Source: Candidatus Calditenuis fumarioli (GTDB lineage Archaea > Thermoproteota > Nitrososphaeria_A > Caldarchaeales > Calditenuaceae). From it: DNA of 64,000 nt. The DNA lies in assembly GCA_030059665.1 (NCBI GenBank), contig JANVYR010000001.1, forward strand, positions 241,184 through 305,183, in the 5' to 3' direction. Below are positions 1-64,000 of the stretch, one piece after another; position 1 is the first letter of the stretch; every line of letters starts with the position of its first letter. Position numbers and translations under genes: made by a program. Below the pieces are notes generated by a model. That model did not search any database. It worked only from the letters and a program-made list of their open reading frames with translations, and was not told where the DNA came from.

Positions 1-240
1 ACTGTAGAGGACTGCAGGGTTGCGGTCGCCTTCGCCGACGGCTTGAGGCCCGGTAGGCTGAGGGACGTTGAGGACGCGGTGAGGGGGAAGAGGGTAGACG
101 CGGTTAGGGCCGCAGACGTTGAGGATGCGGTGAGGAGGTCTATCAGGCCTGCGGGTGACGTCCACTTCCCCTCGGAGTACAGGAGGAAGGTCACGTCAAG
201 GGTCACGGCCCTGATGCTCTCGGAGGTGTTAGGCGCGTGA
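1..240 (+). CDS. Molybdenum hydroxylase FAD-binding subunit (C-terminal fragment)
   Basis: Only the last 79 codons are inside the window; the gene begins upstream. The fragment matches the C-terminal domain of CO dehydrogenase/xanthine dehydrogenase medium chains: a beta-rich stretch (TVEDCRVAVAFADG), a helical segment with DVEDAVR repeats, and the terminal SEYRRKV motif that precedes the last helix in this family. In the enzyme this subunit carries electrons from the 2Fe-2S clusters to FAD. Its TGA stop (238-240) overlaps the ATG of the next gene, so it is translationally coupled to the 2Fe-2S and molybdopterin subunits that follow. Family assignment is firm; the substrate cannot be told from this piece. 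Confidence 0.85.
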   Translation, partial: TVEDCRVAVAFADGLRPGRLRDVEDAVRGKRVDAVRAADVEDAVRRSIRPAGDVHFPSEYRRKVTSRVTALMLSEVLGA

Positions 241-695
241 TGGTCGAGCTGAAGGTTAACGGAAGGCCTTACCGGGTCGAGGTAACCGAGAACGAGCTGC
301 TGGTGGACGTCCTCCGTTACAGGCTCGGGTTCATGGGAGTCAAACAGGGTTGCGGCGAGGGCGATTGCGGCCTCTGCCTCGTGCTGATGAACGGCAGGCC
401 CGTGCACTCATGCCTCATCCCCGCCTGGAGGGCCGACGGCAGCGATATCGTCACGGTTGAGGGCATAGGCTCCGAGACCTCTCTCCACCCGGTGCAGAGG
501 GCCTTCATAGACCAGGGGGCCGTCCAGTGCGGCTTCTGCATACCCGCGGCTGTCCTCATCGGGAAGTGGCTGCTGGACAGAGGGCTGGCGGGCGACAGGG
601 AGACCGTCAGGTGGGCATACAGGGGCCTCCTCTGCCGCTGCGGCTCCTACCTGCGCTTCGAGGAGGCCGTCGCGCAGGCCTCGCGGGGTGGGTAG
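240..695 (+). CDS. Molybdenum hydroxylase 2Fe-2S subunit (set 1)
   Basis: 151-residue small subunit of a xanthine dehydrogenase/CO dehydrogenase-type hydroxylase. It holds two 2Fe-2S clusters that pass electrons from the molybdenum site to FAD. The plant-type ferredoxin cluster is bound by Cys38, Cys43, Cys46 and Cys58 (GCGEGDCGLC then HSC). The C-terminal helical domain has Cys97, Cys100 (QCGFC), Cys132 and Cys134 (CRC). All eight ligands are present and the length is typical. ATG at 240 is chosen; a GTG at 237 is the alternative. The gene overlaps the FAD subunit and is followed 3 nt later by the large subunit, so the three form one operon. Confidence 0.93.
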   Translation: MVELKVNGRPYRVEVTENELLVDVLRYRLGFMGVKQGCGEGDCGLCLVLMNGRPVHSCLIPAWRADGSDIVTVEGIGSETSLHPVQRAFIDQGAVQCGFCIPAAVLIGKWLLDRGLAGDRETVRWAYRGLLCRCGSYLRFEEAVAQASRGG

Positions 696-698
696 CGG

Positions 699-3044
699 AT
701 GGACGAGGAGACGATCAAGCGGTTCGAGCAGATCCTGAAGGCGAGGGAGTTCTACGTGGTGGGCAAGAAGGTGGCGAGGGTCGACGCGCTGGACGCGGTC
801 CTCGGCAGACCGATGTACACGACCGACCTCCTCACGTCGAAGGCGCTCTACGTGAGGGCAGTCAGGTCACCGCATCCGCACGCGCTGATCAGGTCGATCG
901 ACTCTTCAGCGACGAGGTCCGTTAGGGGCGTGGTCGACGTGATAACGCACAGGGAGATACCGGGCGTCAACGACGCGGGATCGCTCACCTCCGACAGGCC
1001 GCTGCTTGCCGTCGACAGGGTCAGGCACTACGGAGAGGCGGTGGCGCTGGTGGTGGGCGAGGATGAGGTCTCCGTGGACGAGGGCATAGCCGCGTTCAGG
1101 GTGGAGTACGAGCCGCTGCCCGCGGTCTTCGACCCGGTGGAGGCCCTGAAGCCTGACGCCCCCAGGATCCAGGAGCAGGGGAACCTGATCAACCACGTCA
1201 AGATCAGGAAGGGTAACGTCGAGGAGGGCTTCTCGGCATCGGACGTCGTGATCAGGAACGAGTACAGGACGCCCTTCATGGACGGCGTTCCGATGGAGAT
1301 CGAGGTGGCCTACGCTTACCCCGAGCCCGACGGGACGATAACCTGCATCGCCTCGATGCAGAACCCGTTCGACGTTTACAATAAGGTGACGAAGGTCCTC
1401 GGTCTCCCGCCCGAGAAGGTCAGGGTCATCCAGGCGGCCACCGGCGGAGGTTTCGGGCCCAAGTCCGACGAGTCGCCGATAGACGTGGCAGCCTACGCGG
1501 CCCTCGCCGCCTACAGGAACAGGAGGCCGGCCCTCGCTACCTTCACACGGGAGGAGGCCATGGCGGTCCAGACGAAGAGGCACAGCTTCCGGATCGTCAA
1601 CGAGACCGGAGCCACCTCCGACGGGAGGCTGCTGGCGTGGAGGTCGACGCTTTACCTGACCAACGGCCCCTACTACTCCAAGGGCCACCTGGTCATCCAG
1701 AGGGCCACGTTCCACTGCACCGGACCCTACGAGGTGCCGAACGTCTGGGCCGACGGGTACGCCGTCCTCACCAACAACACCCTCGCCGGCTCCACCAGAG
1801 GCTTCGGGGCGCCCGAGGCCCACTTCGCGGCCGAGGTCCAGATGGACGTCCTGGCCGAGAAGCTCGGGATGGACCCGCTGGAGCTGAGGATGAAGAACAT
1901 GCTCAGGCCCGGCTCCCTGACGGCGACGTCCCAGAGGATAGACGACGACGGACTCGTCAGGTGCGTCGAGGCCGCGGCCAGGCTCTCGAGGTGGACCGAG
2001 AGGAGGAGGGAGCACGAGCAGTTCAACCGCGCCAACGGTCGGTACAGGAGGGGCATAGGGATAGCGCTGCTTTACCACGGCAACACCCTCGGCCCCGAGG
2101 GCGAAGACTACGCGGTCGTTCACCTCTCCGTCGACGAGAGGGGGAAAGTCAAGCTCCAGACCGGTCTGACGGAGTACGGGACTGGAGCGCTGACGTCGCT
2201 GGCCATCCTCGTCGCGGAGGCCCTTGGGATCGACGTCAGGGACGTGGAGCTTCTCAGGCCCGACACCAGGGCTGTCAGGAACCCCGGGCCAACGGTTGCC
2301 TCGAGGACGACCGTGATCGGAGGGAGGGCTGCGCTCGACGCAGCGGCCAAGCTCAGGGCGATCCTCGACCCGATAGCGGCGGAGCTCCTCGGCTGCCGTC
2401 AGGACGAGCTCGTCTACAGGGACGGGAAGGTTATGGTGGCCGGAGATCCCAACCGCTCGATCTCGTTCAGGGAGCTCGTGAGGAGGGCGATCGGGATGGG
2501 GCTCGAGCTGAAGGTCGAGGGGTTCTACAAGGCTCCCGATACGAAGTGGGACAAGGAGACGGGCCAGGGCGCGCCGTACAACCAGTACACCTTCGGCGCC
2601 CTCGTCTCCGAGGTCGAGGTCGACCTGCTCACTGGCGCGGTGAGGGTGCTCAGGATGACCGCGGTCTACGACGTGGGGAAGGCGATCAACCCGCTAGGGC
2701 TCAAGGCCCTCATCGAGGGCGGCTCCATCATGGGCCTGGGTCACGCGCTGACGGAGGAGTTCCTGCTCTCCGACGGGGTTCCCGTGACTTTAGGCTTTCA
2801 GGGCTACAGCATACCTACCTCCGTCGAGTCGCCCTTCGAGATAGTCCAGGAGGTGGTGGAGTCGGAGGGGAAGATCGGCGCGCTCGGTGCAAAGGCGATG
2901 GGCGAGATCCCTGTAGTTCTACCGATGGCCTCGATAGCGAACGCCGTGGCCCACGCCATCGGCTACCACATCAAGGAGACGCCCCTGAAGCCGAGCAGGA
3001 TCTTGGAGGCGCTGGAGGAGCTAGGGATCGCTTACAGGCCCTGA
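699..3044 (+). CDS. Molybdenum hydroxylase large (molybdopterin) subunit, set 1
   Basis: 781-residue catalytic subunit binding molybdopterin cytosine dinucleotide. The N-terminal 'hammerhead' domain (about residues 25-130) is followed by the two Mo-binding domains. Visible landmarks are TGGGFGPKSD in the first Mo domain, the substrate-loop GSTRGFGAPE, and GAKAMGEIP near the C-terminus, which contains the conserved active-site glutamate. The loop is of xanthine dehydrogenase type and lacks the AYxCSFR motif of form I CO dehydrogenase, so a heteroaromatic or aldehyde substrate is more likely than CO. The usual GGAFGGK is altered to GGGFGPK. It lies 3 nt after the 2Fe-2S gene. The substrate is not determined. 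Confidence 0.9.
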   Translation: MDEETIKRFEQILKAREFYVVGKKVARVDALDAVLGRPMYTTDLLTSKALYVRAVRSPHPHALIRSIDSSATRSVRGVVDVITHREIPGVNDAGSLTSDRPLLAVDRVRHYGEAVALVVGEDEVSVDEGIAAFRVEYEPLPAVFDPVEALKPDAPRIQEQGNLINHVKIRKGNVEEGFSASDVVIRNEYRTPFMDGVPMEIEVAYAYPEPDGTITCIASMQNPFDVYNKVTKVLGLPPEKVRVIQAATGGGFGPKSDESPIDVAAYAALAAYRNRRPALATFTREEAMAVQTKRHSFRIVNETGATSDGRLLAWRSTLYLTNGPYYSKGHLVIQRATFHCTGPYEVPNVWADGYAVLTNNTLAGSTRGFGAPEAHFAAEVQMDVLAEKLGMDPLELRMKNMLRPGSLTATSQRIDDDGLVRCVEAAARLSRWTERRREHEQFNRANGRYRRGIGIALLYHGNTLGPEGEDYAVVHLSVDERGKVKLQTGLTEYGTGALTSLAILVAEALGIDVRDVELLRPDTRAVRNPGPTVASRTTVIGGRAALDAAAKLRAILDPIAAELLGCRQDELVYRDGKVMVAGDPNRSISFRELVRRAIGMGLELKVEGFYKAPDTKWDKETGQGAPYNQYTFGALVSEVEVDLLTGAVRVLRMTAVYDVGKAINPLGLKALIEGGSIMGLGHALTEEFLLSDGVPVTLGFQGYSIPTSVESPFEIVQEVVESEGKIGALGAKAMGEIPVVLPMASIANAVAHAIGYHIKETPLKPSRILEALEELGIAYRP

Positions 3045-3107
3045 GACCGTCGACCCAAGAGATAGGTTATCTCGAGGACCGTTCGGGTGAGGAGCCCGGT
3101 GGGCGGC

Positions 3108-4067
3108 ATGCCGGGAGAGCTCGTGGTGGTGGCCCTCGGCGGTAACGCGCTCCTGCAGAGAGGTCAGCGCGGAACCTTCGAGGAGCAGTACGCGAACGTC
3201 CAGGAGACCTCGAGGTACCTCGCCGATCTGGTCGAGAGGGGCTACAGGCTCGTGATAACGCACGGCAACGGTCCGCAGGTGGGGGCCACGATGCTACGCC
3301 ACGACGCGGGCCTGAAGCTCTACAACGTCCCACCCTTCCCGATGGACGTCTGCGGCGCCGAGACGCAGGGCTTCATCGGTTACATGATCCAGCAGGCGCT
3401 CAGGACCGAGCTGAAACACAGGGGTATCGACAAGTACGTGATAACGGTGATCACCCGCGTCATCGTCGACGAGAACGACCCGGCCTTCCGTAACCCGACC
3501 AAACCGGTAGGCCCCTTCTACACGAGGGAGGAGATGGAGAGGATGAAGGCCGAGCATCCGGAGTTCGTCTTCAAGGAGGACAAGGCGAGGGGAGGGTGGA
3601 GGAGGGTGGTGCCTTCGCCAGATCCGAAGATCATCGCGGAGCGGCACGCCATCAGGACGCTCGTCGACGCGGGCTTCATCGTCGTCGCCTGCGGTGGCGG
3701 AGGGATCCCCATCATCGAGAAGGACGGTTGGAGGGCCGTAGGCGTCGAGGCCGTGATCGACAAGGACCTGGCCAGCGAGCGGCTGGCGACCCTGATCAGG
3801 GCCGACTACCTCGTGATCTTGACCGACGTTGACGGCGCCTACCTCGACTTCGGCAAGCCCACACAGAGGAGACTGGGAGTCGTGAGGGTTAGCGAGCTGA
3901 AGCGGTACTACGAGGAGGGGCACTTCGGTGAGGGGAGCATGGGGCCGAAGGTGCTGGCGGCGATCAGGTTCATCGAGAACGGAGGGAAGAGGGCTGTGAT
4001 CGCGGAGAGGTCCCAGGTCCTCGCAGCCGTCGAGGGGAAGGCCGGCACCCAGGTCTACCCCGATTGA
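3108..4067 (+). CDS. arcC: Carbamate kinase
   Basis: About 319 residues of the amino-acid kinase fold. The enzyme interconverts carbamoyl phosphate plus ADP with carbamate plus ATP, and usually closes catabolic routes that generate carbamoyl phosphate. Landmarks are [11 protein letters not shown] at the N-terminus, THGNGPQVG, the ACGGGGIP glycine loop, and [13 protein letters not shown], all characteristic of ArcC. ATG at 3108 is preferred because GGTGGG lies just upstream and the sequence then starts with the first beta strand; GTG at 3087 would add seven residues. The gene is co-directional with the upstream hydroxylase (gap 63 nt), and the neighbouring carbamoyltransferase faces it. A catabolic, ATP-forming role is inferred from this context. 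Confidence 0.93.
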
Positions 4068-4117
4068 GGGAACGTGAGGGAAAGAACCCGAGGGAGTTAG
4101 CTTCGCTGCGCGCCCGG

Positions 4118-5137
4118 TCAGATCCTGTTGCCAGCGACGAGCGCCAGCACCGCAGCCCTGACGTAGACGAGGTTCTCGGCCTGGTCGTAGATCACGCTCC
4201 TCGGGCCGTCCATCACGTCGTCGTCCGCCTCCTGCCCCCTGAACACCGGAAGGACGTGGGTGACTATACCGTGCCTGTCCATCAGGTCCGTCAGCTCCCT
4301 CGTCAGCCTCCAATCGATGAACCTCCTGTGGAGCTCCAGCTCTTTCTCCCTGCCGAACCTGTTCAGGCCCTCCATCACGCAGGCGTGGCTCGCCCAGCTC
4401 CTCGGGAAGACGACGTGCGCACCGGTCAGGGCCTCCTTGAGGTCGTGCGAAATCTCGAGCGATCCTCCCGAATCCCGGGCGTTCTCCTTCGCCTGGGCCA
4501 CGAGCCGCTCGTCAAGCTCGAACCCCGGTGGATGCGCGAGGACCACGTCCATCCCGTACCTCGTGGCTATCAGCATCTCGTCCTGGACGCTCCCCCAGCT
4601 CCTGATCCGGTCGCTGTAGGCCCACATGATCACGTACTTCTTTCCCTCGACCTTGCCCCTGAACTTCTCGGCGATGGTGAAGAGGTCCGTGATCGCCTGC
4701 GTCGGGTGGTACATGTCGTCGGCCATGTTTATCACTGGAATCTTCGCGTGCTCGGCGTACTCCCTGATTATCGCGTTCCCGCGGCCGTAGACGTAGTCAA
4801 CCGCCGACTCGAGGATCCTGACGCCAAGCGCGTGACCGAAGCGCTCGTACATCTTCGCCATGTCCTTGACCGATTCACCCTCTGCACCGCGCGTCGTGGC
4901 GAAGTCGATGAACTGGGCGTGTCCTCCCAGCAGCGTTGCAGCGGCCTCGAAGCTCGCCCTCGTCCTGGTGGAGGTGTTGTAGAAGAGCATGAAGAAGGTC
5001 CTGTTCTTGAAGAGCTCGGGTACGTGGCCCGCGTAACGCCAGAGCTTGATCTGACGAGCGAGGTCCATCACCATGTCCAGCTCCTCGACCTCCCACTCTT
5101 GTGTAGAGATCAGGTCCTTTCCATACAGGTCCACCAT
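4118..5137 (-). CDS. Knotted-type carbamoyltransferase (AOTC/SOTC/YgeW-like)
   Basis: 339 residues of the aspartate/ornithine carbamoyltransferase superfamily. The carbamoyl-phosphate motif STRTR is at residues 56-60 and HPTQ at 144-147. The WAYSDRIRSWGSVQDEM region, the following TRYGMDVVLAHPPG and the SGGSLEISHDL segment resemble the knotted group (acetyl-/succinylornithine transcarbamylases and YgeW) more than classical ornithine transcarbamylase. The C-terminal HCLP motif appears as HVLP (294-297). The gene lies opposite arcC (51-nt gap) and between two molybdenum hydroxylase sets. It may produce carbamoyl phosphate phosphorolytically from a ureido compound for ArcC, or act in arginine synthesis with argG (20628-21815). 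The acceptor substrate is unknown. Confidence 0.8.
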   Translation of the reverse strand: MVDLYGKDLISTQEWEVEELDMVMDLARQIKLWRYAGHVPELFKNRTFFMLFYNTSTRTRASFEAAATLLGGHAQFIDFATTRGAEGESVKDMAKMYERFGHALGVRILESAVDYVYGRGNAIIREYAEHAKIPVINMADDMYHPTQAITDLFTIAEKFRGKVEGKKYVIMWAYSDRIRSWGSVQDEMLIATRYGMDVVLAHPPGFELDERLVAQAKENARDSGGSLEISHDLKEALTGAHVVFPRSWASHACVMEGLNRFGREKELELHRRFIDWRLTRELTDLMDRHGIVTHVLPVFRGQEADDDVMDGPRSVIYDQAENLVYVRAAVLALVAGNRI

Positions 5138-5274
5138 TTCGGCACAACACGTGTTTTCGTCAATTTGTAAGTGATGTCCAGCCGAAGGACCATGCGACAG
5201 CGTGAAGCCAGTTTAACGAAAACATCGATCGAGTTCGCAGATGTGGGGCTCGGGCATCGCGTCCTACGTCAACG

Positions 5275-5286
5275 ATCAACGTTGAT
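5275..5286. promoter_or_regulatory. 12-bp palindrome in the divergent promoter region
   Basis: ATCAACGTTGAT is a perfect palindrome in the 167-bp gap between the divergent carbamoyltransferase and the second hydroxylase operon, about 20 nt before the probable TTG start at 5305. A half-copy, GTCAAC, sits just upstream. Position and symmetry suit a repressor or activator site controlling both directions, but no regulator gene is next to it, so this is a proposal. Confidence 0.4.
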
Positions 5287-5304
5287 ATCCTGCGCCCGAG
5301 ATCG

Positions 5305-5787
5305 TTGTACGGATTGAAGTTTCCCCACTCCGCAAGAACGCGGGAGATAAGGTTCGTTCTGAACGGCAGTGAGACCTCGGTCAGGGTGCCCCCCGGGTAC
5401 ACGCTGCTGGAGACCTTGAGGTACGTGCTGAGGATGACCGGGACGAAGGAGGGCTGCGCCCGGGGAGACTGCGGCGAGTGCACCGTCCTCGTCGACGGAG
5501 TTCCTGTCCACGCCTGCCTGACGCTCATGTCCCAGGTTGAGGGGCGGAGCGTTTTGACGGTGGAGGGGATAGACAGGCAGCACAGGCTGATCAGGGCATT
5601 CGTCGAGGAGGGCGCTGTCCAGTGCGGTCACTGCACGCCCGGCATCGTGGTGGCGGCGTACCACCTGCTGAGCCAGGTTCCCAGGCCCACAGAGGAGCAG
5701 GTGCGGGAGGCCCTCAGGGGAAACCTCTGCAGGTGCACCGGATACGTGAAGATAATTCGAGCGGTCCTTAAGGCGGGTGAGGCTTGA
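5305..5787 (+). CDS. Molybdenum hydroxylase 2Fe-2S subunit (set 2)
   Basis: 160-residue small subunit of the second molybdenum hydroxylase. Cluster ligands are Cys51, Cys56, Cys59 and Cys71 (GCARGDCGEC, HAC), then Cys107, Cys110 (QCGHC), Cys142 and Cys144 (CRC). QCGHCTPG and NLCRCTGY are the classic motifs, so this copy is closer to canonical xanthine dehydrogenase than set 1. No ATG or GTG precedes the conserved REIRFVLNG segment in frame; TTG at 5305 or 5314 must be the start. The stop overlaps the FAD subunit start region. It is the first gene of an S-M-L operon that continues into an amidohydrolase. Confidence 0.92.
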   Translation: MYGLKFPHSARTREIRFVLNGSETSVRVPPGYTLLETLRYVLRMTGTKEGCARGDCGECTVLVDGVPVHACLTLMSQVEGRSVLTVEGIDRQHRLIRAFVEEGAVQCGHCTPGIVVAAYHLLSQVPRPTEEQVREALRGNLCRCTGYVKIIRAVLKAGEA

Positions 5788-5789
5788 CG

Positions 5790-6668
5790 ATGCAGCACCT
5801 CGCGGACGTCGAGGTCTACTCCGTCAGGACGTTGCGAGAGGCGTTGGAGCTCCTCTCCTCCGTCAAGGGGCTGAGGGTCATAGCTGGTGGGACCGATCTG
5901 ATAGTCCAGCTCAAGACTGGTGTTGTGCCGAAGACGAACCTCCTCGACGTCTCAAGGGTCGACGAGCTGAGGTACGTCAGGTTCGAGGACGGCATCCTCA
6001 GGATCGGCGCGTTGACGACCTTCATGGAGATCTACAGGTCGGAGCTCGTGAGGAGGCACGCTCCCCTGCTCGCCGAGGCGGCGTTCACGGTCGGTTCCTT
6101 CCAGATCATGAACAAGGGCACCATCGGCGGAAACATCGTCAACGCCTCGCCAGCAGCTGACTCGCTACCTCCGCTTTACGCGCTGAACGCGGAGCTCAAA
6201 ATCGTCGGACCCAGGGGCGAGAGGTTCGTGAGGATTCAGGACTTCTACAAGGGTTACAAGAAGCTCGACCTGATGGCCGACGAGCTGGTCGCGGAGGTCA
6301 GGATCAGGCCACCTGGTGAAGGATACGTAGGCCACTTCTTCAAGCACGGTCTGAGGAGGGGCGACGCGATCGCTGTGGTGAATGGCGCTGTACTGCTTAG
6401 GCTGTCCCCTGAAGGGATCGTGAGGGACGCCCGGGTAGCCCTCGGTGCGGTGGCCCCAACCGTTGTCAGGTCACCCAGCTCCGAGAGGGTGCTCGTGGGA
6501 TCCAGACTGAGCCCGGAAGTGATGTGGAGGGCTGCGGAGGCGGTGGTGAACGACATATCTCCGATCGACGACGTGAGGGGAAGCGCTGCCTACAGGAGGG
6601 AACTCTCGGTCAACTACGTCTTCATGACGCTTTACCGGATCGCGAGGGAAACCGGGGTGGTGGCGTGA
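5790..6668 (+). CDS. Molybdenum hydroxylase FAD-binding subunit (set 2)
   Basis: 292 residues, usual length for the medium chain. The PCMH-type FAD fold is marked by LRVIAGGTDLIVQLK near residue 30 (AGGTDL binds FAD) and by GTIGGNIVNASPAADS, the second flavin motif (TIGGN). The C-terminal CO-dehydrogenase flavoprotein domain begins around residue 175 and ends with the YRRELSVNYVFM helix. ATG at 5790 is chosen; TTG at 5784 overlaps the preceding stop. The gene passes electrons from the 2Fe-2S subunit to its acceptor. It overlaps the large-subunit gene by 4 nt (GTGA), indicating a coupled operon. Confidence 0.93.
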   Translation: MQHLADVEVYSVRTLREALELLSSVKGLRVIAGGTDLIVQLKTGVVPKTNLLDVSRVDELRYVRFEDGILRIGALTTFMEIYRSELVRRHAPLLAEAAFTVGSFQIMNKGTIGGNIVNASPAADSLPPLYALNAELKIVGPRGERFVRIQDFYKGYKKLDLMADELVAEVRIRPPGEGYVGHFFKHGLRRGDAIAVVNGAVLLRLSPEGIVRDARVALGAVAPTVVRSPSSERVLVGSRLSPEVMWRAAEAVVNDISPIDDVRGSAAYRRELSVNYVFMTLYRIARETGVVA

Positions 6669-8944
6669 CCGCGCAGAGGGCGGTGGGCGCACCAGTAGCT
6701 CGGCGGGACGCCTTCGAGAAGGCCGTTGGCGCGGCGAAGTACGCCTCCGACCTGTTCCTGGACGACATGCTCTGGGTGGCAGTCCTGAGGAGCAAATACC
6801 CGCACGCGAGGATCAGGCGTATCGACACCTCCAAGGCCGAGTCCCACCCCAATGTGGTCGCGGTCTTCACGCACAGGGACGTCCCGGTGAACAGGTACGG
6901 CCTCTTCAAGAAGGACAGGCCAGTACTGTGCGACGACAAGGTGCGGTACATAGGTGACCCAATCGCGCTGGTGGCGGCCGAGACGAGGGAGGACGCCCTC
7001 GAGGCCCTGAAGCTGATCGAGGTCGACTACGAGCCCCTCCCTCCGGTGACAGACCCGATCGAGGCGATGAGGCCCGATGCGCCGAAGGTCCACGACGACG
7101 GCAACATATGCAGGGAGGTCCACCTCAGGCTCGGTGACGTTGATGGGGCCTTCGCAAGGGCGGACGTGATAGTCGAGAACACCTACAGGACAGGTGCGCA
7201 GATCCACGCTTACCTCGAGACCGAGGCGGGCATCTCTTACATGGAGGACGGGAAGATCGTGGTGGTCGCGGGAGGCCAGTCGCCGTACAGGGACAGGGCG
7301 GAGATCGCACACGCCCTGAACCTTCCGGAGGAGATGATCAGGGTCGTCACGCCGTACGTGGGAGGTGCCTTCGGAGGGAAGGACGACATAACCGTGCAGA
7401 TCCACCTGGCGCTGGTCACGTGGAAGACCGGCAGGCCCGCGAGGCTCGTCTGGAGCAGGGAGGAGTCGATGATGGCCGGGACCAAGCGCCATCCCGCGAT
7501 CATCAAGATCAGGACGGCCGCGACCAGGGACGGAACGATACTCGCCAACAAGATCGAGATCGTTCTCGACAAGGGCGCGTACACCGCGCTCGGACCGGCG
7601 GTCCTCGACGTCGCGGTCGAGAACTGCAACGGCCCCTACCGGGTTCAGGCGTCCCAGATCGACGCTTACCTCGTCTACACCAACAACATGGTAGCGTCCG
7701 CCTTCAGGGGATTCGGCGCACCCCAGGTGATCTTCGCCATAGAGCGGCAGATGGACCTGCTCGCGAAGAAGTTGGGGATGGATCCGCTGGAGCTGAGGCT
7801 GAAGAACGCCCTTAGGAAGGGCGACCGTTACGTCTTCGGGAACGTCCTCGAGGGGAGCGTCGGCATCGCCCAGTGCCTCGAGGTCGCGAGATCTCACCCA
7901 CTTTGGCGGAGCAGGGGGAGGAACTCGTGCGAGTGGCCCTGGTTGAGGAGGGGCGTTGGTGTTGCGGCCGCCATGAAGGGTTACACGATAGGCGCCCTTC
8001 CCGACAAGGGAGTTGTTGCGCTGGAGCTGCTCAGGGACGGAAGGGTCCTCGTCAAGGGGAGCTTCACCGAGATAGGGCAGGGCGTCATCCAGGCAGTCGC
8101 CCAGATCGCGGCCGACCTCCTCGGGGTGAGCGTGGACGACGTGGAGGTGGTCTTCGCCGACACGGAGGTCACTCCGGACACCAGCGTCACCTCGGCATCG
8201 AGGCAGCTCTTCCTCGCGGGGAACGCGGTGAGGGAGGCCGTCGAGGCCCTCAGGGAGAGGGTGGCAGAGCTGGAGGGGAGGCTGAGCGGGAGGAGGCCGG
8301 CCAGGGTGGAGTTCTCGGGCGGCTGGGTTTTCATCGACTCGGAGAGGAGGTACAGCCTGCAGGAGCTGGCGAGGCTCCTCGAGTCCACCGGGCTCGGTAG
8401 GCAGGTCCTTGGCGTCTACGAGGTCCCACGGGTCGAGCCGCTCCCCGGAACCCTCGAGATACCTCACCTGTTCTACATGTTCGGTGTGACGCTGGCGGAG
8501 GTGCTCGTGAACCTCCTCACCGGCGAGGTGACGGTATCCAAGGTCGTTTCGATCGTCGACGCGGGCAGGGTGATCAACCCCATCACCTTCACGGGTCAGG
8601 TGGAGGGTGCGGTGGCACAGGGGATCGGGTTCGCGCTGATGGAGGACGCCAAGATTCGGGACGGTTACCTGCTCACGAGGGACCTCTCGACGTACCTGAT
8701 CCCGAGCTCGAAGGACGTGCCCGAGATCGAGGTCATACCGGTGGAGACCGAGGAGGCGGAGGGGCCCTTCGGTGCCAAGGGCATAGGAGAGATAGGGATA
8801 ATCTCGGTGGCACCCGCTATACTGAACGCGGTGGCTGATGCGACCGGCGTTGAGCCCAACGCGATACCGCTGACCCACGAGCGCCTCTACTGGCTGCTGA
8901 AGGAGCACGGGCTGGTGGAGCAGCTCAGGAGGGCCTCCACATGA
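6665..8944 (+). CDS. Molybdenum hydroxylase large (molybdopterin) subunit, set 2
   Basis: 759-residue catalytic subunit. The frame is open further upstream, but that stretch overlaps the FAD gene; GTG at 6665, overlapping its stop, begins VTAQRAVGAPVARRDAFEK, the normal N-terminus. GGAFGGKDD is the canonical Mo-cofactor motif, ASAFRGFGAPQ is the xanthine-dehydrogenase-type substrate loop, and GAKGIGEIG contains the catalytic glutamate. A purine or related N-heterocycle is therefore the leading substrate guess; aldehyde or nicotinate-type substrates remain possible. It overlaps the following amidohydrolase (ATGA), so hydroxylation and hydrolysis are co-expressed. Confidence 0.93.
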   Translation: MTAQRAVGAPVARRDAFEKAVGAAKYASDLFLDDMLWVAVLRSKYPHARIRRIDTSKAESHPNVVAVFTHRDVPVNRYGLFKKDRPVLCDDKVRYIGDPIALVAAETREDALEALKLIEVDYEPLPPVTDPIEAMRPDAPKVHDDGNICREVHLRLGDVDGAFARADVIVENTYRTGAQIHAYLETEAGISYMEDGKIVVVAGGQSPYRDRAEIAHALNLPEEMIRVVTPYVGGAFGGKDDITVQIHLALVTWKTGRPARLVWSREESMMAGTKRHPAIIKIRTAATRDGTILANKIEIVLDKGAYTALGPAVLDVAVENCNGPYRVQASQIDAYLVYTNNMVASAFRGFGAPQVIFAIERQMDLLAKKLGMDPLELRLKNALRKGDRYVFGNVLEGSVGIAQCLEVARSHPLWRSRGRNSCEWPWLRRGVGVAAAMKGYTIGALPDKGVVALELLRDGRVLVKGSFTEIGQGVIQAVAQIAADLLGVSVDDVEVVFADTEVTPDTSVTSASRQLFLAGNAVREAVEALRERVAELEGRLSGRRPARVEFSGGWVFIDSERRYSLQELARLLESTGLGRQVLGVYEVPRVEPLPGTLEIPHLFYMFGVTLAEVLVNLLTGEVTVSKVVSIVDAGRVINPITFTGQVEGAVAQGIGFALMEDAKIRDGYLLTRDLSTYLIPSSKDVPEIEVIPVETEEAEGPFGAKGIGEIGIISVAPAILNAVADATGVEPNAIPLTHERLYWLLKEHGLVEQLRRAST

Positions 8945-10341
8945 GCGGGCCCGAGAGGGTCCTGATCAGGGCAAGGGCGGTCATCCCGATGGACAGGAAG
9001 GGCAGGGTCATCAGGGACGGTGCGGTGCTGATTGAGGACGGCGCCATATCGTCGGTGGGCACGAAGGACGCTGTACGGGAGCCCCACGCGAAGGACGACC
9101 TGGTGATCGACGAGCCGTACGGCCTTGTTATCCCCGGGTTGATAGACATTCACGTCCACCTCGCTCAGGCGCTGATAAGGGGCGTCGTCCCCGACGACGT
9201 GACGCTGCTCTCCTGGCTGAGGGACTGGGTCTGGAGGCTCCAGGGCGTCTACGACGCTGAGGACGGAAGGGCCAGCGCGGAGCTCTGCGTGCTCGAGATG
9301 CTCAAAACCGGCACCACCTGCTTCCTCGAGGCGGGCCTCCACAGGAGGTACGGCCTTGACGGGGTCGCCGAGGCCGTCACGAGGTCAGGCATCAGGGCCT
9401 TCCTCTCCAAGAAGGTGATGGACCTGAGAGGTTACGCCACGGTCGAGAACGCCCTGCCCGAGGGGATGATCGAGGACGGTGAGCAGTGCCTGCGAGACTT
9501 CCTCGAGATGAGGAAGAGGTGGGCCGGTGCTGGCGACGGCAGGATCGACGTCTGGATAGGTCTCAGGACGCCAGGAGCGGTCTCGGACGAGATGTTCGCG
9601 AGGGCCGCGCAGCTGGCCGACGAGCTCGGTGCGGGGGTCACGATGCACCTCGCTGAGGTGGAGGAGGACCTCAGGTACTTCGCCTCTCGGGGGCACACGC
9701 CTTCCAGCTTCCTCAGGGGCTTCGGCCTCCTCGGCAGGAAGAGGGTCTACGCCCACTGCGTCTGGCTCGGCGATCGGGACATCGAGGCCTTCGCCTCCAC
9801 GGGCACCTCCGTTGCCCACTGCCCCTCGTCGAACCTCAAGCTCGGATCCGGTGTGGCGCCGGTGGTCGCGATGAGGAGGAAGGGCGTGACGGTCGGTCTC
9901 GGGTGCGACGGCGGTCCCAGCAACGACGCCTACGACATGGTCCGGGAGATGAAGACGGCCGCGCTGCTCCAGAAGGTCTTCCACGGCCCCTCTTCGATGA
10001 CCTGCTGGGACGTCCTCGAGATGGCCACCGTGATGGGCGCCAGGGCTCTGGGGATCGAGGAGAGGGTCGGTAGCCTCGAGGTCGGCAAGCGGGCAGACGT
10101 CGTCGTCCTCAGGCTCGCCCACCCCTCAGTCAGGCCCTTCACCGATCCGGCATCTCTCGCTGTCTACTCCGCCACCGGCAGGGACGTGGTCCACGTGCTG
10201 GTGGACGGAAGACCCGTCGTCCTCGATGGCCGTGTGCTGACCATGGACGAGGAGAGGGTTCTGAGGAACGCGGAGGAAAGGCTTGAGGCCGTGCTCCGGA
10301 AGTTCGGCCCCGAACGTCCCGCAGCTCCCCGAGACCCCTGA
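8941..10341 (+). CDS. Amidohydrolase/deaminase, SsnA/AtzB/TrzN-like
   Basis: 466 residues of the metal-dependent amidohydrolase superfamily, cyclic-amidine deaminase branch (SsnA, hydroxyatrazine hydrolase, 8-oxoguanine and MTA/SAH deaminases). Metal ligands visible are His71 and His73 (IDIHVHLAQ), the histidine in MHLAEVEED, the histidine of YAHCVW and the aspartate of GCDGGPSND. AHCPSSNLKLGSG is the family's substrate-loop signature. The C-terminal GKRADVVVL closes the composite beta domain. Translational overlap with the Mo subunit suggests that it deaminates or dechlorinates a ring compound linked to the hydroxylase. In bacterial urate clusters SsnA occupies a similar place. Exact substrate unknown. 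Confidence 0.85.
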   Translation: MSGPERVLIRARAVIPMDRKGRVIRDGAVLIEDGAISSVGTKDAVREPHAKDDLVIDEPYGLVIPGLIDIHVHLAQALIRGVVPDDVTLLSWLRDWVWRLQGVYDAEDGRASAELCVLEMLKTGTTCFLEAGLHRRYGLDGVAEAVTRSGIRAFLSKKVMDLRGYATVENALPEGMIEDGEQCLRDFLEMRKRWAGAGDGRIDVWIGLRTPGAVSDEMFARAAQLADELGAGVTMHLAEVEEDLRYFASRGHTPSSFLRGFGLLGRKRVYAHCVWLGDRDIEAFASTGTSVAHCPSSNLKLGSGVAPVVAMRRKGVTVGLGCDGGPSNDAYDMVREMKTAALLQKVFHGPSSMTCWDVLEMATVMGARALGIEERVGSLEVGKRADVVVLRLAHPSVRPFTDPASLAVYSATGRDVVHVLVDGRPVVLDGRVLTMDEERVLRNAEERLEAVLRKFGPERPAAPRDP

Positions 10342-10358
10342 ACGCGTTTGGCGATCGG

Positions 10359-10366
10359 TTAATAAG
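10359..10366 (+). promoter_or_regulatory. TATA-like box for the Rieske/cytochrome b operon
   Basis: TTAATAAG lies about 34 nt before the Rieske ATG at 10396, in the short gap after the amidohydrolase gene. It would start a transcript with a short leader and separate the respiratory pair from the catabolic operon. Confidence 0.5.
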
Positions 10367-10395
10367 AAGTGCTCTGGCATGGACGATCCGAGGGC

Positions 10396-10944
10396 ATGTC
10401 CGTGCAGACCAAGAGGAGGAACGTCCTGAGGGCGCTGCTCTCGGTCGCGGTCCTCGCGGTGCTCGCGCCCTTCTCCGGACTGGCCAGGTACTTCTACAGG
10501 GAGTCGGCTTCCCAGTCCCAGCGGCAGAAGATAGCGAACGTCAACGACCTCAAGCCCGGATCCTACGTCTTCTTCTCCTATCCGAGGACCGGAGACCCGA
10601 AGATCGACGGCGACCCCTTCAGGCAGTACATCCTGCTGATGACTCGAGACGGCAAGATAAGGGCCTACAGCAGGGTGTGCGTCCACCTCTGGTGCCTGCC
10701 GACATACGCGTCCGACAGGGGCCTGCTTGTCTGTCCATGCCACGGCTCCATCTACCGCGAGGAGGACGGGGTGGCCATCGCGGGGCCCGCATCGCTCCAG
10801 CCCTATCCATACAACGCGCTACCGATGGTCAAGCTCGAGATAGACGGGAACGGTGACATCTACGCGGTCGGAATCGACGGACGCATCGGCCTCGGCCGCG
10901 AGTGGAGGAACAGATCACCTGATGAGAACGTGGTGAGGGTGTGA
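10396..10944 (+). CDS. Rieske iron-sulfur protein
   Basis: 182 residues. An N-terminal twin-arginine signal-anchor (TKRRNVLRAL then a hydrophobic stretch to about residue 30) predicts Tat-dependent export with the globular domain outside the membrane. The 2Fe-2S cluster is bound by Cys95, His97 (CVH), Cys113 and His116 (CPCH), with Cys100 and Cys115 placed to form the usual disulfide. It transfers electrons from quinol in a bc1/b6f-like complex. ATG at 10396 is chosen because it puts the RR pair near the N-terminus. The next gene, cytochrome b, starts after one nucleotide; two TatA-like genes lie 7 kb away. Confidence 0.93.
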   Translation: MSVQTKRRNVLRALLSVAVLAVLAPFSGLARYFYRESASQSQRQKIANVNDLKPGSYVFFSYPRTGDPKIDGDPFRQYILLMTRDGKIRAYSRVCVHLWCLPTYASDRGLLVCPCHGSIYREEDGVAIAGPASLQPYPYNALPMVKLEIDGNGDIYAVGIDGRIGLGREWRNRSPDENVVRV

Positions 10945-10945
10945 G

Positions 10946-12274
10946 ATGTCGAAGGAGTACAGGACCTTCAGGGAGGCCATCGATGCCCTGATCAAGTGGA
11001 CCGTCGAACGCCTTGAGAGGACGCCCTTCGCCGCGTTCAAGTTCACCTTCCCGAAGCAGTACATCTCGCCCTTCGGGTACCTGGGCACGCTGACGGCCAT
11101 AGTCTTCCTCATCCTAGGCGTATCGGGGGCCATCCTGATGTTCTACTACACGCCCTCGATAGACACCGCCTTCGCGAGCGTCAGGGAGATCCAGGAATCA
11201 GTGCCGTTCGGGTTCGTGATGAGGCAGATCCACTACCACGCCTCGAACTTCATGGTCCTCCTGGCGGTCTTCCACCTCTACTACCAGTACTTCTCCGGTC
11301 GCTACAAGATCAAGAACGAGGTCCTCTGGGTCACGGGGATCATACTGGGGATCCTGACGGTGCTCGAGGCCTACACCGGGTACAACCTGATCCTGAACCA
11401 GCGGGCGATGCTGGCCATCAACATCGGGATGGGCCTCACCTTCTCAGCTCCGGTTCTGGGGCCCTCCATCGCACCGATCCTGATGGGCGGCGGTTACTTC
11501 GACCTGATAGTCCGGTTCTACGCGCTCCACGTCTTCATAATACCGCTTCTGTTGCTTCTGCTCCTCACGGTCCACATCCCGAGGGCCCTGATCATAGACA
11601 TGCCGATGATTCTGGGAGTTATAGGTGCCATCTTCGTGACGGCCGGCATGTTCCCCGCGGAGCTCGGGCTGAGGTTCGACCCGACGAAGGGCTCTGTTGA
11701 GGTGCCCGAGTGGTACCTGACCTCGATCTACGCCTTCCTCAGGACCGGTTCCGAGAGGTTCTGGGCCGGCGCGCTCCTTCCCCTGCTCTTCGCGATCTTC
11801 TTCCTGATCGTGCCGTTCGTGGACAAGTCCAAGAAGCTCTCCTGGAGGGACAGGCCCTTCTTCGCGGCCATGGGCATAGCCTCCATACTGATGATCATCG
11901 TCACAACGGTCTGGGGCTTCTACGTGGACTTCTCCAAGCTCACGGTCTTCGAGCAGCTCTACGTCGAGCCCGTCATCTACTACAGCTCCTTCGGCATCAT
12001 CACGTTGATCAGCTTCTTCTTCACCTACAGGTACCTGACGAAGCCTAGGGGGAGGCCCACGCCAGCGAAGCCTCTTGTTCTCTCGCCGAGAGCTGGGACT
12101 GCAGGCGTCGTGATCACGCTGTTGCTGGTGGTCGCCTTCAGCTGGCTCGCGGTCCTCACGTACCTCGAGAACATGCCGAACATCTCGATGTTCAACATGG
12201 GCATGTCGATGATCATGCTAGGGCTGATGCTGCACATCTACCGTCACACGGCATCCGCTGCCGCCAAGACCTGA
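10946..12274 (+). CDS. Cytochrome b of a bc1/b6f-like complex
   Basis: 442-residue membrane protein. The N-terminal half (four helices) has the haem-ligand histidines in IHYHASNFM/FHLYY and LHVFIIPLLLLLLLTVHIP. The C-terminal half carries PEWY (in EVPEWYLTS), the Qo-site motif of cytochrome b/subunit IV, and extra helices. It oxidises quinol together with the Rieske protein encoded immediately upstream. No cytochrome c1 or c gene is nearby, as is common in archaea where a different electron acceptor is used. The final hydrophobic helices (about residues 365-435) form a C-terminal extension. Confidence 0.93.
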   Translation: MSKEYRTFREAIDALIKWTVERLERTPFAAFKFTFPKQYISPFGYLGTLTAIVFLILGVSGAILMFYYTPSIDTAFASVREIQESVPFGFVMRQIHYHASNFMVLLAVFHLYYQYFSGRYKIKNEVLWVTGIILGILTVLEAYTGYNLILNQRAMLAINIGMGLTFSAPVLGPSIAPILMGGGYFDLIVRFYALHVFIIPLLLLLLLTVHIPRALIIDMPMILGVIGAIFVTAGMFPAELGLRFDPTKGSVEVPEWYLTSIYAFLRTGSERFWAGALLPLLFAIFFLIVPFVDKSKKLSWRDRPFFAAMGIASILMIIVTTVWGFYVDFSKLTVFEQLYVEPVIYYSSFGIITLISFFFTYRYLTKPRGRPTPAKPLVLSPRAGTAGVVITLLLVVAFSWLAVLTYLENMPNISMFNMGMSMIMLGLMLHIYRHTASAAAKT

Positions 12275-12616
12275 CCTCATTGGTCCTTCTGCGATCGGGA
12301 CGTTTGCCCTAGGAGAGACGGACGCAGAGGGTGCTCGCCTATAGAGCGACGCCCAACTGGAACTGCATCACCCGTCACCGCGTGATCTGCCGAGACGGTT
12401 GGCGATGAGACGGTGCTCGCTTGCCACGGTTCTTATGAGAGCCGAGGTCTTACCAGCCGAAGATGGATGTCCTTCGCGGGTGGAAGATGACCTTCGGGAA
12501 CGGGGGATCAAAGGGGCGATTGGCGGTATGAGCAAGTCCGTTCGGCTCACTCTGGAGACCTAAGGGCCCGCACGGCGCTGGGTCCTGTCACCGGAGGTGC
12601 GGTGGGCTCCCCGGGC
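12275..12616. other. 342-bp gap with no convincing gene
   Basis: This is the only gap above 300 bp, and it lies between two convergent genes. It contains an imperfect hairpin around 12329-12353 (GGGTGCTC paired with GAG and CGCCC), a second imperfect one near 12366-12390, and a TATA-like TCTTATGAG at 12431-12439. A 22-codon ATG frame at 12463-12531 starts about 28 nt after that box. I do not find tRNA, C/D-box, SRP or RNase P landmarks. It may hold terminators and possibly a small RNA. Confidence 0.4.
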
Positions 12617-13264
12617 TTAGAGCCTGATCAATTCGGCCCTCACTTCCTGACCGGATATCTCGAGGATGGCTGCGTTGCCGGACTTGGCAGGTCCGGCGTT
12701 CACAACCGTCGTCTTCCCCAATTTCGAGACGCTCCGGGCTTCGTGGATGTGGCCGCATGAGACCGCCAGAGGCTCCGACCTCTCGCAGTACTCCCTCACG
12801 GTCAGGCTGCCGACGTGCGCTCCTCCCAGGAAGTCGGCCGAGGTCCCGTGGGGCGGCGTGTGGGACACCAGCAGGTCCACCTTCCCTACCCGGTCCAGGA
12901 CCTCCCCGATCTGCTGCTCCGTCAGGTCGATCCAGCTTTTCGGACCCCCAGCGAGCCCTCCACCCACGCCGCCCACCCTCAGACCACCGACGGTCACCGT
13001 GCGGCCGTGCAGATTGGTGACGCCGTCTAGCCCCACGTCGCTCCTCAGCAGCTCCGGAGGGTCGCAGTTCCCCGGGACGTACAACACCTGTATCCCCGAG
13101 GAGGAGAGGATCGTGAGGACGCGACGGACCTCCTCTACCGTGCCGAAGGTGGTCAGGTCTCCAGCGACCACGATGAGCTCAACGCCCTCCCTCCTGGCGA
13201 GCTCCGATGCGGCGGACGCAGCCCTCATGCTGCCGTGAACGTCGCTTATCTGGAGGACCCTCAT
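12617..13264 (-). CDS. Calcineurin-like metallophosphoesterase
   Basis: 215 residues. The five metal-binding blocks are all visible: SDVHGS at residue 7 (Asp8, His10), VVAGDLT near 35, PGNCD near 66, SHTPPHG near 137, and GHIHEARS near 171. This is the compact class III-type phosphoesterase fold found in many archaea; substrates range from nucleotides to phosphoproteins and cannot be predicted. It is preceded by a 32-nt gap to the mannosyltransferase gene on the same strand, so the two may be co-transcribed. There is a second, frameshifted phosphoesterase at 21864-22371. Confidence 0.9.
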   Translation of the reverse strand: MRVLQISDVHGSMRAASAASELARREGVELIVVAGDLTTFGTVEEVRRVLTILSSSGIQVLYVPGNCDPPELLRSDVGLDGVTNLHGRTVTVGGLRVGGVGGGLAGGPKSWIDLTEQQIGEVLDRVGKVDLLVSHTPPHGTSADFLGGAHVGSLTVREYCERSEPLAVSCGHIHEARSVSKLGKTTVVNAGPAKSGNAAILEISGQEVRAELIRL

Positions 13265-13296
13265 CCGTCACCGTGCTCAGGAGCCGTTCATTAAGT

Positions 13297-14658
13297 TCAT
13301 GCGGGCAGTCCGAGTGACCGGAGAAGCTGTATGTGCGCGTCGGACCTTACCGGGTAGTAGGCGAAGAACCAGAAGGCTGTGGCTGCCAGCAGGAGCAGAA
13401 GGACCGCCCTCTCGAACCTGCCCTGCAGGAGGAGACGGACAGCGCCCAGCGCGAGGAAAGGAACGACCTGGTAGAAGTAGAACGGGTAGACCCAGCGGTG
13501 GGCCAGGTACGCAAGCGGGAAGTAGACCAGGTAGTTCAGGCCGAACCAGCAAGCCAGGAGCAGGTCGAGCCTGTGGGGGTCAGCGGAGGGGTCGTCGCCG
13601 CGGGCCACCTGCCTCCACGCCGAGATGACCCCTCTCACGAGGAAGTACGCCATAACGACCCAGCTCGTCCACCAGAGGGGAGCGGCCATTCCGTAGTAGG
13701 CCACGGGTCTGTAGGAGGTCCCGTCGACGGAGACGGTCACCACGTAGAACCCCATGGGCTGGAAGGTAACGCCCGGAAGGGTCCAGCTCAAGGGCAGATC
13801 CACCTTAACTGTGGTTCCGTCTTGGTTGGCGTGGACGCAGTAGAATGGATTCATGCCTCCGAGGCAGTTGAAGGTCAGCGAGGAGTGGTAGCTGAGGATG
13901 AAGTCGAGGTGCGCGAGCGGCGTGGGGAACGCACCGAGGTACGCGTCGTAGAGAGCCAGTCCAGATACCATGACGGATGCGCTGATGAGCACCAGGAGGT
14001 ACGCTCCCCTCACCCCAGCGTAGAGACGCTCCGCCACGTTCGGTCCCCTCGAGGACCTGAGGAGCTCGTAGAGCACTAAAGCTCCGACCCCGAAGACGGC
14101 CGAGGCCTTCGTCAGGAGGGCGAGGCCCATGACCAGCCCGGAGAGCAGGGTCTTCCTCCTGAGGAGGAGGTAGGCGCTGAGGAGGAGGAAGAGGTTCGTT
14201 GGCGGGTCGAGGACGCCTATCGAGCTGAGGTTGAAGGAGGTCACGTCGGCCGCGTAAAGGAAGGCGACCGCGAGCCCGGCCCAGCCTGATCCCAGCAGCA
14301 GAGCCGCCAGGCGGTAAAGGACGTACACGCTGAGGGTGCCGGTGATCACGGAGCTGATCCTCCAGCCATACGGGTTGTCGCCGAGGACGGTCATGCCGAG
14401 CTGCATCAGCCACTTCGATAGGGGTGGGTGCTCGTTGTTCGCGGGCCTCCCGGCCATCATCTCCCTGACCGCAGGGACGTAGTGCGCCTCATCGAAGACG
14501 AAGCTGCACTTCTCCTTTGCAACCCTGCAGGCCTCGAGGTCCTCCGGCCAGGGCGTTCCGATGATGGTGAGGTGGAGGAGCAGGAAGAAGAGCGTCATCG
14601 CGACGGCGATCAGGTGCGTGTCCGCGGACCTCAGCGTCCCGACTGCCCGTCTGATCAC
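13297..14658 (-). CDS. GT-C (PMT family) dolichyl-phosphate-mannose mannosyltransferase-like
   Basis: 453-residue multi-helix membrane protein. The first extracytoplasmic loop has FVFDEAHYVPAVREMM, the DE catalytic motif of the PMT/GT39 family, followed by NNEHPPLSKWLM, the family's HPPL motif. Ten or so hydrophobic segments follow, with a large external loop around residues 245-325. PMT-type enzymes move a sugar from a dolichyl phosphate carrier to proteins outside the membrane, so a role in surface protein glycosylation is likely. GTG at 14658 is the start; a TATA-like box 24 nt upstream supports a leaderless mRNA. Confidence 0.85.
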   Translation of the reverse strand: MIRRAVGTLRSADTHLIAVAMTLFFLLLHLTIIGTPWPEDLEACRVAKEKCSFVFDEAHYVPAVREMMAGRPANNEHPPLSKWLMQLGMTVLGDNPYGWRISSVITGTLSVYVLYRLAALLLGSGWAGLAVAFLYAADVTSFNLSSIGVLDPPTNLFLLLSAYLLLRRKTLLSGLVMGLALLTKASAVFGVGALVLYELLRSSRGPNVAERLYAGVRGAYLLVLISASVMVSGLALYDAYLGAFPTPLAHLDFILSYHSSLTFNCLGGMNPFYCVHANQDGTTVKVDLPLSWTLPGVTFQPMGFYVVTVSVDGTSYRPVAYYGMAAPLWWTSWVVMAYFLVRGVISAWRQVARGDDPSADPHRLDLLLACWFGLNYLVYFPLAYLAHRWVYPFYFYQVVPFLALGAVRLLLQGRFERAVLLLLLAATAFWFFAYYPVRSDAHIQLLRSLGLPA

Positions 14659-14660
14659 GC

Positions 14661-14668
14661 GCTTATGC
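14661..14668 (+). promoter_or_regulatory. TATA-like box for RNase HI gene
   Basis: GCTTATGC is centred 26 nt before GTG 14690 and 3 nt outside the start codon of the divergent mannosyltransferase. Spacing fits a leaderless transcript. Confidence 0.5.
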
Positions 14669-14676
14669 CCGCGTGG

Positions 14677-14686
14677 CTAGATTTAG
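14677..14686 (-). promoter_or_regulatory. TATA-like box for mannosyltransferase gene
   Basis: Read on the minus strand this is CTAAATCTAG, centred 24 nt before GTG 14658. It sits in the same 31-bp gap as the opposite-strand box for RNase HI. Confidence 0.5.
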
Positions 14687-14689
14687 GGC

Positions 14690-15130
14690 GTGCTCGGCAC
14701 CGGAAGGTGCGTGGAGTGCGAGCTGTACATCGACGGCGCATCGCTCGGCAACCCCGGGCCTGCGGGATACGGGTACGTGATCCGGTGCGAGGACGGCATC
14801 CATAAGGCCTCCGGCCACATAGGGGTGACCACCAACAACGTCGCGGAGTACAGGGCCCTGATCGAGGGCCTGAGAAGGTGCCTCGAGCTCGGGTGCAGGA
14901 GGGTCAGGGTGTGTTCTGACAGCGAGCTCCTAGTCAAGCAGCTGCGTGGCGATTACAGGGTCAGGAGCAGGAACCTGATCGCGCTGCACGGAGAGGCGCT
15001 GGAGCTGATGCGGTCCTTCGAGTCCGTGGAGGTGGTCCACGTTTCGAGGGAACTGAACGTGGAGGCAGACCGCCTCGCGAAGAGCGCCGCGAAGACGGGG
15101 ACTGGGGAGACGAGGTCTCGAGGACGGTGA
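14690..15130 (+). CDS. rnhA: Ribonuclease HI
   Basis: 146 residues. The carboxylate active site is complete: Asp in ELYIDGASLGN, Glu in NNVAEYRAL, Asp in RVCSDSELLV and Asp in VEADRLA. The protein cleaves RNA in RNA-DNA hybrids. The short form without a basic protrusion resembles archaeal/YpdQ-like type 1 RNases H. GTG at 14690 is chosen from a TATA-like box 26 nt upstream; GTG at 14711 is a shorter option. The stop overlaps the GTG of the next small gene. Confidence 0.92.
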   Translation: MLGTGRCVECELYIDGASLGNPGPAGYGYVIRCEDGIHKASGHIGVTTNNVAEYRALIEGLRRCLELGCRRVRVCSDSELLVKQLRGDYRVRSRNLIALHGEALELMRSFESVEVVHVSRELNVEADRLAKSAAKTGTGETRSRGR

Positions 15131-15471
15131 GCCGGGATCAGGTAGATGAGCGGCCGTGCAGCGACCGGGACGAAATGACCAAGTACATAATCGGCGCCAC
15201 GGCGGTCAAGATGGTCAGGACCGGGCTGGAGGTCTACAGGGACTTCCTGATGTCGTTCTCAGAGCGGTTCATGGGAGGGCACAACGTTCCGCGGGAGGAC
15301 AAGGAGGCCGTCCACCTCGAGGTGAGCTGGGTGGAGGAACTCCTCTCGAGGCTTCCTCAGGACAGGGAGCTGGTCCTGGAAAACCCCAAGGCGACGGAGC
15401 TGGAGAGGCTCAGGGTCGGTCTGGAGGTCTTCAGAACGCTGGCCGAGTACTCTAAGTCGAGGCTGAGCTAG
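15127..15471 (+). CDS. Hypothetical helical protein downstream of RNase HI
   Basis: 114 residues, not recognised. It is predicted to be mostly helical, with alternating charged residues and segments such as KMVRTGLEVYRDFLMSF and ERLRVGLEVFRTLAEY. GTG at 15127 overlaps the rnhA stop and would couple translation; ATG at 15175 (MTKYIIGA) is also possible and drops a polar 16-residue leader. The frame ends at TAG 15469-15471, but the same frame stays open and coding-like for 34 more codons to TGA at 15576, so the annotated end may reflect a recent nonsense change. Confidence 0.6.
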   Translation: MSRDQVDERPCSDRDEMTKYIIGATAVKMVRTGLEVYRDFLMSFSERFMGGHNVPREDKEAVHLEVSWVEELLSRLPQDRELVLENPKATELERLRVGLEVFRTLAEYSKSRLS

Positions 15472-15563
15472 GTCCGGCCGGGAGCGCCGCTGAAGGATCT
15501 GAACTCAGCTCTGAAGAGGGTCTCGGAGGAGCTCGAGTCTCCGAGGTTCGCGGTGGAGCAGCG

Positions 15564-16262
15564 TCAGGAGGCCTGAGCCCATACGCGCTCGAACTCCCGG
15601 GCGAAGGCCCTCGCGACCTCCCTGTCGTAGATGACCACGACGTTCTCGTCGTTCTCGTCCTCCGCGGACGCAGTGAAGTTGTAGCTCCCGGTGATCACCG
15701 TCTCGTCGTCGATCACCACGAACTTGTGGTGCATCAATTCCGAATTGCCGTCGAGCCTCACGTCGATGCCCGCGCTCTTCAGCCGCTGGTACTCGGACCC
15801 TCTGACGTCGGCCTGTTGCCGCTCGATGACGACCCTCACCTCGACGCCCCTCTGGTGTGCCCTGATGAGGGCTTCCGCAATCGGGTCGCTGGTGAACGAG
15901 TAGACCGCGACAAGAACCCTGCTCTTGGCCGAGTCTATCAATGAGACTATCAGGGAGGCGCAGTTCATCGTCTTCGAGAAGCAGACCTCCCCCACTCCCC
16001 CGACAACTCGGGTGAACGTCGTCGTCACGGTTGCAACGCTCGTGCTCACCACGGTCCGCGTGACTCCCACCGTGGTCGTCATGAGCGCCGTCTGGGTGAC
16101 GGTACCTCCGGGCCTGGTAACGGTGGTCGTCGCGAGGGTCCTGATGGTCTCGGTGACCGTGACCGTGCCCCTGCCGTAGGCGCCGGCCGCGAAGCCCGCG
16201 ACGAAGCCGAGGATCAGCACCGCGACGACTAGGACGGCAGATACCCCAGCGGTCCTGCTCAT
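15564..16262 (-). CDS. Exported phospholipase D-like nuclease with Thr/Val-rich stalk
   Basis: 232 residues. A hydrophobic N-terminus (VSAVLVVAVLILGFVAGFAAG) predicts export or membrane anchoring. It is followed by a Thr/Val-rich stalk (about residues 33-85), then one PLD domain with HHKFVVIDDETVITGSYNF, the HxKxxxxD motif. One motif per chain implies a dimer, as in Nuc-type nucleases. The frame is open far upstream, but ATG 16262 is right: a CTTTATTT (minus AAATAAAG) box lies about 23 nt upstream and the signal then starts at residue 6. A surface-tethered DNA-degrading role is inferred. Confidence 0.85.
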   Translation of the reverse strand: MSRTAGVSAVLVVAVLILGFVAGFAAGAYGRGTVTVTETIRTLATTTVTRPGGTVTQTALMTTTVGVTRTVVSTSVATVTTTFTRVVGGVGEVCFSKTMNCASLIVSLIDSAKSRVLVAVYSFTSDPIAEALIRAHQRGVEVRVVIERQQADVRGSEYQRLKSAGIDVRLDGNSELMHHKFVVIDDETVITGSYNFTASAEDENDENVVVIYDREVARAFAREFERVWAQAS

Positions 16263-16280
16263 GCGCTTCCCAACCCCTCG

Positions 16281-16288
16281 CTTTATTT
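16281..16288 (-). promoter_or_regulatory. TATA-like box for PLD-like nuclease
   Basis: AAATAAAG on the minus strand, about 23 nt upstream of ATG 16262. It decides the start against the longer open frame. Confidence 0.55.
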
Positions 16289-16356
16289 CAACGTCCCGGA
16301 CCTCCGAAGCATAGAACTGGTTAAGGAATTTCTGAAGGATCGGGGTTTCGATCTGC

Positions 16357-17574
16357 GTGCAGCCCGCCAGGCGCGTCGAGCTCCAGAGGGGCCAGACGCT
16401 GCTGATGAAGGGCCCTGCTTCGGCGAGGTGCGTGGCCGGTAGCGTGGACGTCTTCGGGTACAGGCCCACGTCCCGGGAGCTGATGGTGGCGAGGCCCTGG
16501 AAGACGCTGCCGATCCACGCGCTCGAGGACTCGGTGCTCGAGGTCAGTGCCGGACCGGGGAGCTCGACGGAGCTGCTGGACTTCGACGCGATCCCCAGGG
16601 AGTGGAGGGAGCTGCCGGAGAAACTCGGTAAAGAGTTCAGGGTCGCGTTCCTCGGCCGGGTCGACTCGGGCAAGACCTCGTTCCTCCTGCTCTCCCTGAA
16701 CAGCAGGGTTGGAGAGGGTCCGGTGACGGTGGTAGATCTGGACGTCGGCCAGCCGGAGCTCTGCCCTCCCACGACCTTCGCCGTGGCAGAGGCGCGCGCA
16801 CCCACCTACAGGCTCTCCTCCGTGAACGCGGCTGCCGTGTACCCCTTCGGGTTCACCTCGCCCTCCTACGCGATCTCGCGGTCCGTGGAGCTGATCAGGA
16901 GGCACATGGGCCGCCTCGCGGAGTCGGAAAGGGTCCTGCTGAACCTGGACGGGTGGGTGGACGGTGAGGAGGCCCTACACCACAAGGCCTCCATCGTCAG
17001 GGCCCTGAGGCCGACCGACGTGGTCGCGATCGAGGCAGAGGTGTCCGGGGAGCTGCGGGAGGCCTGCGACGAGGTCGGCGCGGAGGTCCACCGGGTCGAG
17101 CGTCCCCCAACGGTCCCCAGGAGGGACAAGGAGGAGAGGAAGCGGGCAAGGGAGATGGGCTACGCGTCGGCGTTGAGGGGTGCCTCGCTGCGCCAGACGG
17201 TCAAGTCCTGGGTGACTTACTACCCGGTCAACTCGGACGACCCCATCCGCGATCCCGAGCTGTACCTGCTTGAGGTGATGAAGGACATCGAGACGAGGAG
17301 CCTGGACATCGGTCTGGACCTGCCGGAGGATTACGGAACCGAGCCTGACCTCGGCAGAGCAGGTGCGGGCCTGCTTTCGTACGTGACCGACGAGGAGGGG
17401 AAGGTCCTGGGGCTGGCGCTGCTGGTGGGGTTCTCCAGGGAGAGGAACCTGGTGAGGCTGCTCACCAACCACCAGGGACCGATCCGGCACCTCAGGCTGG
17501 GGGCCGTGGTCCTCTCGCAGGGGTTCGAGGAGCTCTGCGTCGTGAGCCCGCCGGCTCTCAGGACCGGGAGCTGA
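16357..17574 (+). CDS. Clp1/Grc3-like polynucleotide 5'-hydroxyl kinase
   Basis: 405 residues. After an N-terminal beta-rich domain (residues 1-90) comes a P-loop, FLGRVDSGKTSFLL near 98-111, and a Walker B-like VVDLDVGQPELCPP near 127-140. The DxGQ signature and LNLDGWV (Clp1 'lid' region) identify the Clp1/Grc3 family, which phosphorylates 5'-OH ends of RNA during tRNA or other RNA processing. GTG at 16357 is the start. The gene ends in a 17-bp convergent overlap with the JAMM gene. Substrate (RNA versus DNA) is not visible. Confidence 0.85.
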   Translation: MQPARRVELQRGQTLLMKGPASARCVAGSVDVFGYRPTSRELMVARPWKTLPIHALEDSVLEVSAGPGSSTELLDFDAIPREWRELPEKLGKEFRVAFLGRVDSGKTSFLLLSLNSRVGEGPVTVVDLDVGQPELCPPTTFAVAEARAPTYRLSSVNAAAVYPFGFTSPSYAISRSVELIRRHMGRLAESERVLLNLDGWVDGEEALHHKASIVRALRPTDVVAIEAEVSGELREACDEVGAEVHRVERPPTVPRRDKEERKRAREMGYASALRGASLRQTVKSWVTYYPVNSDDPIRDPELYLLEVMKDIETRSLDIGLDLPEDYGTEPDLGRAGAGLLSYVTDEEGKVLGLALLVGFSRERNLVRLLTNHQGPIRHLRLGAVVLSQGFEELCVVSPPALRTGS

Positions 17575-18016
17575 GACCGGTGCCCTCCTCCACTATCTCC
17601 ATCGGCTCCTGCTCGAACCTCCGCAGGACTCCGTCCAGCCTCCAGGCGGCAATACCCCTCACCTCATTCCCCGAGACGGAGGCGATCACGTAGGTGAACC
17701 CAGGGAAAGCGTGCTCCAGGTCGTAGGCGCTCGGTATCGCCGGGTAGTCCGGGTGGCTGTGGAAGACGCCGATGACGATCCGGCCCCTCTGGGCCTCCTC
17801 CCTCTCCACCGCCATGTACTCAAGGGGGTCTATCGAGTACCTCGTCCGGCGGGTTCCGTTGAAGGCGTTCCTCATGGGCACCACCCGCTCCACCACCCTC
17901 ACGCCGTCGACGACCCTCCCCACCAGCAGCCCGCACCCCTCCTCTGGGTATGCCCTGATCAGGTGGTTCAGCATCTCGTCGAGGAGGCGTCTCGGGATCC
18001 GGATCATCCGGTTCAC
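17558..18016 (-). CDS. JAMM/MPN+ metalloprotease
   Basis: 152 residues. The JAMM zinc site is complete: Glu26 (YPEEGCGLLVG), His86 and His88 (HSHPDYP), Ser96 and Asp99 (PSAYD). This fits an active JAB1/MPN/Mov34 isopeptidase rather than an inactive MPN- scaffold. In archaea such proteins remove ubiquitin-like SAMP modifiers, or process ThiS/MoaD-like sulfur carriers. GTG 18016 and ATG 18007 are alternative starts; a minus-strand ATTTATAG box at 18033-18040 fits either. A small RING/PHD-like protein is encoded 5 kb away, which makes a ubiquitin-like system worth testing. Confidence 0.9.
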   Translation of the reverse strand: MNRMIRIPRRLLDEMLNHLIRAYPEEGCGLLVGRVVDGVRVVERVVPMRNAFNGTRRTRYSIDPLEYMAVEREEAQRGRIVIGVFHSHPDYPAIPSAYDLEHAFPGFTYVIASVSGNEVRGIAAWRLDGVLRRFEQEPMEIVEEGTGLSSRS

Positions 18017-18032
18017 AGCCCTCCTGCGGTTT

Positions 18033-18040
18033 CTATAAAT
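18033..18040 (-). promoter_or_regulatory. TATA box for JAMM protease gene
   Basis: ATTTATAG on the minus strand, 20-30 nt before the two candidate start codons of the JAMM gene. Confidence 0.5.
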
Positions 18041-18097
18041 CTTGACCGAGGAGGCACACCGGTTCCTGGGAAGCCACAGCGACGCCCTTCAACCAAA

Positions 18098-18105
18098 CTT
18101 TATAG
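18098..18105 (+). promoter_or_regulatory. TATA box for the tatA operon
   Basis: CTTTATAG, centred about 33 nt before ATG 18134. The hairpin-forming repeat at 18110-18128 lies between it and the start codon. Confidence 0.6.
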
Positions 18106-18109
18106 CCCA

Positions 18110-18128
18110 CAACTCACCTCGTGAGTTG
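18110..18128 (+). promoter_or_regulatory. Perfect inverted repeat in the tatA leader
   Basis: CAACTCAC, a three-base spacer CTC, then GTGAGTTG form 8-bp perfect arms between the TATA box and the tatA ATG. The right arm includes GTGAG, which could act as a weak ribosome site. It could be a DNA operator near the transcription start or an RNA hairpin limiting translation; the sequence alone cannot separate these. Confidence 0.5.
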
Positions 18129-18133
18129 GGATC

Positions 18134-18427
18134 ATGATACAGGGTCTCGAGTGGGTCATCGTCCTCGTCGTGGTACTGGTGCTGTTCCTCTGGGGTCCCG
18201 AGAAGCTGCCCAAACTGGCTAGGGCCGTGGGGCAGGCCAAGAGGGAGTTCGAGAAGGCGAGCAGGGAGGTCCAGGAGGAGCTGACGAGACCGTCCGCTGA
18301 AACCTCTCGGGCCGGTGGTTCCAACGATATAATCCAGATCGCGAGGTCCCTCGGGATCGAGACCGAGGGGAAGACCAGGGAGCAGATAGCCGACGAGATC
18401 GCTGCCAAGCTGAAGAAGGCAACGTAG
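18134..18427 (+). CDS. tatA: Twin-arginine translocase subunit TatA
   Basis: 97 residues. An N-terminal transmembrane helix (about 5-20) runs into WGPEKLPKLARAVGQAKREFEKA, matching the TatA/E hinge (FGP becomes WGP) and amphipathic helix. A flexible segment follows, then a C-terminal helical block starting NDIIQIARSLGIETEGK. TatA polymerises to move folded proteins across the membrane; the Rieske protein at 10396 is an obvious client. TatC is not in the window. It is followed 3 nt later by a second TatA-like gene with the same C-terminal block, so the two form an operon. Confidence 0.92.
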   Translation: MIQGLEWVIVLVVVLVLFLWGPEKLPKLARAVGQAKREFEKASREVQEELTRPSAETSRAGGSNDIIQIARSLGIETEGKTREQIADEIAAKLKKAT

Positions 18428-18430
18428 GCC

Positions 18431-18682
18431 ATGCTCTCTCCGCTCGAGCTAGTGTTCATCGTGGCCGTCATCGCGTTCCTTTGGGTGCTGCTGAAGCCAG
18501 ACGTCATCGTGAAGTGGGCCCGCGGTCTGGGGAGGCTAGCGGGTGAGGTGAGGAGGGGCCAGGAGGAGGACGACCTCATCCGGGTCGCAAGGGAGCTGGG
18601 GATCGAGACGGAGGGCAAGGAAAGAGGGGAGATCCTCGAGGAAGTGGAGAGGAGGCTCAGGTCCAGCTCTAAAGGGGCCTGA
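18431..18682 (+). CDS. TatA/TatB-like paralogue
   Basis: 83 residues. It has a transmembrane helix (LELVFIVAVIAFLWVLL), a short break, and an amphipathic helix (VKWARGLGRLAGEVRRGQEE). The usual Gly-Pro hinge is replaced by LLKPDVI: the proline is kept but the glycine is missing. The C-terminus, DDLIRVARELGIETEGKERG, is clearly homologous to the tatA product just upstream, proving a duplication. It could serve as a TatB-like partner or a specialised TatA. The stop is followed by a T-poor region and then the convergent Lys-rich gene. Confidence 0.8.
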   Translation: MLSPLELVFIVAVIAFLWVLLKPDVIVKWARGLGRLAGEVRRGQEEDDLIRVARELGIETEGKERGEILEEVERRLRSSSKGA

Positions 18683-18724
18683 AAGGAAAAAATCCGAACG
18701 GGTGTTTTGGCCGTTCTCCTCAGC

Positions 18725-18910
18725 TCAGCCGGTCGGCGTCGGCGGCTTCTCGGCAGGTGCCTTCTCCGCTGGCGGCTTCTCTGCCTTGGCGACCTTCTTG
18801 GCAGCCTTCTTCACCGCTCTCTTGGCGCCCTTCGCAGCCTTCTTGGCTCCCTTCTTAGCAGCCCTTCCCATCTTCTTCCCACCCTTCTTCGCAGACTTCT
18901 TGGCGGGCAT
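18725..18910 (-). CDS. Lysine/alanine-rich histone H1-like basic protein
   Basis: 61 residues, 20 of them lysine, with repeated AKK/AAKK units (residues 3-43) and a Pro/Glu tail with two AEK(A)P repeats. Composition and periodicity match the C-terminal tail of histone H1 and bacterial HC1/AlgP-like DNA-condensing proteins. Binding to DNA or RNA by charge is expected. It has no globular domain. ATG 18910 follows GGTGA, a good ribosome site, and a minus-strand AATAAATC box about 18 nt further up. The composition could reflect simple repetitive coding, but start, promoter and clean end argue for a real gene. Confidence 0.75.
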   Translation of the reverse strand: MPAKKSAKKGGKKMGRAAKKGAKKAAKGAKRAVKKAAKKVAKAEKPPAEKAPAEKPPTPTG

Positions 18911-18924
18911 CGTTCACCACTCAC

Positions 18925-18951
18925 GATTTATTGTAAAACATTGGTATAAGA
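18925..18951. promoter_or_regulatory. Divergent promoter, H1-like gene and mocA-like gene
   Basis: The plus strand reads GATTTATT at 18925-18932 (AATAAATC for the minus-strand gene) and GTATAAGA at 18944-18951, centred about 33 nt before the mocA-like ATG at 18980. This AT-rich 70-bp gap appears to serve both genes. Confidence 0.5.
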
Positions 18952-18979
18952 ATCTTCTGCAACGCGCGGTGAATGTGGA

Positions 18980-19585
18980 ATGAGGTTCGGTGTGCTGGTG
19001 CTGGCAGCTGGGGGATCCACCAGGATGAGGGGCAGGTTCAAGCTGCTGGAGGACCTCGGGGGCAGGCCGGTGGTCAGGTGGGCAGTGGAGGCGGCGATGG
19101 GTTCAGGCTGCAGGCCCGTGATGGTCGTGCTCGGAGCCAGGGCGGAGGAGGTGAGGAGGGTGCTTCCTGAAACGGTCGAGGTCGTGGTGAACGAGGCCTG
19201 GCGTGAGGGGATGTCCAGCAGCATCAGGGCCGGCGTGGGATCGCTGCCTCCTGGAACCGGTGGGGTCGTGATTTGCCTCGGTGACATGCCCTTCGTCACG
19301 CCGGGGACCATCGATCGACTGGCTTCGGCCGCAGCCGAGCACGGGATAGCCTACTGCAGGTCGGGCGAAGAGGTGAGGAGCCCATCCGCGTTCAGGTCCG
19401 AGTTCTTCGGAGATCTCCTCCGGCTGAGGGGTGACGCGGGCGCCAAGGACGTGATCAGGCGGAACCCCAGCAGGGCGGTTGGTGTCGATGTGGACCCGGT
19501 GGAGCTGCTGGACGTAGACACCGAGGAGGAGCTTGAGGCCGCAAGGAGGATAGCACAGGAAAGGGGACTGGGGTGGAAAAGATAG
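18980..19585 (+). CDS. mocA: Molybdenum cofactor cytidylyltransferase (MocA-like NTP transferase)
   Basis: 201 residues of the MobA/MocA nucleotidyltransferase family. LVLAAGGSTRMRGRFKLLEDLGG is split by the family signature LAAGxSxRM and a downstream lysine (KLL) that contacts the nucleotide; CLGDMPFV near residue 98 holds the metal-binding aspartate. MocA attaches CMP to molybdopterin, giving the cytosine-dinucleotide cofactor used by xanthine-dehydrogenase-type enzymes, so it would mature the two hydroxylases at 1-8944. A MobA (GMP) or other sugar-nucleotide activity is possible but less likely. It stands alone between a basic protein gene and a convergent membrane protein gene. Confidence 0.8.
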   Translation: MRFGVLVLAAGGSTRMRGRFKLLEDLGGRPVVRWAVEAAMGSGCRPVMVVLGARAEEVRRVLPETVEVVVNEAWREGMSSSIRAGVGSLPPGTGGVVICLGDMPFVTPGTIDRLASAAAEHGIAYCRSGEEVRSPSAFRSEFFGDLLRLRGDAGAKDVIRRNPSRAVGVDVDPVELLDVDTEEELEAARRIAQERGLGWKR

Positions 19586-19624
19586 CCCAAAAAAGGTATG
19601 GTGGTCCCAGGATGCTGACGGTCG

Positions 19625-20191
19625 TCAGGTCTTCCTGCGCCAGGCGAGGACGTACCCGAGTCCGCCGGCCAGCACGCCGATCCCCAGTATGATGATGAAC
19701 ACCGCTATCCAGAGCGGGTAGCCTCCGGGGATGGAGTAGAAGACTTTCTCGTGGACCTCCTGAACCGTCCACCCCTTGCCTCCGACCGCGGGCGGCAGCA
19801 TGGCGGCCCCTGCCAGGTACCCTCCGATCATCATCAGCCAGGTAGCTCCTATGACGCCTACGTTCATGAAGATCAGGTGTATCCATGCCAGCAGGTTGAG
19901 CGAGCCGGAGTAGGGCTTACCCAGGGTCACCTCGATGTGGTGGTAGAACAGCGCGGTCACCGCAACGCCGATGACGCCGACGATCAGGTAGGTGACGTAC
20001 CCGACCGTGAACCAGGTCCCTGCGCTGCCACCCGCGATGACCCTCGAGACCTCTGGCTTCAGCCACGCGAACTGACCTAGGACGAAGTAGGCCGTGAGGA
20101 TCAGCGCCAGCGCCCCCTGCACGATCGCCGCAGCGATGAACCGGTTAGCCCAGGTGGAGACGCGACCGGACATACCCATCACCCGCACCAT
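19625..20191 (-). CDS. Four-helix membrane protein, possible haem-binding subunit
   Basis: About 188 residues with four strongly hydrophobic helices: FIAAAIVQGALALILTAYF, a second ending in FYHHIE, a third with AWIHLIFMNVGVIGATWLMM, and a C-terminal one followed by AWRRKT. The histidines at helix ends (HH, WIH) are placed as in b-type cytochromes or small oxidase-related subunits, but I do not recognise the family with certainty. The minus-strand TATA-like ATAACTAAATAC (20208-20219) is too close to ATG 20203; ATG 20191 fits a leaderless start better. An 8-bp palindrome CACCGGTG lies at 20220-20227. Confidence 0.6.
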   Translation of the reverse strand: MVRVMGMSGRVSTWANRFIAAAIVQGALALILTAYFVLGQFAWLKPEVSRVIAGGSAGTWFTVGYVTYLIVGVIGVAVTALFYHHIEVTLGKPYSGSLNLLAWIHLIFMNVGVIGATWLMMIGGYLAGAAMLPPAVGGKGWTVQEVHEKVFYSIPGGYPLWIAVFIIILGIGVLAGGLGYVLAWRRKT

Positions 20192-20266
20192 TTGATATGC
20201 CATCCCCGTATTTAGTTATCACCGGTGCAGAAAATTGTAACCAAATGTGCGCAAATTTGTAAAGCG

Positions 20267-20584
20267 TTAGCCGCCGCCGAAGAGGAGCCCCATCCCCGAG
20301 AGGGAGCGCTCGTCCTCCTCCTTCAGGGCTTTGACGACCTCCTCGAGCTCGGCCCCTGTCACCACGCGGCCGTCCTCGCCGACCAGCTCCTTGGCCCTGG
20401 TCTCCTGCTCCTCGGTCCCCATCACCCGTATGTAGTAGCCCTCCCTTCCGGTAAGCAGCTTGGCGTCCCGAGAGATCACGCTCGCCCTCGAAGCTAGGTC
20501 GTCGGAGAGTATCCTCGAAAGGACCTTGTCGTGCTTCTCCCCCGGAACCCAGATCACCAGCACACCACGATCTGAGGATCGCAC
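20267..20584 (-). CDS. Conserved hypothetical protein downstream of argG
   Basis: 105 residues, not recognised. It reads as a small alpha/beta protein: strands RGVLVIWVPG and GYYIRVMGT, and a charged C-terminal helix (LEEVVKALKEEDER) ending in a Gly-rich tail. GTG at 20584 is the start. It follows argG on the same strand after a 43-nt gap, so it may be co-transcribed with it. Codon use matches its neighbours, supporting a true gene. Confidence 0.6.
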   Translation of the reverse strand: MRSSDRGVLVIWVPGEKHDKVLSRILSDDLASRASVISRDAKLLTGREGYYIRVMGTEEQETRAKELVGEDGRVVTGAELEEVVKALKEEDERSLSGMGLLFGGG

Positions 20585-20627
20585 CTAAAGTGGGTTCGGC
20601 TCTTCGATCGCGAGCGCTGGAACCCCC

Positions 20628-21815
20628 TCACCTGACGCCCCTCCTGGCCCTGTTCAGGATCCTCGTCTCGAGGGACCAGAGCCTGGAGAAGGCCTCGCCG
20701 GCGCGCTGGTCGAAGGTGCTCATGCCGGAGTAGGTGATCAGCTCCTCCGAGTAGGCCGAGAACCCGCTCCTCCTCCCCATCACCCTGAGAGACCCCTTCT
20801 CGAGCCTGAGCCTGACCTCTCCCGTGACCACCTTCTGCGTCTCCTCGATGAAGGCGTCGAGCGCCCTCCTGAGCGGGTCGTGCCAGAGGCCCGCGTAGGC
20901 GAGCCAGGTCCACTCCTCCTCGACCGCCCTCTTGAAGGCCAGGGTCCTCCTCCCCAGCACCAGCTTCTCGAGGTCCCTGTGGGCCCGGATCAGGACGGTC
21001 GCCGCGGGCGCCTCGTAGACCTCCCTCGACTTAAGCCCGATCACCCTGTCCTCGATGTGGTCAATCAGGCCGATGCCGTGTCTCCCAGCGCGGAAGTTCA
21101 GGTGGGTGATCATCGCCTCCAGGGGCATCCTCTCGCCGTTGACGGAGACAGGCGCACCTCTTTCGAACTCCACCGTGATCTCCTCGCCCTCGGGCCACTC
21201 GGACGGAGGCCTCAGGAACTTGAAGGCGTCCCAGTCGACGGGGTGCCACGGGTCCTCGAGGTCGCCCGCCTCGATGGACCTACCCCAGAGGTTCTCGTCG
21301 ATGCTGTACTTGCTCTTCTTGAGGTCCAGCTTGAGCCCCCTCGACCTGGCGTACTCGATCTCCTGGTCCCTGCTCATACCCCACTCCCTCACCGGCGCTA
21401 TCACCCTCATCTCCGGCACGAGGACGGAGAAGGTAGCGTCGAACCTCAGCTGGTCGTTCCCCTTCCCGGTGCAACCGTGTGCCACCGCATCGCACCCCTC
21501 CTTCTTGGCGACCCTGGCAACCTCCTCCGCGATCAGGTACCTGCTGAGGGCGGTCGAGACCGGGTACTCACCCTCGTAGAGCGCGTTCGCCTTGATGGCA
21601 GGCTTCACGAACTCCTCCGCGAACCTGGACTTCCCGTCGATGAGGTAGTGCTTGACCGCACCGGCATCGTAGGCCCTCCGCTCGACCTCCTCGAAGTCCT
21701 CGGGCTGGCCGACGTCGACCGTCACGGTGATGACCTCGGCGTTGTACTTCTCCTGGAGCCACTTGATCGAGACCGTGGTGTCAAGGCCGCCGCTGTAGGC
21801 GAGTGCTACCCGCAC
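20628..21815 (-). CDS. argG: Argininosuccinate synthase
   Basis: 395 residues, normal length. It joins citrulline and aspartate using ATP. The N-terminal PP-loop ALAYSGGLDTTVS (residues 3-15), AHGCTGKGNDQLRF in the citrulline/aspartate site, and the KKSKYSIDENLWG segment are diagnostic. argH is not adjacent. The knotted carbamoyltransferase at 4118-5137 is the only possible citrulline-forming enzyme seen in the window. Upstream the gene faces a frameshifted phosphoesterase gene on the same strand across 48 nt. Confidence 0.95.
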   Translation of the reverse strand: MRVALAYSGGLDTTVSIKWLQEKYNAEVITVTVDVGQPEDFEEVERRAYDAGAVKHYLIDGKSRFAEEFVKPAIKANALYEGEYPVSTALSRYLIAEEVARVAKKEGCDAVAHGCTGKGNDQLRFDATFSVLVPEMRVIAPVREWGMSRDQEIEYARSRGLKLDLKKSKYSIDENLWGRSIEAGDLEDPWHPVDWDAFKFLRPPSEWPEGEEITVEFERGAPVSVNGERMPLEAMITHLNFRAGRHGIGLIDHIEDRVIGLKSREVYEAPAATVLIRAHRDLEKLVLGRRTLAFKRAVEEEWTWLAYAGLWHDPLRRALDAFIEETQKVVTGEVRLRLEKGSLRVMGRRSGFSAYSEELITYSGMSTFDQRAGEAFSRLWSLETRILNRARRGVR

Positions 21816-21863
21816 ACCGACACGCCCCGGTCCACGCTAATAGACCCTATCCCGCCAGGCCCC

Positions 21864-22371
21864 TCAGACCTCGACTACCTCAGCCTCCATCCTATCGAGG
21901 TCCAGGACCGCGAAGGTCGACCTGCCGGTCAGGGCTCCGTAGACCTCTCCCGGGTTCAGAACGAGCGTCTGCCCGACGCGCCGGAGGTCAATTCTGTGCG
22001 TGTGGCCGTAGAGAACCGCGTCCCACCTGTCCGAGACCGCGAGGGCCTCCACTACCCTGACGAGCGTGTCCGCCGAGCCGAAGCCCGTGGACCAGCAGCC
22101 TCCTCCCTCCCAGCTCCAGCTCGTGGGGCCAGTGCGCCAGCTCGATCCCGGACCTCGACGCGACCGAATGAAGCATCAGCGGGTCTCCGTCGTTGTTGCC
22201 GAGGACGGCCACGACCCTCGGGGCAGCACCGGAGAGCTCGCGCAACGTGAACGGGCTAGTGAAGTCTCCGAGGTGGACAACGGCCTCAACGCCCCTCTCC
22301 CTGGCGAGCGAGAGGGCCGACCTCAGCTTGACGAGGTTGTCGTGGGTGTCCGAGAGGACGGCGACCTTCAC
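21864..22371 (-). pseudogene. YfcE/MJ0936-type phosphodiesterase, split by a frameshift
   Basis: The minus strand encodes KVAVLSDTHDNLVKL, LGDFTSP, VLGNNDGD and RRLLVHG in one frame (from GTG 22371). The expected continuation, FGSADTLVRVVEALAVSDRW then LYGHTHRIDL and LNPGEVYGA, appears in another frame. Removing one C from the plus-strand CCC at 22084-22086 restores a continuous protein of about 168 residues with all five metallophosphoesterase motifs. This is either a real single-base frameshift in a recently disrupted gene or a sequencing/assembly error in a short G run. The family acts on phosphodiesters; its cellular substrate is unknown. Confidence 0.85.
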
Positions 22372-22411
22372 GCGTTGCCTTGCCGTGCGCGGCCGGGAAA
22401 AACCTTGCCCC

Positions 22412-23011
22412 TCAGAGGGCCCGGACCAGCAGGTCCATCGCCAGCACCAAGAGCATCGTCGCAAGCCCGGCGGTCAGAAGCCTCTTCACGGCGAACACGG
22501 TCCTGAGGTGGAGGGCACGCTCCAGAGCAAGGCCTACCGTGACCAGCAATCCGAGCGAGACGGTCACCGAGGCGTAGGTACCGATCAGGGGGTCCGCGTT
22601 CAGCAGGAGCGAGAGCAAAAAGGGCATCGCGACGATTCCGACGCCGAATGCCGCAGAAAGGCCGTTTACGGTCCCCACGAGGACCGGTGCGCTCCGTGCG
22701 ACCCTCTGGTAGAGCGTCCCCTTGAGGTCTGCCAGGATGGCCTCCTCCAGCTTCCTGAGCCTGTGCTCCTGCTCGATCCTCTCCGCTATCCAGGCGCCCG
22801 TGAAGCCCGAGATGGCAGATCCGACGGCCACGGAGAGGACCGTCATCAGCGCCGCCTGGTAAGAGAAGGTCCCCGAGAGGAACATGCCCAGCACGAGGCC
22901 CGAGCCGACCATGATACCGTCGAAGAAGTTCATCACTGCGACCCGGCGGGCCACATCGGCCGCCTTCGCGATGCTCAGGACCTCCCTCGCCCTGCGGATC
23001 AGCTCCATCAC
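22412..23011 (-). CDS. VIT1/CCC1-like integral membrane protein
   Basis: 199 residues with five hydrophobic helices. The N-terminal pair contains VMNFFDGIMVGSGLVLGMFLSG, resembling the first helix pair (FDGxxxxxG) of VIT1/CCC1 transporters, followed by GSAISGFTGAWIAERIEQ and a cytoplasmic charged stretch (about 82-100) where family members hold their metal-binding helices. Members move iron or manganese; function of this archaeal branch is untested. The stop codon of the DUF211 gene overlaps the start of this one by 4 nt, a conserved pairing in archaea. Confidence 0.7.
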   Translation of the reverse strand: MMELIRRAREVLSIAKAADVARRVAVMNFFDGIMVGSGLVLGMFLSGTFSYQAALMTVLSVAVGSAISGFTGAWIAERIEQEHRLRKLEEAILADLKGTLYQRVARSAPVLVGTVNGLSAAFGVGIVAMPFLLSLLLNADPLIGTYASVTVSLGLLVTVGLALERALHLRTVFAVKRLLTAGLATMLLVLAMDLLVRAL

Positions 23012-23301
23012 TTCCGCTCCGGCCTCCTAACCTCGGCCACTACGGCGTCCACCGAGTGGACCACGCCTCCCAGATCGCGGATGGCCTGTGAGATCTCCTC
23101 CAGGTCCAGGTCCCTACCCTCGACGGTGACCTTGATCGTCTCCGTCTCGGCGTCCACCTCTACCACAGAGGAGTCCACCCGCTCGACGCCCCTCACCCTC
23201 GTCAGCTCCAGGGCGAACTCGACGACGCTCGGCTGGTGAGGCTTCAACACGTCCAGTACCAGACGGGTGATGTGGGCTTTCCCCTGCGGACCTTCGCCCA
23301 C
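23008..23301 (-). CDS. DUF211 family protein
   Basis: 97 residues. ITRLVLDVLKPHQPSVVEFA, the VEVDAETETIKVTVEG strand pair and LGGVVHSVDAVV match DUF211, a small ferredoxin-fold archaeal family that forms rings in known structures but has no assigned reaction. GTG 23301 follows GGTGAGGGTAAGG, a good ribosome site, and a minus-strand TTTAAT box lies about 40 nt upstream. It overlaps the VIT1/CCC1-like gene and may regulate or assist that carrier. Confidence 0.85.
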   Translation of the reverse strand: MGEGPQGKAHITRLVLDVLKPHQPSVVEFALELTRVRGVERVDSSVVEVDAETETIKVTVEGRDLDLEEISQAIRDLGGVVHSVDAVVAEVRRPERK

Positions 23302-23363
23302 CGCCTTACCCTCACCTGGGACGGAAAGGTGCGTCCAGCTATTAAAGCGCGTTGACCCGTTGA

Positions 23364-23371
23364 CTTATAAG
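23364..23371 (+). promoter_or_regulatory. TATA box for the small zinc-finger gene
   Basis: CTTATAAG, centred 36 nt before ATG 23404; GGGGAACGGG between them could serve as a weak ribosome site. Confidence 0.55.
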
Positions 23372-23403
23372 CTGAGAGCGCGGGGGGATTTCAGGGGAAC
23401 GGG

Positions 23404-23619
23404 ATGGTCAGGCTCTTCAGGACGCCGGTGGTGGTGGAGGGCAGGAAGGTCGGCGAGTGGTTCTGGGGGGTCACGTGCGACGCCTGCCTGGTCGAGATCG
23501 ATGCGGCCCACGAGGTGACCAGGTGCCCCCACTGCGGTGCCGTCTTCCACTCGTTCTGCTATAACGCCCTCCTCGCCAGCAAGGGCAAGTGCCCCAAGTG
23601 CAAGATGGATCTGGCGTAG
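23404..23619 (+). CDS. Small RING/PHD-like zinc-binding protein
   Basis: 71 residues. Eight zinc ligands are arranged as Cys25-Cys28, Cys41-Cys44, His49-Cys52, Cys63-Cys66. The C4HC3 order and spacing (CxxC-x12-CxxC-x4-H-x2-C-x10-CxxC) suggest a cross-brace RING/PHD-like finger and not two independent zinc ribbons. A short beta region (VRLFRTPVVVEGRKVGEWFWG) precedes it. RING-type small proteins act as E3 ligases in the ubiquitin-like system of Caldiarchaeum; whether this protein does so is inference. No E1, E2 or ubiquitin-like gene is in the window. Monocistronic from its own TATA box. Confidence 0.75.
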   Translation: MVRLFRTPVVVEGRKVGEWFWGVTCDACLVEIDAAHEVTRCPHCGAVFHSFCYNALLASKGKCPKCKMDLA

Positions 23620-23800
23620 TTTTCGGGCTCGGTGACATTTCCATGTCGTCGGTCAATGCGCCTCTCGGTGAATGTCCTCAACGGCTCCCTTGAAGGTCGC
23701 TGGCCCTCCGACGTACAACCGAGGACTCGCGCTGAGCCCCTTCCGGAATGGGCCGAGGAAACTCTTATCAGAACGGCGGGGTTTCGGTCGGTGAGGCCTC

Positions 23801-24178
23801 ATGTCAGAGACTGGGGGCGACGAGATACCGCTGGACTACGTGGAAACTCCCACGGGCCTGCGCGTGCCGACCTTCGAATCGGTGCAGAAGGCCTTCGAGA
23901 GGGTCAGGGAGTGGTTCGAGAGCGCGGAGCAGTACCTGCAGGAGGACGACAGGCGGATAGAGGAGCTCCGGCGCAGGGTTGAGGACCTCCAGATGTCGGC
24001 GAGGAGCACGGGAGCGGCGGGCGAAGACGAGGAGTTCAGGGAGCAAATCCTGAAGGCCATCGACGAGATGAAGAGGCGCCTTGAGAGGATAGAGGAGGAG
24101 CTGACCGAGGTGAGCGAGGCGGTCCAGCTCCTATTTGAGATCGCAGAGCGGCTCGAGCGGTCCGAGAGAAAGTCGTGA
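23801..24178 (+). CDS. Short coiled-coil hypothetical protein
   Basis: 125 residues, not recognised. Residues 1-25 are non-helical (EIPLDYVETPTGLRVPT), then two coiled-coil stretches (about 28-65 and 78-122) are separated by a Gly/Ala/Ser linker. ATG 23801 has a TATA-like CTCTTATC about 36 nt upstream and GTGAGG 10 nt upstream. It converges, with only 6 nt between stops, on a much longer coiled-coil gene, which suggests related cytoskeletal or scaffold roles but does not prove it. Confidence 0.65.
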   Translation: MSETGGDEIPLDYVETPTGLRVPTFESVQKAFERVREWFESAEQYLQEDDRRIEELRRRVEDLQMSARSTGAAGEDEEFREQILKAIDEMKRRLERIEEELTEVSEAVQLLFEIAERLERSERKS

Positions 24179-24184
24179 TCGGCG

Positions 24185-25117
24185 CTAACCCTGCTTCAGC
24201 TCGCCCTCATCGATGTCCGTCCTGCCGTATCCGAGGACCTTCCGCTCCGACTCGAGCCTCCGGATCTCGGACTCCAGCTGCTCCTTCCTCCGCTCGAGCC
24301 TCCTGATGTCCTCCATCAGCTCCTCGAACTGCTTCCTGTACGACTCCAGCACCGCCTTCTCCTCCTCCAGCCGTTTGACCTCCTCCCTCTTCCGCTCCTC
24401 GAGCCTGGCGAGCCGGAGCAGCCTCGCCTCCCTGACCCTGAAACGCCTGTCGAGGTCGTTGAAGGCGACCTCCACCTTCCTCGAGGCCTCGTCCAGCTTC
24501 CTGAGGTAGCGCTCCTCCAGGTCCCTGATCTGACGCTCCAGCAGCGCCTTCCGCTCCTCGAGCTCCTCGATCCGTCCGTATACCCCCTGTATCTCCCGTT
24601 CCTTCTCCTCCAGCTCCGCCCTCAGCCTCATCGTCTCCTCCTTGAGCTCCTCCAGCTTCCTCCTCTCCTCGATCAGCTTCGACCGCTCCTCCTCCAGAAG
24701 ATCCCTGGCCTTCATCAGGTCCTCGACCGTGTCGTACTGGAGCTTCAGGTACTCCACGAACCGGTCCTGGTCCGCCTTGTACGCCTCGAGTATCCCCCTT
24801 ATCTTGGTGAGGGTGTCGAGGGCCTCCAGCAGCCGCTCGGCCACGGTCTCGGTGTGCGCCTTGAAGGCCGCCTCCATGCTCTCCTCGATCACCTGCCTCG
24901 TCCCCTCCGACATCGCCCGCCTCACCTCCACGCCGATCGATCCCAGCCTCGCGGAGACGCTATCGACCGTCTGGGAGAGCCTCTCGAGCTCCCGGGAGAG
25001 GTCCTGCTGTAGCGCGTCGATCCTGGACCTGAGTTCTAGGAGAGCGTTGACGAGCTCCTCCTGCTTTCTCCCTCCGCCGAGCGGGCTCAATCTGTTCAAT
25101 CCCGAAACGCATATCAT
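24185..25117 (-). CDS. Long coiled-coil protein (SMC/Rad50-like composition)
   Basis: About 310 residues, nearly all coiled coil from residue 20 to 295, rich in Glu, Arg and Leu with heptad repeats; no ATPase head, zinc hook or membrane segment is visible. Function not recognised. The open frame extends upstream into pyrD, but the real start is near 25117. A minus-strand TATA-like AAATATTTATG overlaps ATG 25117, so TTG 25099 or 25090 may be the true leaderless start. Low-complexity coiled coils give misleading homology, so no family is assigned. Confidence 0.65.
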   Translation of the reverse strand: MICVSGLNRLSPLGGGRKQEELVNALLELRSRIDALQQDLSRELERLSQTVDSVSARLGSIGVEVRRAMSEGTRQVIEESMEAAFKAHTETVAERLLEALDTLTKIRGILEAYKADQDRFVEYLKLQYDTVEDLMKARDLLEEERSKLIEERRKLEELKEETMRLRAELEEKEREIQGVYGRIEELEERKALLERQIRDLEERYLRKLDEASRKVEVAFNDLDRRFRVREARLLRLARLEERKREEVKRLEEEKAVLESYRKQFEELMEDIRRLERRKEQLESEIRRLESERKVLGYGRTDIDEGELKQG

Positions 25118-25149
25118 AAATATTTTTCCCACGCGGAGGATTCCCGTGA

Positions 25150-26151
25150 TCAGGGAACCCAGCGCATGAGCTCCTCGACGCTGTTGAGACCCCTCGCCCT
25201 CAGCTCCGCGAGAATCTCCTCGAGGATCCTCCGCACGGCATAGGGACCGCGATAGGCCAGCACCGTGTAGAGCTGGACCGTGTTGGCTCCGGTAGAGAGG
25301 GCCTCTACTGCATCTCGACCGGTGAACACCCCGCCGACAGCGTTCAGCTCGAACTCCCACCCGAACCTCCTCCTCAGCTCGTTGACGGCCCTCATCATCA
25401 GCGGGAACAGGGGCCTTCCGCTGAGACCCCCCCTTCCCGTGGAGAGGCGGCGGTCCTCGGTGGGGAGCGCGTTGACCGCTGTCACGCCCTCGAACCCCGC
25501 GTCGAGCCAGACCCTGATCGCCGAGAGGACGGCCTCCCAGAGCCCCTCGATCGGCGGATGGACCTTCAGGTATGTTGGCCTCGACTTGATGGGGCGCAAG
25601 GCCTCGACCAGGTCCCTGAACTTCGTCCCGGAGAGGTAGCTCCTCAACTCCGGAGTGTTAGGGGAGGAGATGTTCACCTCGACGCCGTCACCCACCTGCT
25701 GGGCTAGCCGGTAGCACCGGACCATCTCCTCGATCTCGACGGCACCGATGCTCACCATCAGTGGTACCTTCCCACCTCTCCTCGCGGAGAGACGGCGTAC
25801 CGCCTCCTCGATCCCCGGGTTCGGGAAACCCATGGCGTTCAGCAGAGCCTCCTGCTCCCTCAACCTCACGAGCCTCGGCCTCGGGTTCCCGGGCCTCGGT
25901 GAGGCGGTGAAGGTCCCCGCGGTCACGTATCCGAACCCCAGCTTGGCCAGTCGCGTGGCGTACGATCCCGTCTTGTCAAATCCGGCCGCGAGTCCCACGG
26001 GGTTCCTGAGGGTTCCAAGTGCGGTCCTGACCCTGAGAGCTGGGTCCTCGAGCGAGACTTCAGGGAAGAGCGCGAGCGCCCTCAGCCCCAGGACGTGGGA
26101 GGTCTCCGGAGGCATCTTCCGCAGCAACCTGAAGGCCGCCTCGGCCAGCAA
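25150..26151 (-). CDS. pyrD: Dihydroorotate dehydrogenase, class 2 type
   Basis: 333 residues. The FMN barrel shows NPVGLAAGFDKTG, VTAGTFTASPRPGNPRPRL, VNISSPNTPELR (Ser as catalytic base, as in class 2) and GGVFTGRDAVEAL/TVQLYT for phosphate binding. Class 2 enzymes pass electrons to quinone at the membrane, fitting the quinol-oxidising complex encoded at 10396-12274. The N-terminal helical extension that docks on the membrane is present (residues 1-35). No other pyrimidine gene is adjacent. Confidence 0.93.
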   Translation of the reverse strand: MLAEAAFRLLRKMPPETSHVLGLRALALFPEVSLEDPALRVRTALGTLRNPVGLAAGFDKTGSYATRLAKLGFGYVTAGTFTASPRPGNPRPRLVRLREQEALLNAMGFPNPGIEEAVRRLSARRGGKVPLMVSIGAVEIEEMVRCYRLAQQVGDGVEVNISSPNTPELRSYLSGTKFRDLVEALRPIKSRPTYLKVHPPIEGLWEAVLSAIRVWLDAGFEGVTAVNALPTEDRRLSTGRGGLSGRPLFPLMMRAVNELRRRFGWEFELNAVGGVFTGRDAVEALSTGANTVQLYTVLAYRGPYAVRRILEEILAELRARGLNSVEELMRWVP

Positions 26152-26260
26152 CCCGCATCCGTCAGTATGCCCGCGAATATGAGCCTCCCCATCCGGAGCG
26201 TCGCGATCGGCATCGGATACAGGTTTTTTTTTTGGAGAGCCTTCAAGCTCCGGGCGGAAG

Positions 26261-27724
26261 ATGTGGCTGCTTCCGGTGCCTGATCAGCTGGAGGTACTGA
26301 TCGTCGGCGCTCTCGTGACGCTCGCCGTCGGTTCCCTCTCCGGCAGGGAGTGGGGCAGGCTCGCGTCCTCCGTCACGGCCACGGTTTCCTTCACGGCCTC
26401 CCTTTACATCACCCTCGTCCAGTTCCTGAACGGTTACAGGGTCACGTTCGGACCGGGTCAGGGAATACCGGGGTCGGTCATCGTCGTCGACCAGCTCTCG
26501 AACTTCCTCTCGCTGGTCGTCTTGGCGATCTTCGTCTTCTCCTCGATCTACTCGGTTGGGTACATCGAGGAGAGGCACACCGAGTTCTTCTCGCTCCTGC
26601 TGGTCCTCGCGATCGGGATGCTAGGCGTCTTCTACGCCGGCGATGCGGTCTCCTTCTTCATCTACTGGGAGGTGATGAGCCTCAGCTCCTACCTTCTAGT
26701 GGCGTTCAACTACCGGGAGTGGGAGGCCGTCGAGGCGTCGCTGAAGTACCTGATCATGAGCTCCACCGGATCCGCGGCGCTCCTCTTCGGGATATCGTTG
26801 CTTTACGGCCTGACGGGGGACCTGACCTTCGCGGGGATGAGAAGCGTTCTGGCCTCCGAAGCTCTCGCCAGGGAGACGTGGTCGATAGCAGCCTTCGCCT
26901 TCGTCGTAGGAGGGCTTGCGGTGAACGCCGCGGTCGCGCCCTTCCACTTCTGGCTTCCGGACGCCCATCCGGCCGCACCTTCCCCGGTCAGCGCTCTCCT
27001 TTCCGGCGTCGTGATCAAGGCCGGCGTCTACGGCATGCTGAGGCTGCTGCTCAACGTCTTCCCGCTTGAGCAGTACGGCTGGCAGCTAGGGCTGCTGATG
27101 CTTGGGCTCGTGACGATGACGGTGGGGAACCTGATGGCCGCCCTCCAGGACGACATCAAGAGGCTCTTGGCCTTCAGCAGCATCGCCAACATAGGCTACA
27201 TCGTCTTCGGGATCTCGCTCGGCAACCAGCTGGGCCTGGTGGGGAGCGTGCTGCACGTCCTCAACCACGCGGTGGCCAAGGCCCTCCTCTTCCTCTCCGC
27301 GGGGTCCTTCATCCACACATTCCACACCCGCAGCCTCGAGGAGCTCTCCGGCGCCGGCAAAGTCCTTCCCGTCACCGGCATAACCTACAGCGTCGGTGCC
27401 CTGAGCCTCGCGGGCGTTCCCGGACTTAACGCCTTCGTCAGCGAGTACGTCATCATCGCTGGAGCCCTCGCCTCCCCCTTTTGGCCCTTCGCGGTCGTGA
27501 TGATACTGAACGTGCTGATCGGTGCCATGTACCACCTCAGGGTAATTCAGACGATATTCCTGAAGCCCTCGTCGCAGAAGGTGAACCCTGCCCGTGAGCC
27601 GGGCTACTCGATGCTGGTCCCGATGGTGATTCTGGCCATAGCTGCGATCGTGATCGGCGTCTACCCGGCGCCCTTCCTCTCGGCAGCGGAGGCGGCCCTG
27701 AGGTCCGTGATCTTGGTCAGGTGA
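26261..27724 (+). CDS. NuoN/MnhD-type antiporter-like membrane subunit
   Basis: 487 residues with about 14 transmembrane helices of the proton_antipo_M family (NADH dehydrogenase ND2/4/5, Mrp antiporter MnhD and hydrogenase subunits). Key charged positions seen are the helix glutamate in IYWEVMSLSSYLL, the lysine in SGVVIKAGVYGM and HFWLPDAHPAAPSPVSALL, the family's most conserved segment. No other complex I, Mrp or hydrogenase subunit is adjacent, so the gene is an orphan here. A run of ten T (26224-26233) lies in the short divergent gap with pyrD. Confidence 0.85.
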   Translation: MWLLPVPDQLEVLIVGALVTLAVGSLSGREWGRLASSVTATVSFTASLYITLVQFLNGYRVTFGPGQGIPGSVIVVDQLSNFLSLVVLAIFVFSSIYSVGYIEERHTEFFSLLLVLAIGMLGVFYAGDAVSFFIYWEVMSLSSYLLVAFNYREWEAVEASLKYLIMSSTGSAALLFGISLLYGLTGDLTFAGMRSVLASEALARETWSIAAFAFVVGGLAVNAAVAPFHFWLPDAHPAAPSPVSALLSGVVIKAGVYGMLRLLLNVFPLEQYGWQLGLLMLGLVTMTVGNLMAALQDDIKRLLAFSSIANIGYIVFGISLGNQLGLVGSVLHVLNHAVAKALLFLSAGSFIHTFHTRSLEELSGAGKVLPVTGITYSVGALSLAGVPGLNAFVSEYVIIAGALASPFWPFAVVMILNVLIGAMYHLRVIQTIFLKPSSQKVNPAREPGYSMLVPMVILAIAAIVIGVYPAPFLSAAEAALRSVILVR

Positions 27725-27823
27725 GGGGATGAGGCCTCCTGCAGGGCCTGAGAATTCCCACCGTAGTGCTCCTTCCTGTGGAGAGGCCCCCCTTAACCGG
27801 GAAGGGGAGCGAACAGTCGGGCG

Positions 27824-28657
27824 ATGTCGTTGAGACGGGAGATGAGTTATATGCAGAACGCGGACTCCGGACTGATGGGGGTGCTGAGCTCGGCGTTGAG
27901 GCTCAAGCCGCCGGTAGCGATGCGGGTGAAAGACCTGCTGAACCTCGCGAGGCTTACGCTGGTCGGAACGGAGCAGCAGACCTTCTTCTGGCACTTCAGC
28001 CACGGTAACTCCAGGATACTGGGGTCGCTGTACTCGATACCATACTGGAGGCGTAGCCTCCCGATCTTCTTCTACACGAAGCTCCCGGAGGGCGTGGTGC
28101 CGGACGCCTACGTGGCTTACCGCTACATCGACCGGGAGGAGGTCTTCTTCACCAGGGACAACGACGACCCTAAGTTCCTGTACGCGCCCGTGGTGGAGCT
28201 GGACCAGCCACCCGGTTTCCTCGTGGACGCCGTGAGCGGCAAGTCCAGACCCCAGGTCGAGATGCCGGTACTGACGAGGACCTCCAACTTGTCCTCGTTG
28301 CTGAGGCTGCTCGTGGTGGCCTCCTACGACGGCCAGCAGCCTCCGATACTGAGGTTCGACGCCGACGGCAGGTCGGTCCTCGGCGTGCTACTGCCGTTCT
28401 TCGACTACTACGAGGCCAACGCGCTCCCTGTCTTCGTCTACGTCGAGCTCGAGGCCGCGCCCCAAACGGGCTTCATCAGGTACATCGCGTCGGAGGGCGT
28501 CGAGGACGCCGAGTTCACCGACCGGGTGACGGACATGAAGTTCTTCTACGCAAGGACCGTCTCGGTTGAGGACAGGCCGTTCTGGATGCCCAACGACGTC
28601 GGAGCGAGGAGGAAGAGGAGAGTGGGGGTGCATCGGTCCAGGGAGGGGGTAGGCTGA
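27824..28657 (+). CDS. Hypothetical protein, archaeal, upstream of Sec61-beta
   Basis: 277 residues, not recognised. It is beta-rich with many aromatic residues (TFFWHFSHGN, LPIFFYTKLP, LPFFDYY, MKFFYARTVS), and the C-terminus is basic. There is no signal peptide. Two similar segments, LPIFFYTKLP with VAYRYIDREEVFFTRDNDDPKFLYAPVVEL and LPVFVYVELE with FIRYIASEGVEDAEF...MKFFYARTV, indicate an internal duplication of a domain of about 110 residues. Starts at 27824, 27842 and 27875 are possible; a TATA-like GTTATATG at 27846-27853 favours 27875. Confidence 0.65.
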   Translation: MSLRREMSYMQNADSGLMGVLSSALRLKPPVAMRVKDLLNLARLTLVGTEQQTFFWHFSHGNSRILGSLYSIPYWRRSLPIFFYTKLPEGVVPDAYVAYRYIDREEVFFTRDNDDPKFLYAPVVELDQPPGFLVDAVSGKSRPQVEMPVLTRTSNLSSLLRLLVVASYDGQQPPILRFDADGRSVLGVLLPFFDYYEANALPVFVYVELEAAPQTGFIRYIASEGVEDAEFTDRVTDMKFFYARTVSVEDRPFWMPNDVGARRKRRVGVHRSREGVG

Positions 28658-28701
28658 GCTGGCGCGGATACGTCCTGTCCGTCGTTCCTGGGGTTAACTT
28701 C

Positions 28702-28708
28702 TAATTAG
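28702..28708 (+). promoter_or_regulatory. TATA-like box for Sec61-beta gene
   Basis: TAATTAG centred 26 nt before ATG 28731, the expected spacing for a leaderless mRNA. Confidence 0.55.
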
Positions 28709-28730
28709 GCCGAACGCGCTACCGTTTCGG

Positions 28731-28907
28731 ATGTCTGCTGGCAGGAGGCGGAGGAGGGAGGCACCGATGCCGGCTACCGGCGCGGGACTCCTGAGGTTCT
28801 TCGAGGAGGAGGGGAGGGGGCTCAAGCTGAGGCCTGAGATCGTCCTGATCGCTGGAATCGCGCTGATCGCTGGCGTTGTGGTTCTCTCCAAGTTCTTCCC
28901 GGTCTAG
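28731..28907 (+). CDS. secG: Preprotein translocase Sec61-beta (SecG) subunit
   Basis: 58 residues, easily missed because of its size. The basic N-terminus (SAGRRRRREAPMPATGAGL), the LLRFFEEEGRGLKLRPE segment and one transmembrane helix (IVLIAGIALIAGVVVLSKF) match archaeal Sec61-beta closely, including the conserved PxPATGAGLLRFFEEE-type block. It is the tail-anchored small subunit of the Sec channel. ATG 28731 sits 26 nt after a TATA-like box. The stop is followed directly by the GTG of the next small gene, so the two are coupled. Confidence 0.9.
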   Translation: MSAGRRRRREAPMPATGAGLLRFFEEEGRGLKLRPEIVLIAGIALIAGVVVLSKFFPV

Positions 28908-29165
28908 GTGGTGACCTTGCTCTCGATCGACACGAGGCTCAGGGCCCGAGGGTTCAGGTACGAGGCGGTCAGGTCGCCGTTGATCAGCGAGGCGGTGGCC
29001 GTCAGCAGGTCGCTGAGGGAGGAGGAGAAGGAGAGGGCCGCAAGGGTCCTCTCGGAGCTGGGATCCACCAGCAAGAGGATTCGGGAGTCCGAGCGCCGAC
29101 GCCTGGACGCGATCGTTCGGGGAGTGAACGAGATCCTTCCGACCATCAGGAGGAAGGCCTTCTGA
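28908..29165 (+). CDS. Small hypothetical protein downstream of Sec61-beta
   Basis: 85 residues, not recognised. GTG at 28908 begins on the base after the secG stop. The sequence is helical and strongly charged (SRSLREEEKERAARVL, KRIRESERRRLDAIV), with a hydrophobic start (VTLLSIDTRL). No domain or membrane segment is visible. Co-expression with Sec61-beta is likely from the spacing; the function is unknown. Confidence 0.6.
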   Translation: MVTLLSIDTRLRARGFRYEAVRSPLISEAVAVSRSLREEEKERAARVLSELGSTSKRIRESERRRLDAIVRGVNEILPTIRRKAF

Positions 29166-29206
29166 GGCAGCAGGCCCCGCGTCATGCCCTTCCGCAGGTC
29201 TGCCCC

Positions 29207-29401
29207 TTGAGCGCCGCGGCGGTCCTCGTCAAGGCCACGCAACTGGCGATCGCGCTGGCACTTCCGGTGCTGGTCCTCGTCTTCCTCCACCATTACGGAC
29301 AGGGCGTTGGAAGGACCTGGGTGCCGATCTGGCTGGTGCTGACGCTCCTCTGGAACGCCCTGCTGATAGCGCTGGCGTTGAAGGGGAAGTTCCCAAGGTG
29401 A
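29207..29401 (+). CDS. Small two-helix membrane protein
   Basis: 64 residues with two hydrophobic helices, QLAIALALPVLVLVFLHHYG and WVPIWLVLTLLWNALLIALAL, and a short basic tail (KGKFPR). TTG 29207 is the only plausible in-frame start. The gene follows the preceding small gene by 41 nt on the same strand. Function unknown. Its overlap-free fit between two other genes and strong hydrophobic pattern support it, but its short length leaves doubt. Confidence 0.5.
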   Translation: MSAAAVLVKATQLAIALALPVLVLVFLHHYGQGVGRTWVPIWLVLTLLWNALLIALALKGKFPR

Positions 29402-29408
29402 GGGGCCC

Positions 29409-29669
29409 TCAGAAGGGCCTCGGCCTCAGGACCACCTGCTTGCCCTCACGCCTGAGGGTTATGGTCTTGTGCTTCCCGACGTTCTCCCTCAGCTGCGACG
29501 GGACGTACACCCTGCCGTACCTGTCGATGGGGACCACCCACCTCTCGCCGCCGAGCTCGATCACAGCCTCCACCGCACCCTCCGCGATCCGCTTCGGCAC
29601 CTTCACCCGCCAGTACTTCCGAACGTTCTTGTCGATCTGGATTACCTCCGCAAGACCCTGAGACTCCAT
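29409..29669 (-). CDS. AbrB/SpoVT-type DNA-binding regulator
   Basis: 86 residues. The C-terminal half, VVPIDRYGRVYVPSQLRENVG followed by KTITLRREGKQVVLRP, is the swapped-hairpin AbrB fold (strand, IP/VP turn, helix, strand). The N-terminal half (VIQIDKNVRKYWRVKVPKRI) looks like a second, divergent copy. Such proteins are dimeric transcription regulators or antitoxins. Its own promoter region has a minus-strand TATA box (29694-29701) and a near-perfect palindrome (29671-29688) just before ATG 29669, consistent with autoregulation. No toxin gene is next to it. Confidence 0.8.
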   Translation of the reverse strand: MESQGLAEVIQIDKNVRKYWRVKVPKRIAEGAVEAVIELGGERWVVPIDRYGRVYVPSQLRENVGKHKTITLRREGKQVVLRPRPF

Positions 29670-29670
29670 T

Positions 29671-29688
29671 GGTATAACGAATTATGCC
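29671..29688. promoter_or_regulatory. Palindrome between TATA box and AbrB-like start codon
   Basis: GGTATAA CGAA TTATGCC has 7-bp arms matching at six of seven positions. It occupies the expected transcription-start region of the AbrB-like gene, where a repressor would block initiation; autoregulation is inferred. Confidence 0.45.
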
Positions 29689-29693
29689 TCACC

Positions 29694-29701
29694 TTATAAA
29701 T
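29694..29701 (-). promoter_or_regulatory. TATA box for AbrB-like gene
   Basis: ATTTATAA on the minus strand, centred 28 nt upstream of ATG 29669. Confidence 0.55.
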
Positions 29702-29717
29702 TGGAGGCGAGGGCGGT

Positions 29718-30617
29718 TCAGGTGGAGCCGGCGCCGGCCCGGGAGGCGACGAAGTAGATCCCTGTTATCACGAGGGCAGCACCGGCCACCAGCTCGGGCC
29801 TGGGGACCTCGTTCAGGAAGAGGGCCGCGAGGGTGGGTGCCACGACGGGCTCGAGGAGCGCAAGGGTCGCGGCCTGATGGGGCGTCAAGCCCTTCAGGGA
29901 GGAGAACTGCAGCGTGTGTCCCAGAGTAGTAGGAAGCAGCGCTTGCCCCAGCAGGGGCGCGAGCTCGGCGCTGTTCGGGAGCCTGATCAACTCCCCGGTG
30001 GCGGGCGAGGACGCGGCGATGGTCAGGGCCGCGGCGCCGTACACGAAGGGGAGGAGGGAGAGCGGGCTGCCTGTCCTCCTGACGGGTCTCGCGACGATGA
30101 GGTAGACGGCCCAGGTGAGAGCAGAGAGCAGGGCCACCGCGTCGCCCAGCAGGTTTCCGGGAGAGAAGGCGAGCTGGGATCCGGAGATCACCACTACGCC
30201 CGAGACGGCCAGGACCGTCCCGATCATCGCGGTCCCGTCGGGGACGTGCCTCCACAGGACGTACGAGAGCGCTAGGGCCCAGATCGGTGTGGTGTTGACC
30301 AGGACGGCCGCGTTCAGCACCGAGGTGAGCTTGACCGCTGTGGTGAAGAGGAGGACGTGAAGCCCGAGGAGGGCGCCCATCGCGACGAGCTTCGGCCACC
30401 CTACCCTGGAGGGGGAGGGAACGTCACGCCGGAGAAGCAGGTGACCTAAGGTCAGGAAGAGAGCTGAGAGCCCTAGTCGGTAGAGAGAGATCGAGGTCGC
30501 CGAGAGCTCGGGCATGAGCCGGATGAAGACCGCTGACGTCCCGAAGAAGGTCCCCGCGAGGGCCCCCTCCAGGAGGTGGACGTTGACTTTCAATCCTCCC
30601 TCCTCAGGAGACCACAC
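29718..30617 (-). CDS. EamA/DMT-superfamily transporter
   Basis: 299 residues with ten transmembrane helices in two EamA repeats (about 15-140 and 160-290). GTFFGTSAVFIRLMPEL and LYRLGLSALFLTL begin the first repeat; LTWAVYLIVARPV and LLEPVVAPTLAALFLNEVP mark the second. The family exports metabolites, often amino acids or related compounds. GTG 30617 overlaps the end of the upstream FAD oxidoreductase gene by 14 nt, so the two are co-translated; efflux of a by-product or of amino acids handled by that enzyme is a reasonable inference. Confidence 0.88.
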   Translation of the reverse strand: MWSPEEGGLKVNVHLLEGALAGTFFGTSAVFIRLMPELSATSISLYRLGLSALFLTLGHLLLRRDVPSPSRVGWPKLVAMGALLGLHVLLFTTAVKLTSVLNAAVLVNTTPIWALALSYVLWRHVPDGTAMIGTVLAVSGVVVISGSQLAFSPGNLLGDAVALLSALTWAVYLIVARPVRRTGSPLSLLPFVYGAAALTIAASSPATGELIRLPNSAELAPLLGQALLPTTLGHTLQFSSLKGLTPHQAATLALLEPVVAPTLAALFLNEVPRPELVAGAALVITGIYFVASRAGAGST

Positions 30618-31782
30618 CGGTCCCGTACGTGGTGGTGATCGGCCTGCCCCTGCTGAAGCGGTCGATCGAGAAGTGGTCCGGGTCGAAGAACTCCGGTCTC
30701 CTCCCGAGCGCCAGGTCCCTGACGGCCATTCCGATCGCCGGTGCGAGCTTGAAGCCGTGGCCGCTGAGGCCGAAGGCCCAGATCAAATTGCGCACCTCCG
30801 GGTCCCTGCAGATCACCGGGTGCCAGTCGGGCGTGACGTCGTAGAGCCCGGTCCAGCCCCTGACCAGATGCGGCGACCTCTCGAAGGCCGGGAACCTCCT
30901 GGATATCCGCTCGTGGTAGCTGAGGAAGGTCTCCCTCGAGACGGGCCTCCCTCCCTCATCGGGCGAGGCGATGGCGGTCGGAGGAGGCTCGATCGATCCG
31001 ACGTAGGTCTCGGCATCTCCGTGGGGCCTCATGTAGAAGTCCAGTCCGAGGTCCGCGAAGACCGGGTGCTCGCCCCTGAAGTCCTCGGGCCTAGCGAAGA
31101 CCCCTATCTCCTCCCTCAGCACCTTCATCGGTACATCCCTCCCGAAGGTCGAGGCGATCCGCTGGGTCCAGACGCCGGTGGCCAGGACGAGCGTCTCCGG
31201 CGCGTACTCTCCCCTCTCCGTGACCACCCTGCTAGCCTCGTTCCCCTCCACGACGACCTTGGTGACCCGCACGCCCTCGACTATCCTGGCTCCGTTCCCG
31301 GCAGCGGCCTTCGCGAAGGAGAGGGCGGTCTCAGTGGGCTCAGCGAAACCCGACCCGGGCTCGTAGGCGGCAGCGGCGATCCCGTCCACGTCAGCCTGTG
31401 GGATCAGGTCCTTCACCTCATCCGGAGAGATCGTCCAGGTCTCGACGCCGAGCGACCTTAGCATGCTCACGTTCCGCTCCAACCCCGCCCTGAGCCGCTC
31501 TGGAACGGCGAGGACGAACCCGACCCGCCGGAAGCCGCAGCTCCCTCCCACCAGCTCCTCGAAGCGCTCGAAGACCCTGTAGCTGGTCAGGGCCATTCTG
31601 GCGACCTCAGGCGTGCTGTAGTGCAGCCTTATGATGGCAGTTGAGTACCCGGTCTGACCCGAACCTATCCTGTTGGCCTCGAGGAGCACGACGTCCCTCC
31701 CCACCTCGTTCGAGAGGTAGTAAGCGATCGCGGTTCCTGTAGATCCGCCGCCGACGACGAGGAATCGCACGCGCTCAACCAT
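30604..31782 (-). CDS. FAD-dependent amine/amino-acid oxidase (DAO family)
   Basis: 392 residues. The FAD dinucleotide motif VVGGGSTGTAIAYYLS lies at residues 9-24, ending in VVLLEAN. GSGQTGYSTAIIRLHY is the second flavin loop, and WTGLYDVTPDWHPVI with LSGHGFKLAPAIG forms the C-terminal flavin site, as in sarcosine oxidase beta, glycine oxidase and related D-amino-acid oxidoreductases. It oxidises a secondary amine or amino acid; the exact substrate is unclear. It lies between a DMT exporter (overlapping) and an amino-acid-type ABC importer, all on the minus strand. Confidence 0.87.
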   Translation of the reverse strand: MVERVRFLVVGGGSTGTAIAYYLSNEVGRDVVLLEANRIGSGQTGYSTAIIRLHYSTPEVARMALTSYRVFERFEELVGGSCGFRRVGFVLAVPERLRAGLERNVSMLRSLGVETWTISPDEVKDLIPQADVDGIAAAAYEPGSGFAEPTETALSFAKAAAGNGARIVEGVRVTKVVVEGNEASRVVTERGEYAPETLVLATGVWTQRIASTFGRDVPMKVLREEIGVFARPEDFRGEHPVFADLGLDFYMRPHGDAETYVGSIEPPPTAIASPDEGGRPVSRETFLSYHERISRRFPAFERSPHLVRGWTGLYDVTPDWHPVICRDPEVRNLIWAFGLSGHGFKLAPAIGMAVRDLALGRRPEFFDPDHFSIDRFSRGRPITTTYGTGVVS

Positions 31783-31828
31783 CGCGATCCACCTGGGTGC
31801 GCTCGCTCTTATGAGTTGAACTGCGCCT

Positions 31829-32986
31829 TCAGGAGCTCGATCTGGACTTCACCGCCTCAACGATCCGCCTGATCCTAGCCCTCCCCAACGGGTACACTGG
31901 TTTCTCGGGAAGGATGCCCTGTGGCCTCGCGATCAATATCACGATCAGCACTATGCCCATCAGCAGGCGGTCGAGCCAGACGACGCTGAACGGCAGCACC
32001 GGCTCGAGCAGTCCCTTGTACTGGTCGATCAGAGCACGCGCGGTGACGTAAATCGAGGTGCCCAGCAGGACGCCGACCTCGTTCCCCGCACCCCCGAGGA
32101 TCACCATCACCCACGGCAGGAAGGTCCATGTGGCCCTGTCGTAGGCCGTTGCGATCAAGCCTCCCGCGTAGAAGGCCCAGAGGGCGCCGCCGATCGCCGC
32201 TATCGCGGAGCTCACCATCAGGACGTTCCTCCTGAGCGCTACCGTGTCCTTCCCCAGCACCTCGGCTGCAACCTCCTGGTCCCTCATCGCCCTTAGAGCC
32301 CTGCCCAGGGGCGACCTCGAGACGAGCCTGACGTAAAGGACGATGAGACCCGCGACGGCGGCGATTATCAGCGTGGCAGAGAGGAACCTGAACTCCCCTC
32401 CGACCCATCCGAAGGGGTCCACCACGCTGACGCCTAGCGTTCCGCCCACGATGTCCCTAGTGTAGTAACCGATCGCGGTGAGGAACTCGCCGAAGGCGAG
32501 GAGCGTCATGGCCAGGTAGTCCTCCCTCAGGCGAAGCGCAGGGTAAGAGGCCACGAGACCGAGGGCAGCGCCGACGGCGGCAGCCATCAGTAGCGTCATG
32601 AGGAGGATGCCGATGGAGAGCACGGGGTTAGCGTAAAGGACTTTGTTGATGCAGATGACGATTATCGAATTGTCCTCGATGTAATCCATCCGATCTAGGA
32701 TCGTGGGCTTCTGGGGCGAGAGGCCCCTGATGCACTCAGCCACCACGGGGTCAGTTATTCCGGAGACACCTGAGTAAACGTTGAACAGGTAACCGAGGAG
32801 TCTGCCCGGGATGGAGCCGGCGACGAAGGCTCCTGCAGCGACGCTCAGCACCTTCCCGAAGTTGGGTATCCCCGACTTGCCGTACTCGAGGTCGAGCGAG
32901 AGGTTGACGATGAGGTAGATCGCTAGGTATGCGAGCAGGTACGTCAGGAAAACGTACGCGGACCTTAGGGCCTCTTCGTCGATCAA
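31829..32986 (-). CDS. livM: Branched-chain amino-acid ABC transporter permease LivM
   Basis: 385 residues, about ten transmembrane helices. The family segment YPALRLREDYLAMTLLAFGE corresponds to the permease signature, and LGRALRAMRDQEVAAEVLGKD is the cytoplasmic coupling loop contacting the ATPase. A 70-residue extracellular loop (about 62-115) with two cysteines (VAECIRGL, VICINK) is longer than usual and might form a disulfide. It overlaps livH by 4 nt. With livH, livK, livG and livF it makes a full HAAT importer. Confidence 0.9.
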   Translation of the reverse strand: MIDEEALRSAYVFLTYLLAYLAIYLIVNLSLDLEYGKSGIPNFGKVLSVAAGAFVAGSIPGRLLGYLFNVYSGVSGITDPVVAECIRGLSPQKPTILDRMDYIEDNSIIVICINKVLYANPVLSIGILLMTLLMAAAVGAALGLVASYPALRLREDYLAMTLLAFGEFLTAIGYYTRDIVGGTLGVSVVDPFGWVGGEFRFLSATLIIAAVAGLIVLYVRLVSRSPLGRALRAMRDQEVAAEVLGKDTVALRRNVLMVSSAIAAIGGALWAFYAGGLIATAYDRATWTFLPWVMVILGGAGNEVGVLLGTSIYVTARALIDQYKGLLEPVLPFSVVWLDRLLMGIVLIVILIARPQGILPEKPVYPLGRARIRRIVEAVKSRSSS

Positions 32987-33927
32987 GCCCCCTTCCCACC
33001 TCCTTTCCTGAGACGTGCGGTTATGCCGGATAGCTGGAGGCCAGAGAGGCCCTTAGGGAAGACGAGCAGCGTGACCGCCATGATGAGGAGCGGGAAGACG
33101 ATCCTGTACGGGAGGATCCAGCCGCCGACGGCCCTGGAGAGCTGGAATATCCCGTAGATTTCGACGAGGCCGATCGTGAAGCCACCCAAGACGGCGCCGT
33201 AGATGCTTGATAGGCCTCCGAGGATGCTCGATGCGAAGATGCTCACCAGCATCCTCGATCCGAATGCGGGGTCCTGCTGGTAGTGGAGTCCGAGGAGGAC
33301 GCCCGATACCCCGGCCAGACCACCTGCCAGGAACCAGGAGAAGAGGTAGACGAGCTTCACGTTGACGCCGAGCGTCCCAGCAAGCATCGGGTTCTCGATG
33401 GCCGCCCTCATCGCCACGCCGAAGCGGGTCCTGTGGAGCAGCAGCACGAGCGCTGTGAGTGTCACCGCAACGAAGGCGATCGAGGCCAGGAAGACTCCGG
33501 GGCCTATTCCCTCGATCTGGACGTCGAACCTCCTCAACAGGACGTCCCTCGACTGCACCCTGAAGGTCTGCGTGATCAGGTCGGCGTAGATGTTGAGCGC
33601 CGCTATCAAAACGAGCTCGAAGGCTATCGTCGCTATCATCTGGTGGAGCAGTCCGGCTCCCCTGTTGATGAGGGGCCTGAGCGCGAGAAGGTAGAAGGCG
33701 GCGGAGACGGCACCGGAAATCAGGAAGGCCGCTGGTATCGAGTAGTACGCATTCAGCTTCAGCACCGAGGCGAAGGTCAACAGCGTGTATGACCCGACGG
33801 TGGCTAAGCTCCCGTGGGCGAAGTTGGGCACCTTCGTCGTCATGTAGGTGAGCGTCAGCCCAAGACTCAGCATCGACAGCGTGCTCGCGTAGATCACGGC
33901 GTCCCTCACTAGCGGGTCAACTGCCAC
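32983..33927 (-). CDS. livH: Branched-chain amino-acid ABC transporter permease LivH
   Basis: 314 residues with about eight transmembrane helices. SLGLTLTYMTTKVPNFAHGSLATVG is the LivH N-terminal signature (split here at its Met-Thr), and RTRFGVAMRAAIENPMLAG is the ATPase-coupling loop. Although the frame stays open upstream to 34254, that part lies opposite livK. GTG 33927 is the start: a minus-strand CTTTATA box at 33951-33957 is 26 nt upstream, implying a leaderless mRNA. livK is transcribed divergently. Confidence 0.9.
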   Translation of the reverse strand: MAVDPLVRDAVIYASTLSMLSLGLTLTYMTTKVPNFAHGSLATVGSYTLLTFASVLKLNAYYSIPAAFLISGAVSAAFYLLALRPLINRGAGLLHQMIATIAFELVLIAALNIYADLITQTFRVQSRDVLLRRFDVQIEGIGPGVFLASIAFVAVTLTALVLLLHRTRFGVAMRAAIENPMLAGTLGVNVKLVYLFSWFLAGGLAGVSGVLLGLHYQQDPAFGSRMLVSIFASSILGGLSSIYGAVLGGFTIGLVEIYGIFQLSRAVGGWILPYRIVFPLLIMAVTLLVFPKGLSGLQLSGITARLRKGGGKGA

Positions 33928-33950
33928 GTGCCACCGTGTCCCAGATCGGG

Positions 33951-33957
33951 TATAAAG
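33951..33957 (-). promoter_or_regulatory. TATA box for livH-livM
   Basis: CTTTATA on the minus strand, 26 nt before GTG 33927. It decides the livH start. Confidence 0.6.
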
Positions 33958-34006
33958 CTGATCCGCCCAGGTGTGTTCACGGCCATAAGGATGAATTCCC
34001 GAACTG

Positions 34007-34014
34007 CTTAAATG
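34007..34014 (+). promoter_or_regulatory. TATA box for livK
   Basis: CTTAAATG, centred 30 nt before ATG 34040. Together with the livH box it forms a divergent promoter about 110 bp long. Confidence 0.6.
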
Positions 34015-34039
34015 TAGGCTCTTGACAAGTTCATCTGCA

Positions 34040-35374
34040 ATGAAAGCCGCGGAGAAAGGGCTCGGAATCTCGACGGCTGCCGCCGCCGGACTCGCGGTGG
34101 TTCTGCTGGTGGTTGGGCTTGCGATCGGAGCGTTCGCGATCGGTCCAGCCGTCTCACCTGCGAGGGTGGAGACCGTAAGGGTGACCGAGAGGGTTACAGT
34201 TACGGCTGCAGGCCTTCCAAGCGAGGTGACGATAGGTGCTTTGCTGCCTCTCACGGGAGACCTGGCCTCCTACGGCGAGAACAGCAGGGCAGCGCTGGAG
34301 CTGGCCCTCTCCGAGATCAACGACTACCTGAAGAGGATAGGAGCAGGATTCACCATCAAGCTCGTCATCGAGGACACCGAGACCAAGCCCGAGACCGCTG
34401 ACGCGAAGCTGAAGAGCCTCCATGCCAGGGGCATCACGCTGATAGTCGGCCCCCAGACGAGCGGCGAGGTCAGGCGTATCAAAGGATATGCCGACTCGAA
34501 CAAGATCCTGTTGGTCAGCCAGTCCTCTACGGCCCCCGACCTGGCGATACCCGACGACTTCGTCCTGAGGTTCTGCCCCGACGACACCATACAGGGACCG
34601 ATAGGACCGAGGCTGGCTAAGGAGCTAGGAGCGACGCACATCATCTACGTCTGGAGGGGAGACGCCTGGGGTGACGGTCTATACAGGACGTCCAGCGATG
34701 AGGCCAAGAAACTCGGTCTGACCATCGCGGGTGAGATCAGATATGCCCCTGAGAAGAAGGAGTTCTCCGCGGAGGCTGCCACACTCGCCGACACGGTGAA
34801 GAAGTTGATCAACCAGGGAGTCGACCCTAAGAAGATCTTCATCGAGTACGTTGCCTTCGGAGAGGCGGTTGCCTTCATGAGCGCCGCAGCCGACTACCCC
34901 GAGCTAGCCCAGGTCAGGTGGTTCGGAAGCGACGGGACCGCACAGCTAGCGGAGGTCCTTCAGGACCCGAAGATATCGGCTTTCGTGGCCAACGTGAAGT
35001 GGGTCAACCCGCTCTTCGCACCGGCCGAGAACGAGAAGAAGCAGAAGGTGATGAACTACGTCAAGCAGAAGCTCGGAAGGGAGCCTGACGCCTACGCCTA
35101 CGCCGCATACGACATACTGTGGGTGTACGCCCTGACGATTCTGCAGGTGCAGAAGGTCGATGCCGACCTGATCAGGAAGGCGATGCCCGAGGTGGCCAGG
35201 AGCTACTACGGTGCGATAGGGCGGGTCGTGCTCAACGCAGCGGGAGATCTGGCAGGCGCCGACTACGACCTGTGGGTCGTCCAGAAGGCCGGTGACAAGT
35301 ACCAGTGGGTAAAGGCAGGAGTCTACAGCTTCACGACGGGTGCCTTCAGCTGGACGCCAGGCTTCTCGCTGTAG
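34040..35374 (+). CDS. livK: ABC transporter substrate-binding protein (amino-acid type)
   Basis: 444 residues. An N-terminal membrane anchor (AAAAGLAVVLLVVGLAIGAF, about 11-36) is followed by a short Val/Thr-rich stalk with RVTERVTVTAAG, then a periplasmic-binding-protein type 1 fold starting EVTIGALLPLTGDLASYG. SQSSTAPDLAIPDDFVLR is the hinge region typical of the Leu/Ile/Val and amide binders. ATG 34040 is chosen; it is 30 nt after a TATA box. It faces livH/livM and is followed by livG/livF. Ligand could be branched-chain amino acids, amides or urea-type compounds. Confidence 0.92.
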   Translation: MKAAEKGLGISTAAAAGLAVVLLVVGLAIGAFAIGPAVSPARVETVRVTERVTVTAAGLPSEVTIGALLPLTGDLASYGENSRAALELALSEINDYLKRIGAGFTIKLVIEDTETKPETADAKLKSLHARGITLIVGPQTSGEVRRIKGYADSNKILLVSQSSTAPDLAIPDDFVLRFCPDDTIQGPIGPRLAKELGATHIIYVWRGDAWGDGLYRTSSDEAKKLGLTIAGEIRYAPEKKEFSAEAATLADTVKKLINQGVDPKKIFIEYVAFGEAVAFMSAAADYPELAQVRWFGSDGTAQLAEVLQDPKISAFVANVKWVNPLFAPAENEKKQKVMNYVKQKLGREPDAYAYAAYDILWVYALTILQVQKVDADLIRKAMPEVARSYYGAIGRVVLNAAGDLAGADYDLWVVQKAGDKYQWVKAGVYSFTTGAFSWTPGFSL

Positions 35375-35393
35375 AGCACCTGAACGGTTGACG

Positions 35394-35398
35394 TTTTT
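35394..35398 (+). terminator. T-run after livK
   Basis: TTTTT in ACGTTTTTATC, 20 nt after the livK stop and before the livG TATA box. Archaeal RNA polymerase stops at such runs; it is short, so termination may be partial. Confidence 0.35.
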
Positions 35399-35415
35399 AT
35401 CTCGTTCCATTCACC

Positions 35416-35423
35416 CTTATATC
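35416..35423 (+). promoter_or_regulatory. TATA box for livG-livF
   Basis: CTTATATC, 30-37 nt before ATG 35453. A strong ribosome site GGAGGGG (35438-35444) follows, so this mRNA would have a short leader. Confidence 0.55.
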
Positions 35424-35452
35424 AGTAGCCAGAACCCGGAGGGGAAGCGGCG

Positions 35453-36217
35453 ATGACCGGCCTCGGGATAACGGTGAGGGGGGTCGTCAAGACCTTCGGG
35501 GGACTGAGGGCTCTGGACGGGGTGGACATGGAGGTGAGGCCTTCCTCGATCTCGCTGCTGATAGGGCCGAACGGTTCCGGCAAGACCACGCTGATCAACG
35601 TCATCTCGGGCGTGCTGAAGCCCGATGCCGGAAAGATCTTGCTCGACGGAAAGGACATCACAGGCAGGCCTCCCCACGAGATCTACAGGCTCGGAGTCCT
35701 CAGGACATGGCAGATACCGCAACCCTTCCTCAGGCTCAGCGTCCTGGAGAACGTGATGGTCGCCGACGGCACCAATCCCGGAGAGGGTTTCATCGCGTCG
35801 GTGCTCGGCAGGCGGCGGTGGATCAGGTACGAGGAGGAGCTGGTCGAGAGGGCGTTCAGGATACTGGAGCTGGTTAGGCTGGACCACCTCTGGGACTCGG
35901 AGGCCTACAAGCTCAGCGGAGGACAGATGAAGCTGCTCGAGGTCGCTCGTGCCCTGATGAGCGGAGCGAGGGTCCTACTGCTCGACGAGCCGGCGGCCGG
36001 AGTCAACCCAGCCCTCGCAGAAGAGCTCTTCGCGAACCTCGTCAGGGTCAGGGACAGGCTCGGTGTGACCTTCCTGATCGTGGAGCACAGGCTGGAGCTG
36101 GCGATGAAGTACACGGAGCACTGCTATGCGATGTTCAACGGAAAGGTGATCGCGGAGGGGAAGCCGGTTGAGGTTCTGGAGAACGCTAAGGTGATCGAGG
36201 CTTACCTGGGTGGTTGA
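35453..36217 (+). CDS. livG: ABC transporter ATP-binding protein LivG
   Basis: 254 residues. Walker A is GPNGSGKTT near residue 38, the signature is KLSGGQMKLLEVARALM, Walker B is VLLLDEPAAGVNP, and the switch His is in LIVEHRLE. The insert VAEGTNPG-like segment (here VADGTNPGEGFIASVLGRRRW) and the C-terminal EVLENAKVIEAYLGG are typical of LivG. It powers the LivHM permease. The stop overlaps livF's GTG by 8 nt. Confidence 0.93.
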   Translation: MTGLGITVRGVVKTFGGLRALDGVDMEVRPSSISLLIGPNGSGKTTLINVISGVLKPDAGKILLDGKDITGRPPHEIYRLGVLRTWQIPQPFLRLSVLENVMVADGTNPGEGFIASVLGRRRWIRYEEELVERAFRILELVRLDHLWDSEAYKLSGGQMKLLEVARALMSGARVLLLDEPAAGVNPALAEELFANLVRVRDRLGVTFLIVEHRLELAMKYTEHCYAMFNGKVIAEGKPVEVLENAKVIEAYLGG

Positions 36218-36929
36218 CGTGATAGCCATCAGCGACCTCGAGGCCGGATACGGGCCCCTCCACGTGCTCTTCGGGATCACGACCTCTTACCAGAGGGAGG
36301 CCATAACAGCGATCGTGGGGCCCAACGGCTCGGGGAAGTCCACGCTGCTTAAGACGATCTTCGGGCTGACGAAGGTCTTCAGGGGTCAGATAACCTTCGA
36401 CGGCAGGGACATCACCGGGAGGCCTCCCCACCAGATCTCGAGGCTCGGCATCGCGTACCTCCCACAGACCGACAACGTCTTCGCGAACCTCACGGTCAGG
36501 GAGAACATCGCCATGGCCACGTACGGCATGCGGAAGGAGGAGGCTGCGGAGAGGGTTGAGGAGGTCAAGTCCTTCCTGCCGGTGATCGAACGGTACTGGA
36601 ACAGGAAGGCCGGATCCCTCAGCGGCGGCGAGCGGCAGATGGTCGCGATGGGGATGGCGCTGATCAGGAGGCCGAAGGTGATGCTCTTCGATGAGCCCAC
36701 GGCCAACCTCTCGCCGAAGTTCGCGAAGATCGTGCTCGAGCAGATAGTGAGGCTGAGGGACGACCTCAGGATCACGGTGCTCCTGGTGGAGCAGAACGCC
36801 CTAAGGGCTCTGGAGCACGGCGACAGGGCCCAGCTCCTCGTCAGCGGCCAGCTGGTCTACGACGGCCCCGCCCGAGACCTCCTGGAGAACAGGGAGCTCG
36901 GCAGGCTTTACCTGGGCCTCAGGTCCTGA
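36210..36929 (+). CDS. livF: ABC transporter ATP-binding protein LivF
   Basis: 239 residues. Walker A GPNGSGKST, signature SLSGGERQMVAMGMALI, Walker B VMLFDEPTANLSP and the switch region LLVEQNALRAL are all intact. IAYLPQTDNVFANLTVREN is the Q-loop region characteristic of LivF. GTG 36210 overlaps livG; GTG 36219 is the shorter choice. It is the second ATPase of the amino-acid importer. Confidence 0.93.
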   Translation: MVDVIAISDLEAGYGPLHVLFGITTSYQREAITAIVGPNGSGKSTLLKTIFGLTKVFRGQITFDGRDITGRPPHQISRLGIAYLPQTDNVFANLTVRENIAMATYGMRKEEAAERVEEVKSFLPVIERYWNRKAGSLSGGERQMVAMGMALIRRPKVMLFDEPTANLSPKFAKIVLEQIVRLRDDLRITVLLVEQNALRALEHGDRAQLLVSGQLVYDGPARDLLENRELGRLYLGLRS

Positions 36930-36948
36930 ACCGAGTGGTCGTGTCAGG

Positions 36949-36957
36949 TTCATATCC
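36949..36957 (+). promoter_or_regulatory. TATA box for peroxiredoxin gene
   Basis: TTCATATCC, centred 25 nt before GTG 36978, indicating that the peroxiredoxin is transcribed apart from the liv genes. Confidence 0.5.
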
Positions 36958-36977
36958 CGTTTCCTCGCGGAAGAGCC

Positions 36978-37451
36978 GTGACCGTCAAGGTCGGAGATAG
37001 GGCACCTGACTTCGAGCTCCTGGACCAGGACAGGAAGCCGAGGAGGTTGAGCGAGTTCAAGGGGAAGAAGGTCGTGCTGGCGTTCTTCCCGGGAGCCTTC
37101 ACGTCCGTCTGCACGAAGGAGATGTGCACCTTCAGGGACGGAATGGCCGAGTTCAACAAGCTCGACGCCACGGTCATCGGGATATCCGTCAACGACCCCT
37201 TCACGCTGAAGGCCTTCGCTGAGCAGAACAAGCTGAACTTCGTCCTGCTGTCCGATTACACCAGGGAGGTCTCCCGGAAGTACGGCGGCGTCCACGAGGA
37301 CTTCATCGGCATGAAGGGTTACTCGGTAGCCAAGAGGGCCGTCTTCGTCCTCGACAGGGACCAGGTGGTCCGCTACGCGTGGGTCTCAGAGGACCCGACC
37401 AAGGAGCCGAACTACGAGGAGATCAAGAAGGTTCTGGCGCAGATATCGTGA
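36978..37451 (+). CDS. Peroxiredoxin (BCP/AhpC-TSA family)
   Basis: 157 residues. The peroxidatic cysteine is Cys45 in FFPGAFTSVCTKEMC; Cys50, five residues later, is placed as the resolving cysteine of atypical 2-Cys BCP/PrxQ enzymes. VGDRAPDFELLDQD starts the thioredoxin fold, and KRAVFVLDRDQVVRYAWV closes it. It reduces hydrogen or organic peroxides in the cytosol, protecting the many Fe-S and Mo enzymes encoded here. GTG 36978 fits a TATA box 25 nt upstream. Confidence 0.92.
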   Translation: MTVKVGDRAPDFELLDQDRKPRRLSEFKGKKVVLAFFPGAFTSVCTKEMCTFRDGMAEFNKLDATVIGISVNDPFTLKAFAEQNKLNFVLLSDYTREVSRKYGGVHEDFIGMKGYSVAKRAVFVLDRDQVVRYAWVSEDPTKEPNYEEIKKVLAQIS

Positions 37452-37500
37452 TCCGCAACCGGTCTTCCTGTCCCACTTTTTCGCGCGTTCAGCCCGTTTT

Positions 37501-38073
37501 TCAGGGCGGTTCCGGCGTGGACTCCCTGAGCCTCCTGGCAGCGACTTCAGCGGCCTCCTTCAGGATCTTCCTCACCTCCTCCTCGTCCGGCTCTATCGGA
37601 GGCATGTACATGCTCGGGACGGTGCCGATCTCGAACGAAAGGTCCTCCAGCTGCTCCTGGACCGACTGGAGCTGATGACCTATCTCGGGCGCTACGCCCC
37701 TGATCGAGGGGGCCACCGACGATATGAGGGACCTTATCGGACCGATGAACTTCCTGAACTCGTCTATGTCCCTGATGGTCTCCAGCTTGTTCACCACCGC
37801 CTCGATCATCAGCTGGTTCCTGATGGCCGCGTTCAGCATCGACCTGAGCTGCCTGAGCTCGTTCGCGTAGATCACGGCCCTCTCCTCGTCGCCCTCCAGC
37901 TTCGCGGCCACCACCTGCTCGAAGAGCAGCTTCGAACGGTTCGTCATCTCCCTCACGCGCCTCTCCATCCTGTCCCTTACTATCGAGAGGCCCACGGTGA
38001 CCCTCTCGATCTTCTCCTCCCTGCTCTTCCTGAGCTTGAATCCCATCCGGAACAGCCGCATGCCATGCGACAT
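37501..38073 (-). CDS. ESCRT-III (CdvB-like) protein
   Basis: 190 residues, the length of short CdvB paralogues. The basic helix pair (LRKSREEKIERVTVGLSIVRDRMERRVREM), the LEGDEERAVIYANELRQLRSMLNAAI segment and acidic C-terminal helices match the Snf7/ESCRT-III core (each quoted block is continuous with its neighbours only in part). A Pro-rich linker (SMYMPPIEPDEEEV) and terminal helix resemble an MIT-interacting motif for the Vps4-like ATPase CdvC. No winged helix is present, as in CdvB1/CdvB2. Starts at 38073, 38061 and 38046 are possible; a minus-strand GTATTATG box overlapping 38073 favours a shorter form. Role: membrane scission or cell division. Confidence 0.8.
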   Translation of the reverse strand: MSHGMRLFRMGFKLRKSREEKIERVTVGLSIVRDRMERRVREMTNRSKLLFEQVVAAKLEGDEERAVIYANELRQLRSMLNAAIRNQLMIEAVVNKLETIRDIDEFRKFIGPIRSLISSVAPSIRGVAPEIGHQLQSVQEQLEDLSFEIGTVPSMYMPPIEPDEEEVRKILKEAAEVAARRLRESTPEPP

Positions 38074-38184
38074 AATACCGATGAACGCCCTGCTCTACGC
38101 TGCAATACGCCGGTACGACGCCGCGAGGTCTGGCGTCATCACGGCGGACTCCGTGCCCTTCGGCGTAAACCGATTCCCTCCGGC

Positions 38185-38194
38185 AAAATTATTT
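38185..38194 (+). promoter_or_regulatory. TATA-like box for malic enzyme
   Basis: AAAATTATTT, centred about 32 nt before TTG 38222. It favours TTG as the start although the frame is open to 37997. Confidence 0.5.
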
Positions 38195-38221
38195 CAAGCG
38201 CTGGACCACGGTATCGGCGGA

Positions 38222-39562
38222 TTGGCGTCGGCCGAGGACTATTACGAGCTGGCCGTTCAGCTTTCGCGCTTCTACGGAGGCAAGATCGAGACGGTCCCGA
38301 AGGTTCCGGTCAGGTCGCTCAAGGACTTCGCGATCTGGTACACTCCGGGCGTTGCGGCGGTCTCGAGGGCTATCGCGCGGGACAAGGACGAGTCCTTCAA
38401 CCTGACCAACAGGTGGAACACGATCGCGGTCATCACCAACGGAAGCAGGGTCCTGGGGCTCGGCGACATAGGACCGGAGGCTTCTCTCCCGGTCATGGAG
38501 GGGAAGGCGCTGATCTTCAAGTACCTCGGAGGTGTGGACGCGGTACCTCTTCCGATAAGGGCCAGCACGCCGGAGAAGTTCGTGGAGATCGCTGAGGCCC
38601 TCGAGCCGGCTTTCGGGGGCTTCAACCTGGAGGACATCAGCTCGCCCGAGTGCTTCCAGATCCTCGAGGAGCTCTCGAGGAGGCTGGAGGTTCCTGTCTG
38701 GCACGACGACCAGCTGGGCACGGCGGCCTCGACGCTCGCGGCGCTGATCAACGCCCTCAAGGTCACCGGCAGGACGGTCCGGGGAACGAGGGTCGTGCTG
38801 CTGGGGGCTGGTGCAGCGAACATAGCCACCGCCATAATGCTGGAGAAGTACGGCTTCGACCCCGGTGACATGATACTGGTCGACACGAAGGGCGTCCTCC
38901 ATCCGGAGAGGGAGGACATGGACTCGTTGATGCTGAGGCACAGGTGGAAGTACGAGCTCGCGATAAGGACCAACAGGTCCAGAGTTAAGGGAGGGCTGGA
39001 GGAAGCTCTGGTAGATGCGGACGTTCTGATAGCAGCCTCGCGCCCGGGTCCAGGAGTGATCAAGCCCGAGCACATCAGGCTCATGGCCCGGGACCCGATC
39101 GTCTTCGCCCTCGCCAACCCGGTTCCGGAGATTTGGCCGTGGGAAGCCAAGCAGGCGGGGGCCGCGGTGGTCGCGACGGGGAGGAGCGACTTCCCCAACC
39201 AGGTCAACAACAGCCTCGTCTTCCCGTCGGTCTTCAGGGGCGCGCTGGACGTCAGGTCGAAAGGGATCACCTACGAGTCCGCCATAGCGGCGGCCGTCGA
39301 GCTGGCGAGGTTCGCGGAGGAGAAGGGGATATCGCCGGACTACATCATACCCACGATGGAGGAGTGGGAGGTCTATCCGAGGGTGGCAGCGGCGGTGGCG
39401 GACTGGCTCTCCCGCAACGGCTTCGCGAGGAGGCCGACGACGTACGAGGAGGAGGTCGAGAGGGCCAAGAACATCATCGGACGTGCGAGGAGGGTGCTGG
39501 AGGAGATGGTCAGGACCGAGCTCGTCAGGCCGATACCTACGTCAGGTCGACAGCCCGTCTGA
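38222..39562 (+). CDS. Malic enzyme (oxaloacetate-decarboxylating malate dehydrogenase)
   Basis: 446 residues from TTG 38222. It converts malate to pyruvate and CO2 with NAD(P)+. FAIWYTPGVAAVSRAI, LGLGDIGPEASLPVMEGK and FNLEDISSPECF (metal-binding acidic pair) form the catalytic domain; VLLGAGAANIATAIML is the Rossmann motif. PTMEEWEVYPRVAAAVA is the usual C-terminus. The region upstream of 38222 lacks family similarity and overlaps the ESCRT-III gene, and a TATA-like box lies within it. With malate dehydrogenase (51586) and PEP carboxylase (60700) it completes a C3-C4 cycle. It overlaps the next gene by 26 bp, convergently. Confidence 0.9.
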   Translation: MASAEDYYELAVQLSRFYGGKIETVPKVPVRSLKDFAIWYTPGVAAVSRAIARDKDESFNLTNRWNTIAVITNGSRVLGLGDIGPEASLPVMEGKALIFKYLGGVDAVPLPIRASTPEKFVEIAEALEPAFGGFNLEDISSPECFQILEELSRRLEVPVWHDDQLGTAASTLAALINALKVTGRTVRGTRVVLLGAGAANIATAIMLEKYGFDPGDMILVDTKGVLHPEREDMDSLMLRHRWKYELAIRTNRSRVKGGLEEALVDADVLIAASRPGPGVIKPEHIRLMARDPIVFALANPVPEIWPWEAKQAGAAVVATGRSDFPNQVNNSLVFPSVFRGALDVRSKGITYESAIAAAVELARFAEEKGISPDYIIPTMEEWEVYPRVAAAVADWLSRNGFARRPTTYEEEVERAKNIIGRARRVLEEMVRTELVRPIPTSGRQPV

Positions 39563-40334
39563 CTTCGCCCTCCAACTCAAGACCAGCGGGCGATATGCCG
39601 TAGTGCCTGCACGAGAAGACCGTGTAGGCCAGCCCTCCGAAGTGCTCGGCCACCCCGCTCTCCACGGGCTCGTGGGCCCTGATCAGGCACTTGAGGCCGG
39701 AGTTGCTGAGGAACTGCCTCGTGGCCGAGCGGCCGTACCTGTATATCCCGGGGCCCCTCCAGCTGGGACCGAACCACTCTATCGACTCGTCGGGGTCGTT
39801 CCACAGCAACTGGATCACGCTGTCGTCCTCCAGGTCCTCTCCCTGCTTCCTCAGTGGCATCAGCTCCCTCAGCGACGTCGGGCCCATGGGGATGCCTCCG
39901 TGGACGAGGAAGAAGGAGTCGTTGAGCACCGCAGCGATCGGCAGCTCAGCGTAGAGCGACCCGACCAGGCCGAACGCGCCGTGACCGAAGCGCCTGACCA
40001 CGACCTCGTGGAAGCCGTAGTGGTAGTTCATCTGCGACGTCTCGTGGTTCCCCCTCAGCGTGATGACCCTCTCCGGGTTCTCCGCCTTCGCTCTGAGCAG
40101 GTCCACGAAGACCTCCAGCTGCTCCGGTCCCCTGTCGACGTAATCCCCCAAGAAGACGATCAGGTCGTAGTCCCGCAGGCGACTCAGGGCCGAGACGAGC
40201 GAGCGGTGGTCGCCGTGAAGGTCTCCGACTACGAGGACCCTCTTCCCCTCCAGTTTGAGCAGGGCCTCCTCGCGCCTCAGGACCTCCGCCGCCGCCTCAA
40301 TGGCCTCCCTGAACTCCCTGAAGGAGGGCATCAA
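39537..40334 (-). CDS. PPP-family serine/threonine protein phosphatase
   Basis: 265 residues. The four PPP signatures are present in order: VVGDLHGDH near 35, FLGDYVDRGPEQ near 65, LRGNHETSQ near 94 and LVHGGIP near 143; RAHEPVESG contributes a further metal ligand. This is the archaeal PP1-arch type phosphatase, active on phospho-Ser/Thr with manganese. A RIO/Bud32-like kinase is encoded at 54100, though not adjacent. The gene converges on the malic enzyme gene and is followed, after 13 nt, by the DUF35 gene upstream on the same strand. Confidence 0.93.
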   Translation of the reverse strand: MMPSFREFREAIEAAAEVLRREEALLKLEGKRVLVVGDLHGDHRSLVSALSRLRDYDLIVFLGDYVDRGPEQLEVFVDLLRAKAENPERVITLRGNHETSQMNYHYGFHEVVVRRFGHGAFGLVGSLYAELPIAAVLNDSFFLVHGGIPMGPTSLRELMPLRKQGEDLEDDSVIQLLWNDPDESIEWFGPSWRGPGIYRYGRSATRQFLSNSGLKCLIRAHEPVESGVAEHFGGLAYTVFSCRHYGISPAGLELEGEVRRAVDLT

Positions 40335-40347
40335 CCCGCAGACTCTC

Positions 40348-40896
40348 TCAACCAGACTCCGCGGGGACGAAGGCGTAGGTCAGGTAGTTCTCCGGCATCC
40401 TCCGCTCGACCACCAGCCTCACGTCCATGCCGATCTTGATCTGACTCGGATCCTTCGCCTTGAGCCAGGCGAGCACGTTGAAGCCCTCCTTCATCCGTGC
40501 GATGGCGACGACGTAGTCATCGTAGTGCATGAAGCTGGTGGGCTTGACGTTGATGACCGTGTACGTCAGCAGCTTCCCGGGCCCCTCGATCGGCCTCCAC
40601 TCCATCTCGGTGCTGCCGCATTTCGAGCAGTCCGCCTGCGGCGGGAAGAACCTGAAGCCGCACGATTTGCACTCGGTGTAGAGGACCTGGTCCTGCTGGA
40701 GCCCCTCGAAGAACCGCTGGATCCGCTTGACGGGGATCAGGTACCTGAGCCTGAGCTCGCGTTGGTCGAAATACAGCGGGTCGCCCGTCTTCTCGTCCCT
40801 GACGATGGGCAGGCCCGTCCTGACCTTCTCCTGTTCGACCGATTCGAGCCACATCTTGATGAAAGCCTCGATCTGGTCCCTGGGGATGCCGCTCAT
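40348..40896 (-). CDS. DUF35 zinc-ribbon/OB-fold protein with N-terminal extension
   Basis: 182 residues. A rubredoxin-like zinc ribbon (TECKSCGFRFFPPQADCSKCG, two CxxC, about residues 74-93) is followed by an OB fold (LLTYTVINVKPTSF, NVLAWLKAKDPSQIKIGM). This is the DUF35 family that bridges thiolase and HMG-CoA synthase or assists steroid aldolases, probably by channelling CoA thioesters. Here the usual helical hook is expanded to about 70 residues and no thiolase gene is adjacent, so its partner must be elsewhere. It is probably co-transcribed with the phosphatase (13-nt gap). Confidence 0.85.
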   Translation of the reverse strand: MSGIPRDQIEAFIKMWLESVEQEKVRTGLPIVRDEKTGDPLYFDQRELRLRYLIPVKRIQRFFEGLQQDQVLYTECKSCGFRFFPPQADCSKCGSTEMEWRPIEGPGKLLTYTVINVKPTSFMHYDDYVVAIARMKEGFNVLAWLKAKDPSQIKIGMDVRLVVERRMPENYLTYAFVPAESG

Positions 40897-40941
40897 TTCG
40901 CACTAATTCAGCTCCCGCGGTATATCCGTCTATCGCGACGA

Positions 40942-42123
40942 TTACGGACCGCGGGCCTCTGTCACGTCGGCCCTGAGACCGAGGGCGGCGAGCGCGAGCA
41001 CCGGGAGCGCGATCAAGGCCATCGTCCCAAAGGGGCCGGTCGGCAGACCCGAGGCAAAGATCAGCGCGGAGAGCGGAGACCCGACCGCAACGCCGAGCAG
41101 ACCAGATGCGTTCAGGATCCCTGAGGCCGTTCCCCTGACCTCGCGGGGCAGCGAGAGGGCGATGTAGCTCGAAGCGTGGAAGACGAAGCCGAGGGCCACC
41201 GAGAAGACCAGAGCCGCCATCAGCCTCATCCAGGACGCCTGGACTCCTAGCTGGAGGAGGGCGGAGCTCGCAGAGACGGCCACGAGTCCGACCGTAAGCG
41301 CGGCGTTCGGCCTCCACTTCCCTGCGACCCTGGAGGAGGCGAAGAAGAACGGTATCGAGAGGCCCGTGGAGACGGCCATGAACACCCCTATCTGGGCCGC
41401 GGCCGACCTCTCGTCCATCCCTACCGCCTTCACGAGCAGCGAGGGCAGGGTTCCAACGACACCGCCGATGACGAGGTAGAGCGCGAGCATCGAGAGGGAG
41501 GCCGTGACCACCGGTAAGGCGAACTCCGATATGCCGTGTCCCCGACCGCGATCTTCGTCGATGACCGCGCTCTCTGGCTGCAGGGGCCTAGCGATGAGAG
41601 CGTACACGCAAACGGCCGCTGTGATCGCCGCTACCGTGGCGTAGACGCCGCCAAACCCGTACCTCAGAACCAGCGCCGTGGCGGAACCTGAACCCATCAC
41701 GATGGAGATCGCGACGAAGGTCCAGAAGACCGCGAGCGTTCTACCCAAGGTCTGCCGGAATACGTCACCGATCGCGGCGAGGGCGGATGGGACGACGAAC
41801 GAGTCGGAGACCGCGTGGAGCGCCCTGAAGACCAGCAGGTGAAGCGGTGTGGGCGAGTACGCGTAGCCCATCATCACGGCCGCGTCCACGAGGAGTCCCA
41901 TAATCATGGGCCGAGTCCTTCCTATCCTGTCGACGACGATCCCAGCTATCGCGCTCATCGGAATCGCGATCATCGAGTACAACGCCGCGATGACCGAGGC
42001 CAGCAACTCGTCGGCGCCTAGCGAGAGGGCGTGTGAAGCTATGACCGGTGAGATCATCGATGTGTCGATCAGCGACGCGAACCCTATCGCCCCTACGCCG
42101 GCTATCGACCTCGCTGATGCCAC
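40942..42123 (-). CDS. Major facilitator superfamily transporter
   Basis: About 393 residues with 12 transmembrane helices. The loop after helix 2, GIVVDRIGRTRPMIMG, is the MFS signature (GxxxDRxGRR-like). The central loop (about 185-205, RPLQPESAVIDEDRGRGHG) splits the two halves. Substrate unknown; drug/H+ antiport and small organic acid transport are both possible. A minus-strand CTTATAG box at 42147-42153 lies 27 nt before GTG 42123, which is preferred over GTG 42135. The downstream DUF35 gene on the same strand is 45 nt away. Confidence 0.88.
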   Translation of the reverse strand: MASARSIAGVGAIGFASLIDTSMISPVIASHALSLGADELLASVIAALYSMIAIPMSAIAGIVVDRIGRTRPMIMGLLVDAAVMMGYAYSPTPLHLLVFRALHAVSDSFVVPSALAAIGDVFRQTLGRTLAVFWTFVAISIVMGSGSATALVLRYGFGGVYATVAAITAAVCVYALIARPLQPESAVIDEDRGRGHGISEFALPVVTASLSMLALYLVIGGVVGTLPSLLVKAVGMDERSAAAQIGVFMAVSTGLSIPFFFASSRVAGKWRPNAALTVGLVAVSASSALLQLGVQASWMRLMAALVFSVALGFVFHASSYIALSLPREVRGTASGILNASGLLGVAVGSPLSALIFASGLPTGPFGTMALIALPVLALAALGLRADVTEARGP

Positions 42124-42146
42124 GCCCGGATCCACAGGAGTGCACT

Positions 42147-42153
42147 CTATAAG
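42147..42153 (-). promoter_or_regulatory. TATA box for MFS gene
   Basis: CTTATAG on the minus strand, 27 nt before GTG 42123 but only 15 nt before GTG 42135; it decides for the shorter protein. Confidence 0.5.
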
Positions 42154-42250
42154 CTTGCGGTTTCGTCAACAATCGGGCAGAGGATTGTGGAAACCACCAA
42201 AGTGAAACCGGAACCGAGCCGAGCGATCTCAGACCGGACGGAGGGTGGGG

Positions 42251-42841
42251 CTACCGGGAGGCGAGCGCTATCCTCTCCTGCTCGACCTTCTTCTTGATCG
42301 CGTAGCTCCTCACGTCGTTGGAGGCGGCCGCGATGATCTCGTCGGCGAGCGCCTCGTCGATAGTCCTCACGTTCCTGAAGGAGCTGAGCCGGGCCCCCTC
42401 TGCCAGCCACCGGAGGGCCAGGTCGAGCCTCCTCTGGGGAGAGATATCGACGGCCTTGAAGTAGGTGATCCCTCCGTAGGTCACCCTCGTGGTGTCCTCC
42501 CGCGGCGCGGCGTTCTCTATCGCCCTCACCAGGACCTGGATCGGGTTCTCCCCAGTCCGGAGCTGGATGATGTGGAGCGCGTTCAGGACTGCCCTCAGCG
42601 CCTTCTGCTTCTTGCCCCCGTTCTTCCCCGGCCTCATCAGCATGTTGGCGAGCCTCTCGACGACGTTCACTTTCGCTTTCCCGAAGCGCCGGTGCTCGTG
42701 CCTCCCTCCGCTGTGTGGCAGCACGATGGGTGAGAGCGCTATGTACGCCCTCAGCCCAGGGTCCCTCACCTCGACCTGCGAGAGGTCCCACTGGTGGAAC
42801 AGCCTGAGCGGCGGCAGCCTCACCTCTTCCTCCTGCGCCAA
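42251..42841 (-). CDS. rps7: 30S ribosomal protein S7
   Basis: 196 residues of the archaeal/eukaryal S7 (uS7) type. [24 protein letters not shown] with [30 protein letters not shown] is the RNA-binding helical core (shown in part), and [22 protein letters not shown] is the C-terminus near the E site. The N-terminal extension (to about residue 50) is archaeal. S12 and elongation factor genes, usual neighbours, are not here, so the str operon is split. It is divergent from the tRNA-Arg gene. Confidence 0.95.
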
Positions 42842-42946
42842 CCCGGAGCATTCCTGAGGCCCCGTTATGTAAACCTGAGCGGACGGGGGAGGGGAACGCT
42901 GGGAGGACCGTCACGGTTAATGAGGCGGCGCGAGCTTTCGGTCTTG

Positions 42947-43021
42947 GGGCCCGTGGCCTAGCCTGGATAAGGCGGCGGCCTCCTAAGCCGCAGATCCCCG
43001 GTTCAAATCCGGGCGGGCCCG
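42947..43021 (+). tRNA. tRNA-Arg (CCT anticodon)
   Basis: 75 nt. The acceptor stem GGGCCCG pairs with CGGGCCC, followed by discriminator G; the D arm is GCCT/AGGC; the anticodon stem GCGGC/GCCGC closes loop CTCCTAA with anticodon CCT (42982-42984); the T arm is CCCGG TTCAAAT CCGGG. There is no intron and CCA is not encoded. It reads AGG, by far the commonest arginine codon in the surrounding genes. Confidence 0.95.
42982..42984 (+). other. Anticodon of tRNA-Arg
   Basis: CCT, within loop CTCCTAA. It decodes AGG. Confidence 0.9.
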
Positions 43022-43287
43022 TGGGTATCTAATGGCAATTCGCAGGGAATGAGGGAGCGGATTTTGAAGTTTGTAACGACGCGACCGCAGATGGTGTGCC
43101 CACTCTCCAGCGCCGATCAGATGGATTCGGGGCCGTCTACAGCTCCATTGATAATAGAATACCGTTATTCGGCCCGACTTTCGACAATCCGTCGTCTTCG
43201 CTTTGGCAATCCGCAAGGGCGATTACATGCTCCTTCCCCATCTGAGGCCCTCAAACGGAAAACGCAATATGACGCCAATGGAGGCCG
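43022..43287. other. 266-bp AT-richer gap after tRNA-Arg
   Basis: The stretch from the tRNA 3' end to the next gene is visibly richer in A and T than the rest of the window. Open frames on both strands lack the AGG/GTC/CTC codon habits of neighbouring genes, so I call none. No copy of the tRNA 3' end, which would mark an integrated element, was found. It carries a TATA-like CAATATG near 43266 for the following gene. Confidence 0.4.
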
Positions 43288-44196
43288 GTGGCGTTGAGGA
43301 CGCTGATCGGGTCGGGCGCCGTCGAATCGCTAGAAGCCTGGCACGAGGCTGACGCCATCAAGGTCAGGGTGAGGCTCAGGTCCGGAGTTCACGTGAACTC
43401 GGTCACCACCGGTCTCCTACGCTACATGTTCGGCGGGTATCTCGATCCGTTCACGTTCACAATGCAGCACACGGAGGTGGATTTCCTCGAGGTCGAGCAA
43501 TCGAATCCGATTACAGCGCGGAGCGGCGAGCTGGAGCTCGCTATCCCTGCCGGGCGAGTAGCGCGAGGGATGCTGTGGGAGTACGAGACGATGGGGACTA
43601 TAGTGGCCCCTGGGTTGAAGGTTGACCTCAAGGGAAGGCCTGACGTAGTGGTGATGCTGATGAGACCTCCAGGGCCTGACGCTCGCATCGTTGCAGACAA
43701 GAGCAGGCTAACGGCGTCGTCCGGTGACGGGTGGGCGTTCGCCGGGTTGGAGAGCTCCCCGAGCGGCGGGCTGAGGATCGAGGTCACCTCGGGTGGTCGC
43801 GGCTTCAGCGGGGTCAAGGTGGAGGTCAGGAGGAGCGTCGAGTGGTGCCCGATGTACACGACGATGTTGAACGAGATCTCCCAGGTGGAGAAGATCGCCT
43901 CCTTCGAGCCCGGCAGCCCGGGTGTAGTCGAGTGGCGCCCCGATTACCCCGTGTACGAGCCCTTCCTGGCGGCGCTCTCAACCCAGCCGAGTTACGACGA
44001 GATCCTGAGGTTGCTGGACATGATGGGCATCGAGGCCCGGCGCGACCTCTTCCGGATGATGATAGTTCTGGGTAGGCCCCACTACGTCCTCGCGGACCTG
44101 AAGCCGGTTAGGACGAAGCTGAGGGTCTGCATGAGCAGGCGTCTGAGGAGGGACGTCGTCGACGAGACCGAGCTCCGGCTTGAGGGCCTGGAGTAG
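43288..44196 (+). CDS. Hypothetical protein (about 300 residues)
   Basis: 302 residues, not recognised. The first 200 residues are predicted beta-rich with an early segment VRVRLRSGVHVNSVTTGLLRYMFGG and a Gly/Ser loop region around 150-165; the last 90 residues are helical (YDEILRLLDMMGIEARRDLFRMM). No signal peptide or membrane helix is visible. GTG 43288 or TTG 43294 is the start, after a TATA-like CAATATG near 43266. Its stop is 23 nt before the likely start region of a Cys-rich radical SAM gene, and both may be co-transcribed. Confidence 0.65.
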   Translation: MALRTLIGSGAVESLEAWHEADAIKVRVRLRSGVHVNSVTTGLLRYMFGGYLDPFTFTMQHTEVDFLEVEQSNPITARSGELELAIPAGRVARGMLWEYETMGTIVAPGLKVDLKGRPDVVVMLMRPPGPDARIVADKSRLTASSGDGWAFAGLESSPSGGLRIEVTSGGRGFSGVKVEVRRSVEWCPMYTTMLNEISQVEKIASFEPGSPGVVEWRPDYPVYEPFLAALSTQPSYDEILRLLDMMGIEARRDLFRMMIVLGRPHYVLADLKPVRTKLRVCMSRRLRRDVVDETELRLEGLE

Positions 44197-44237
44197 CAGG
44201 AGCCCGTGGATCCTCTTATTTGCGTCCATCGCAACCG

Positions 44238-45377
44238 ATGCTGGAGGGGATAGCGACCAGTGCGGTCTGCGGAACCACCTCCGCCCTGATATCGAGGTCG
44301 ATAGGCGTCTGCAAGAGGTGCCTCGTCGAGTCGGAGAAGGGGCTCGAGGTGGCCATCTCCAACCACAGGCGCTTACGTTCGGAGTTCGGGCTCCCTCCTG
44401 AACCTCCGAGGACGAAGGGAGGGCTGCCGTGCAACCTCTGCGCCGCGAACTGCGTGATCGGTGAGGGCGAGGCTGGTTACTGCGGCATCAGGGGTGTCGG
44501 GAACGGAAGGCTCTGGAGCCTCTCGACGACGGAGCAGGGCCTCCTCCACTACTACCTCGACCCTCACGTGACCAACTGCTGCAACGCCTGGTGGTGCCCC
44601 GCTGCCACGGGTTGCGGCTACCCGAGGTACGCGGTCACCAGCGGTCCCGAGGTCGGACACTTCAATCTCGCGCTGTTCTTCTACGGTTGCTCCTTCAACT
44701 GCCTCTTCTGCCAGAACTGGACCCACAAGGTACTGAGCTGCGGTAAGCGCGTTTCCGCCAGGGAGCTCGTCGAGCTCACCCTCTCGAACCCAAGGATCAC
44801 CTGCTGGTGCTGGTTCGGTTGGTCGCCAGAGCCGCAGCTGCCGTTCGCGCTGAACGCGTCGAGGCTCCTGGTCGAGTCGAAGGGAGAACGGGTCTGTAGG
44901 ATTTGCTGGGAGTGGAACGGCGACGGACATCCCGCGCTGGTCAGGAGGGCGGCCGAGCTGTCGCAGGTTACGTGCGGGAACGTGAAGTTCGACCTGAAGG
45001 CGTTCGACGGGAGGGTGCACGTGGCCCTGACTGGGATGAGCAACAGGCGGACGCTGGAGAACTTTGAGCTGGTCTGCAGGGAGTTCTTCGACGCCCGGCC
45101 CGAACCTCCGGTTCTCGGCGCCACCACGCTCCTGGTGCCGCACTACGTAGACGCCGAGGAGGTCTCGAGGATAGCGGAGTTCATCGCGAGCATCGACGAC
45201 CGCATCCCCTACAGCCTACTGGTCTTCCACCCAGACTTCAGGATGGACGACGTCCCCGTGACGCCGGAGAGGCAGGTCTGGGAGTGCTACAGGGCTGCGC
45301 GGAGGCACCTCAAGAGGGTGAACGTTGGGAACCTGCACCTGCTCTATTGGCCGGCAGGGATTCGCCCGCTGGCGTGA
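44238..45377 (+). CDS. Cysteine-rich radical SAM enzyme (PflA/AmrS-like)
   Basis: 379 residues. The radical SAM cluster motif is CSFNCLFCQN (CxxxCxxC). Upstream are further cysteine groups: CKRCLVE, LPCNLCAANCVIGEGEAGYCG, and NCCNAWWCPAATGCG, similar to the N-terminal cysteine region of AmrS/PflA-like enzymes but richer. After the motif, ITCWCWFGWSPEPQL replaces the usual SAM-binding Gly-Gly-Glu-Pro loop with a Ser-Pro-Glu-Pro version. Extra Fe-S clusters or glycyl-radical activation are possible, but no glycyl-radical enzyme is nearby. ATG 44238 is preferred over TTG 44220 from the TATA-like TCTTATTT upstream. Confidence 0.82.
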   Translation: MLEGIATSAVCGTTSALISRSIGVCKRCLVESEKGLEVAISNHRRLRSEFGLPPEPPRTKGGLPCNLCAANCVIGEGEAGYCGIRGVGNGRLWSLSTTEQGLLHYYLDPHVTNCCNAWWCPAATGCGYPRYAVTSGPEVGHFNLALFFYGCSFNCLFCQNWTHKVLSCGKRVSARELVELTLSNPRITCWCWFGWSPEPQLPFALNASRLLVESKGERVCRICWEWNGDGHPALVRRAAELSQVTCGNVKFDLKAFDGRVHVALTGMSNRRTLENFELVCREFFDARPEPPVLGATTLLVPHYVDAEEVSRIAEFIASIDDRIPYSLLVFHPDFRMDDVPVTPERQVWECYRAARRHLKRVNVGNLHLLYWPAGIRPLA

Positions 45378-45393
45378 TCATCAAAGATATCCT

Positions 45394-45402
45394 GATATTA
45401 TG
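45394..45402 (+). promoter_or_regulatory. TATA box and symmetric flanks for padR operon
   Basis: GATATTATG, 27 nt before ATG 45425. AGATAT (45385-45390) and ATATCT (45417-45422) are mirror halves bracketing it; such symmetry could be a PadR autoregulatory operator. Confidence 0.5.
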
Positions 45403-45424
45403 CGAATTCTCGCGACATATCTGG

Positions 45425-45919
45425 ATGAGGTGGTTCTTCGGACCGGGACCGTGGCACGGGTTCAGGTGGATCACACGGGGGGACATGAGGATACTGGTCC
45501 TGGAGGCGCTCGCCGACGGACCGAAGAGGGGGTACGAGGTGATCAAGGCCATCAGGGACAGGTTCCACGGCCTTTACTCGCCCAGTCCCGGAGCGGTCTA
45601 CCCGACGCTTCAGCTCCTGGAGGACGAGGGGCTCGTGGCGTCTGAGGTCCTGGACGGCAAGAGGGTCTACCGGATAACGGACGAGGGCAGGAGGTTCCTC
45701 GAGGAGCGGAAGGACAGGGCGCGGGAGCTGCTCGAGAAGGGAAGGAAGGTGATGGGCGCGGAGGCCGCTGAGCTGATGGACGCCGCGCGCTCGCTGGCAT
45801 TGACGGTCTTCCAAGCCTACGCGACGCTTCCGCCGGAGAGGTTGCTCGAGGTGGCGGAGGTCCTGAGGGAGGCGAGGGTCAAGGTCCTGAGGGTGATAGG
45901 AGGGGGAGGGAGCGGTTGA
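45425..45919 (+). CDS. PadR-family transcriptional regulator
   Basis: 164 residues. A winged helix with ILVLEALADGPKRGYEVIKAI, SPSPGAVYPTLQLLEDEGLV and GKRVYRITDEGRRFLEER is the PadR signature; the C-terminal helix pair (about 105-160) is the dimer arm. An unusual aromatic N-terminus (MRWFFGPGPWHGFRW) precedes it. ATG 45425 is chosen over longer frames because a TATA box lies 27 nt upstream. The stop overlaps the ABC ATPase start (TTGA), so it is the first gene of a three-gene operon and probably its repressor, responding to an exported compound. Confidence 0.9.
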   Translation: MRWFFGPGPWHGFRWITRGDMRILVLEALADGPKRGYEVIKAIRDRFHGLYSPSPGAVYPTLQLLEDEGLVASEVLDGKRVYRITDEGRRFLEERKDRARELLEKGRKVMGAEAAELMDAARSLALTVFQAYATLPPERLLEVAEVLREARVKVLRVIGGGGSG

Positions 45920-46911
45920 GGGCGATAGAGGCGGAGGGCCTCAGGAAGGTCTTCGGGAGAGTGGTGGCGCTCGACGGCGTCTCCTTCACCGTCGAGGAGG
46001 GGGAGGTCTTCGGGCTCCTCGGCCCCAACGGCGCCGGGAAGACCACGACCATCAGCATCCTCACCACCCTGATCAGGCCGACCTCCGGATCGGCTAGGGT
46101 CTGGGGCTACGACGTCAGGACCGAGACCTCCAAGGTGAGGAGCGTGATAGGCCTTGTACCCCAAGACCTGACGGTGGACGACGAGCTCACCGGGCTCGAG
46201 AACCTGAGGCTGATGGCCGCGCTCTACCACGTCCCCAAGGACGTCGCGGAGCGGAGGATCGAGGAGGTCCTGGAGCTGGTGGACCTCAAGGAGGCAGCGG
46301 GGAGGAGGGTCGAGACCTACTCGGGAGGGATGAGGAAGAGGCTTGAGCTGGCGGCAGCGCTCGTCCACAGACCCAAGGTCCTCTTCCTCGATGAGCCGAC
46401 GCTCGGGCTCGACGTGCAGACCAGGGCCCACATCTGGGACTACATCAGGAGGCTGGTGAGGGAAGAGCAGCTGACGGTGCTGATGACGACGCACTACATG
46501 GACGAGGCCGACGCCAACTGCGACCGGATAGCCGTCATCGATCGGGGGAGGATCATGGCCATAGGAACCCCGAGGGAGCTGAAGGTGAAGCACGGGTCCG
46601 ACGTGATAGAGCTGGAGGTGCAGGGCGACGGCTTTGACCTGCAGAACCTGGTGAAGGGCGTGGAAGGCGTGACGGACGTCCGCGTCTCGGGCAACAGGAT
46701 CTCGGTCAGGGTCGTCAGGGGCGAGGAGGTGCTGCCGGAGCTGATGCGGAGGATGATCTCGAGCGGCCTATCGGTGAGCAGGATCGAGATGAGGAGGCCG
46801 ACGCTCGACGAGGTCTTCATCGCGCTCACGGGCCGCAGCATCAGGGAGGAGCAGGGGAGCTGGGAGGAGGTCTTCAGGCAGTCGATGAACGTCAGGAGGG
46901 TGAGGGCTTGA
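45916..46911 (+). CDS. ABC-2 type exporter ATPase (DrrA-like)
   Basis: 331 residues. Walker A GPNGAGKTTT near 36, signature TYSGGMRKRLELAAALV, Walker B VLFLDEPTLGLD and switch TTHYMDEAD are intact. The extra C-terminal domain (about 225-320) with EVFIALTGR is typical of daunorubicin-resistance type ATPases. TTG 45916 overlaps the padR stop; the next start overlaps too. With the permease it exports drugs, lipids or antibiotics; the substrate is not defined. Confidence 0.92.
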   Translation: MRAIEAEGLRKVFGRVVALDGVSFTVEEGEVFGLLGPNGAGKTTTISILTTLIRPTSGSARVWGYDVRTETSKVRSVIGLVPQDLTVDDELTGLENLRLMAALYHVPKDVAERRIEEVLELVDLKEAAGRRVETYSGGMRKRLELAAALVHRPKVLFLDEPTLGLDVQTRAHIWDYIRRLVREEQLTVLMTTHYMDEADANCDRIAVIDRGRIMAIGTPRELKVKHGSDVIELEVQGDGFDLQNLVKGVEGVTDVRVSGNRISVRVVRGEEVLPELMRRMISSGLSVSRIEMRRPTLDEVFIALTGRSIREEQGSWEEVFRQSMNVRRVRA

Positions 46912-47774
46912 TGGGCGAGGTATCCGCGATAATGGGGAGGGAGCTCCGGAAGTGGGTGAGGTCACCGCCACTGCTGGTGATGGCCCTCGTCCAGCCCCTC
47001 TTCTGGATGGGCCTCTACGGCAAGGCCTTCAACCTCACGGGCCTCTTCTCGGTCCCCGAGGACGTGCTGAGAACGCTTCCGCCCGAGTCGACGAAGGTGG
47101 TGGCGGAGCTCTTCAACAGCATGGCCGTCCGCCTCTTCGGATCTCCTGGGACGGATTACTTCTCCTTCGTCGCGATCGGGATGACCTCGGTCATCGTGCT
47201 CTTCGTCTCAGTCTTCAGCGGGATGTCCATCGCCTGGGACAGGAGGCTCGGCTTCCTGAACAAGCTGCTGGTGGCGCCGATCAGGAGGTCCTCGATCGTG
47301 ATGGGGAAGGTCCTGGCGTCCTCTGTGAGGGCATTCATCCAGTCGTCGATGGTGCTGCTCATGGGGCTCGCTCTGGGCATGAAGCTGTCTCCGGCCTCGC
47401 CGTTGCTCGTCGCAGGGGCCCTCGCCTCGATCTTCCTCCTCGCGATCTCGCTCTCATCTCTGGTCATAGCCATCACGCTCAGGCTCCGGAGCTGGGAGTA
47501 CCACATGGCGGTCGCGAACCTGCTGAACCTCCCGCTGATGTTCACCAGCACGGCCCTGTACCCGCTGAACCTGATGCCCGATTGGATGAGACCGCTCGCC
47601 ACGATCAACCCGCTGACGCACACAATCGAGCTCCTCAGGGGCGCGCTGCTGTACGGTAACTCCCTGGACATCGCCGCGTATCAGTTCCACCTGGCATACC
47701 TCGCGGCCTTCGCACTGCTGGCAGCCGGCCTCGGCTCCTACCTCGCCAACAGGTACCTGACCGCGGAGAGGTGA
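46911..47774 (+). CDS. ABC-2 type exporter permease (DrrB-like)
   Basis: 287 residues. Six transmembrane helices in the ABC2_membrane pattern; the coupling region GFLNKLLVAPIRRSSIVMGKVL and the final LNPLTHTIELLRGALL-like motif (here INPLTHTIELLRGALLYG) are diagnostic. A 60-residue loop after helix 1 (about 40-80) is extracellular. ATG 46911 overlaps the ATPase stop (TGATG). It forms the channel of the PadR-regulated exporter. Confidence 0.92.
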   Translation: MGEVSAIMGRELRKWVRSPPLLVMALVQPLFWMGLYGKAFNLTGLFSVPEDVLRTLPPESTKVVAELFNSMAVRLFGSPGTDYFSFVAIGMTSVIVLFVSVFSGMSIAWDRRLGFLNKLLVAPIRRSSIVMGKVLASSVRAFIQSSMVLLMGLALGMKLSPASPLLVAGALASIFLLAISLSSLVIAITLRLRSWEYHMAVANLLNLPLMFTSTALYPLNLMPDWMRPLATINPLTHTIELLRGALLYGNSLDIAAYQFHLAYLAAFALLAAGLGSYLANRYLTAER

Positions 47775-47775
47775 G

Positions 47776-48693
47776 TCACCCCAGACCTCCGAGAACCCTC
47801 TCGATGACCTCGGCCTTGGAGAAGGGCGCCAAATCCCTCAGGTCCTGGCCGGTGCCGACGAAGAGGATGGGCTTCCGCGTCGCGTAGCAAAGGGATATCG
47901 CGGTCCCTCCCTTCACGTCGCTGTCGAGCTTCGTGAGCACGACGTAGTCCACACCCACGTAGGCGTCGAACTGCCTCACCTGCTCCACCGCGGCGTTCCC
48001 GGTCAGCGCGTCTCCGACGTAGATCACCCTCTTGGGCATGGCGACCCGCTTGATCTTCCTCATCTCCTCGAGGAGGTTCCTGTTCAGCTCGGACCGTCCC
48101 GCGGTGTCTATGAGGACGACGTGGGCCCTGCTAGACCTGGCCGATGCGATGGCGTCGACCGCAACGGCCGCTGGGTCCGCGCCGTACCGCTGGCTGACGC
48201 ACCTCACCCCAACCCTCTCCGCGAGGGTCCGCATCTGCTCGATCGCCGCCGCCCTGAAGGTGTCTGAGCAGGCGATCACCGGTGTCAGGCCGGATTCCTT
48301 CAGGAAGAGGGCCAGCTTCGCGACGGTCGTGGTCTTGCCGCCTCCGTTGGGGCCGACGAAGAGCACGGGGTACGGCTCGCCGGTCGAGGAGTGGTAGGCC
48401 TCGATCTCCCTGACCAGGGCCTTCGGGTCACCCTCGATCAGCGTCTCCTCCAGGGCTTTCCTGAGCGCATCCACGACGACGCTCCTCCTGTCCGAGAACC
48501 TCGCCACCCTCTTTCCCCTCAGGGCCTCAATCACCTTCTCCGTCAGGAACTCGGAAGCCTCCACGGAGACCTCGTTCGCTATCAGGGCGATCCTGAACTC
48601 CTCGAGCAGTTCACCGAGCTTCTGGTCCGTGAGCTCCTCAGTCGCGACCGATTCGACCAGGCCCCTGAAGGCCCTTCTCAGACCCTCGAGCAA
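47776..48693 (-). CDS. ftsY: Signal recognition particle receptor FtsY
   Basis: 305 residues, lacking the long acidic A domain of bacterial FtsY, as in archaea. The N domain (1-95) precedes the G domain with VLFVGPNGGGKTTTVAKLA (G1), CSDTFRAAAIEQM (insertion box), VLIDTAGRSELN (G3), VLTKLDSDVKGG (G4) and FVGTGQDLRDL (G5). One difference is GGG in the P-loop (GPNGGGKTT versus the usual GxNGxGKTT), which remains compatible. The start is TTG 48693. It lies downstream of prefoldin alpha on the same strand, a common archaeal order. Confidence 0.95.
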   Translation of the reverse strand: MLEGLRRAFRGLVESVATEELTDQKLGELLEEFRIALIANEVSVEASEFLTEKVIEALRGKRVARFSDRRSVVVDALRKALEETLIEGDPKALVREIEAYHSSTGEPYPVLFVGPNGGGKTTTVAKLALFLKESGLTPVIACSDTFRAAAIEQMRTLAERVGVRCVSQRYGADPAAVAVDAIASARSSRAHVVLIDTAGRSELNRNLLEEMRKIKRVAMPKRVIYVGDALTGNAAVEQVRQFDAYVGVDYVVLTKLDSDVKGGTAISLCYATRKPILFVGTGQDLRDLAPFSKAEVIERVLGGLG

Positions 48694-48902
48694 AGCAGAC
48701 CCGCCTTGTCGAAGTGAATAGGGCCGTAATCAAGGTGACAACTGCGGTGCGGTGAACCTTCCTTCCCTCCTCACCGGTTACAGCTCTCCCGGTTGATCAG
48801 CCGATGGTCCTCGCTCGACCGCTCTCAGATGATCGATGTGGAATTGCCGGTGAAGGGCTCAGAGGGTAATGCGCTCCGAGGCGCGTGCAGCTCCCTGACC
48901 GT
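48694..48902. other. 209-bp gap between ftsY and prefoldin alpha
   Basis: No ORF with coding character or tRNA is visible. L18Ae (LX), which often sits in this cluster, is not here. A minus-strand GGTGAGGAGGG (ribosome-site-like) lies about 70 nt upstream of ftsY without a following start. It probably holds the ftsY promoter. Confidence 0.35.
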
Positions 48903-49382
48903 TCACCCGCCTCCCACCCCGGCCCCTCCCTCCCCGGATTCCCTCGCGGCAGCGACCGCCTCCTGAACCCTCTGGAGGAAGGCGCGCAAGAGCTCGGCCC
49001 TCTCGAGGTAGGCGTTGAGCGTCTGGACCAGCTGCGACCTGGACCTCTCGATGAGGGCCTTCCTGCTGCTCACGATCTCCCTGCACCTCTCGACGGGCGC
49101 CTCGATCACCACGTTCTGGCCTATGTTCACCTTCATCCTGCCGGAGAACCTGATCTCGGCCTCGACGAGCCCTCCGCCGCCGATCGGGACGAGCACCTTT
49201 AGCTCGCTGGGGTTGCTCGAGAGGTAATCGATCACCTCGAGGGCCCTCTCGTGGTCGAGGATCGAGGCGTTCAGCGCGGTTATCCTCGCCTGGAGGTCGA
49301 CTATCGCCTGCTCCAGTATCGCCAGCTCCTCCGCAGCTCGCTGGACGTCCTCGTACGTTATCCGCACCTGTCGCCCAGACAT
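48903..49382 (-). CDS. pfdA: Prefoldin subunit alpha
   Basis: 159 residues. Two long helices (about 10-50 and 105-148) flank the beta hairpins VLVPIGGGGLVEAEIRFSG and MKVNIGQNVVIEAPVE, the hallmark of prefoldin alpha. The complex with beta subunits holds unfolded proteins for the thermosome. A Gly-rich tail follows. ATG 49382 is the start; a minus-strand CTAATAG lies 35 nt upstream. It precedes ftsY by 209 nt and shares a divergent promoter region with an HhH-GPD-like gene. Confidence 0.92.
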   Translation of the reverse strand: MSGRQVRITYEDVQRAAEELAILEQAIVDLQARITALNASILDHERALEVIDYLSSNPSELKVLVPIGGGGLVEAEIRFSGRMKVNIGQNVVIEAPVERCREIVSSRKALIERSRSQLVQTLNAYLERAELLRAFLQRVQEAVAAARESGEGGAGVGGG

Positions 49383-49476
49383 TCCCCGTTCGCTGGGGCT
49401 ACCACCGCATCCTCTATTAGCTTATCGCCCGTCAGCGGCAAAAGGGAATTTCGGACGCCCCTCTCACGCAGGTCGG

Positions 49477-50172
49477 ATGGGGATAGAGGAGCTGAAGCGA
49501 TTGCTGGACGAGGTGCTCGCGTCGATGCCTGAGCTTAGGGAGCTCGGCGACCGGTGCCTGTCGTCGAGGAGGTGGGGTGGGAGCGCGGTGCTGATGGTGG
49601 TGGACGCGGCCTTCACCTCGATCGGGATGTCCTACTTCAGGAGCGTGGTCCCGGCCGTGATCAGGTTCAAGGAGCTCTTCGTCGACACCGGCAGGGTCTC
49701 CTCCCTCCTCGAGCTGGCCTCGATGGAGTCCGACGAGCTGCGAACGGTTTGGAGGAACAGGAGGTCGTGGAGCGTGGCTCGGGAGGTGGCACGTCGGCTC
49801 ATCTCCTTCGACGGCGAGGACGACGTTCGGCGCCTCAGGACCTGGGCACTCGGCAGCGATCTGGAAAACTGGCGGGCGGATCCGATCGGCTCGATCAAGG
49901 GCGTGGGCCTCGTCACGTACCAGTACCTCAGGATGATGGGCGGCGTGGATACGGTGATGCCGGACAAGGTGGTGAAGCGGGTGATCAACTCGCTCCTTCG
50001 CCAAGCAGGCCTGAACGAGGTCTGGGACGACCTGGGTTTCGTGAGGGAGGTGGAGAGGCTGGCGGTCCTCACCGGACACAGGCCCGTGGAGCTGACCTGG
50101 ATGACCTGGCTCCTCACGGAGCGGAGGCTGATGGGCGAGCCGAGCTACTCGCGTCTCATCCACCTGATCTGA
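49477..50172 (+). CDS. HhH-GPD (DNA glycosylase fold)-like protein
   Basis: 231 residues, all-helical. GSIKGVGLVTYQYLRMMGG at about 148-166 resembles the helix-hairpin-helix, and VDTVMPDKVVKRVINSL places an aspartate (MPDKVV) where endonuclease III/MutY glycosylases have their catalytic aspartate (VDTHV). No Fe-S cluster cysteines are present. The N-terminal 90 residues do not match known glycosylases. A base-excision role is possible; a nuclease-dead structural homologue is also possible. ATG 49477; the stop overlaps an upstream ATG option of the next gene. Confidence 0.65.
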   Translation: MGIEELKRLLDEVLASMPELRELGDRCLSSRRWGGSAVLMVVDAAFTSIGMSYFRSVVPAVIRFKELFVDTGRVSSLLELASMESDELRTVWRNRRSWSVAREVARRLISFDGEDDVRRLRTWALGSDLENWRADPIGSIKGVGLVTYQYLRMMGGVDTVMPDKVVKRVINSLLRQAGLNEVWDDLGFVREVERLAVLTGHRPVELTWMTWLLTERRLMGEPSYSRLIHLI

Positions 50173-50210
50173 TGTACATCGCCGCGTATCCGCTACGCTG
50201 GCCAATTCAC

Positions 50211-50218
50211 TTATACGG
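50211..50218 (+). promoter_or_regulatory. TATA-like box upstream of the membrane AbrB gene
   Basis: TTATACGG just before ATG 50220; for a leaderless mRNA the start would be TTG 50232 or 50253, so the exact N-terminus is open. Confidence 0.4.
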
Positions 50219-50219
50219 G

Positions 50220-51656
50220 ATGATTCGAGTTTTGGGCGAAGGTGAGTCGCTCTTGAGCAGGTCCGGATGGCTCGTCCCGGTCGCGCTGCTCCTCCTGCTC
50301 TCCTTAACACTTCACCAGGTCGACGCGATCACCTACAACTCGCTGATCGACGACGGCAAGCTTTCCATCACGTTCAACTATCCGAGCGAGGTGAAGAGGG
50401 GGACGTGCTTCAACGTCCGGGTCGAGGCGAACGCTCTCGTTGCGGTCACAGACCTCAACGTCACGGTCTCCATCGAGCTGAGGTCAGGCCCCTCGGTCTA
50501 CGTCCTCTTCTCGGGGAAGGTCGTCGACGACTGGAGCGGAGGTCCGGGACCGGTGACCAACAACGTCGTGGGAGCCTGCGTCTCCAGCTCCCATCCCGTC
50601 GGGATCGTGATCCTCAGGACCTCCATCGAGTACGATCTCGGGTCGGATAGGCTCACGCTCGATAACTCGTTTCTGATGGCGAGCGTCCGGGACACGACCT
50701 ACGACGAGCTGGCTGCGCTCTACTCGGCGGCTCAGTCAGAGATCTCAAGGCTCAGGGCGGCGATGGGCGAGATGGGGCGTGAGATCGATAGGCTCAGGGC
50801 GCAGGTCTCGGACCTCATGTCGCAGGTCTCCGTGCTGAGCGATAGGCTAGAGCAGATGAGGACGAGGTACGACGAGCTTCAGTCCGCATACAACGCGCTC
50901 CTCGCGCAGTTCAGGGACCTACAGGACAGGTACGTGAGGCTCCAGCAGGAGCACGAGAGGTTATCGAGGGACTACGCGGCCCTTCAGGCGAGGGAGTCGG
51001 ACCTCAGGGGAGCCTATGCGGGGCTCCAAAAGGAGCTCGATGCGCTCAGGTCGGAGTACGCTGAGCTCCAGAAGCGGCACGCAGCGCTCAACGCGCTCCA
51101 CGACGACCTGAGGAAGAGATTCGAGGAGCTGAACTCGGCGTATCAGGACGCGGTGCGGCAAATCGGCTCCCTCTCGGGCGCTCTCGAGGAGAGGGGTAGG
51201 CAGATGGAGGTCCTCACGGCGATGCTGGACAACGCGCTGAGGGAGAGGAACGTCTTCAGCAACATAGTCATCGCGCAGGCGCTCGGCCTCGGCGGACTCG
51301 GTGCCCTTTACATGATCGAGAGGAGGAGATTGAGGAGGCCCGGGTCGTCCCAAGCTGCGCCGGGCGTGGAGGCGCCTGAGGGCGGTTCCGGGGCACCACC
51401 GACCCCGTCACCTGAGCTGGCGAACATCGGGCCCGATGAGAACAGGCAGGATAACGGGAACGGCGGCATGGTCCAGAGGGTGATCTCGGGGAGGAGGATC
51501 ACCATACCGAAGAAGGTCGCGGAGCTTCTGGGGATAGAGGTGGGTGACCCGGTGGAGCTGGGCGTGGTGGGCGACGCGATCTTCGTCAGGAAGCTTGCGA
51601 GGCGAGGAGACGGTCCACCTCCATCTGAGCCTGACGGACCTTCTCGACGCTCCTGA
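50220..51656 (+). CDS. Membrane-spanning AbrB-domain protein with external coiled coil
   Basis: 478 residues. Order of parts: signal or anchor helix (about 15-33), extracellular beta-sandwich (37-157, two cysteines at 63 and 120), long coiled coil (160-345, heptads rich in Leu, Glu and Arg), transmembrane helix (348-366, IVIAQALGLGGLGALYMI), Pro/Gly-rich linker (375-416), then an AbrB/SpoVT swapped-hairpin domain (418-460) with RRITIPKKVAELLGIEVGDPVELG. Topology puts the AbrB domain in the cytoplasm. It could be a one-protein sensor linking the surface to DNA. ATG 50220, ATG 50172 and TTG 50232 are alternatives. The 3' end overlaps mdh by 71 bp, antisense. Confidence 0.8.
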   Translation: MIRVLGEGESLLSRSGWLVPVALLLLLSLTLHQVDAITYNSLIDDGKLSITFNYPSEVKRGTCFNVRVEANALVAVTDLNVTVSIELRSGPSVYVLFSGKVVDDWSGGPGPVTNNVVGACVSSSHPVGIVILRTSIEYDLGSDRLTLDNSFLMASVRDTTYDELAALYSAAQSEISRLRAAMGEMGREIDRLRAQVSDLMSQVSVLSDRLEQMRTRYDELQSAYNALLAQFRDLQDRYVRLQQEHERLSRDYAALQARESDLRGAYAGLQKELDALRSEYAELQKRHAALNALHDDLRKRFEELNSAYQDAVRQIGSLSGALEERGRQMEVLTAMLDNALRERNVFSNIVIAQALGLGGLGALYMIERRRLRRPGSSQAAPGVEAPEGGSGAPPTPSPELANIGPDENRQDNGNGGMVQRVISGRRITIPKKVAELLGIEVGDPVELGVVGDAIFVRKLARRGDGPPPSEPDGPSRRS

Positions 51657-52539
51657 CCAGGGCCTCCCGCTCCTCGGGGCTCAGCTCGAGCTCTATCACC
51701 CTCTTGACGCCCGTCCTCCCGATCACCGCCGGCACCACCGAGCAGACCCCCTCGAACCCGTACTCGCCCATGTGGTAGAAGGAGACGGGGATCACCGCGT
51801 TCCGGTCCCTGACGATGGCGTCCACCATCAGCGCCGCGCCAGCACCCGGGGCGTGGTGTGCGGACCATCCCTTGAGCGAGATGATCCTGGCACCCATCTC
51901 CCTCGTCGCCTTCACGACCTCCTCGATCTTCTCCTTGCTGAGGAGCGAGGTGAGAGGTCTCCCTCCTACAGTAGTGTGCCTCGGGAGGAGCACCATGGAG
52001 TCGCCGTGCTCGCCCAGGATCGGGGCCTCGATCGAGTTCCAGGAGACGCCGAGCTCCTTAGCGATCAGCGTCTTGTACCTCCCCACGTCCAGCAGACCGC
52101 TGAAGCCCATCACCCTCTCCCTCTCGAAGCCAGTCGTCTTGAGGGCGACGTAGGTCATGACGTCGAGCGGGTTGGTGACCACTATCACCTTCGACTTCGG
52201 GGCGTGCTCCCTGATCTTGAGCGAGACGTCCCGGATTATCCCGGAGTTCTTCACGAGCAGGTCCATCCTGGTCATGTCCGCCTTCCGGACGAACCCGGCT
52301 GTGACCACCACCACCTCCGAGCCCTCGATGTCCCTGTAGTCGTTGGTGCCCGTGAACTCGACGTCGAGTCCCAGGATCGCGGCCATGTGGTTCAGGTCGA
52401 GCGCCTCACCCTGGGGAAGCCCCTGCACGATGTCCACCAGAACTACGTCACCCAGCTCCCTCAGACCGATGTGGAGCGCGGCCGAGGTGCCGACCCTTCC
52501 GGAGCCGATCACGGCTATCTTGGGCCTCATACCACGCAT
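51586..52539 (-). CDS. mdh: Malate dehydrogenase (LDH-like family)
   Basis: 317 residues. The nucleotide motif IAVIGSGRVGTSAA and the following acidic residue (VVLVDIVQG) indicate NAD preference. Substrate arginines lie in RKADMTRMDLL and GFSGLLDVGRYK; the catalytic His is in GEHGDSMVLL. This reads as malate and not lactate dehydrogenase (Arg at the specificity position in KADMTR). A minus-strand TATA-like CTATTTCAAAT lies 20-25 nt upstream. ATG 52539 or 52530 are alternatives. The 3' end overlaps the antisense membrane AbrB gene. Confidence 0.93.
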   Translation of the reverse strand: MRGMRPKIAVIGSGRVGTSAALHIGLRELGDVVLVDIVQGLPQGEALDLNHMAAILGLDVEFTGTNDYRDIEGSEVVVVTAGFVRKADMTRMDLLVKNSGIIRDVSLKIREHAPKSKVIVVTNPLDVMTYVALKTTGFERERVMGFSGLLDVGRYKTLIAKELGVSWNSIEAPILGEHGDSMVLLPRHTTVGGRPLTSLLSKEKIEEVVKATREMGARIISLKGWSAHHAPGAGAALMVDAIVRDRNAVIPVSFYHMGEYGFEGVCSVVPAVIGRTGVKRVIELELSPEEREALVRSVEKVRQAQMEVDRLLASQAS

Positions 52540-52632
52540 CTACTCCCGTCCGGGATTTGAAATAGTGAATGTCGCAATGGGTTGTCAGGGCCTGAGCTTC
52601 GATGTCGAGTTCCCTTTCGTCGAATTGCCTGG

Positions 52633-53967
52633 TCACGAGGTCGGTCTGGTGAAGTTGACCTCCCTCACGAGGAGGTAGGGTGCCAGCACTGGCGTCTCCA
52701 CCTCCCACCACACGATCGGGTAACGCTCCGCGGACATGTCCTCTATCCCCGCGAGGATCCTGAGCATGTTGTCCGAGATGCGGAGGCCCTTCAGCGCGCG
52801 CTCGATCGATCCGTGCCGGACGAGGAAGAGGCCGTCCCTGGGTATGGTGGAGAACTCCCCACTCCTCACGTCCCTGTAGCGGAGGTACCAGTCGTTCGTC
52901 ACCATGATGCCGTTGTCGACCTTCGAGATCAGCTTGCTGAACGGCGTTCCCCCTCCCTCGACCACCAGGTTGAAGGGCGAAGGGACGATGATCCCCGCGT
53001 TCCCGGTGGACTCGGTGCCGAACTTCCGCGCTGTGGCAGAGTTGTGCAGGTATCCCCTCAGGACGCCGTTCTCGATGATCACCTTCCTCCTCGTTGGCAC
53101 CCCCTCCTCATCGAAGGGCTCCGAGCCGTAGGCGCCCCGAACGGTGGGGTCGTCGATGAGCGTGAAGTTCTCGTGGGCCACCTTCTCCCCGAGCTTTCCG
53201 GTCAGGAAGGAGAACTGGCTGTCGACGTAGAAGGCCGAGGCCATTGACCCGACCTCCTCGATCAGGTTCGCGGCGGTCATGGGGCCGATGATCGCGTCGT
53301 ATCTCCCCTCGCTCGCCTCGACCGGGTCCTTCATCATCTTCGCAATCTCACCCGCCTCCCTCCCGACCTTCTCGGGGTTGAAGTCGCTGAGCGAGCCGGT
53401 GCCTATCGCGAACTGCCCGCTGGATTCGCCGTCGAGGAAGGCCCTGACCGAGATCTCGAGCGTGTCCTTCACCGCCTCCGCCTCCACACCGCCGCTCGTC
53501 ACCAGCCGCCTCACGGTCCTCCTGTGGACCAGCGTCCCGGCCACCCTTTTGGCACCCGCGTTGAGGGCCTCGTTCACCGCCCCCTCGACGAACCCCACGA
53601 GCCTCTCCTCGGTCACCCCGCGGATCCTCTGGTCCAGCAGGCCCTTGTCGTAGGAGAACGGACCCGAGGGCAGAGGTGCGTAGAGGTCGCTCGGCGGGGT
53701 GCTCTTCGCGGTCCTCACCGCCTCCTGCGACAGCCTCTTCAGACCTCCTGCGGTCAGGTCGGTCGTCGTGAGGACGGCCCGCTGGGGGCCGAAGGCGACG
53801 TAGAGCTTGACGCTGCTCTCGTCGAACCTCTTGGCAACGGAGATCTCGCTGTTGGCGAACCTGATCATGTGCGTCACGGTGGTGAACGACTCGACGGCGA
53901 CGTCGGTAGCTCCAGCGCCCCTCAACCTCTCCATCAGGGACCTGGCCTTTTTGGGTGTCAGACCCAC
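52633..53967 (-). CDS. pmbA: TldE/PmbA-like peptidase partner
   Basis: 444 residues of the TldD/PmbA family. FANSEISVAKRFDESSVKLYV starts the conserved fold, and NSATARKFGTESTGNAGIIVPSPFN with GEFSTIPRDGLFLVRHG mark its C-terminal part. The TldD metal motif (HExxxH) is absent, so this is the non-catalytic TldE/PmbA partner; a TldD gene is not in the window. TldD/E cleaves peptides or matures microcin-like peptides in bacteria; in archaea the substrate is unknown. ATG at 53967. Confidence 0.88.
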   Translation of the reverse strand: MGLTPKKARSLMERLRGAGATDVAVESFTTVTHMIRFANSEISVAKRFDESSVKLYVAFGPQRAVLTTTDLTAGGLKRLSQEAVRTAKSTPPSDLYAPLPSGPFSYDKGLLDQRIRGVTEERLVGFVEGAVNEALNAGAKRVAGTLVHRRTVRRLVTSGGVEAEAVKDTLEISVRAFLDGESSGQFAIGTGSLSDFNPEKVGREAGEIAKMMKDPVEASEGRYDAIIGPMTAANLIEEVGSMASAFYVDSQFSFLTGKLGEKVAHENFTLIDDPTVRGAYGSEPFDEEGVPTRRKVIIENGVLRGYLHNSATARKFGTESTGNAGIIVPSPFNLVVEGGGTPFSKLISKVDNGIMVTNDWYLRYRDVRSGEFSTIPRDGLFLVRHGSIERALKGLRISDNMLRILAGIEDMSAERYPIVWWEVETPVLAPYLLVREVNFTRPTS

Positions 53968-54099
53968 GTGATTCCGATCATCTGGGCCGCCTTAAGGACT
54001 TGCGCTGAAGCGGCGGGGCAACAGGTCACGGCCGCGACCCCAAGGGTCGGCGTCGGGGCTGACAGGCTCAAGAGAGGGCATCGCCACTGGATTTCGGGC

Positions 54100-55635
54100 G
54101 TGTCGGTGCTGGAGATCAGGTACCCTGTGATGACGAGGAAGGGCCTGCAGGAGGAGGTGCTGAGGGTTCTAGGGCAGGGTCATAGACACCTCTTCTCCGA
54201 GCGGTCAGACGGCATCAGGGTCGTCTCGGTGGACCTGAGGACGTTGAGGGAGGACGTGGAGCGCTCAGAGATCGGCGAGCTGCTCGCCGCGAGACTTCTC
54301 ACGCCTTTCTCAGCGTCGGGCGATCCCGATCCGCTCCGGGAGCTCCTCGTCGGCTACGGCATGAGGTTGGTGACCGAGGGCGTGAGCGACCTTCTCAGGG
54401 ACTTCGGGGGGATGGCCCACAGGCTCAGGTTCGGGCCCGAGTACTTCGTGCTCAGAAAGGTCCGCGCGCTCACCTCCATCTACCCGCCTTTGTGGAGGGT
54501 CTTCTGGTGGGCGTCCACCGAGCACTACGACGCGTCGGCGTTGAGGAGGGTGGTCGAGAACCTCAATCCCGCACTGGACCGCGCCGTCGAGGACGGAATT
54601 GTGACCCGTGACCACGCCTCCGGGTCGCTGCGAATCCCCGTTTCGGAGAGGGCGCTCCGATCCGGGTCGGTCGCTAAGACCACGAGGGCCCTTGCGGGGA
54701 GGCTCCAGGCCTTCCTGCGCGCCGGCGCCTCCGGGATCGCGCTGCCGAGGATCGTGCTGGAGGAGATGGCCGAGGGCGGATGGGAGGGGCTGGGGATGAG
54801 GGACCCGGAGTCGCTGCTGACGGTCATGACGGATCTCGGGCCTTCGAGGATAGATGACGACTCGGACGTCGTCGACCTCATCACCAGGAGCCTCAGGGTC
54901 GAGAGGTCAAGCGTCAGGGTAAGCCGGATCGGGAAGGCTTTCAACTCCACTTACCTGATCGAGGTGGAGGTTGACGGGGACCGGAGGACGCTCTTCCTGA
55001 AGAGGTACCTGGCGTGGAACAGCGTCAAGTGGGTGGCTGCGAAGCTCTGGGCCTTCCCGCTGAGGAACTTCCACGTCTCGCCCGCCATGCGTCTCAGCAA
55101 CGAGCTGTTCTTCATGGACTACCTGAGGGAGAGGGAGATCCCGACGCCGAGGGTAATCCACGTCAGCTGGAGGCGGAAGCTCATGGTGAGGCAGGCGGTC
55201 AGGGGGTCCTCCGCGATGGAGGTGTGGACCTCTAACCGTTCCAGCGGCTCGGAGGCCGAGGGGGTCGCGAGGGAGTGCGGCCGCCTGATCGCGAGGGTCC
55301 ACCGGGAGGGAGTGGTGGTGGGCGACTGCAAGGCAGACAACGTCGTGGTCGACGAGTCCGGAAGGCTCTGGCTGGTGGACCTCGAGCAGGCTTCTCTCTC
55401 CGGAGACAGGTCATGGGATCTGGCGGAGTTCGTCCTCTTCGCGTGCAGGTACCTCGAGCCGGCGACGGCGGAGAGGTTCGCGGAGTCCTTCGCAGGCGGT
55501 TACCTGGAGCTGGGAGATGAGGGCGTCGTGAGGAGGGCGCTGGACCCGAAGTACGTCCTGGTGATGATGCCCTGGTCGCCGATATGGACGCAGATGGCCG
55601 CGATCGACGGCCTCAGAAGGGCCCTGAAGGCCTGA
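54100..55635 (+). CDS. RIO/Bud32-like kinase with a long N-terminal region
   Basis: About 511 residues. The C-terminal 240 residues are a protein-kinase-like fold: TLFLKRYLAWNS (ATP lysine), NELFFMDYLRE (helix C glutamate), VVVGDCKADNVVVDE (catalytic GDxxxxN) and LWLVDLEQASL (DLE as metal site). This is near Bud32, RIO and lipopolysaccharide kinases (KdkA type). The first 270 residues are helical and unrecognised, with a segment RVIVxxM-like HTH possible. The start is uncertain: GTG 54100 or 54106. The upstream open frame overlaps the pmbA start. Substrate unknown; tRNA modification or signalling are options. Confidence 0.75.
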   Translation: MSVLEIRYPVMTRKGLQEEVLRVLGQGHRHLFSERSDGIRVVSVDLRTLREDVERSEIGELLAARLLTPFSASGDPDPLRELLVGYGMRLVTEGVSDLLRDFGGMAHRLRFGPEYFVLRKVRALTSIYPPLWRVFWWASTEHYDASALRRVVENLNPALDRAVEDGIVTRDHASGSLRIPVSERALRSGSVAKTTRALAGRLQAFLRAGASGIALPRIVLEEMAEGGWEGLGMRDPESLLTVMTDLGPSRIDDDSDVVDLITRSLRVERSSVRVSRIGKAFNSTYLIEVEVDGDRRTLFLKRYLAWNSVKWVAAKLWAFPLRNFHVSPAMRLSNELFFMDYLREREIPTPRVIHVSWRRKLMVRQAVRGSSAMEVWTSNRSSGSEAEGVARECGRLIARVHREGVVVGDCKADNVVVDESGRLWLVDLEQASLSGDRSWDLAEFVLFACRYLEPATAERFAESFAGGYLELGDEGVVRRALDPKYVLVMMPWSPIWTQMAAIDGLRRALKA

Positions 55636-55637
55636 GC

Positions 55638-56744
55638 TCACCCGAGGAGCTTTATCTGCTCAGCACCGACGGCCTCGTAGGACCCGAGGACGATCTGAAG
55701 GACCTCGCCGCGTGGACCCTTGACCTCCTCGAGCTTCGCCCTAACCCGGAGCCTGTCGCCCGGCTCGAAGAGGCCCGCGAGGACCATGTGGTAGGACATG
55801 ATCCGCTCGATCCCGAACGCCTTCTCCTCAACGAGGTAGATGGAGGGTGTGAAGAGCGATTCCGAGGAGTCGGTGATCTCCACCTCGACCTCCACTATCC
55901 CCTTGCCGACGTACTGGTAATCTCCGTATCCGTGCATAGGTTGATCCCTGACGCCGAAGACCGAGTAGGGCGTCGTGCCGAAGAGGCCCTTGTGGGCCAC
56001 CCTCGCCGCCAGAATCCTCGCATCGGTCGCAGGCATCCTGTAGATCGACCTGAGCGTCTCGACCAGCCCCTGCCCGGCACCGGGTTTCACGGGCTCGACC
56101 GCTGTCCTGAGCGCCTCCATGGCCTTCATCAGGTTACGCCGTCCGTAAACGAGCAGGTCTATGTCCGAGCGATCGTGGTGGATCCCCAACAGCAGCGAAC
56201 CGGTGATGCCGAAGTCGTTCCGCTTGAGGCCGGCGTGCTCCTCGAGCCAGCGAACGAGGCCGATGGCTTCAAGCTCCAGCCTCGAGGCACGTCCTTCCTC
56301 CACACGCTCTGCGATCCTCTTCAGCCCCTCCGAGGCGCTCCAGTACTCGACCACCGCCTCCAGCGGCGGAGCCATCACCTCGTTCCCCACGGTCGGATCG
56401 TAGTACAGGTATTCCGGCCTCTTCGCCCTGACCTCGTCCATTATCGCGAGCAGCTCCCTCACCGTGTAGGTGGTGAAGGCCCTGCTGTAGGTCCTTCCGT
56501 CGGCAGCCCTCCACGGCCCTGGCCCGGGCACGTACTTCAGGTAGCTCCAGATCCTCTTCGGCGGATGGACGTCTCCGAGTACCGAGAAGATCCAGCCCTC
56601 CTCCGTCGCGAACATGTCCCTGTCCCGCGGCGCTATTCTGTCGACCCTCAAGGTCCGTCCTCCCCGCACAGCCCTGCTTGATAACGGATGGGTGGCACCC
56701 TCAGGCCCCCTTGCGGTGCGCCCTGGTCCTCCGGAATACGCCAT
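55638..56744 (-). CDS. Predicted nucleotidyltransferase (COG1665-like)
   Basis: 368 residues. FGITGSLLLGIHHDRSDIDLLVYGRRNL (shown in part) has the GS-x(n)-SDIDLLV motif of the Pol-beta type nucleotidyltransferase fold. It lies about residue 180, after an unrecognised N-terminal half and before a C-terminal domain with EVEVEITDSSESLFTPS and FEPGDRLRVRAKLEE, which looks like an OB or ASCH-type beta barrel. Conserved in archaea; the reaction is unknown. ATG 56744 (after GAGG) is preferred to TTG 56756. Convergent end with the kinase gene is 2 nt away. Confidence 0.75.
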   Translation of the reverse strand: MAYSGGPGRTARGPEGATHPLSSRAVRGGRTLRVDRIAPRDRDMFATEEGWIFSVLGDVHPPKRIWSYLKYVPGPGPWRAADGRTYSRAFTTYTVRELLAIMDEVRAKRPEYLYYDPTVGNEVMAPPLEAVVEYWSASEGLKRIAERVEEGRASRLELEAIGLVRWLEEHAGLKRNDFGITGSLLLGIHHDRSDIDLLVYGRRNLMKAMEALRTAVEPVKPGAGQGLVETLRSIYRMPATDARILAARVAHKGLFGTTPYSVFGVRDQPMHGYGDYQYVGKGIVEVEVEITDSSESLFTPSIYLVEEKAFGIERIMSYHMVLAGLFEPGDRLRVRAKLEEVKGPRGEVLQIVLGSYEAVGAEQIKLLG

Positions 56745-56838
56745 AACTTCCCTCAATTTTTGACAATTTGCCGAAGAAATGCCGTATTTACCCGTTAAGT
56801 AGCCACCACGTGACCCGCTAACGCGTCAAAAGTGGCAG

Positions 56839-56846
56839 ATATAAAT
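56839..56846 (+). promoter_or_regulatory. TATA box for asparagine synthetase-like gene
   Basis: ATATAAAT, centred 27-28 nt before ATG 56870, with purine-rich GTGGCAG upstream as BRE. One of the clearest promoters in the window. Confidence 0.7.
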
Positions 56847-56869
56847 AATGGTCTTGAAAGGGGCGTGGC

Positions 56870-57838
56870 ATGGTGCTCGAGGTGGGAAGGCGGGTCGACG
56901 ACGCTTCGATAGCCGAGCTGACCAGGGCTGACTCGATCGAGAAGAGGAGGGCTCACTTCGCGGTGGGGACGGTGGTTTTGAAGACCATGGTCGAAGAGCT
57001 GATCGACATGGGATTCGAGTGGGTCCTCCCCGTGATGCTCTCCAGGACCACGGACCCTCTCTGGCCCGACCCAGGCGCGAGCATAGAGAAGAGGATAGAG
57101 TTGGAGATCTACGGCGAGCGCGTCAGGACCATGCAATCGATGATCGTCCACAAGAGAGTTCTGGTATCGCTTGGGCCAGAGAAGTTCTTCATTCTCTCAC
57201 CCAACATAAGAATCGAGAAGAGGGAGAGGGCATACACCGGGTGGCACCTCTACGAGTTCACGCAGCTCGAGATCGAGATGGCCTATGCGAGGATGCAGGA
57301 CGTCTTCAGGGTGTACGAGCGGATAATGAGCGCAGCTGTCAGGAGAGTCCGTGAGGAGATGCGGGACGTCCTACAGGCCCTGGGGAGGGAGCTTCCGGAG
57401 CTGAGGCCTCCTTTCAAGGTCGTCAGCAGGAGGGAGCTCGTCAAGAAGTACGGCGAGGATTGGGAGAGGAGGCTGCCCCACGAGATCAGGGAGCCGGTAT
57501 GGGTCACCGACATACCCAGGGAGTTCTACGACTACGAGGACTTCGAGACCGGCGAGTGGAGGAACTACGACCTCTACCTACCCGAGGGTTACGGCGAGGT
57601 GATCTCCGGTGCGGAGCGCGAGTACGAGTACGAGAAGATGCTGACCAAGATCAAACGGGACGGTCTCAGGGCCGAGGACTTCGAGGTGCTTCTAAGGCTT
57701 GCGAGGGAAGGGAGGTTGAAGCCCTCTGCGGGTGCAGGGCTCGGCGTCGAGAGGTTCATCGCGTACGTCGTTGGGGCACGTCACGTTGCGGAGGTCCAGC
57801 CTTTCCCGAGGATACCGGGGTTCGTCGGGGAACTCTAG
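56870..57838 (+). CDS. asnA: AsnRS-like asparagine synthetase (archaeal AS-AR type)
   Basis: 322 residues. It has the class II aminoacyl-tRNA synthetase core (motif 2-like HLYEFTQLEIEM, motif 3 GAGLGVERFIAYVVGARHV) but no N-terminal anticodon-binding OB domain, as in the archaeal AsnRS paralogue of Pyrococcus that makes asparagine from aspartate and ammonia. The fold and length fit that paralogue (about 290-330 residues) rather than a true AsnRS of about 430. ATG 56870 with a clear TATA box indicates leaderless expression. It converges with MeaB, overlapping by 4 nt. Confidence 0.85.
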   Translation: MVLEVGRRVDDASIAELTRADSIEKRRAHFAVGTVVLKTMVEELIDMGFEWVLPVMLSRTTDPLWPDPGASIEKRIELEIYGERVRTMQSMIVHKRVLVSLGPEKFFILSPNIRIEKRERAYTGWHLYEFTQLEIEMAYARMQDVFRVYERIMSAAVRRVREEMRDVLQALGRELPELRPPFKVVSRRELVKKYGEDWERRLPHEIREPVWVTDIPREFYDYEDFETGEWRNYDLYLPEGYGEVISGAEREYEYEKMLTKIKRDGLRAEDFEVLLRLAREGRLKPSAGAGLGVERFIAYVVGARHVAEVQPFPRIPGFVGEL

Positions 57839-58836
57839 CGATCCCACCCCTGACCCTCAAGCCTCCTCTGGACGGTTTTCAGGACCTCGCCGGCAAGCCT
57901 CCGTCCCAGCTCCCTCGGGTCGGCGCCGGAGGCCAGCTCCCTCCTCGCCCGCTCGAGGTGTCCCTCCTCGATCAGAGCCGATTCGACGAGGGATTTGACC
58001 CGTTCCATCAGGACCTCCCTCATCTCCCACTCGTGGATCCTCGTCCTCCTGGCGTCGAGCTCGCCCGACTCTTTCATCGCCTCCAGCTCCGACCAGATCA
58101 GGTCTACCAGCTCCCGGACGTTCTCGCCGGTCGCAGAGCTCACGGTCATCACCCTCACGCGCCTGTTCCTGCCGGAGAGAAGGGACTCCAGAACGGAGGC
58201 CATGAGCTTGGAGTTGGGGAGGTCGGACTTGCTCACGACGTAGACGTCGCCTATCTCGAGGAGGCCCGCCTTGATCGCCTGGATGCTGTCGCCGTAATCC
58301 GGAGGGACGACGATCACCACGAGGTCCGCCACGCCCATGATCTCAACGTCGGACTGACCCGCGCCAACGGTCTCGACCATCACGGCATCGAACCCCGCAG
58401 CGTCCAGAACCCTGCACATGGCCCTGATGTTCCTGGCTATCGCGCCAGTCGCTCCCCTGCTGGCCAGGCTCCTGAAGTAGATCCCGGACTGGTTGACCTT
58501 CCCGACGAGCCTTACCCGGTCCCCGAGGACGGCACCGCCCGAGATGGGGCTGGTCGGATCCACCGCCAGCACCGCGACCGATTTTCCCCTCTCCCTCAGG
58601 ACGCCGATCAGCGCCCCGATCAGCGTGCTCTTCCCCGCACCCGGCGGGCCCGCGAAGCCGATGACCGGAACCCCCCTCAGGTTTCCCCTGAGCCTGGAGA
58701 GCACCAAATCGCCAAGCGGGTCACCCGACTCTATCAGCGTGATGGCCTTCGCTATGTGGATCCTGTTGCCGGAGAGGACACCTGTGACGAGCTCGGTGAG
58801 CTGCTGCTCTGTCCCGTCTCGCTCAGGGGGCCCCAC
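57835..58836 (-). CDS. meaB: MeaB/ArgK-type GTPase
   Basis: 333 residues. P-loop GFAGPPGAGKSTLIGALI near 62, AVDPTSPISGGAVLGDR, VETVGAGQSD and VSKSDL (G4-like) match the methylmalonyl-CoA mutase chaperone family. It guards cobalamin loading of the mutase using GTP. No methylmalonyl-CoA mutase gene is in the window. It overlaps the DNA ligase gene by 14 nt on the same strand, and its stop overlaps the asparagine synthetase gene end. Confidence 0.92.
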   Translation of the reverse strand: MGPPERDGTEQQLTELVTGVLSGNRIHIAKAITLIESGDPLGDLVLSRLRGNLRGVPVIGFAGPPGAGKSTLIGALIGVLRERGKSVAVLAVDPTSPISGGAVLGDRVRLVGKVNQSGIYFRSLASRGATGAIARNIRAMCRVLDAAGFDAVMVETVGAGQSDVEIMGVADLVVIVVPPDYGDSIQAIKAGLLEIGDVYVVSKSDLPNSKLMASVLESLLSGRNRRVRVMTVSSATGENVRELVDLIWSELEAMKESGELDARRTRIHEWEMREVLMERVKSLVESALIEEGHLERARRELASGADPRELGRRLAGEVLKTVQRRLEGQGWDR

Positions 58837-60610
58837 CCTCCCCTTCCTCCACCGCGATCACCTTCAGCTGTGACCTATACATTTCCACTATCTCGTCGAC
58901 CGTCGTGGCGTCCTCCGGCCTCTTGTCGGTCCTGTACCTCCCCGTGAACCTCGGGAACCTGACCGCCAGGCCCGAGTTCTTCTCGATCACGCCGTAGGCG
59001 CAGGTGTGGATGGGGCTCAGCGTGATCTCGTCGCCGACGATCTCCAGGACGATCTCGGGCTCAACCCAGACGTCCGGCTCCATCACGGAGTCCACCCTCG
59101 CGGGCTTCCTCGGAACAGCCCTCTCCTTGACCATCTCCGTCAGCCTCTGGAGGTCCTCCTCCTTGAACCCGGTGCCGACCTTGCAGACGCTCTTGAAGGT
59201 GTCAGTCGCCTTGTCGTATGCGGCCATCAGGAAGGTCCCGAACCAGCCGCTCCTCTTCCCCTTCCCGTGGAAGGCACCTATGACCACGAGGTCGAGCGTG
59301 TCGACGAGCTTGGAGACGTATGAGCGCTTGTATTTGATCCAGAGCCATCCTCTGGCACCGGCCCGGTAGACGGACTTCGGGGAGACGTCCTTGACGATGA
59401 CCCCCTCGCAGCCGTCCTCGACGGCCTTCCTCATGAACAGGTCCAGGTCCTCCGGGTCCTCCACCATCTTTGCGACGGTCAGGCCGATGTTCTCGTCGGG
59501 AACGACGATCTGCTCCAGGACCTTCCTCCTCTCGAGGAGGGGCCTGCCGGTGAGGTCCTCGCCGTCGACGTAGATGGCGTCGAAGAAGAATAGACCGACC
59601 GGGTACATCTCGATCGCCTTCTCGATGTCGTACTTCCTCCTCCGGTGCATCAGTTCCTGGAAGGGGAGCATGCTCCCGGTGTCCGGGTCGACGGCCACCG
59701 CCTCGCACTCCACTATCGCCTCCTTCGCTTTGAGGTTCGTTTTGCATCGCTGGACCACGTCCGGGAACTGGTGGGTGATGTTCTCCTGCCTCCTGGAGAA
59801 TATCACGATCTCGTCGTCGAGCTTGTGGATCTGCATCCTCTCGCCGTCGTACTTGTACTCCGCCAGCCCACGCCCTCCGAGCTTCTGGAGGATCTCGGCA
59901 GCGCTCGTCAGGCGCTCCGCCAGCATGGGCCTGACCGGGACCCCCACCTTGATCCTGACGGATCTGACGGCCTCGATCCCTCCCTCCTTGACAAGCCTCA
60001 TCACCAGACCGATGTTCGAGGTGATGTTGTAGGCCCGCTCGATCTCCTCCTTGTAGAGATCCGGGTCGCCGAGGTAGGCGGCTGCGGCGTCTATGAAGGA
60101 CATGTCGGCCACCCCGAGCCTCATCTTGCCGGTGATCAGCCGGACGATGTACTTCGCCTCCTTCGGCTCCGCCTTCCCAAGAAGGCCAGTCAGGAGCCTG
60201 ACCTTGTCCTCCATCGCGCCCTCCCCCGTCTGGCGGGCTATCCTCTCAAGGGTCGCGTAGACCTGGTTGACCGTGAGGGGTTCCTGGAAGAGGAGCGTCT
60301 GGGACTTCTTCCGGGAGAGGAGCTGCTCCGCGACGAGCCCAAGGTCACCGAGCTTCGCCATGGCCTTCTCGATCTCCGACTCGCTCGCACCGGTCACCAT
60401 CCTGATCGACCTCATGGCGAGCCGCTCGGCCATCCCAAGCTCTATCCCGACGTACGGAGGGTACAGCCTGCCGAGGGAGAGGAAGGTGATCTTCTCGGCC
60501 TCCTCGGGGCTCACCTCCCTCAGCAGCCTCACGAGGATCTCCCTCATCTCGAGCCTCTTCGTGGTCCCCTCGAGCATCTCATAGTACTCGCAGAGCCTCC
60601 GGAACTCCAT
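58823..60610 (-). CDS. lig: ATP-dependent DNA ligase
   Basis: 595 residues, normal for archaeal replication ligases. An N-terminal DNA-binding domain (1-220) precedes the adenylation domain with Lys253 in AEYKYDGERMQIHK (the AMP-accepting lysine), EAIVECEAVAVD, and FFFDAIYVDGEDL; the OB domain contains RGWLWIKYKRSYVSKLVDTLD (motif V) and ends with VRFPRFTGRYRTDKRPEDA. It seals nicks in DNA. ATG 60610 follows GGTGG; the longer frame to 60703 is not family-like. It overlaps meaB and is 89 nt after PEP carboxylase on the same strand. Confidence 0.95.
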   Translation of the reverse strand: MEFRRLCEYYEMLEGTTKRLEMREILVRLLREVSPEEAEKITFLSLGRLYPPYVGIELGMAERLAMRSIRMVTGASESEIEKAMAKLGDLGLVAEQLLSRKKSQTLLFQEPLTVNQVYATLERIARQTGEGAMEDKVRLLTGLLGKAEPKEAKYIVRLITGKMRLGVADMSFIDAAAAYLGDPDLYKEEIERAYNITSNIGLVMRLVKEGGIEAVRSVRIKVGVPVRPMLAERLTSAAEILQKLGGRGLAEYKYDGERMQIHKLDDEIVIFSRRQENITHQFPDVVQRCKTNLKAKEAIVECEAVAVDPDTGSMLPFQELMHRRRKYDIEKAIEMYPVGLFFFDAIYVDGEDLTGRPLLERRKVLEQIVVPDENIGLTVAKMVEDPEDLDLFMRKAVEDGCEGVIVKDVSPKSVYRAGARGWLWIKYKRSYVSKLVDTLDLVVIGAFHGKGKRSGWFGTFLMAAYDKATDTFKSVCKVGTGFKEEDLQRLTEMVKERAVPRKPARVDSVMEPDVWVEPEIVLEIVGDEITLSPIHTCAYGVIEKNSGLAVRFPRFTGRYRTDKRPEDATTVDEIVEMYRSQLKVIAVEEGEGGAP

Positions 60611-60699
60611 GCCCACCTTCCGACGCGAAATGGGGGTGCGGGCGTGATGAACCTTGCGCTGAGCTCGTGCGGGGATCTGGTTCCGTTCTGACCGAAGTA

Positions 60700-62262
60700 T
60701 CACCCAAGGGACCTCCTGAGCAGTGCGGCCTTGACCAGGTCTTCCCTCGGGTCGTCGTTGGAGAGGATCGAGAAGACCACGTTCTCGACGAAGTTGAGGT
60801 ACCTCCGGTCCGAGAGGTTCCTTGGGCCGACCTTGATCCCAAGGACCTCCTCTGCCGCAGCTAGGTCCTCGAGGTATGCGGGTATGAAGCCGTGTACGAA
60901 CTCACGACCGAGGGTTTTGACCGCCTCCTCGGAGTTGTCGAGCAGGACGTTGATCGCCTCGAGCGAGACCCTCCTCCCCGCTGATCCCAGGTCCTCGTCC
61001 AGATGGACGTAGGTCGACCTCAGGAAGGAGTACTCCTCCTCCGTCAGCTCCCTGATCGCCCTCAGCCCGATGAACTCTGGCGGAGTTCCGAGCGAGTAGA
61101 GCGCCGCGGTGAAGGGGATGGCCCTCGGGAGCCTCTTGCCGGCTACGCGCCTGCTGTACCCGAAGAGGCCCACGTGCTGCCTCCTGGTCCTCCTCGGTGG
61201 AACGAAGGCGGCGACGAAGTTGATGGCGTCTGCTGCCATCTCGACCATCGCCTGGTACTTCGGCACCAGCTTCGAGGCGATCCTGGTGAGCGTCTCCCTG
61301 TCGACGTGGACGGGCTCGCCACCCGGAAGCCTTGAGTTCAGCTCCTCGACTCCAGCCCTCGCCCTCTGGACGTCCCAGTCGTACCTGAAGGCGGACTGGA
61401 CCGTGACGGTGTAGACCCCGCGGTACTCCTCAACGAAGCGCTCAACCCGCTCAGGCGTGTTGTGGCCCCTGAAGGGGAGGGAGCCGGTGCCGATGATGGG
61501 GTATATGGGGATGCCGGTCTCCTCCGAGACAGAACGGCAGACGTGGAGCCCCAGCTTGGCCATCAGAACCGACGTGATGAGGCCGTAGTTCATCGCCGGA
61601 TCGGACCTCGCCAAGAAGACCCTCATGTAACGCGGTCCCGTCACCTCGATGTATTTGAGAAGGAGTTCCTCGAGCCCGAGGAAGGAATCGATGTCCTCGA
61701 CCAGCGGTATCACCTCGATCTCCTCCGGCTCCAGCTCGCCGATCCAGTCGATCAGACGCGTCCCCCGGTAATCGATCGGTGACCTGAGGGGTTCGACCAC
61801 GCCCTTCCTGTAGCTCTCCCTCACCCGTACCAGCTCCAGGTGGCTCGTCGTGAAAGGCAGGATCACCTCGAAGACGGCAGGGCCTGCGGAGGGGCCGTAG
61901 AAGGCGCGGGCGACGTCGTTGTGTCTCGGTATCGACTGGAGGGTCTCGAGGAAGAGCTTCCGCTCGGGTTCGATGGATGGGTTCGGCAGCCTGAAGGTGA
62001 GGAAGACGTCCCTCCCCAGGACCTTTTCCCTGAAGAAATCTGGGTAGTTCGTCAGGAGCTTCCTGACCACGTAGGGGTCGATGTCCTTCCCCTCAGCGTC
62101 CCACATGATCTCCTCGGCGCCGTACTCCGCGTAGGCCCAGTAGACCTCCGTGACCTCGTCCTCGCCCGAGATCATCGGATCGTCAGTCCAGGGAGGAGCG
62201 GCTGCGTGGTCGGGGTGCTGGCTCGCCATCGTCCTCGGGATCCTCCTCTCTCCCTCGACCAA
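60700..62262 (-). CDS. ppcA: Archaeal-type phosphoenolpyruvate carboxylase
   Basis: 520 residues, the short archaeal PEPC and not the bacterial 900-residue enzyme. RIPRTMASQHPDHA at residue 7, SIPRHNDVARAFYGP, GTGSLPFRGHNTPE (PEP-binding) and VQSAFRYDWDV are diagnostic. It makes oxaloacetate from PEP and bicarbonate, feeding malate dehydrogenase and malic enzyme encoded at 51586 and 38222. The allosteric features of the bacterial enzyme are absent. The minus-strand start is 62262; the Nudix gene is divergent. Confidence 0.95.
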   Translation of the reverse strand: MVEGERRIPRTMASQHPDHAAAPPWTDDPMISGEDEVTEVYWAYAEYGAEEIMWDAEGKDIDPYVVRKLLTNYPDFFREKVLGRDVFLTFRLPNPSIEPERKLFLETLQSIPRHNDVARAFYGPSAGPAVFEVILPFTTSHLELVRVRESYRKGVVEPLRSPIDYRGTRLIDWIGELEPEEIEVIPLVEDIDSFLGLEELLLKYIEVTGPRYMRVFLARSDPAMNYGLITSVLMAKLGLHVCRSVSEETGIPIYPIIGTGSLPFRGHNTPERVERFVEEYRGVYTVTVQSAFRYDWDVQRARAGVEELNSRLPGGEPVHVDRETLTRIASKLVPKYQAMVEMAADAINFVAAFVPPRRTRRQHVGLFGYSRRVAGKRLPRAIPFTAALYSLGTPPEFIGLRAIRELTEEEYSFLRSTYVHLDEDLGSAGRRVSLEAINVLLDNSEEAVKTLGREFVHGFIPAYLEDLAAAEEVLGIKVGPRNLSDRRYLNFVENVVFSILSNDDPREDLVKAALLRRSLG

Positions 62263-62344
62263 GCCCCTAAGCCCCTTCGCTGGCAGCGGCTCCGTCCTTT
62301 AACCTAAACCGTCGACGCGGAGGAGCACGACGATGGGAACCACG

Positions 62345-62353
62345 CATTTTAAC
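62345..62353 (+). promoter_or_regulatory. TATA-like box for Nudix gene
   Basis: CATTTTAAC, centred 25 nt before GTG 62374, consistent with a leaderless mRNA. Confidence 0.5.
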
Positions 62354-62373
62354 GGCCTACATCCAAGCAGTGT

Positions 62374-62913
62374 GTGCGCGTCAGGGTTCTGGAGTCGAGA
62401 TCGATCTACAAGGGCAGGACCGTGGGCCTCAGGGTCGAGCGGATAGAGGTCGACGGGAGGGAGGTCGTGCGGGAGATCGTCGAGCACCGAGGTGCCGCCG
62501 TGGTGGTTCCGGTGCGTGATGACGGTAAGCTCGTCCTCGTGAGGCAGTACCGGAGGGCCGTCGACGAGGTGCTGCTGGAGTTCCCCGCTGGAACGCTCGA
62601 GCCAGGCGAGGACCCCGAGGGCTGCGCGAGAAGGGAGCTGATGGAGGAGACGGGCCACGAGGCCCTGGAGCTGGAGAGGCTCGGGACGATATACCCCGCA
62701 CCGGGCTACACCTCGGAGGTCATCCACGTCTTTCTAGCCAGGGCCAGGCCTGTCGGACGGGGAACGCCGGAGGCGGACGAGCAGATCGAGGTGGTGCTGA
62801 TGGGGTTCGACGAGCTGCTGGAGAAGGTGATCTCAGGAGAGGTGAAGGACGCGAAGACGATAGCAGGGGCCTTCCTCGCTCAGGTCAGACTGCGAGGTCG
62901 CGGAGGGGCGTAG
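62374..62913 (+). CDS. Nudix hydrolase (ADP-ribose pyrophosphatase type)
   Basis: 179 residues. The Nudix box GTLEPGEDPEGCARRELMEETG (continuous, key residues GxxxxxE-x7-REUxEExG) is intact near residue 74, followed by the YPAPGYTSEVIHVF segment typical of ADP-ribose pyrophosphatases (a proline-glycine and Glu about 17 residues after the box). It hydrolyses ADP-ribose or related nucleoside diphosphates. GTG 62374 fits a TATA-like box 25 nt upstream. Confidence 0.9.
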   Translation: MRVRVLESRSIYKGRTVGLRVERIEVDGREVVREIVEHRGAAVVVPVRDDGKLVLVRQYRRAVDEVLLEFPAGTLEPGEDPEGCARRELMEETGHEALELERLGTIYPAPGYTSEVIHVFLARARPVGRGTPEADEQIEVVLMGFDELLEKVISGEVKDAKTIAGAFLAQVRLRGRGGA

Positions 62914-62921
62914 ACGTCTCA

Positions 62922-62930
62922 GCTTTATCC
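62922..62930 (+). promoter_or_regulatory. TATA box for mrp gene
   Basis: GCTTTATCC, centred 29 nt before ATG 62955, just after the Nudix stop. Confidence 0.5.
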
Positions 62931-62954
62931 TCTGGGTTTCCCGATTGAGAGAGG

Positions 62955-64000
62955 ATGCAGCCGAGCGAGAGGGACGTGCTCGAGGCGCTCAGGCGGGTGA
63001 GGGACCCGGAGCTAGGCACCGACGTGGTCAGCATGGGGATGATCAAGGACCTCAGGGTGGAGGGCGGCAGGGTCTCCTTCACGCTGGAGCTCACAACGCC
63101 CGCGTGCCCCTTCAACGAGCAGCTGAAGGAGGAGGTGCTGAGGGCGGTTAGGTCCGTGAAGGGCGTGACGGACGTCTCGATGGAGGTGAGGTCGCGAGTC
63201 CCCTCGACGAGGCCCCAGCTCCCCAACCTCGCACCGGTTCCTGGCGTGAAGAACGTCGTGGCCGTCGCGAGCGGCAAGGGCGGCGTCGGGAAGTCCACAA
63301 TTGCGGTCAACCTCGCGGCTGCGCTCTCGGTCATGGGCGCCAGGACGGGCCTTCTGGACGCGGACGTCTACGGTCCCACGGTTCCCCGCTTCATCAGGGA
63401 CTACAGGGTTCCGGTGGTGAGGGGGAAGGACAGGAAGGTGGAGCCTGCGGTGGGGCCGAACGGGCTGAAGCTGATCTCCCTGGGCATGCTCGTGGAGGAG
63501 GAGACGCCGGTCATCTGGAGGGGGCCCCTGGTCGGGTCGGCGGTGAGGCAGCTGCTATTCGACGTCGACTGGGGCGAGCTGGACTACCTGATCGTCGACC
63601 TCCCTCCCGGGACCGGTGACGCCCCCCTCACCCTGGCGCAGAGCGTGCCGATCTCGGGCGTCGTGATCGTGACGACTCCTCAGCAGGCAGCAGTCGCGAT
63701 AGCGATGAAGGCCCTGAGGATGTTCCAGAAGCTCGGCGTGCCGATCATCGGGATCGTCGAGAACATGTCGTATCTGAGGTGCGGACACTGCGGGAACGTC
63801 GTCAGGGTCTTCGGCGACAGCTGGGCCAGGAGGGCGGCCCTTGAGGCGGGCGTCCCCTTCCTCGGGGAGATACCGATGGACCCGGAGATACTCGAGGGGA
63901 GCGAGTCGGGAACGCCTGTGGTCTTCTCGAACCCAGATTCGGAGGGCGCGAAAGCGCTGAGGGAGGTCGCACGGCGCGTCGCCGGGAGGGTGAGCGTGCT
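62955..64000 (+). CDS. mrp: Mrp/NBP35-type Fe-S cluster carrier ATPase (3' end outside window)
   Basis: At least 348 residues, running off the window end. An N-terminal MIP18/DUF59 domain (1-85, RVRDPELGTDVVSMGM) joins a ParA-like ATPase with the deviant Walker A ASGKGGVGKST (105-115), DADVYGPTVPR, and LIVDLPPGTGDAPL. A CxxC pair (RCGHCGN) near residue 275 is the Fe-S-binding site shared by dimers. It supplies 4Fe-4S clusters to client proteins; the molybdenum and radical SAM enzymes here would need them. ATG 62955 follows GAGAGAGG and a TATA box. Confidence 0.93.
   Translation, partial: MQPSERDVLEALRRVRDPELGTDVVSMGMIKDLRVEGGRVSFTLELTTPACPFNEQLKEEVLRAVRSVKGVTDVSMEVRSRVPSTRPQLPNLAPVPGVKNVVAVASGKGGVGKSTIAVNLAAALSVMGARTGLLDADVYGPTVPRFIRDYRVPVVRGKDRKVEPAVGPNGLKLISLGMLVEEETPVIWRGPLVGSAVRQLLFDVDWGELDYLIVDLPPGTGDAPLTLAQSVPISGVVIVTTPQQAAVAIAMKALRMFQKLGVPIIGIVENMSYLRCGHCGNVVRVFGDSWARRAALEAGVPFLGEIPMDPEILEGSESGTPVVFSNPDSEGAKALREVARRVAGRVSV

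Follow-up and report, generated by a model that had tools for sequence, protein, structure and literature searches.

A single open reading frame in the window (the whole 64,000-nucleotide stretch of Caldarchaeales DNA analysed here) joins an extracellular domain, a coiled coil, a membrane helix and an AbrB domain, which raises the question of what a domain of a DNA-binding type does at the cytoplasmic end of an envelope protein. An earlier note on this DNA had offered two ideas, namely that the protein senses the surface and controls DNA directly, or that it anchors DNA to the envelope. The second is the better one. We favour a surface-layer-type stalk whose cytoplasmic AbrB clamp would keep DNA, or else a partner, tethered at the envelope, and assign this reading a probability of roughly 0.4. 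The source genome has a size of 1.57 Mb; among named lineages Candidatus Calditenuaceae are closest to it, and its order of heat-loving archaea (Caldarchaeales/Aigarchaeota) includes Terraquivivens, Geocrenenecus, Wolframiiraptor and Caldarchaeum.

Reading frame and start codon

In agreement with the earlier note, which had placed all parts in one frame, the forward strand is open without interruption from 50220 to 51656. This corresponds to 478 amino acids from ATG 50220, and residue numbers given below refer to this version. Judged from the sequence, TTG 50253 is nevertheless more likely to be the start codon than the ATG adopted previously, being better placed with the Shine-Dalgarno sequence AGGTGA a few bases 5' of it. 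A TATA-like element (TTATAC) is located directly 5' of ATG 50220. The whole gene would then extend from 50253 to 51656 (+; 467 amino acids plus stop codon), and the protein would begin with an ordinary signal peptide.

At its 3' end (51586-51656, +) the gene overlaps tail-to-tail by 71 bp with the convergent gene for malate dehydrogenase (51586-52539, minus strand), as seen in the ORF table. The codons for the last AbrB residues and for the C-terminal tail of the stalk protein are thus antisense to the end of a conserved enzyme. The overlap measures about 104 bp in relatives from genus g4 (L034-L039), and malate dehydrogenase is a neighbour at the family level only. The low pS in the tail that follows the AbrB domain is in keeping with this antisense overlap in Calditenuaceae. 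The adjoining upstream gene (49477-50172) encodes 231 amino acids with no Pfam match.

Predicted extracellular stalk, membrane helix and linker

All features described in the following lie on the forward strand. The signal peptide (residues 12-36; 50253-50327) was assigned on a hydropathy peak of 1.82 and a helix at residues 18-31 of the AlphaFold model. It is followed by an Ig-like beta-sandwich, predicted to be extracellular (residues 37-158; 50328-50693), which was modelled with a mean pLDDT of 92 in an AlphaFold domain job covering residues 37-175. Two cysteines of the sandwich, Cys63 and Cys120, are invariant in the alignment across Caldarchaeales and probably form a disulfide. Sequence searches with the sandwich returned neither a Pfam model nor a sequence relative in the PDB, and Foldseek returned generic sandwiches only, with TM scores below 0.6.

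The coiled-coil stalk (residues 161-342; 50700-51245) appears in the full-length AlphaFold model as a single helix with pLDDT values mostly above 90 and lower ones at its end. Heptad analysis revealed a clean period of 3.5 residues and 26 unbroken heptads, of which 22 have a hydrophobic residue at position a and 22 at position d (Tyr or aliphatic residues at a, Leu at d); no canonical trimer motif was found in it. If fully extended, the stalk would measure about 27 nm. Matches of the coiled coil to ATG16, SMC and Rad50 were below cut-offs, reflected composition only, and were discarded.

A membrane helix rich in small residues is predicted at residues 345-366 (51252-51317) on the basis of hydropathy, the charge rule and conservation in the alignment. 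Segment 345-363 is only moderately hydrophobic (mean of 1.65 on the Kyte-Doolittle scale), and the full-length AlphaFold model did not build it as a helix. The flanking charge is near 0 before the segment and +3 to +5 after it, an asymmetry that was checked in 51 members, one frame of which ends at a contig edge. Because the residues after the segment are Arg-rich, a cytoplasmic C-terminus is predicted; the basic cluster recurs in the relatives examined, which supports the previously proposed cytoplasmic location of the AbrB domain. Gln353 within the helix is conserved in most Caldarchaeales members. Its position (51276-51278) is occupied by Glu in most Caldarchaeum members, which are devoid of AbrB.

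The membrane helix is connected to the AbrB domain by a cytoplasmic, Pro/Gly-rich linker (residues 367-414; 51318-51461), which is predicted to be disordered (pLDDT below 50) and varies in length from 19 to 61 residues across the family. A flexible linker of this kind can hold, and can hardly pass on a conformational signal. It therefore speaks for a tether and against rigid transmembrane signalling.

The AbrB domain and its putative DNA-contact residues

The AbrB/MazE-type domain (residues 415-460; 51462-51599) was recognised by two family models, by a GRR motif and by its pN/pS. PF04014 (MazE_antitoxin/AbrB) matched residues 426-461 with an E value of 7.8e-8 and 32.6 bits (cut-off 24.7), and the 64 C-terminal amino acids by themselves with 2.7e-9 and 37.3 bits; the score for NCBIfam TIGR01439 was marginally above the cut-off (28.5 versus 28.3 bits). 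The full-length AlphaFold model shows a folded AbrB part, at moderate confidence. The four remaining AbrB domains in the genome (C1:401401, C1:668941, C1:567962 and C2:566386) appear to be located at the N-termini of PhoU-like proteins of about 340-370 amino acids, and no AbrB protein of antitoxin size passed the AbrB search of the genome.

Loop 1 of the domain carries the motif [KR]420-x-x-[SA]423-G-R-R426. Residue 420 is Lys or Arg in all 31 AbrB-bearing members, and the GRR triplet, with Arg425 and Arg426, is likewise kept in 31 of 31. According to the SpoVT/AbrB alignment, Arg426 corresponds to Arg15 of B. subtilis AbrB. The equivalent of AbrB Arg8 is Gln in 29 of the 31 proteins, that of Arg23 is Ala in 24 and that of Arg24 is Glu in 18; R15 is thus the only residue retained from the DNA-contact set R8, R15, R23 and R24, a set that marks DNA binding by AbrB itself and not membership of the fold. 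The position equivalent to Sso7c4 Arg22 is mostly non-basic in the alignment. In Sso7c4, the double mutant of R11 (loop 1) and R22 (helix) loses most of its DNA binding, with little effect of the single mutations (PMC5222340). The first 16 residues of the domain carry a net charge of +3 to +5, and the domain as a whole is mildly positive (0 to +5). Given that its loop side alone is basic, DNA binding by the AbrB tail is plausible and may be weak or non-specific. We infer that such binding would be better suited to a multivalent tether at the membrane than to a regulator of specific promoters. The non-basic equivalents of Arg8, Arg23, Arg24 and Sso7c4 Arg22 nonetheless count against a DNA tether, as does the low overall charge.

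The same residues bear on an alternative in which the tail with the AbrB fold would serve as a clamp for dimerisation or protein binding without DNA contact and dock, for example, a partner from the cytoplasm beneath the envelope. Proteins of the AbrB fold are obligate dimers, and antitoxin members bind toxins. The replacement by Ala or Glu of those arginines in the helix with which AbrB and Sso7c4 contact DNA agrees with such a clamp, and so does the dispensability of the domain, the gene being kept where the domain is lost (see below). The invariant double Arg, on the other hand, sits in the very loop through which the fold contacts DNA, and a conserved partner gene was not found nearby. We regard a clamp of this type as unlikely and prefer the DNA tether.

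Distribution, inheritance and selection

With a profile of the outer domain, the gene was detected as a single copy in 38 of 44 Caldarchaeales genomes. AbrB is present in 31 of the 38 carriers and missing in seven. The earlier note had held that a lack of conservation of the fusion would refute its interpretation; with AbrB-bearing genes in 31 of 44 genomes of the order, it is conserved, and a chance or frameshift fusion is ruled out. The AbrB-less members comprise four genomes of the genus Caldarchaeum, which have a poly-proline tail in place of AbrB, and three of Terraquivivens, in which the protein stops no more than about 50 residues past the membrane helix. DNA alignment showed that the AbrB stretch was cleanly deleted between the conserved linker and the tail in two of the Terraquivivens genomes; the third (G020) has lost its end in a different way. 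Assembly artefacts were rejected for Caldarchaeum, where four genomes are concerned and other frames were without AbrB in the two checked, and for the two Terraquivivens genomes, which share one clean deletion. These losses imply that the order can do without tethering, which counts against the tether.

A phylum-wide search of 398 Thermoproteota genomes for the core uncovered distant relatives in families f29, f62, f13, f12, f26 and f5. Every relative read has a signal peptide, a sandwich and a coiled coil, and the membrane helix is lacking from a single short frame only; outside Caldarchaeales the tail is short and often poly-Pro, and AbrB was present in none of those read. The core, made up of sandwich, coiled coil and membrane helix, therefore predates the AbrB addition, and the constant part of the protein is the extracellular stalk since the core occurs without AbrB in other Thermoproteota families. 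In a core tree of 46 proteins the f29 relatives stood apart from Caldarchaeales with full support, and the AbrB label changed five times, at least three of the changes being forced by well-supported branches. The simplest reading is one gain in the Caldarchaeales line followed by at least two losses (Caldarchaeum; Terraquivivens). Loci from other Thermoproteota (L089-L097, L099-L102) form an undescribed sandwich/coiled-coil/membrane-helix family, often with poly-proline cytoplasmic tails.

Fusions of AbrB to membrane proteins were also sought elsewhere in the phylum. The top matches outside the family were mostly either short antitoxin-like frames or, with about 290-360 amino acids, PhoU-AbrB-like ones. 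Seven of the longer matches were read at full length and contained no stalk, and the combination of stalk and AbrB was absent outside Caldarchaeales among the matches listed for an AbrB profile in 300 Thermoproteota genomes.

Among AbrB-bearing members, AbrB is the most conserved part of the protein, with a mean identity of 47% and 46 residues in each member without indels. The corresponding identities are 39% (membrane helix), 36% (sandwich), 33% (coiled coil) and 24% (linker). Values of pN/pS, pooled from ten pairs that are partly saturated and not all independent, were 0.12 in both AbrB and the membrane helix, 0.17-0.19 in sandwich and stalk and 0.37 in the linker. Low pN/pS together with high identity indicates that the AbrB domain is in use. 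Pairwise identities of AbrB and core were correlated (r = 0.85; none of 2000 permutations reached this value), and AbrB has hence been inherited together with the rest of the gene.

Inspection of the gene neighbourhoods revealed neither a conserved operon partner nor a neighbour constant enough to be an obvious target, and a gene that stands alone in this way counts for a tether. The finding weakens the first of the two original ideas, here spelled out as a membrane-bound one-component regulator whose outer domain senses the surface or cell wall, alters AbrB pairing and controls promoters directly. Both kinds of part appear to be present in one membrane-bound chain: AbrB is a transcription-factor fold (PF04014, TIGR01439), and the small-residue-rich membrane helix with its conserved Gln353 is compatible with helix packing. 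Archaeal membrane-bound one-component regulators such as ArnR are known (PMC6396743). Apart from the missing target, however, the outer part was retained when AbrB was lost on at least two occasions, leaving seven members without it, and the 19-61 residues that separate membrane and AbrB are disordered and evolve fast. Such a regulator is quite unlikely; a variant of it may exert control through clustering alone.

Proposed function

We thus favour the tether over both the clamp without DNA contact and the sensor-regulator. The protein would be a single-pass envelope protein of SlaB-like build (sandwich, coiled coil and C-terminal membrane helix), whose short cytoplasmic tail was extended in Caldarchaeales by AbrB on a flexible linker. 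Pairing of chains by the coiled coil would bring the AbrB halves together to form the swapped-hairpin fold, and the basic loop 1 (K/R..SGRR) would hold DNA, or less likely a partner, near the membrane. Most likely it would act passively, as a link that tethers the nucleoid to the surface layer. The data show the architecture, the topology features, the conservation, the gain and repeated loss of AbrB at the level of the order and the selection on it; from these we infer the role as a stalk, the oligomer, DNA binding and tethering. The more specific proposal of a trans-envelope linker that holds the chromosome, couples surface and nucleoid and was removed where certain lineages deleted the DNA-binding tail is tentative and somewhat unlikely.

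The position that archaeal chromosomes take up with respect to the envelope is not well understood. A stalk-AbrB protein found across an order would make a direct link between surface and chromosome testable, with the AbrB-less relatives (Caldarchaeum and part of Terraquivivens) as natural comparisons. The results also point to an undescribed stalk family of Thermoproteota with an outer domain that has no Pfam model.

Comparison with known systems

SlaB, the membrane anchor of the Sulfolobus S-layer, forms trimeric pillars (PMC6911244). It shares with the Caldarchaeales protein a signal peptide, beta-sandwich, coiled coil and C-terminal membrane helix in the same N-to-C order (PMC6911244), but has two or three sandwiches instead of one and a shorter coiled coil, and SlaB sequences stop right after the membrane helix where the Caldarchaeales protein continues into AbrB. 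Homology to SlaB was not detected outside the coiled coil (hhalign probability of 0.5% for the sandwich); the SlaB family model NF040788 scored 25 bits, on the coiled coil only, against a cut-off of 700 bits. This counts against a SlaB-type stalk. Together with the single sandwich and the lack of recognised S-layer genes adjoining the stalk gene, it agrees with a different role at the surface (as an adhesin, a factor for cell shape or division, or a pilus partner), the AbrB domain acting as in one of the other readings. Yet the length of the coiled coil is strongly conserved at 175-189 residues among AbrB-bearing members, as a spacer that sets a constant height would require, and the gene is broadly present in single copy in Caldarchaeales, so that we consider another surface function improbable and retain the stalk. 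None of the papers found describes a Caldarchaeales S-layer, which likewise counts against a surface-layer stalk.

As to the cytoplasmic part, ArnR and ArnR1 of Sulfolobus have an HTH at the N-terminus and two transmembrane helices at the C-terminus, along with a putative HAMP and sensor domain (PMC6396743). They are archaeal and likewise unite a DNA-binding-type domain and a membrane anchor within one chain; they differ from the stalk protein in having no extracellular stalk and an HTH instead of AbrB. The earlier statement that no standard one-component system has this layout is thus a fair one. With the N-terminal domain of AbrB/SpoVT and with Sso7c4 (PMC5222340) the AbrB tail has in common the swapped-hairpin fold, an Arg at the position of AbrB Arg15 and a basic loop 1. 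Those proteins are soluble, whereas here the Arg8/Arg23/Arg24 contacts are not conserved and there is an extra invariant Arg425. Archaeal PhoU-AbrB proteins also have AbrB fused to a larger protein, but in these AbrB is N-terminal and the stalk is absent.

A working analogue of the tether model is Noc of Bacillus subtilis, which binds DNA and membrane simultaneously and brings DNA to the membrane (PMC4331003), although it is a peripheral protein with an amphipathic helix and no extracellular part. None of the papers found describes a membrane-anchored AbrB. Each half of the protein has known counterparts; an extracellular coiled-coil stalk joined to a cytoplasmic AbrB domain was seen neither outside Caldarchaeales among the matches listed for 300 Thermoproteota genomes nor in the papers searched.
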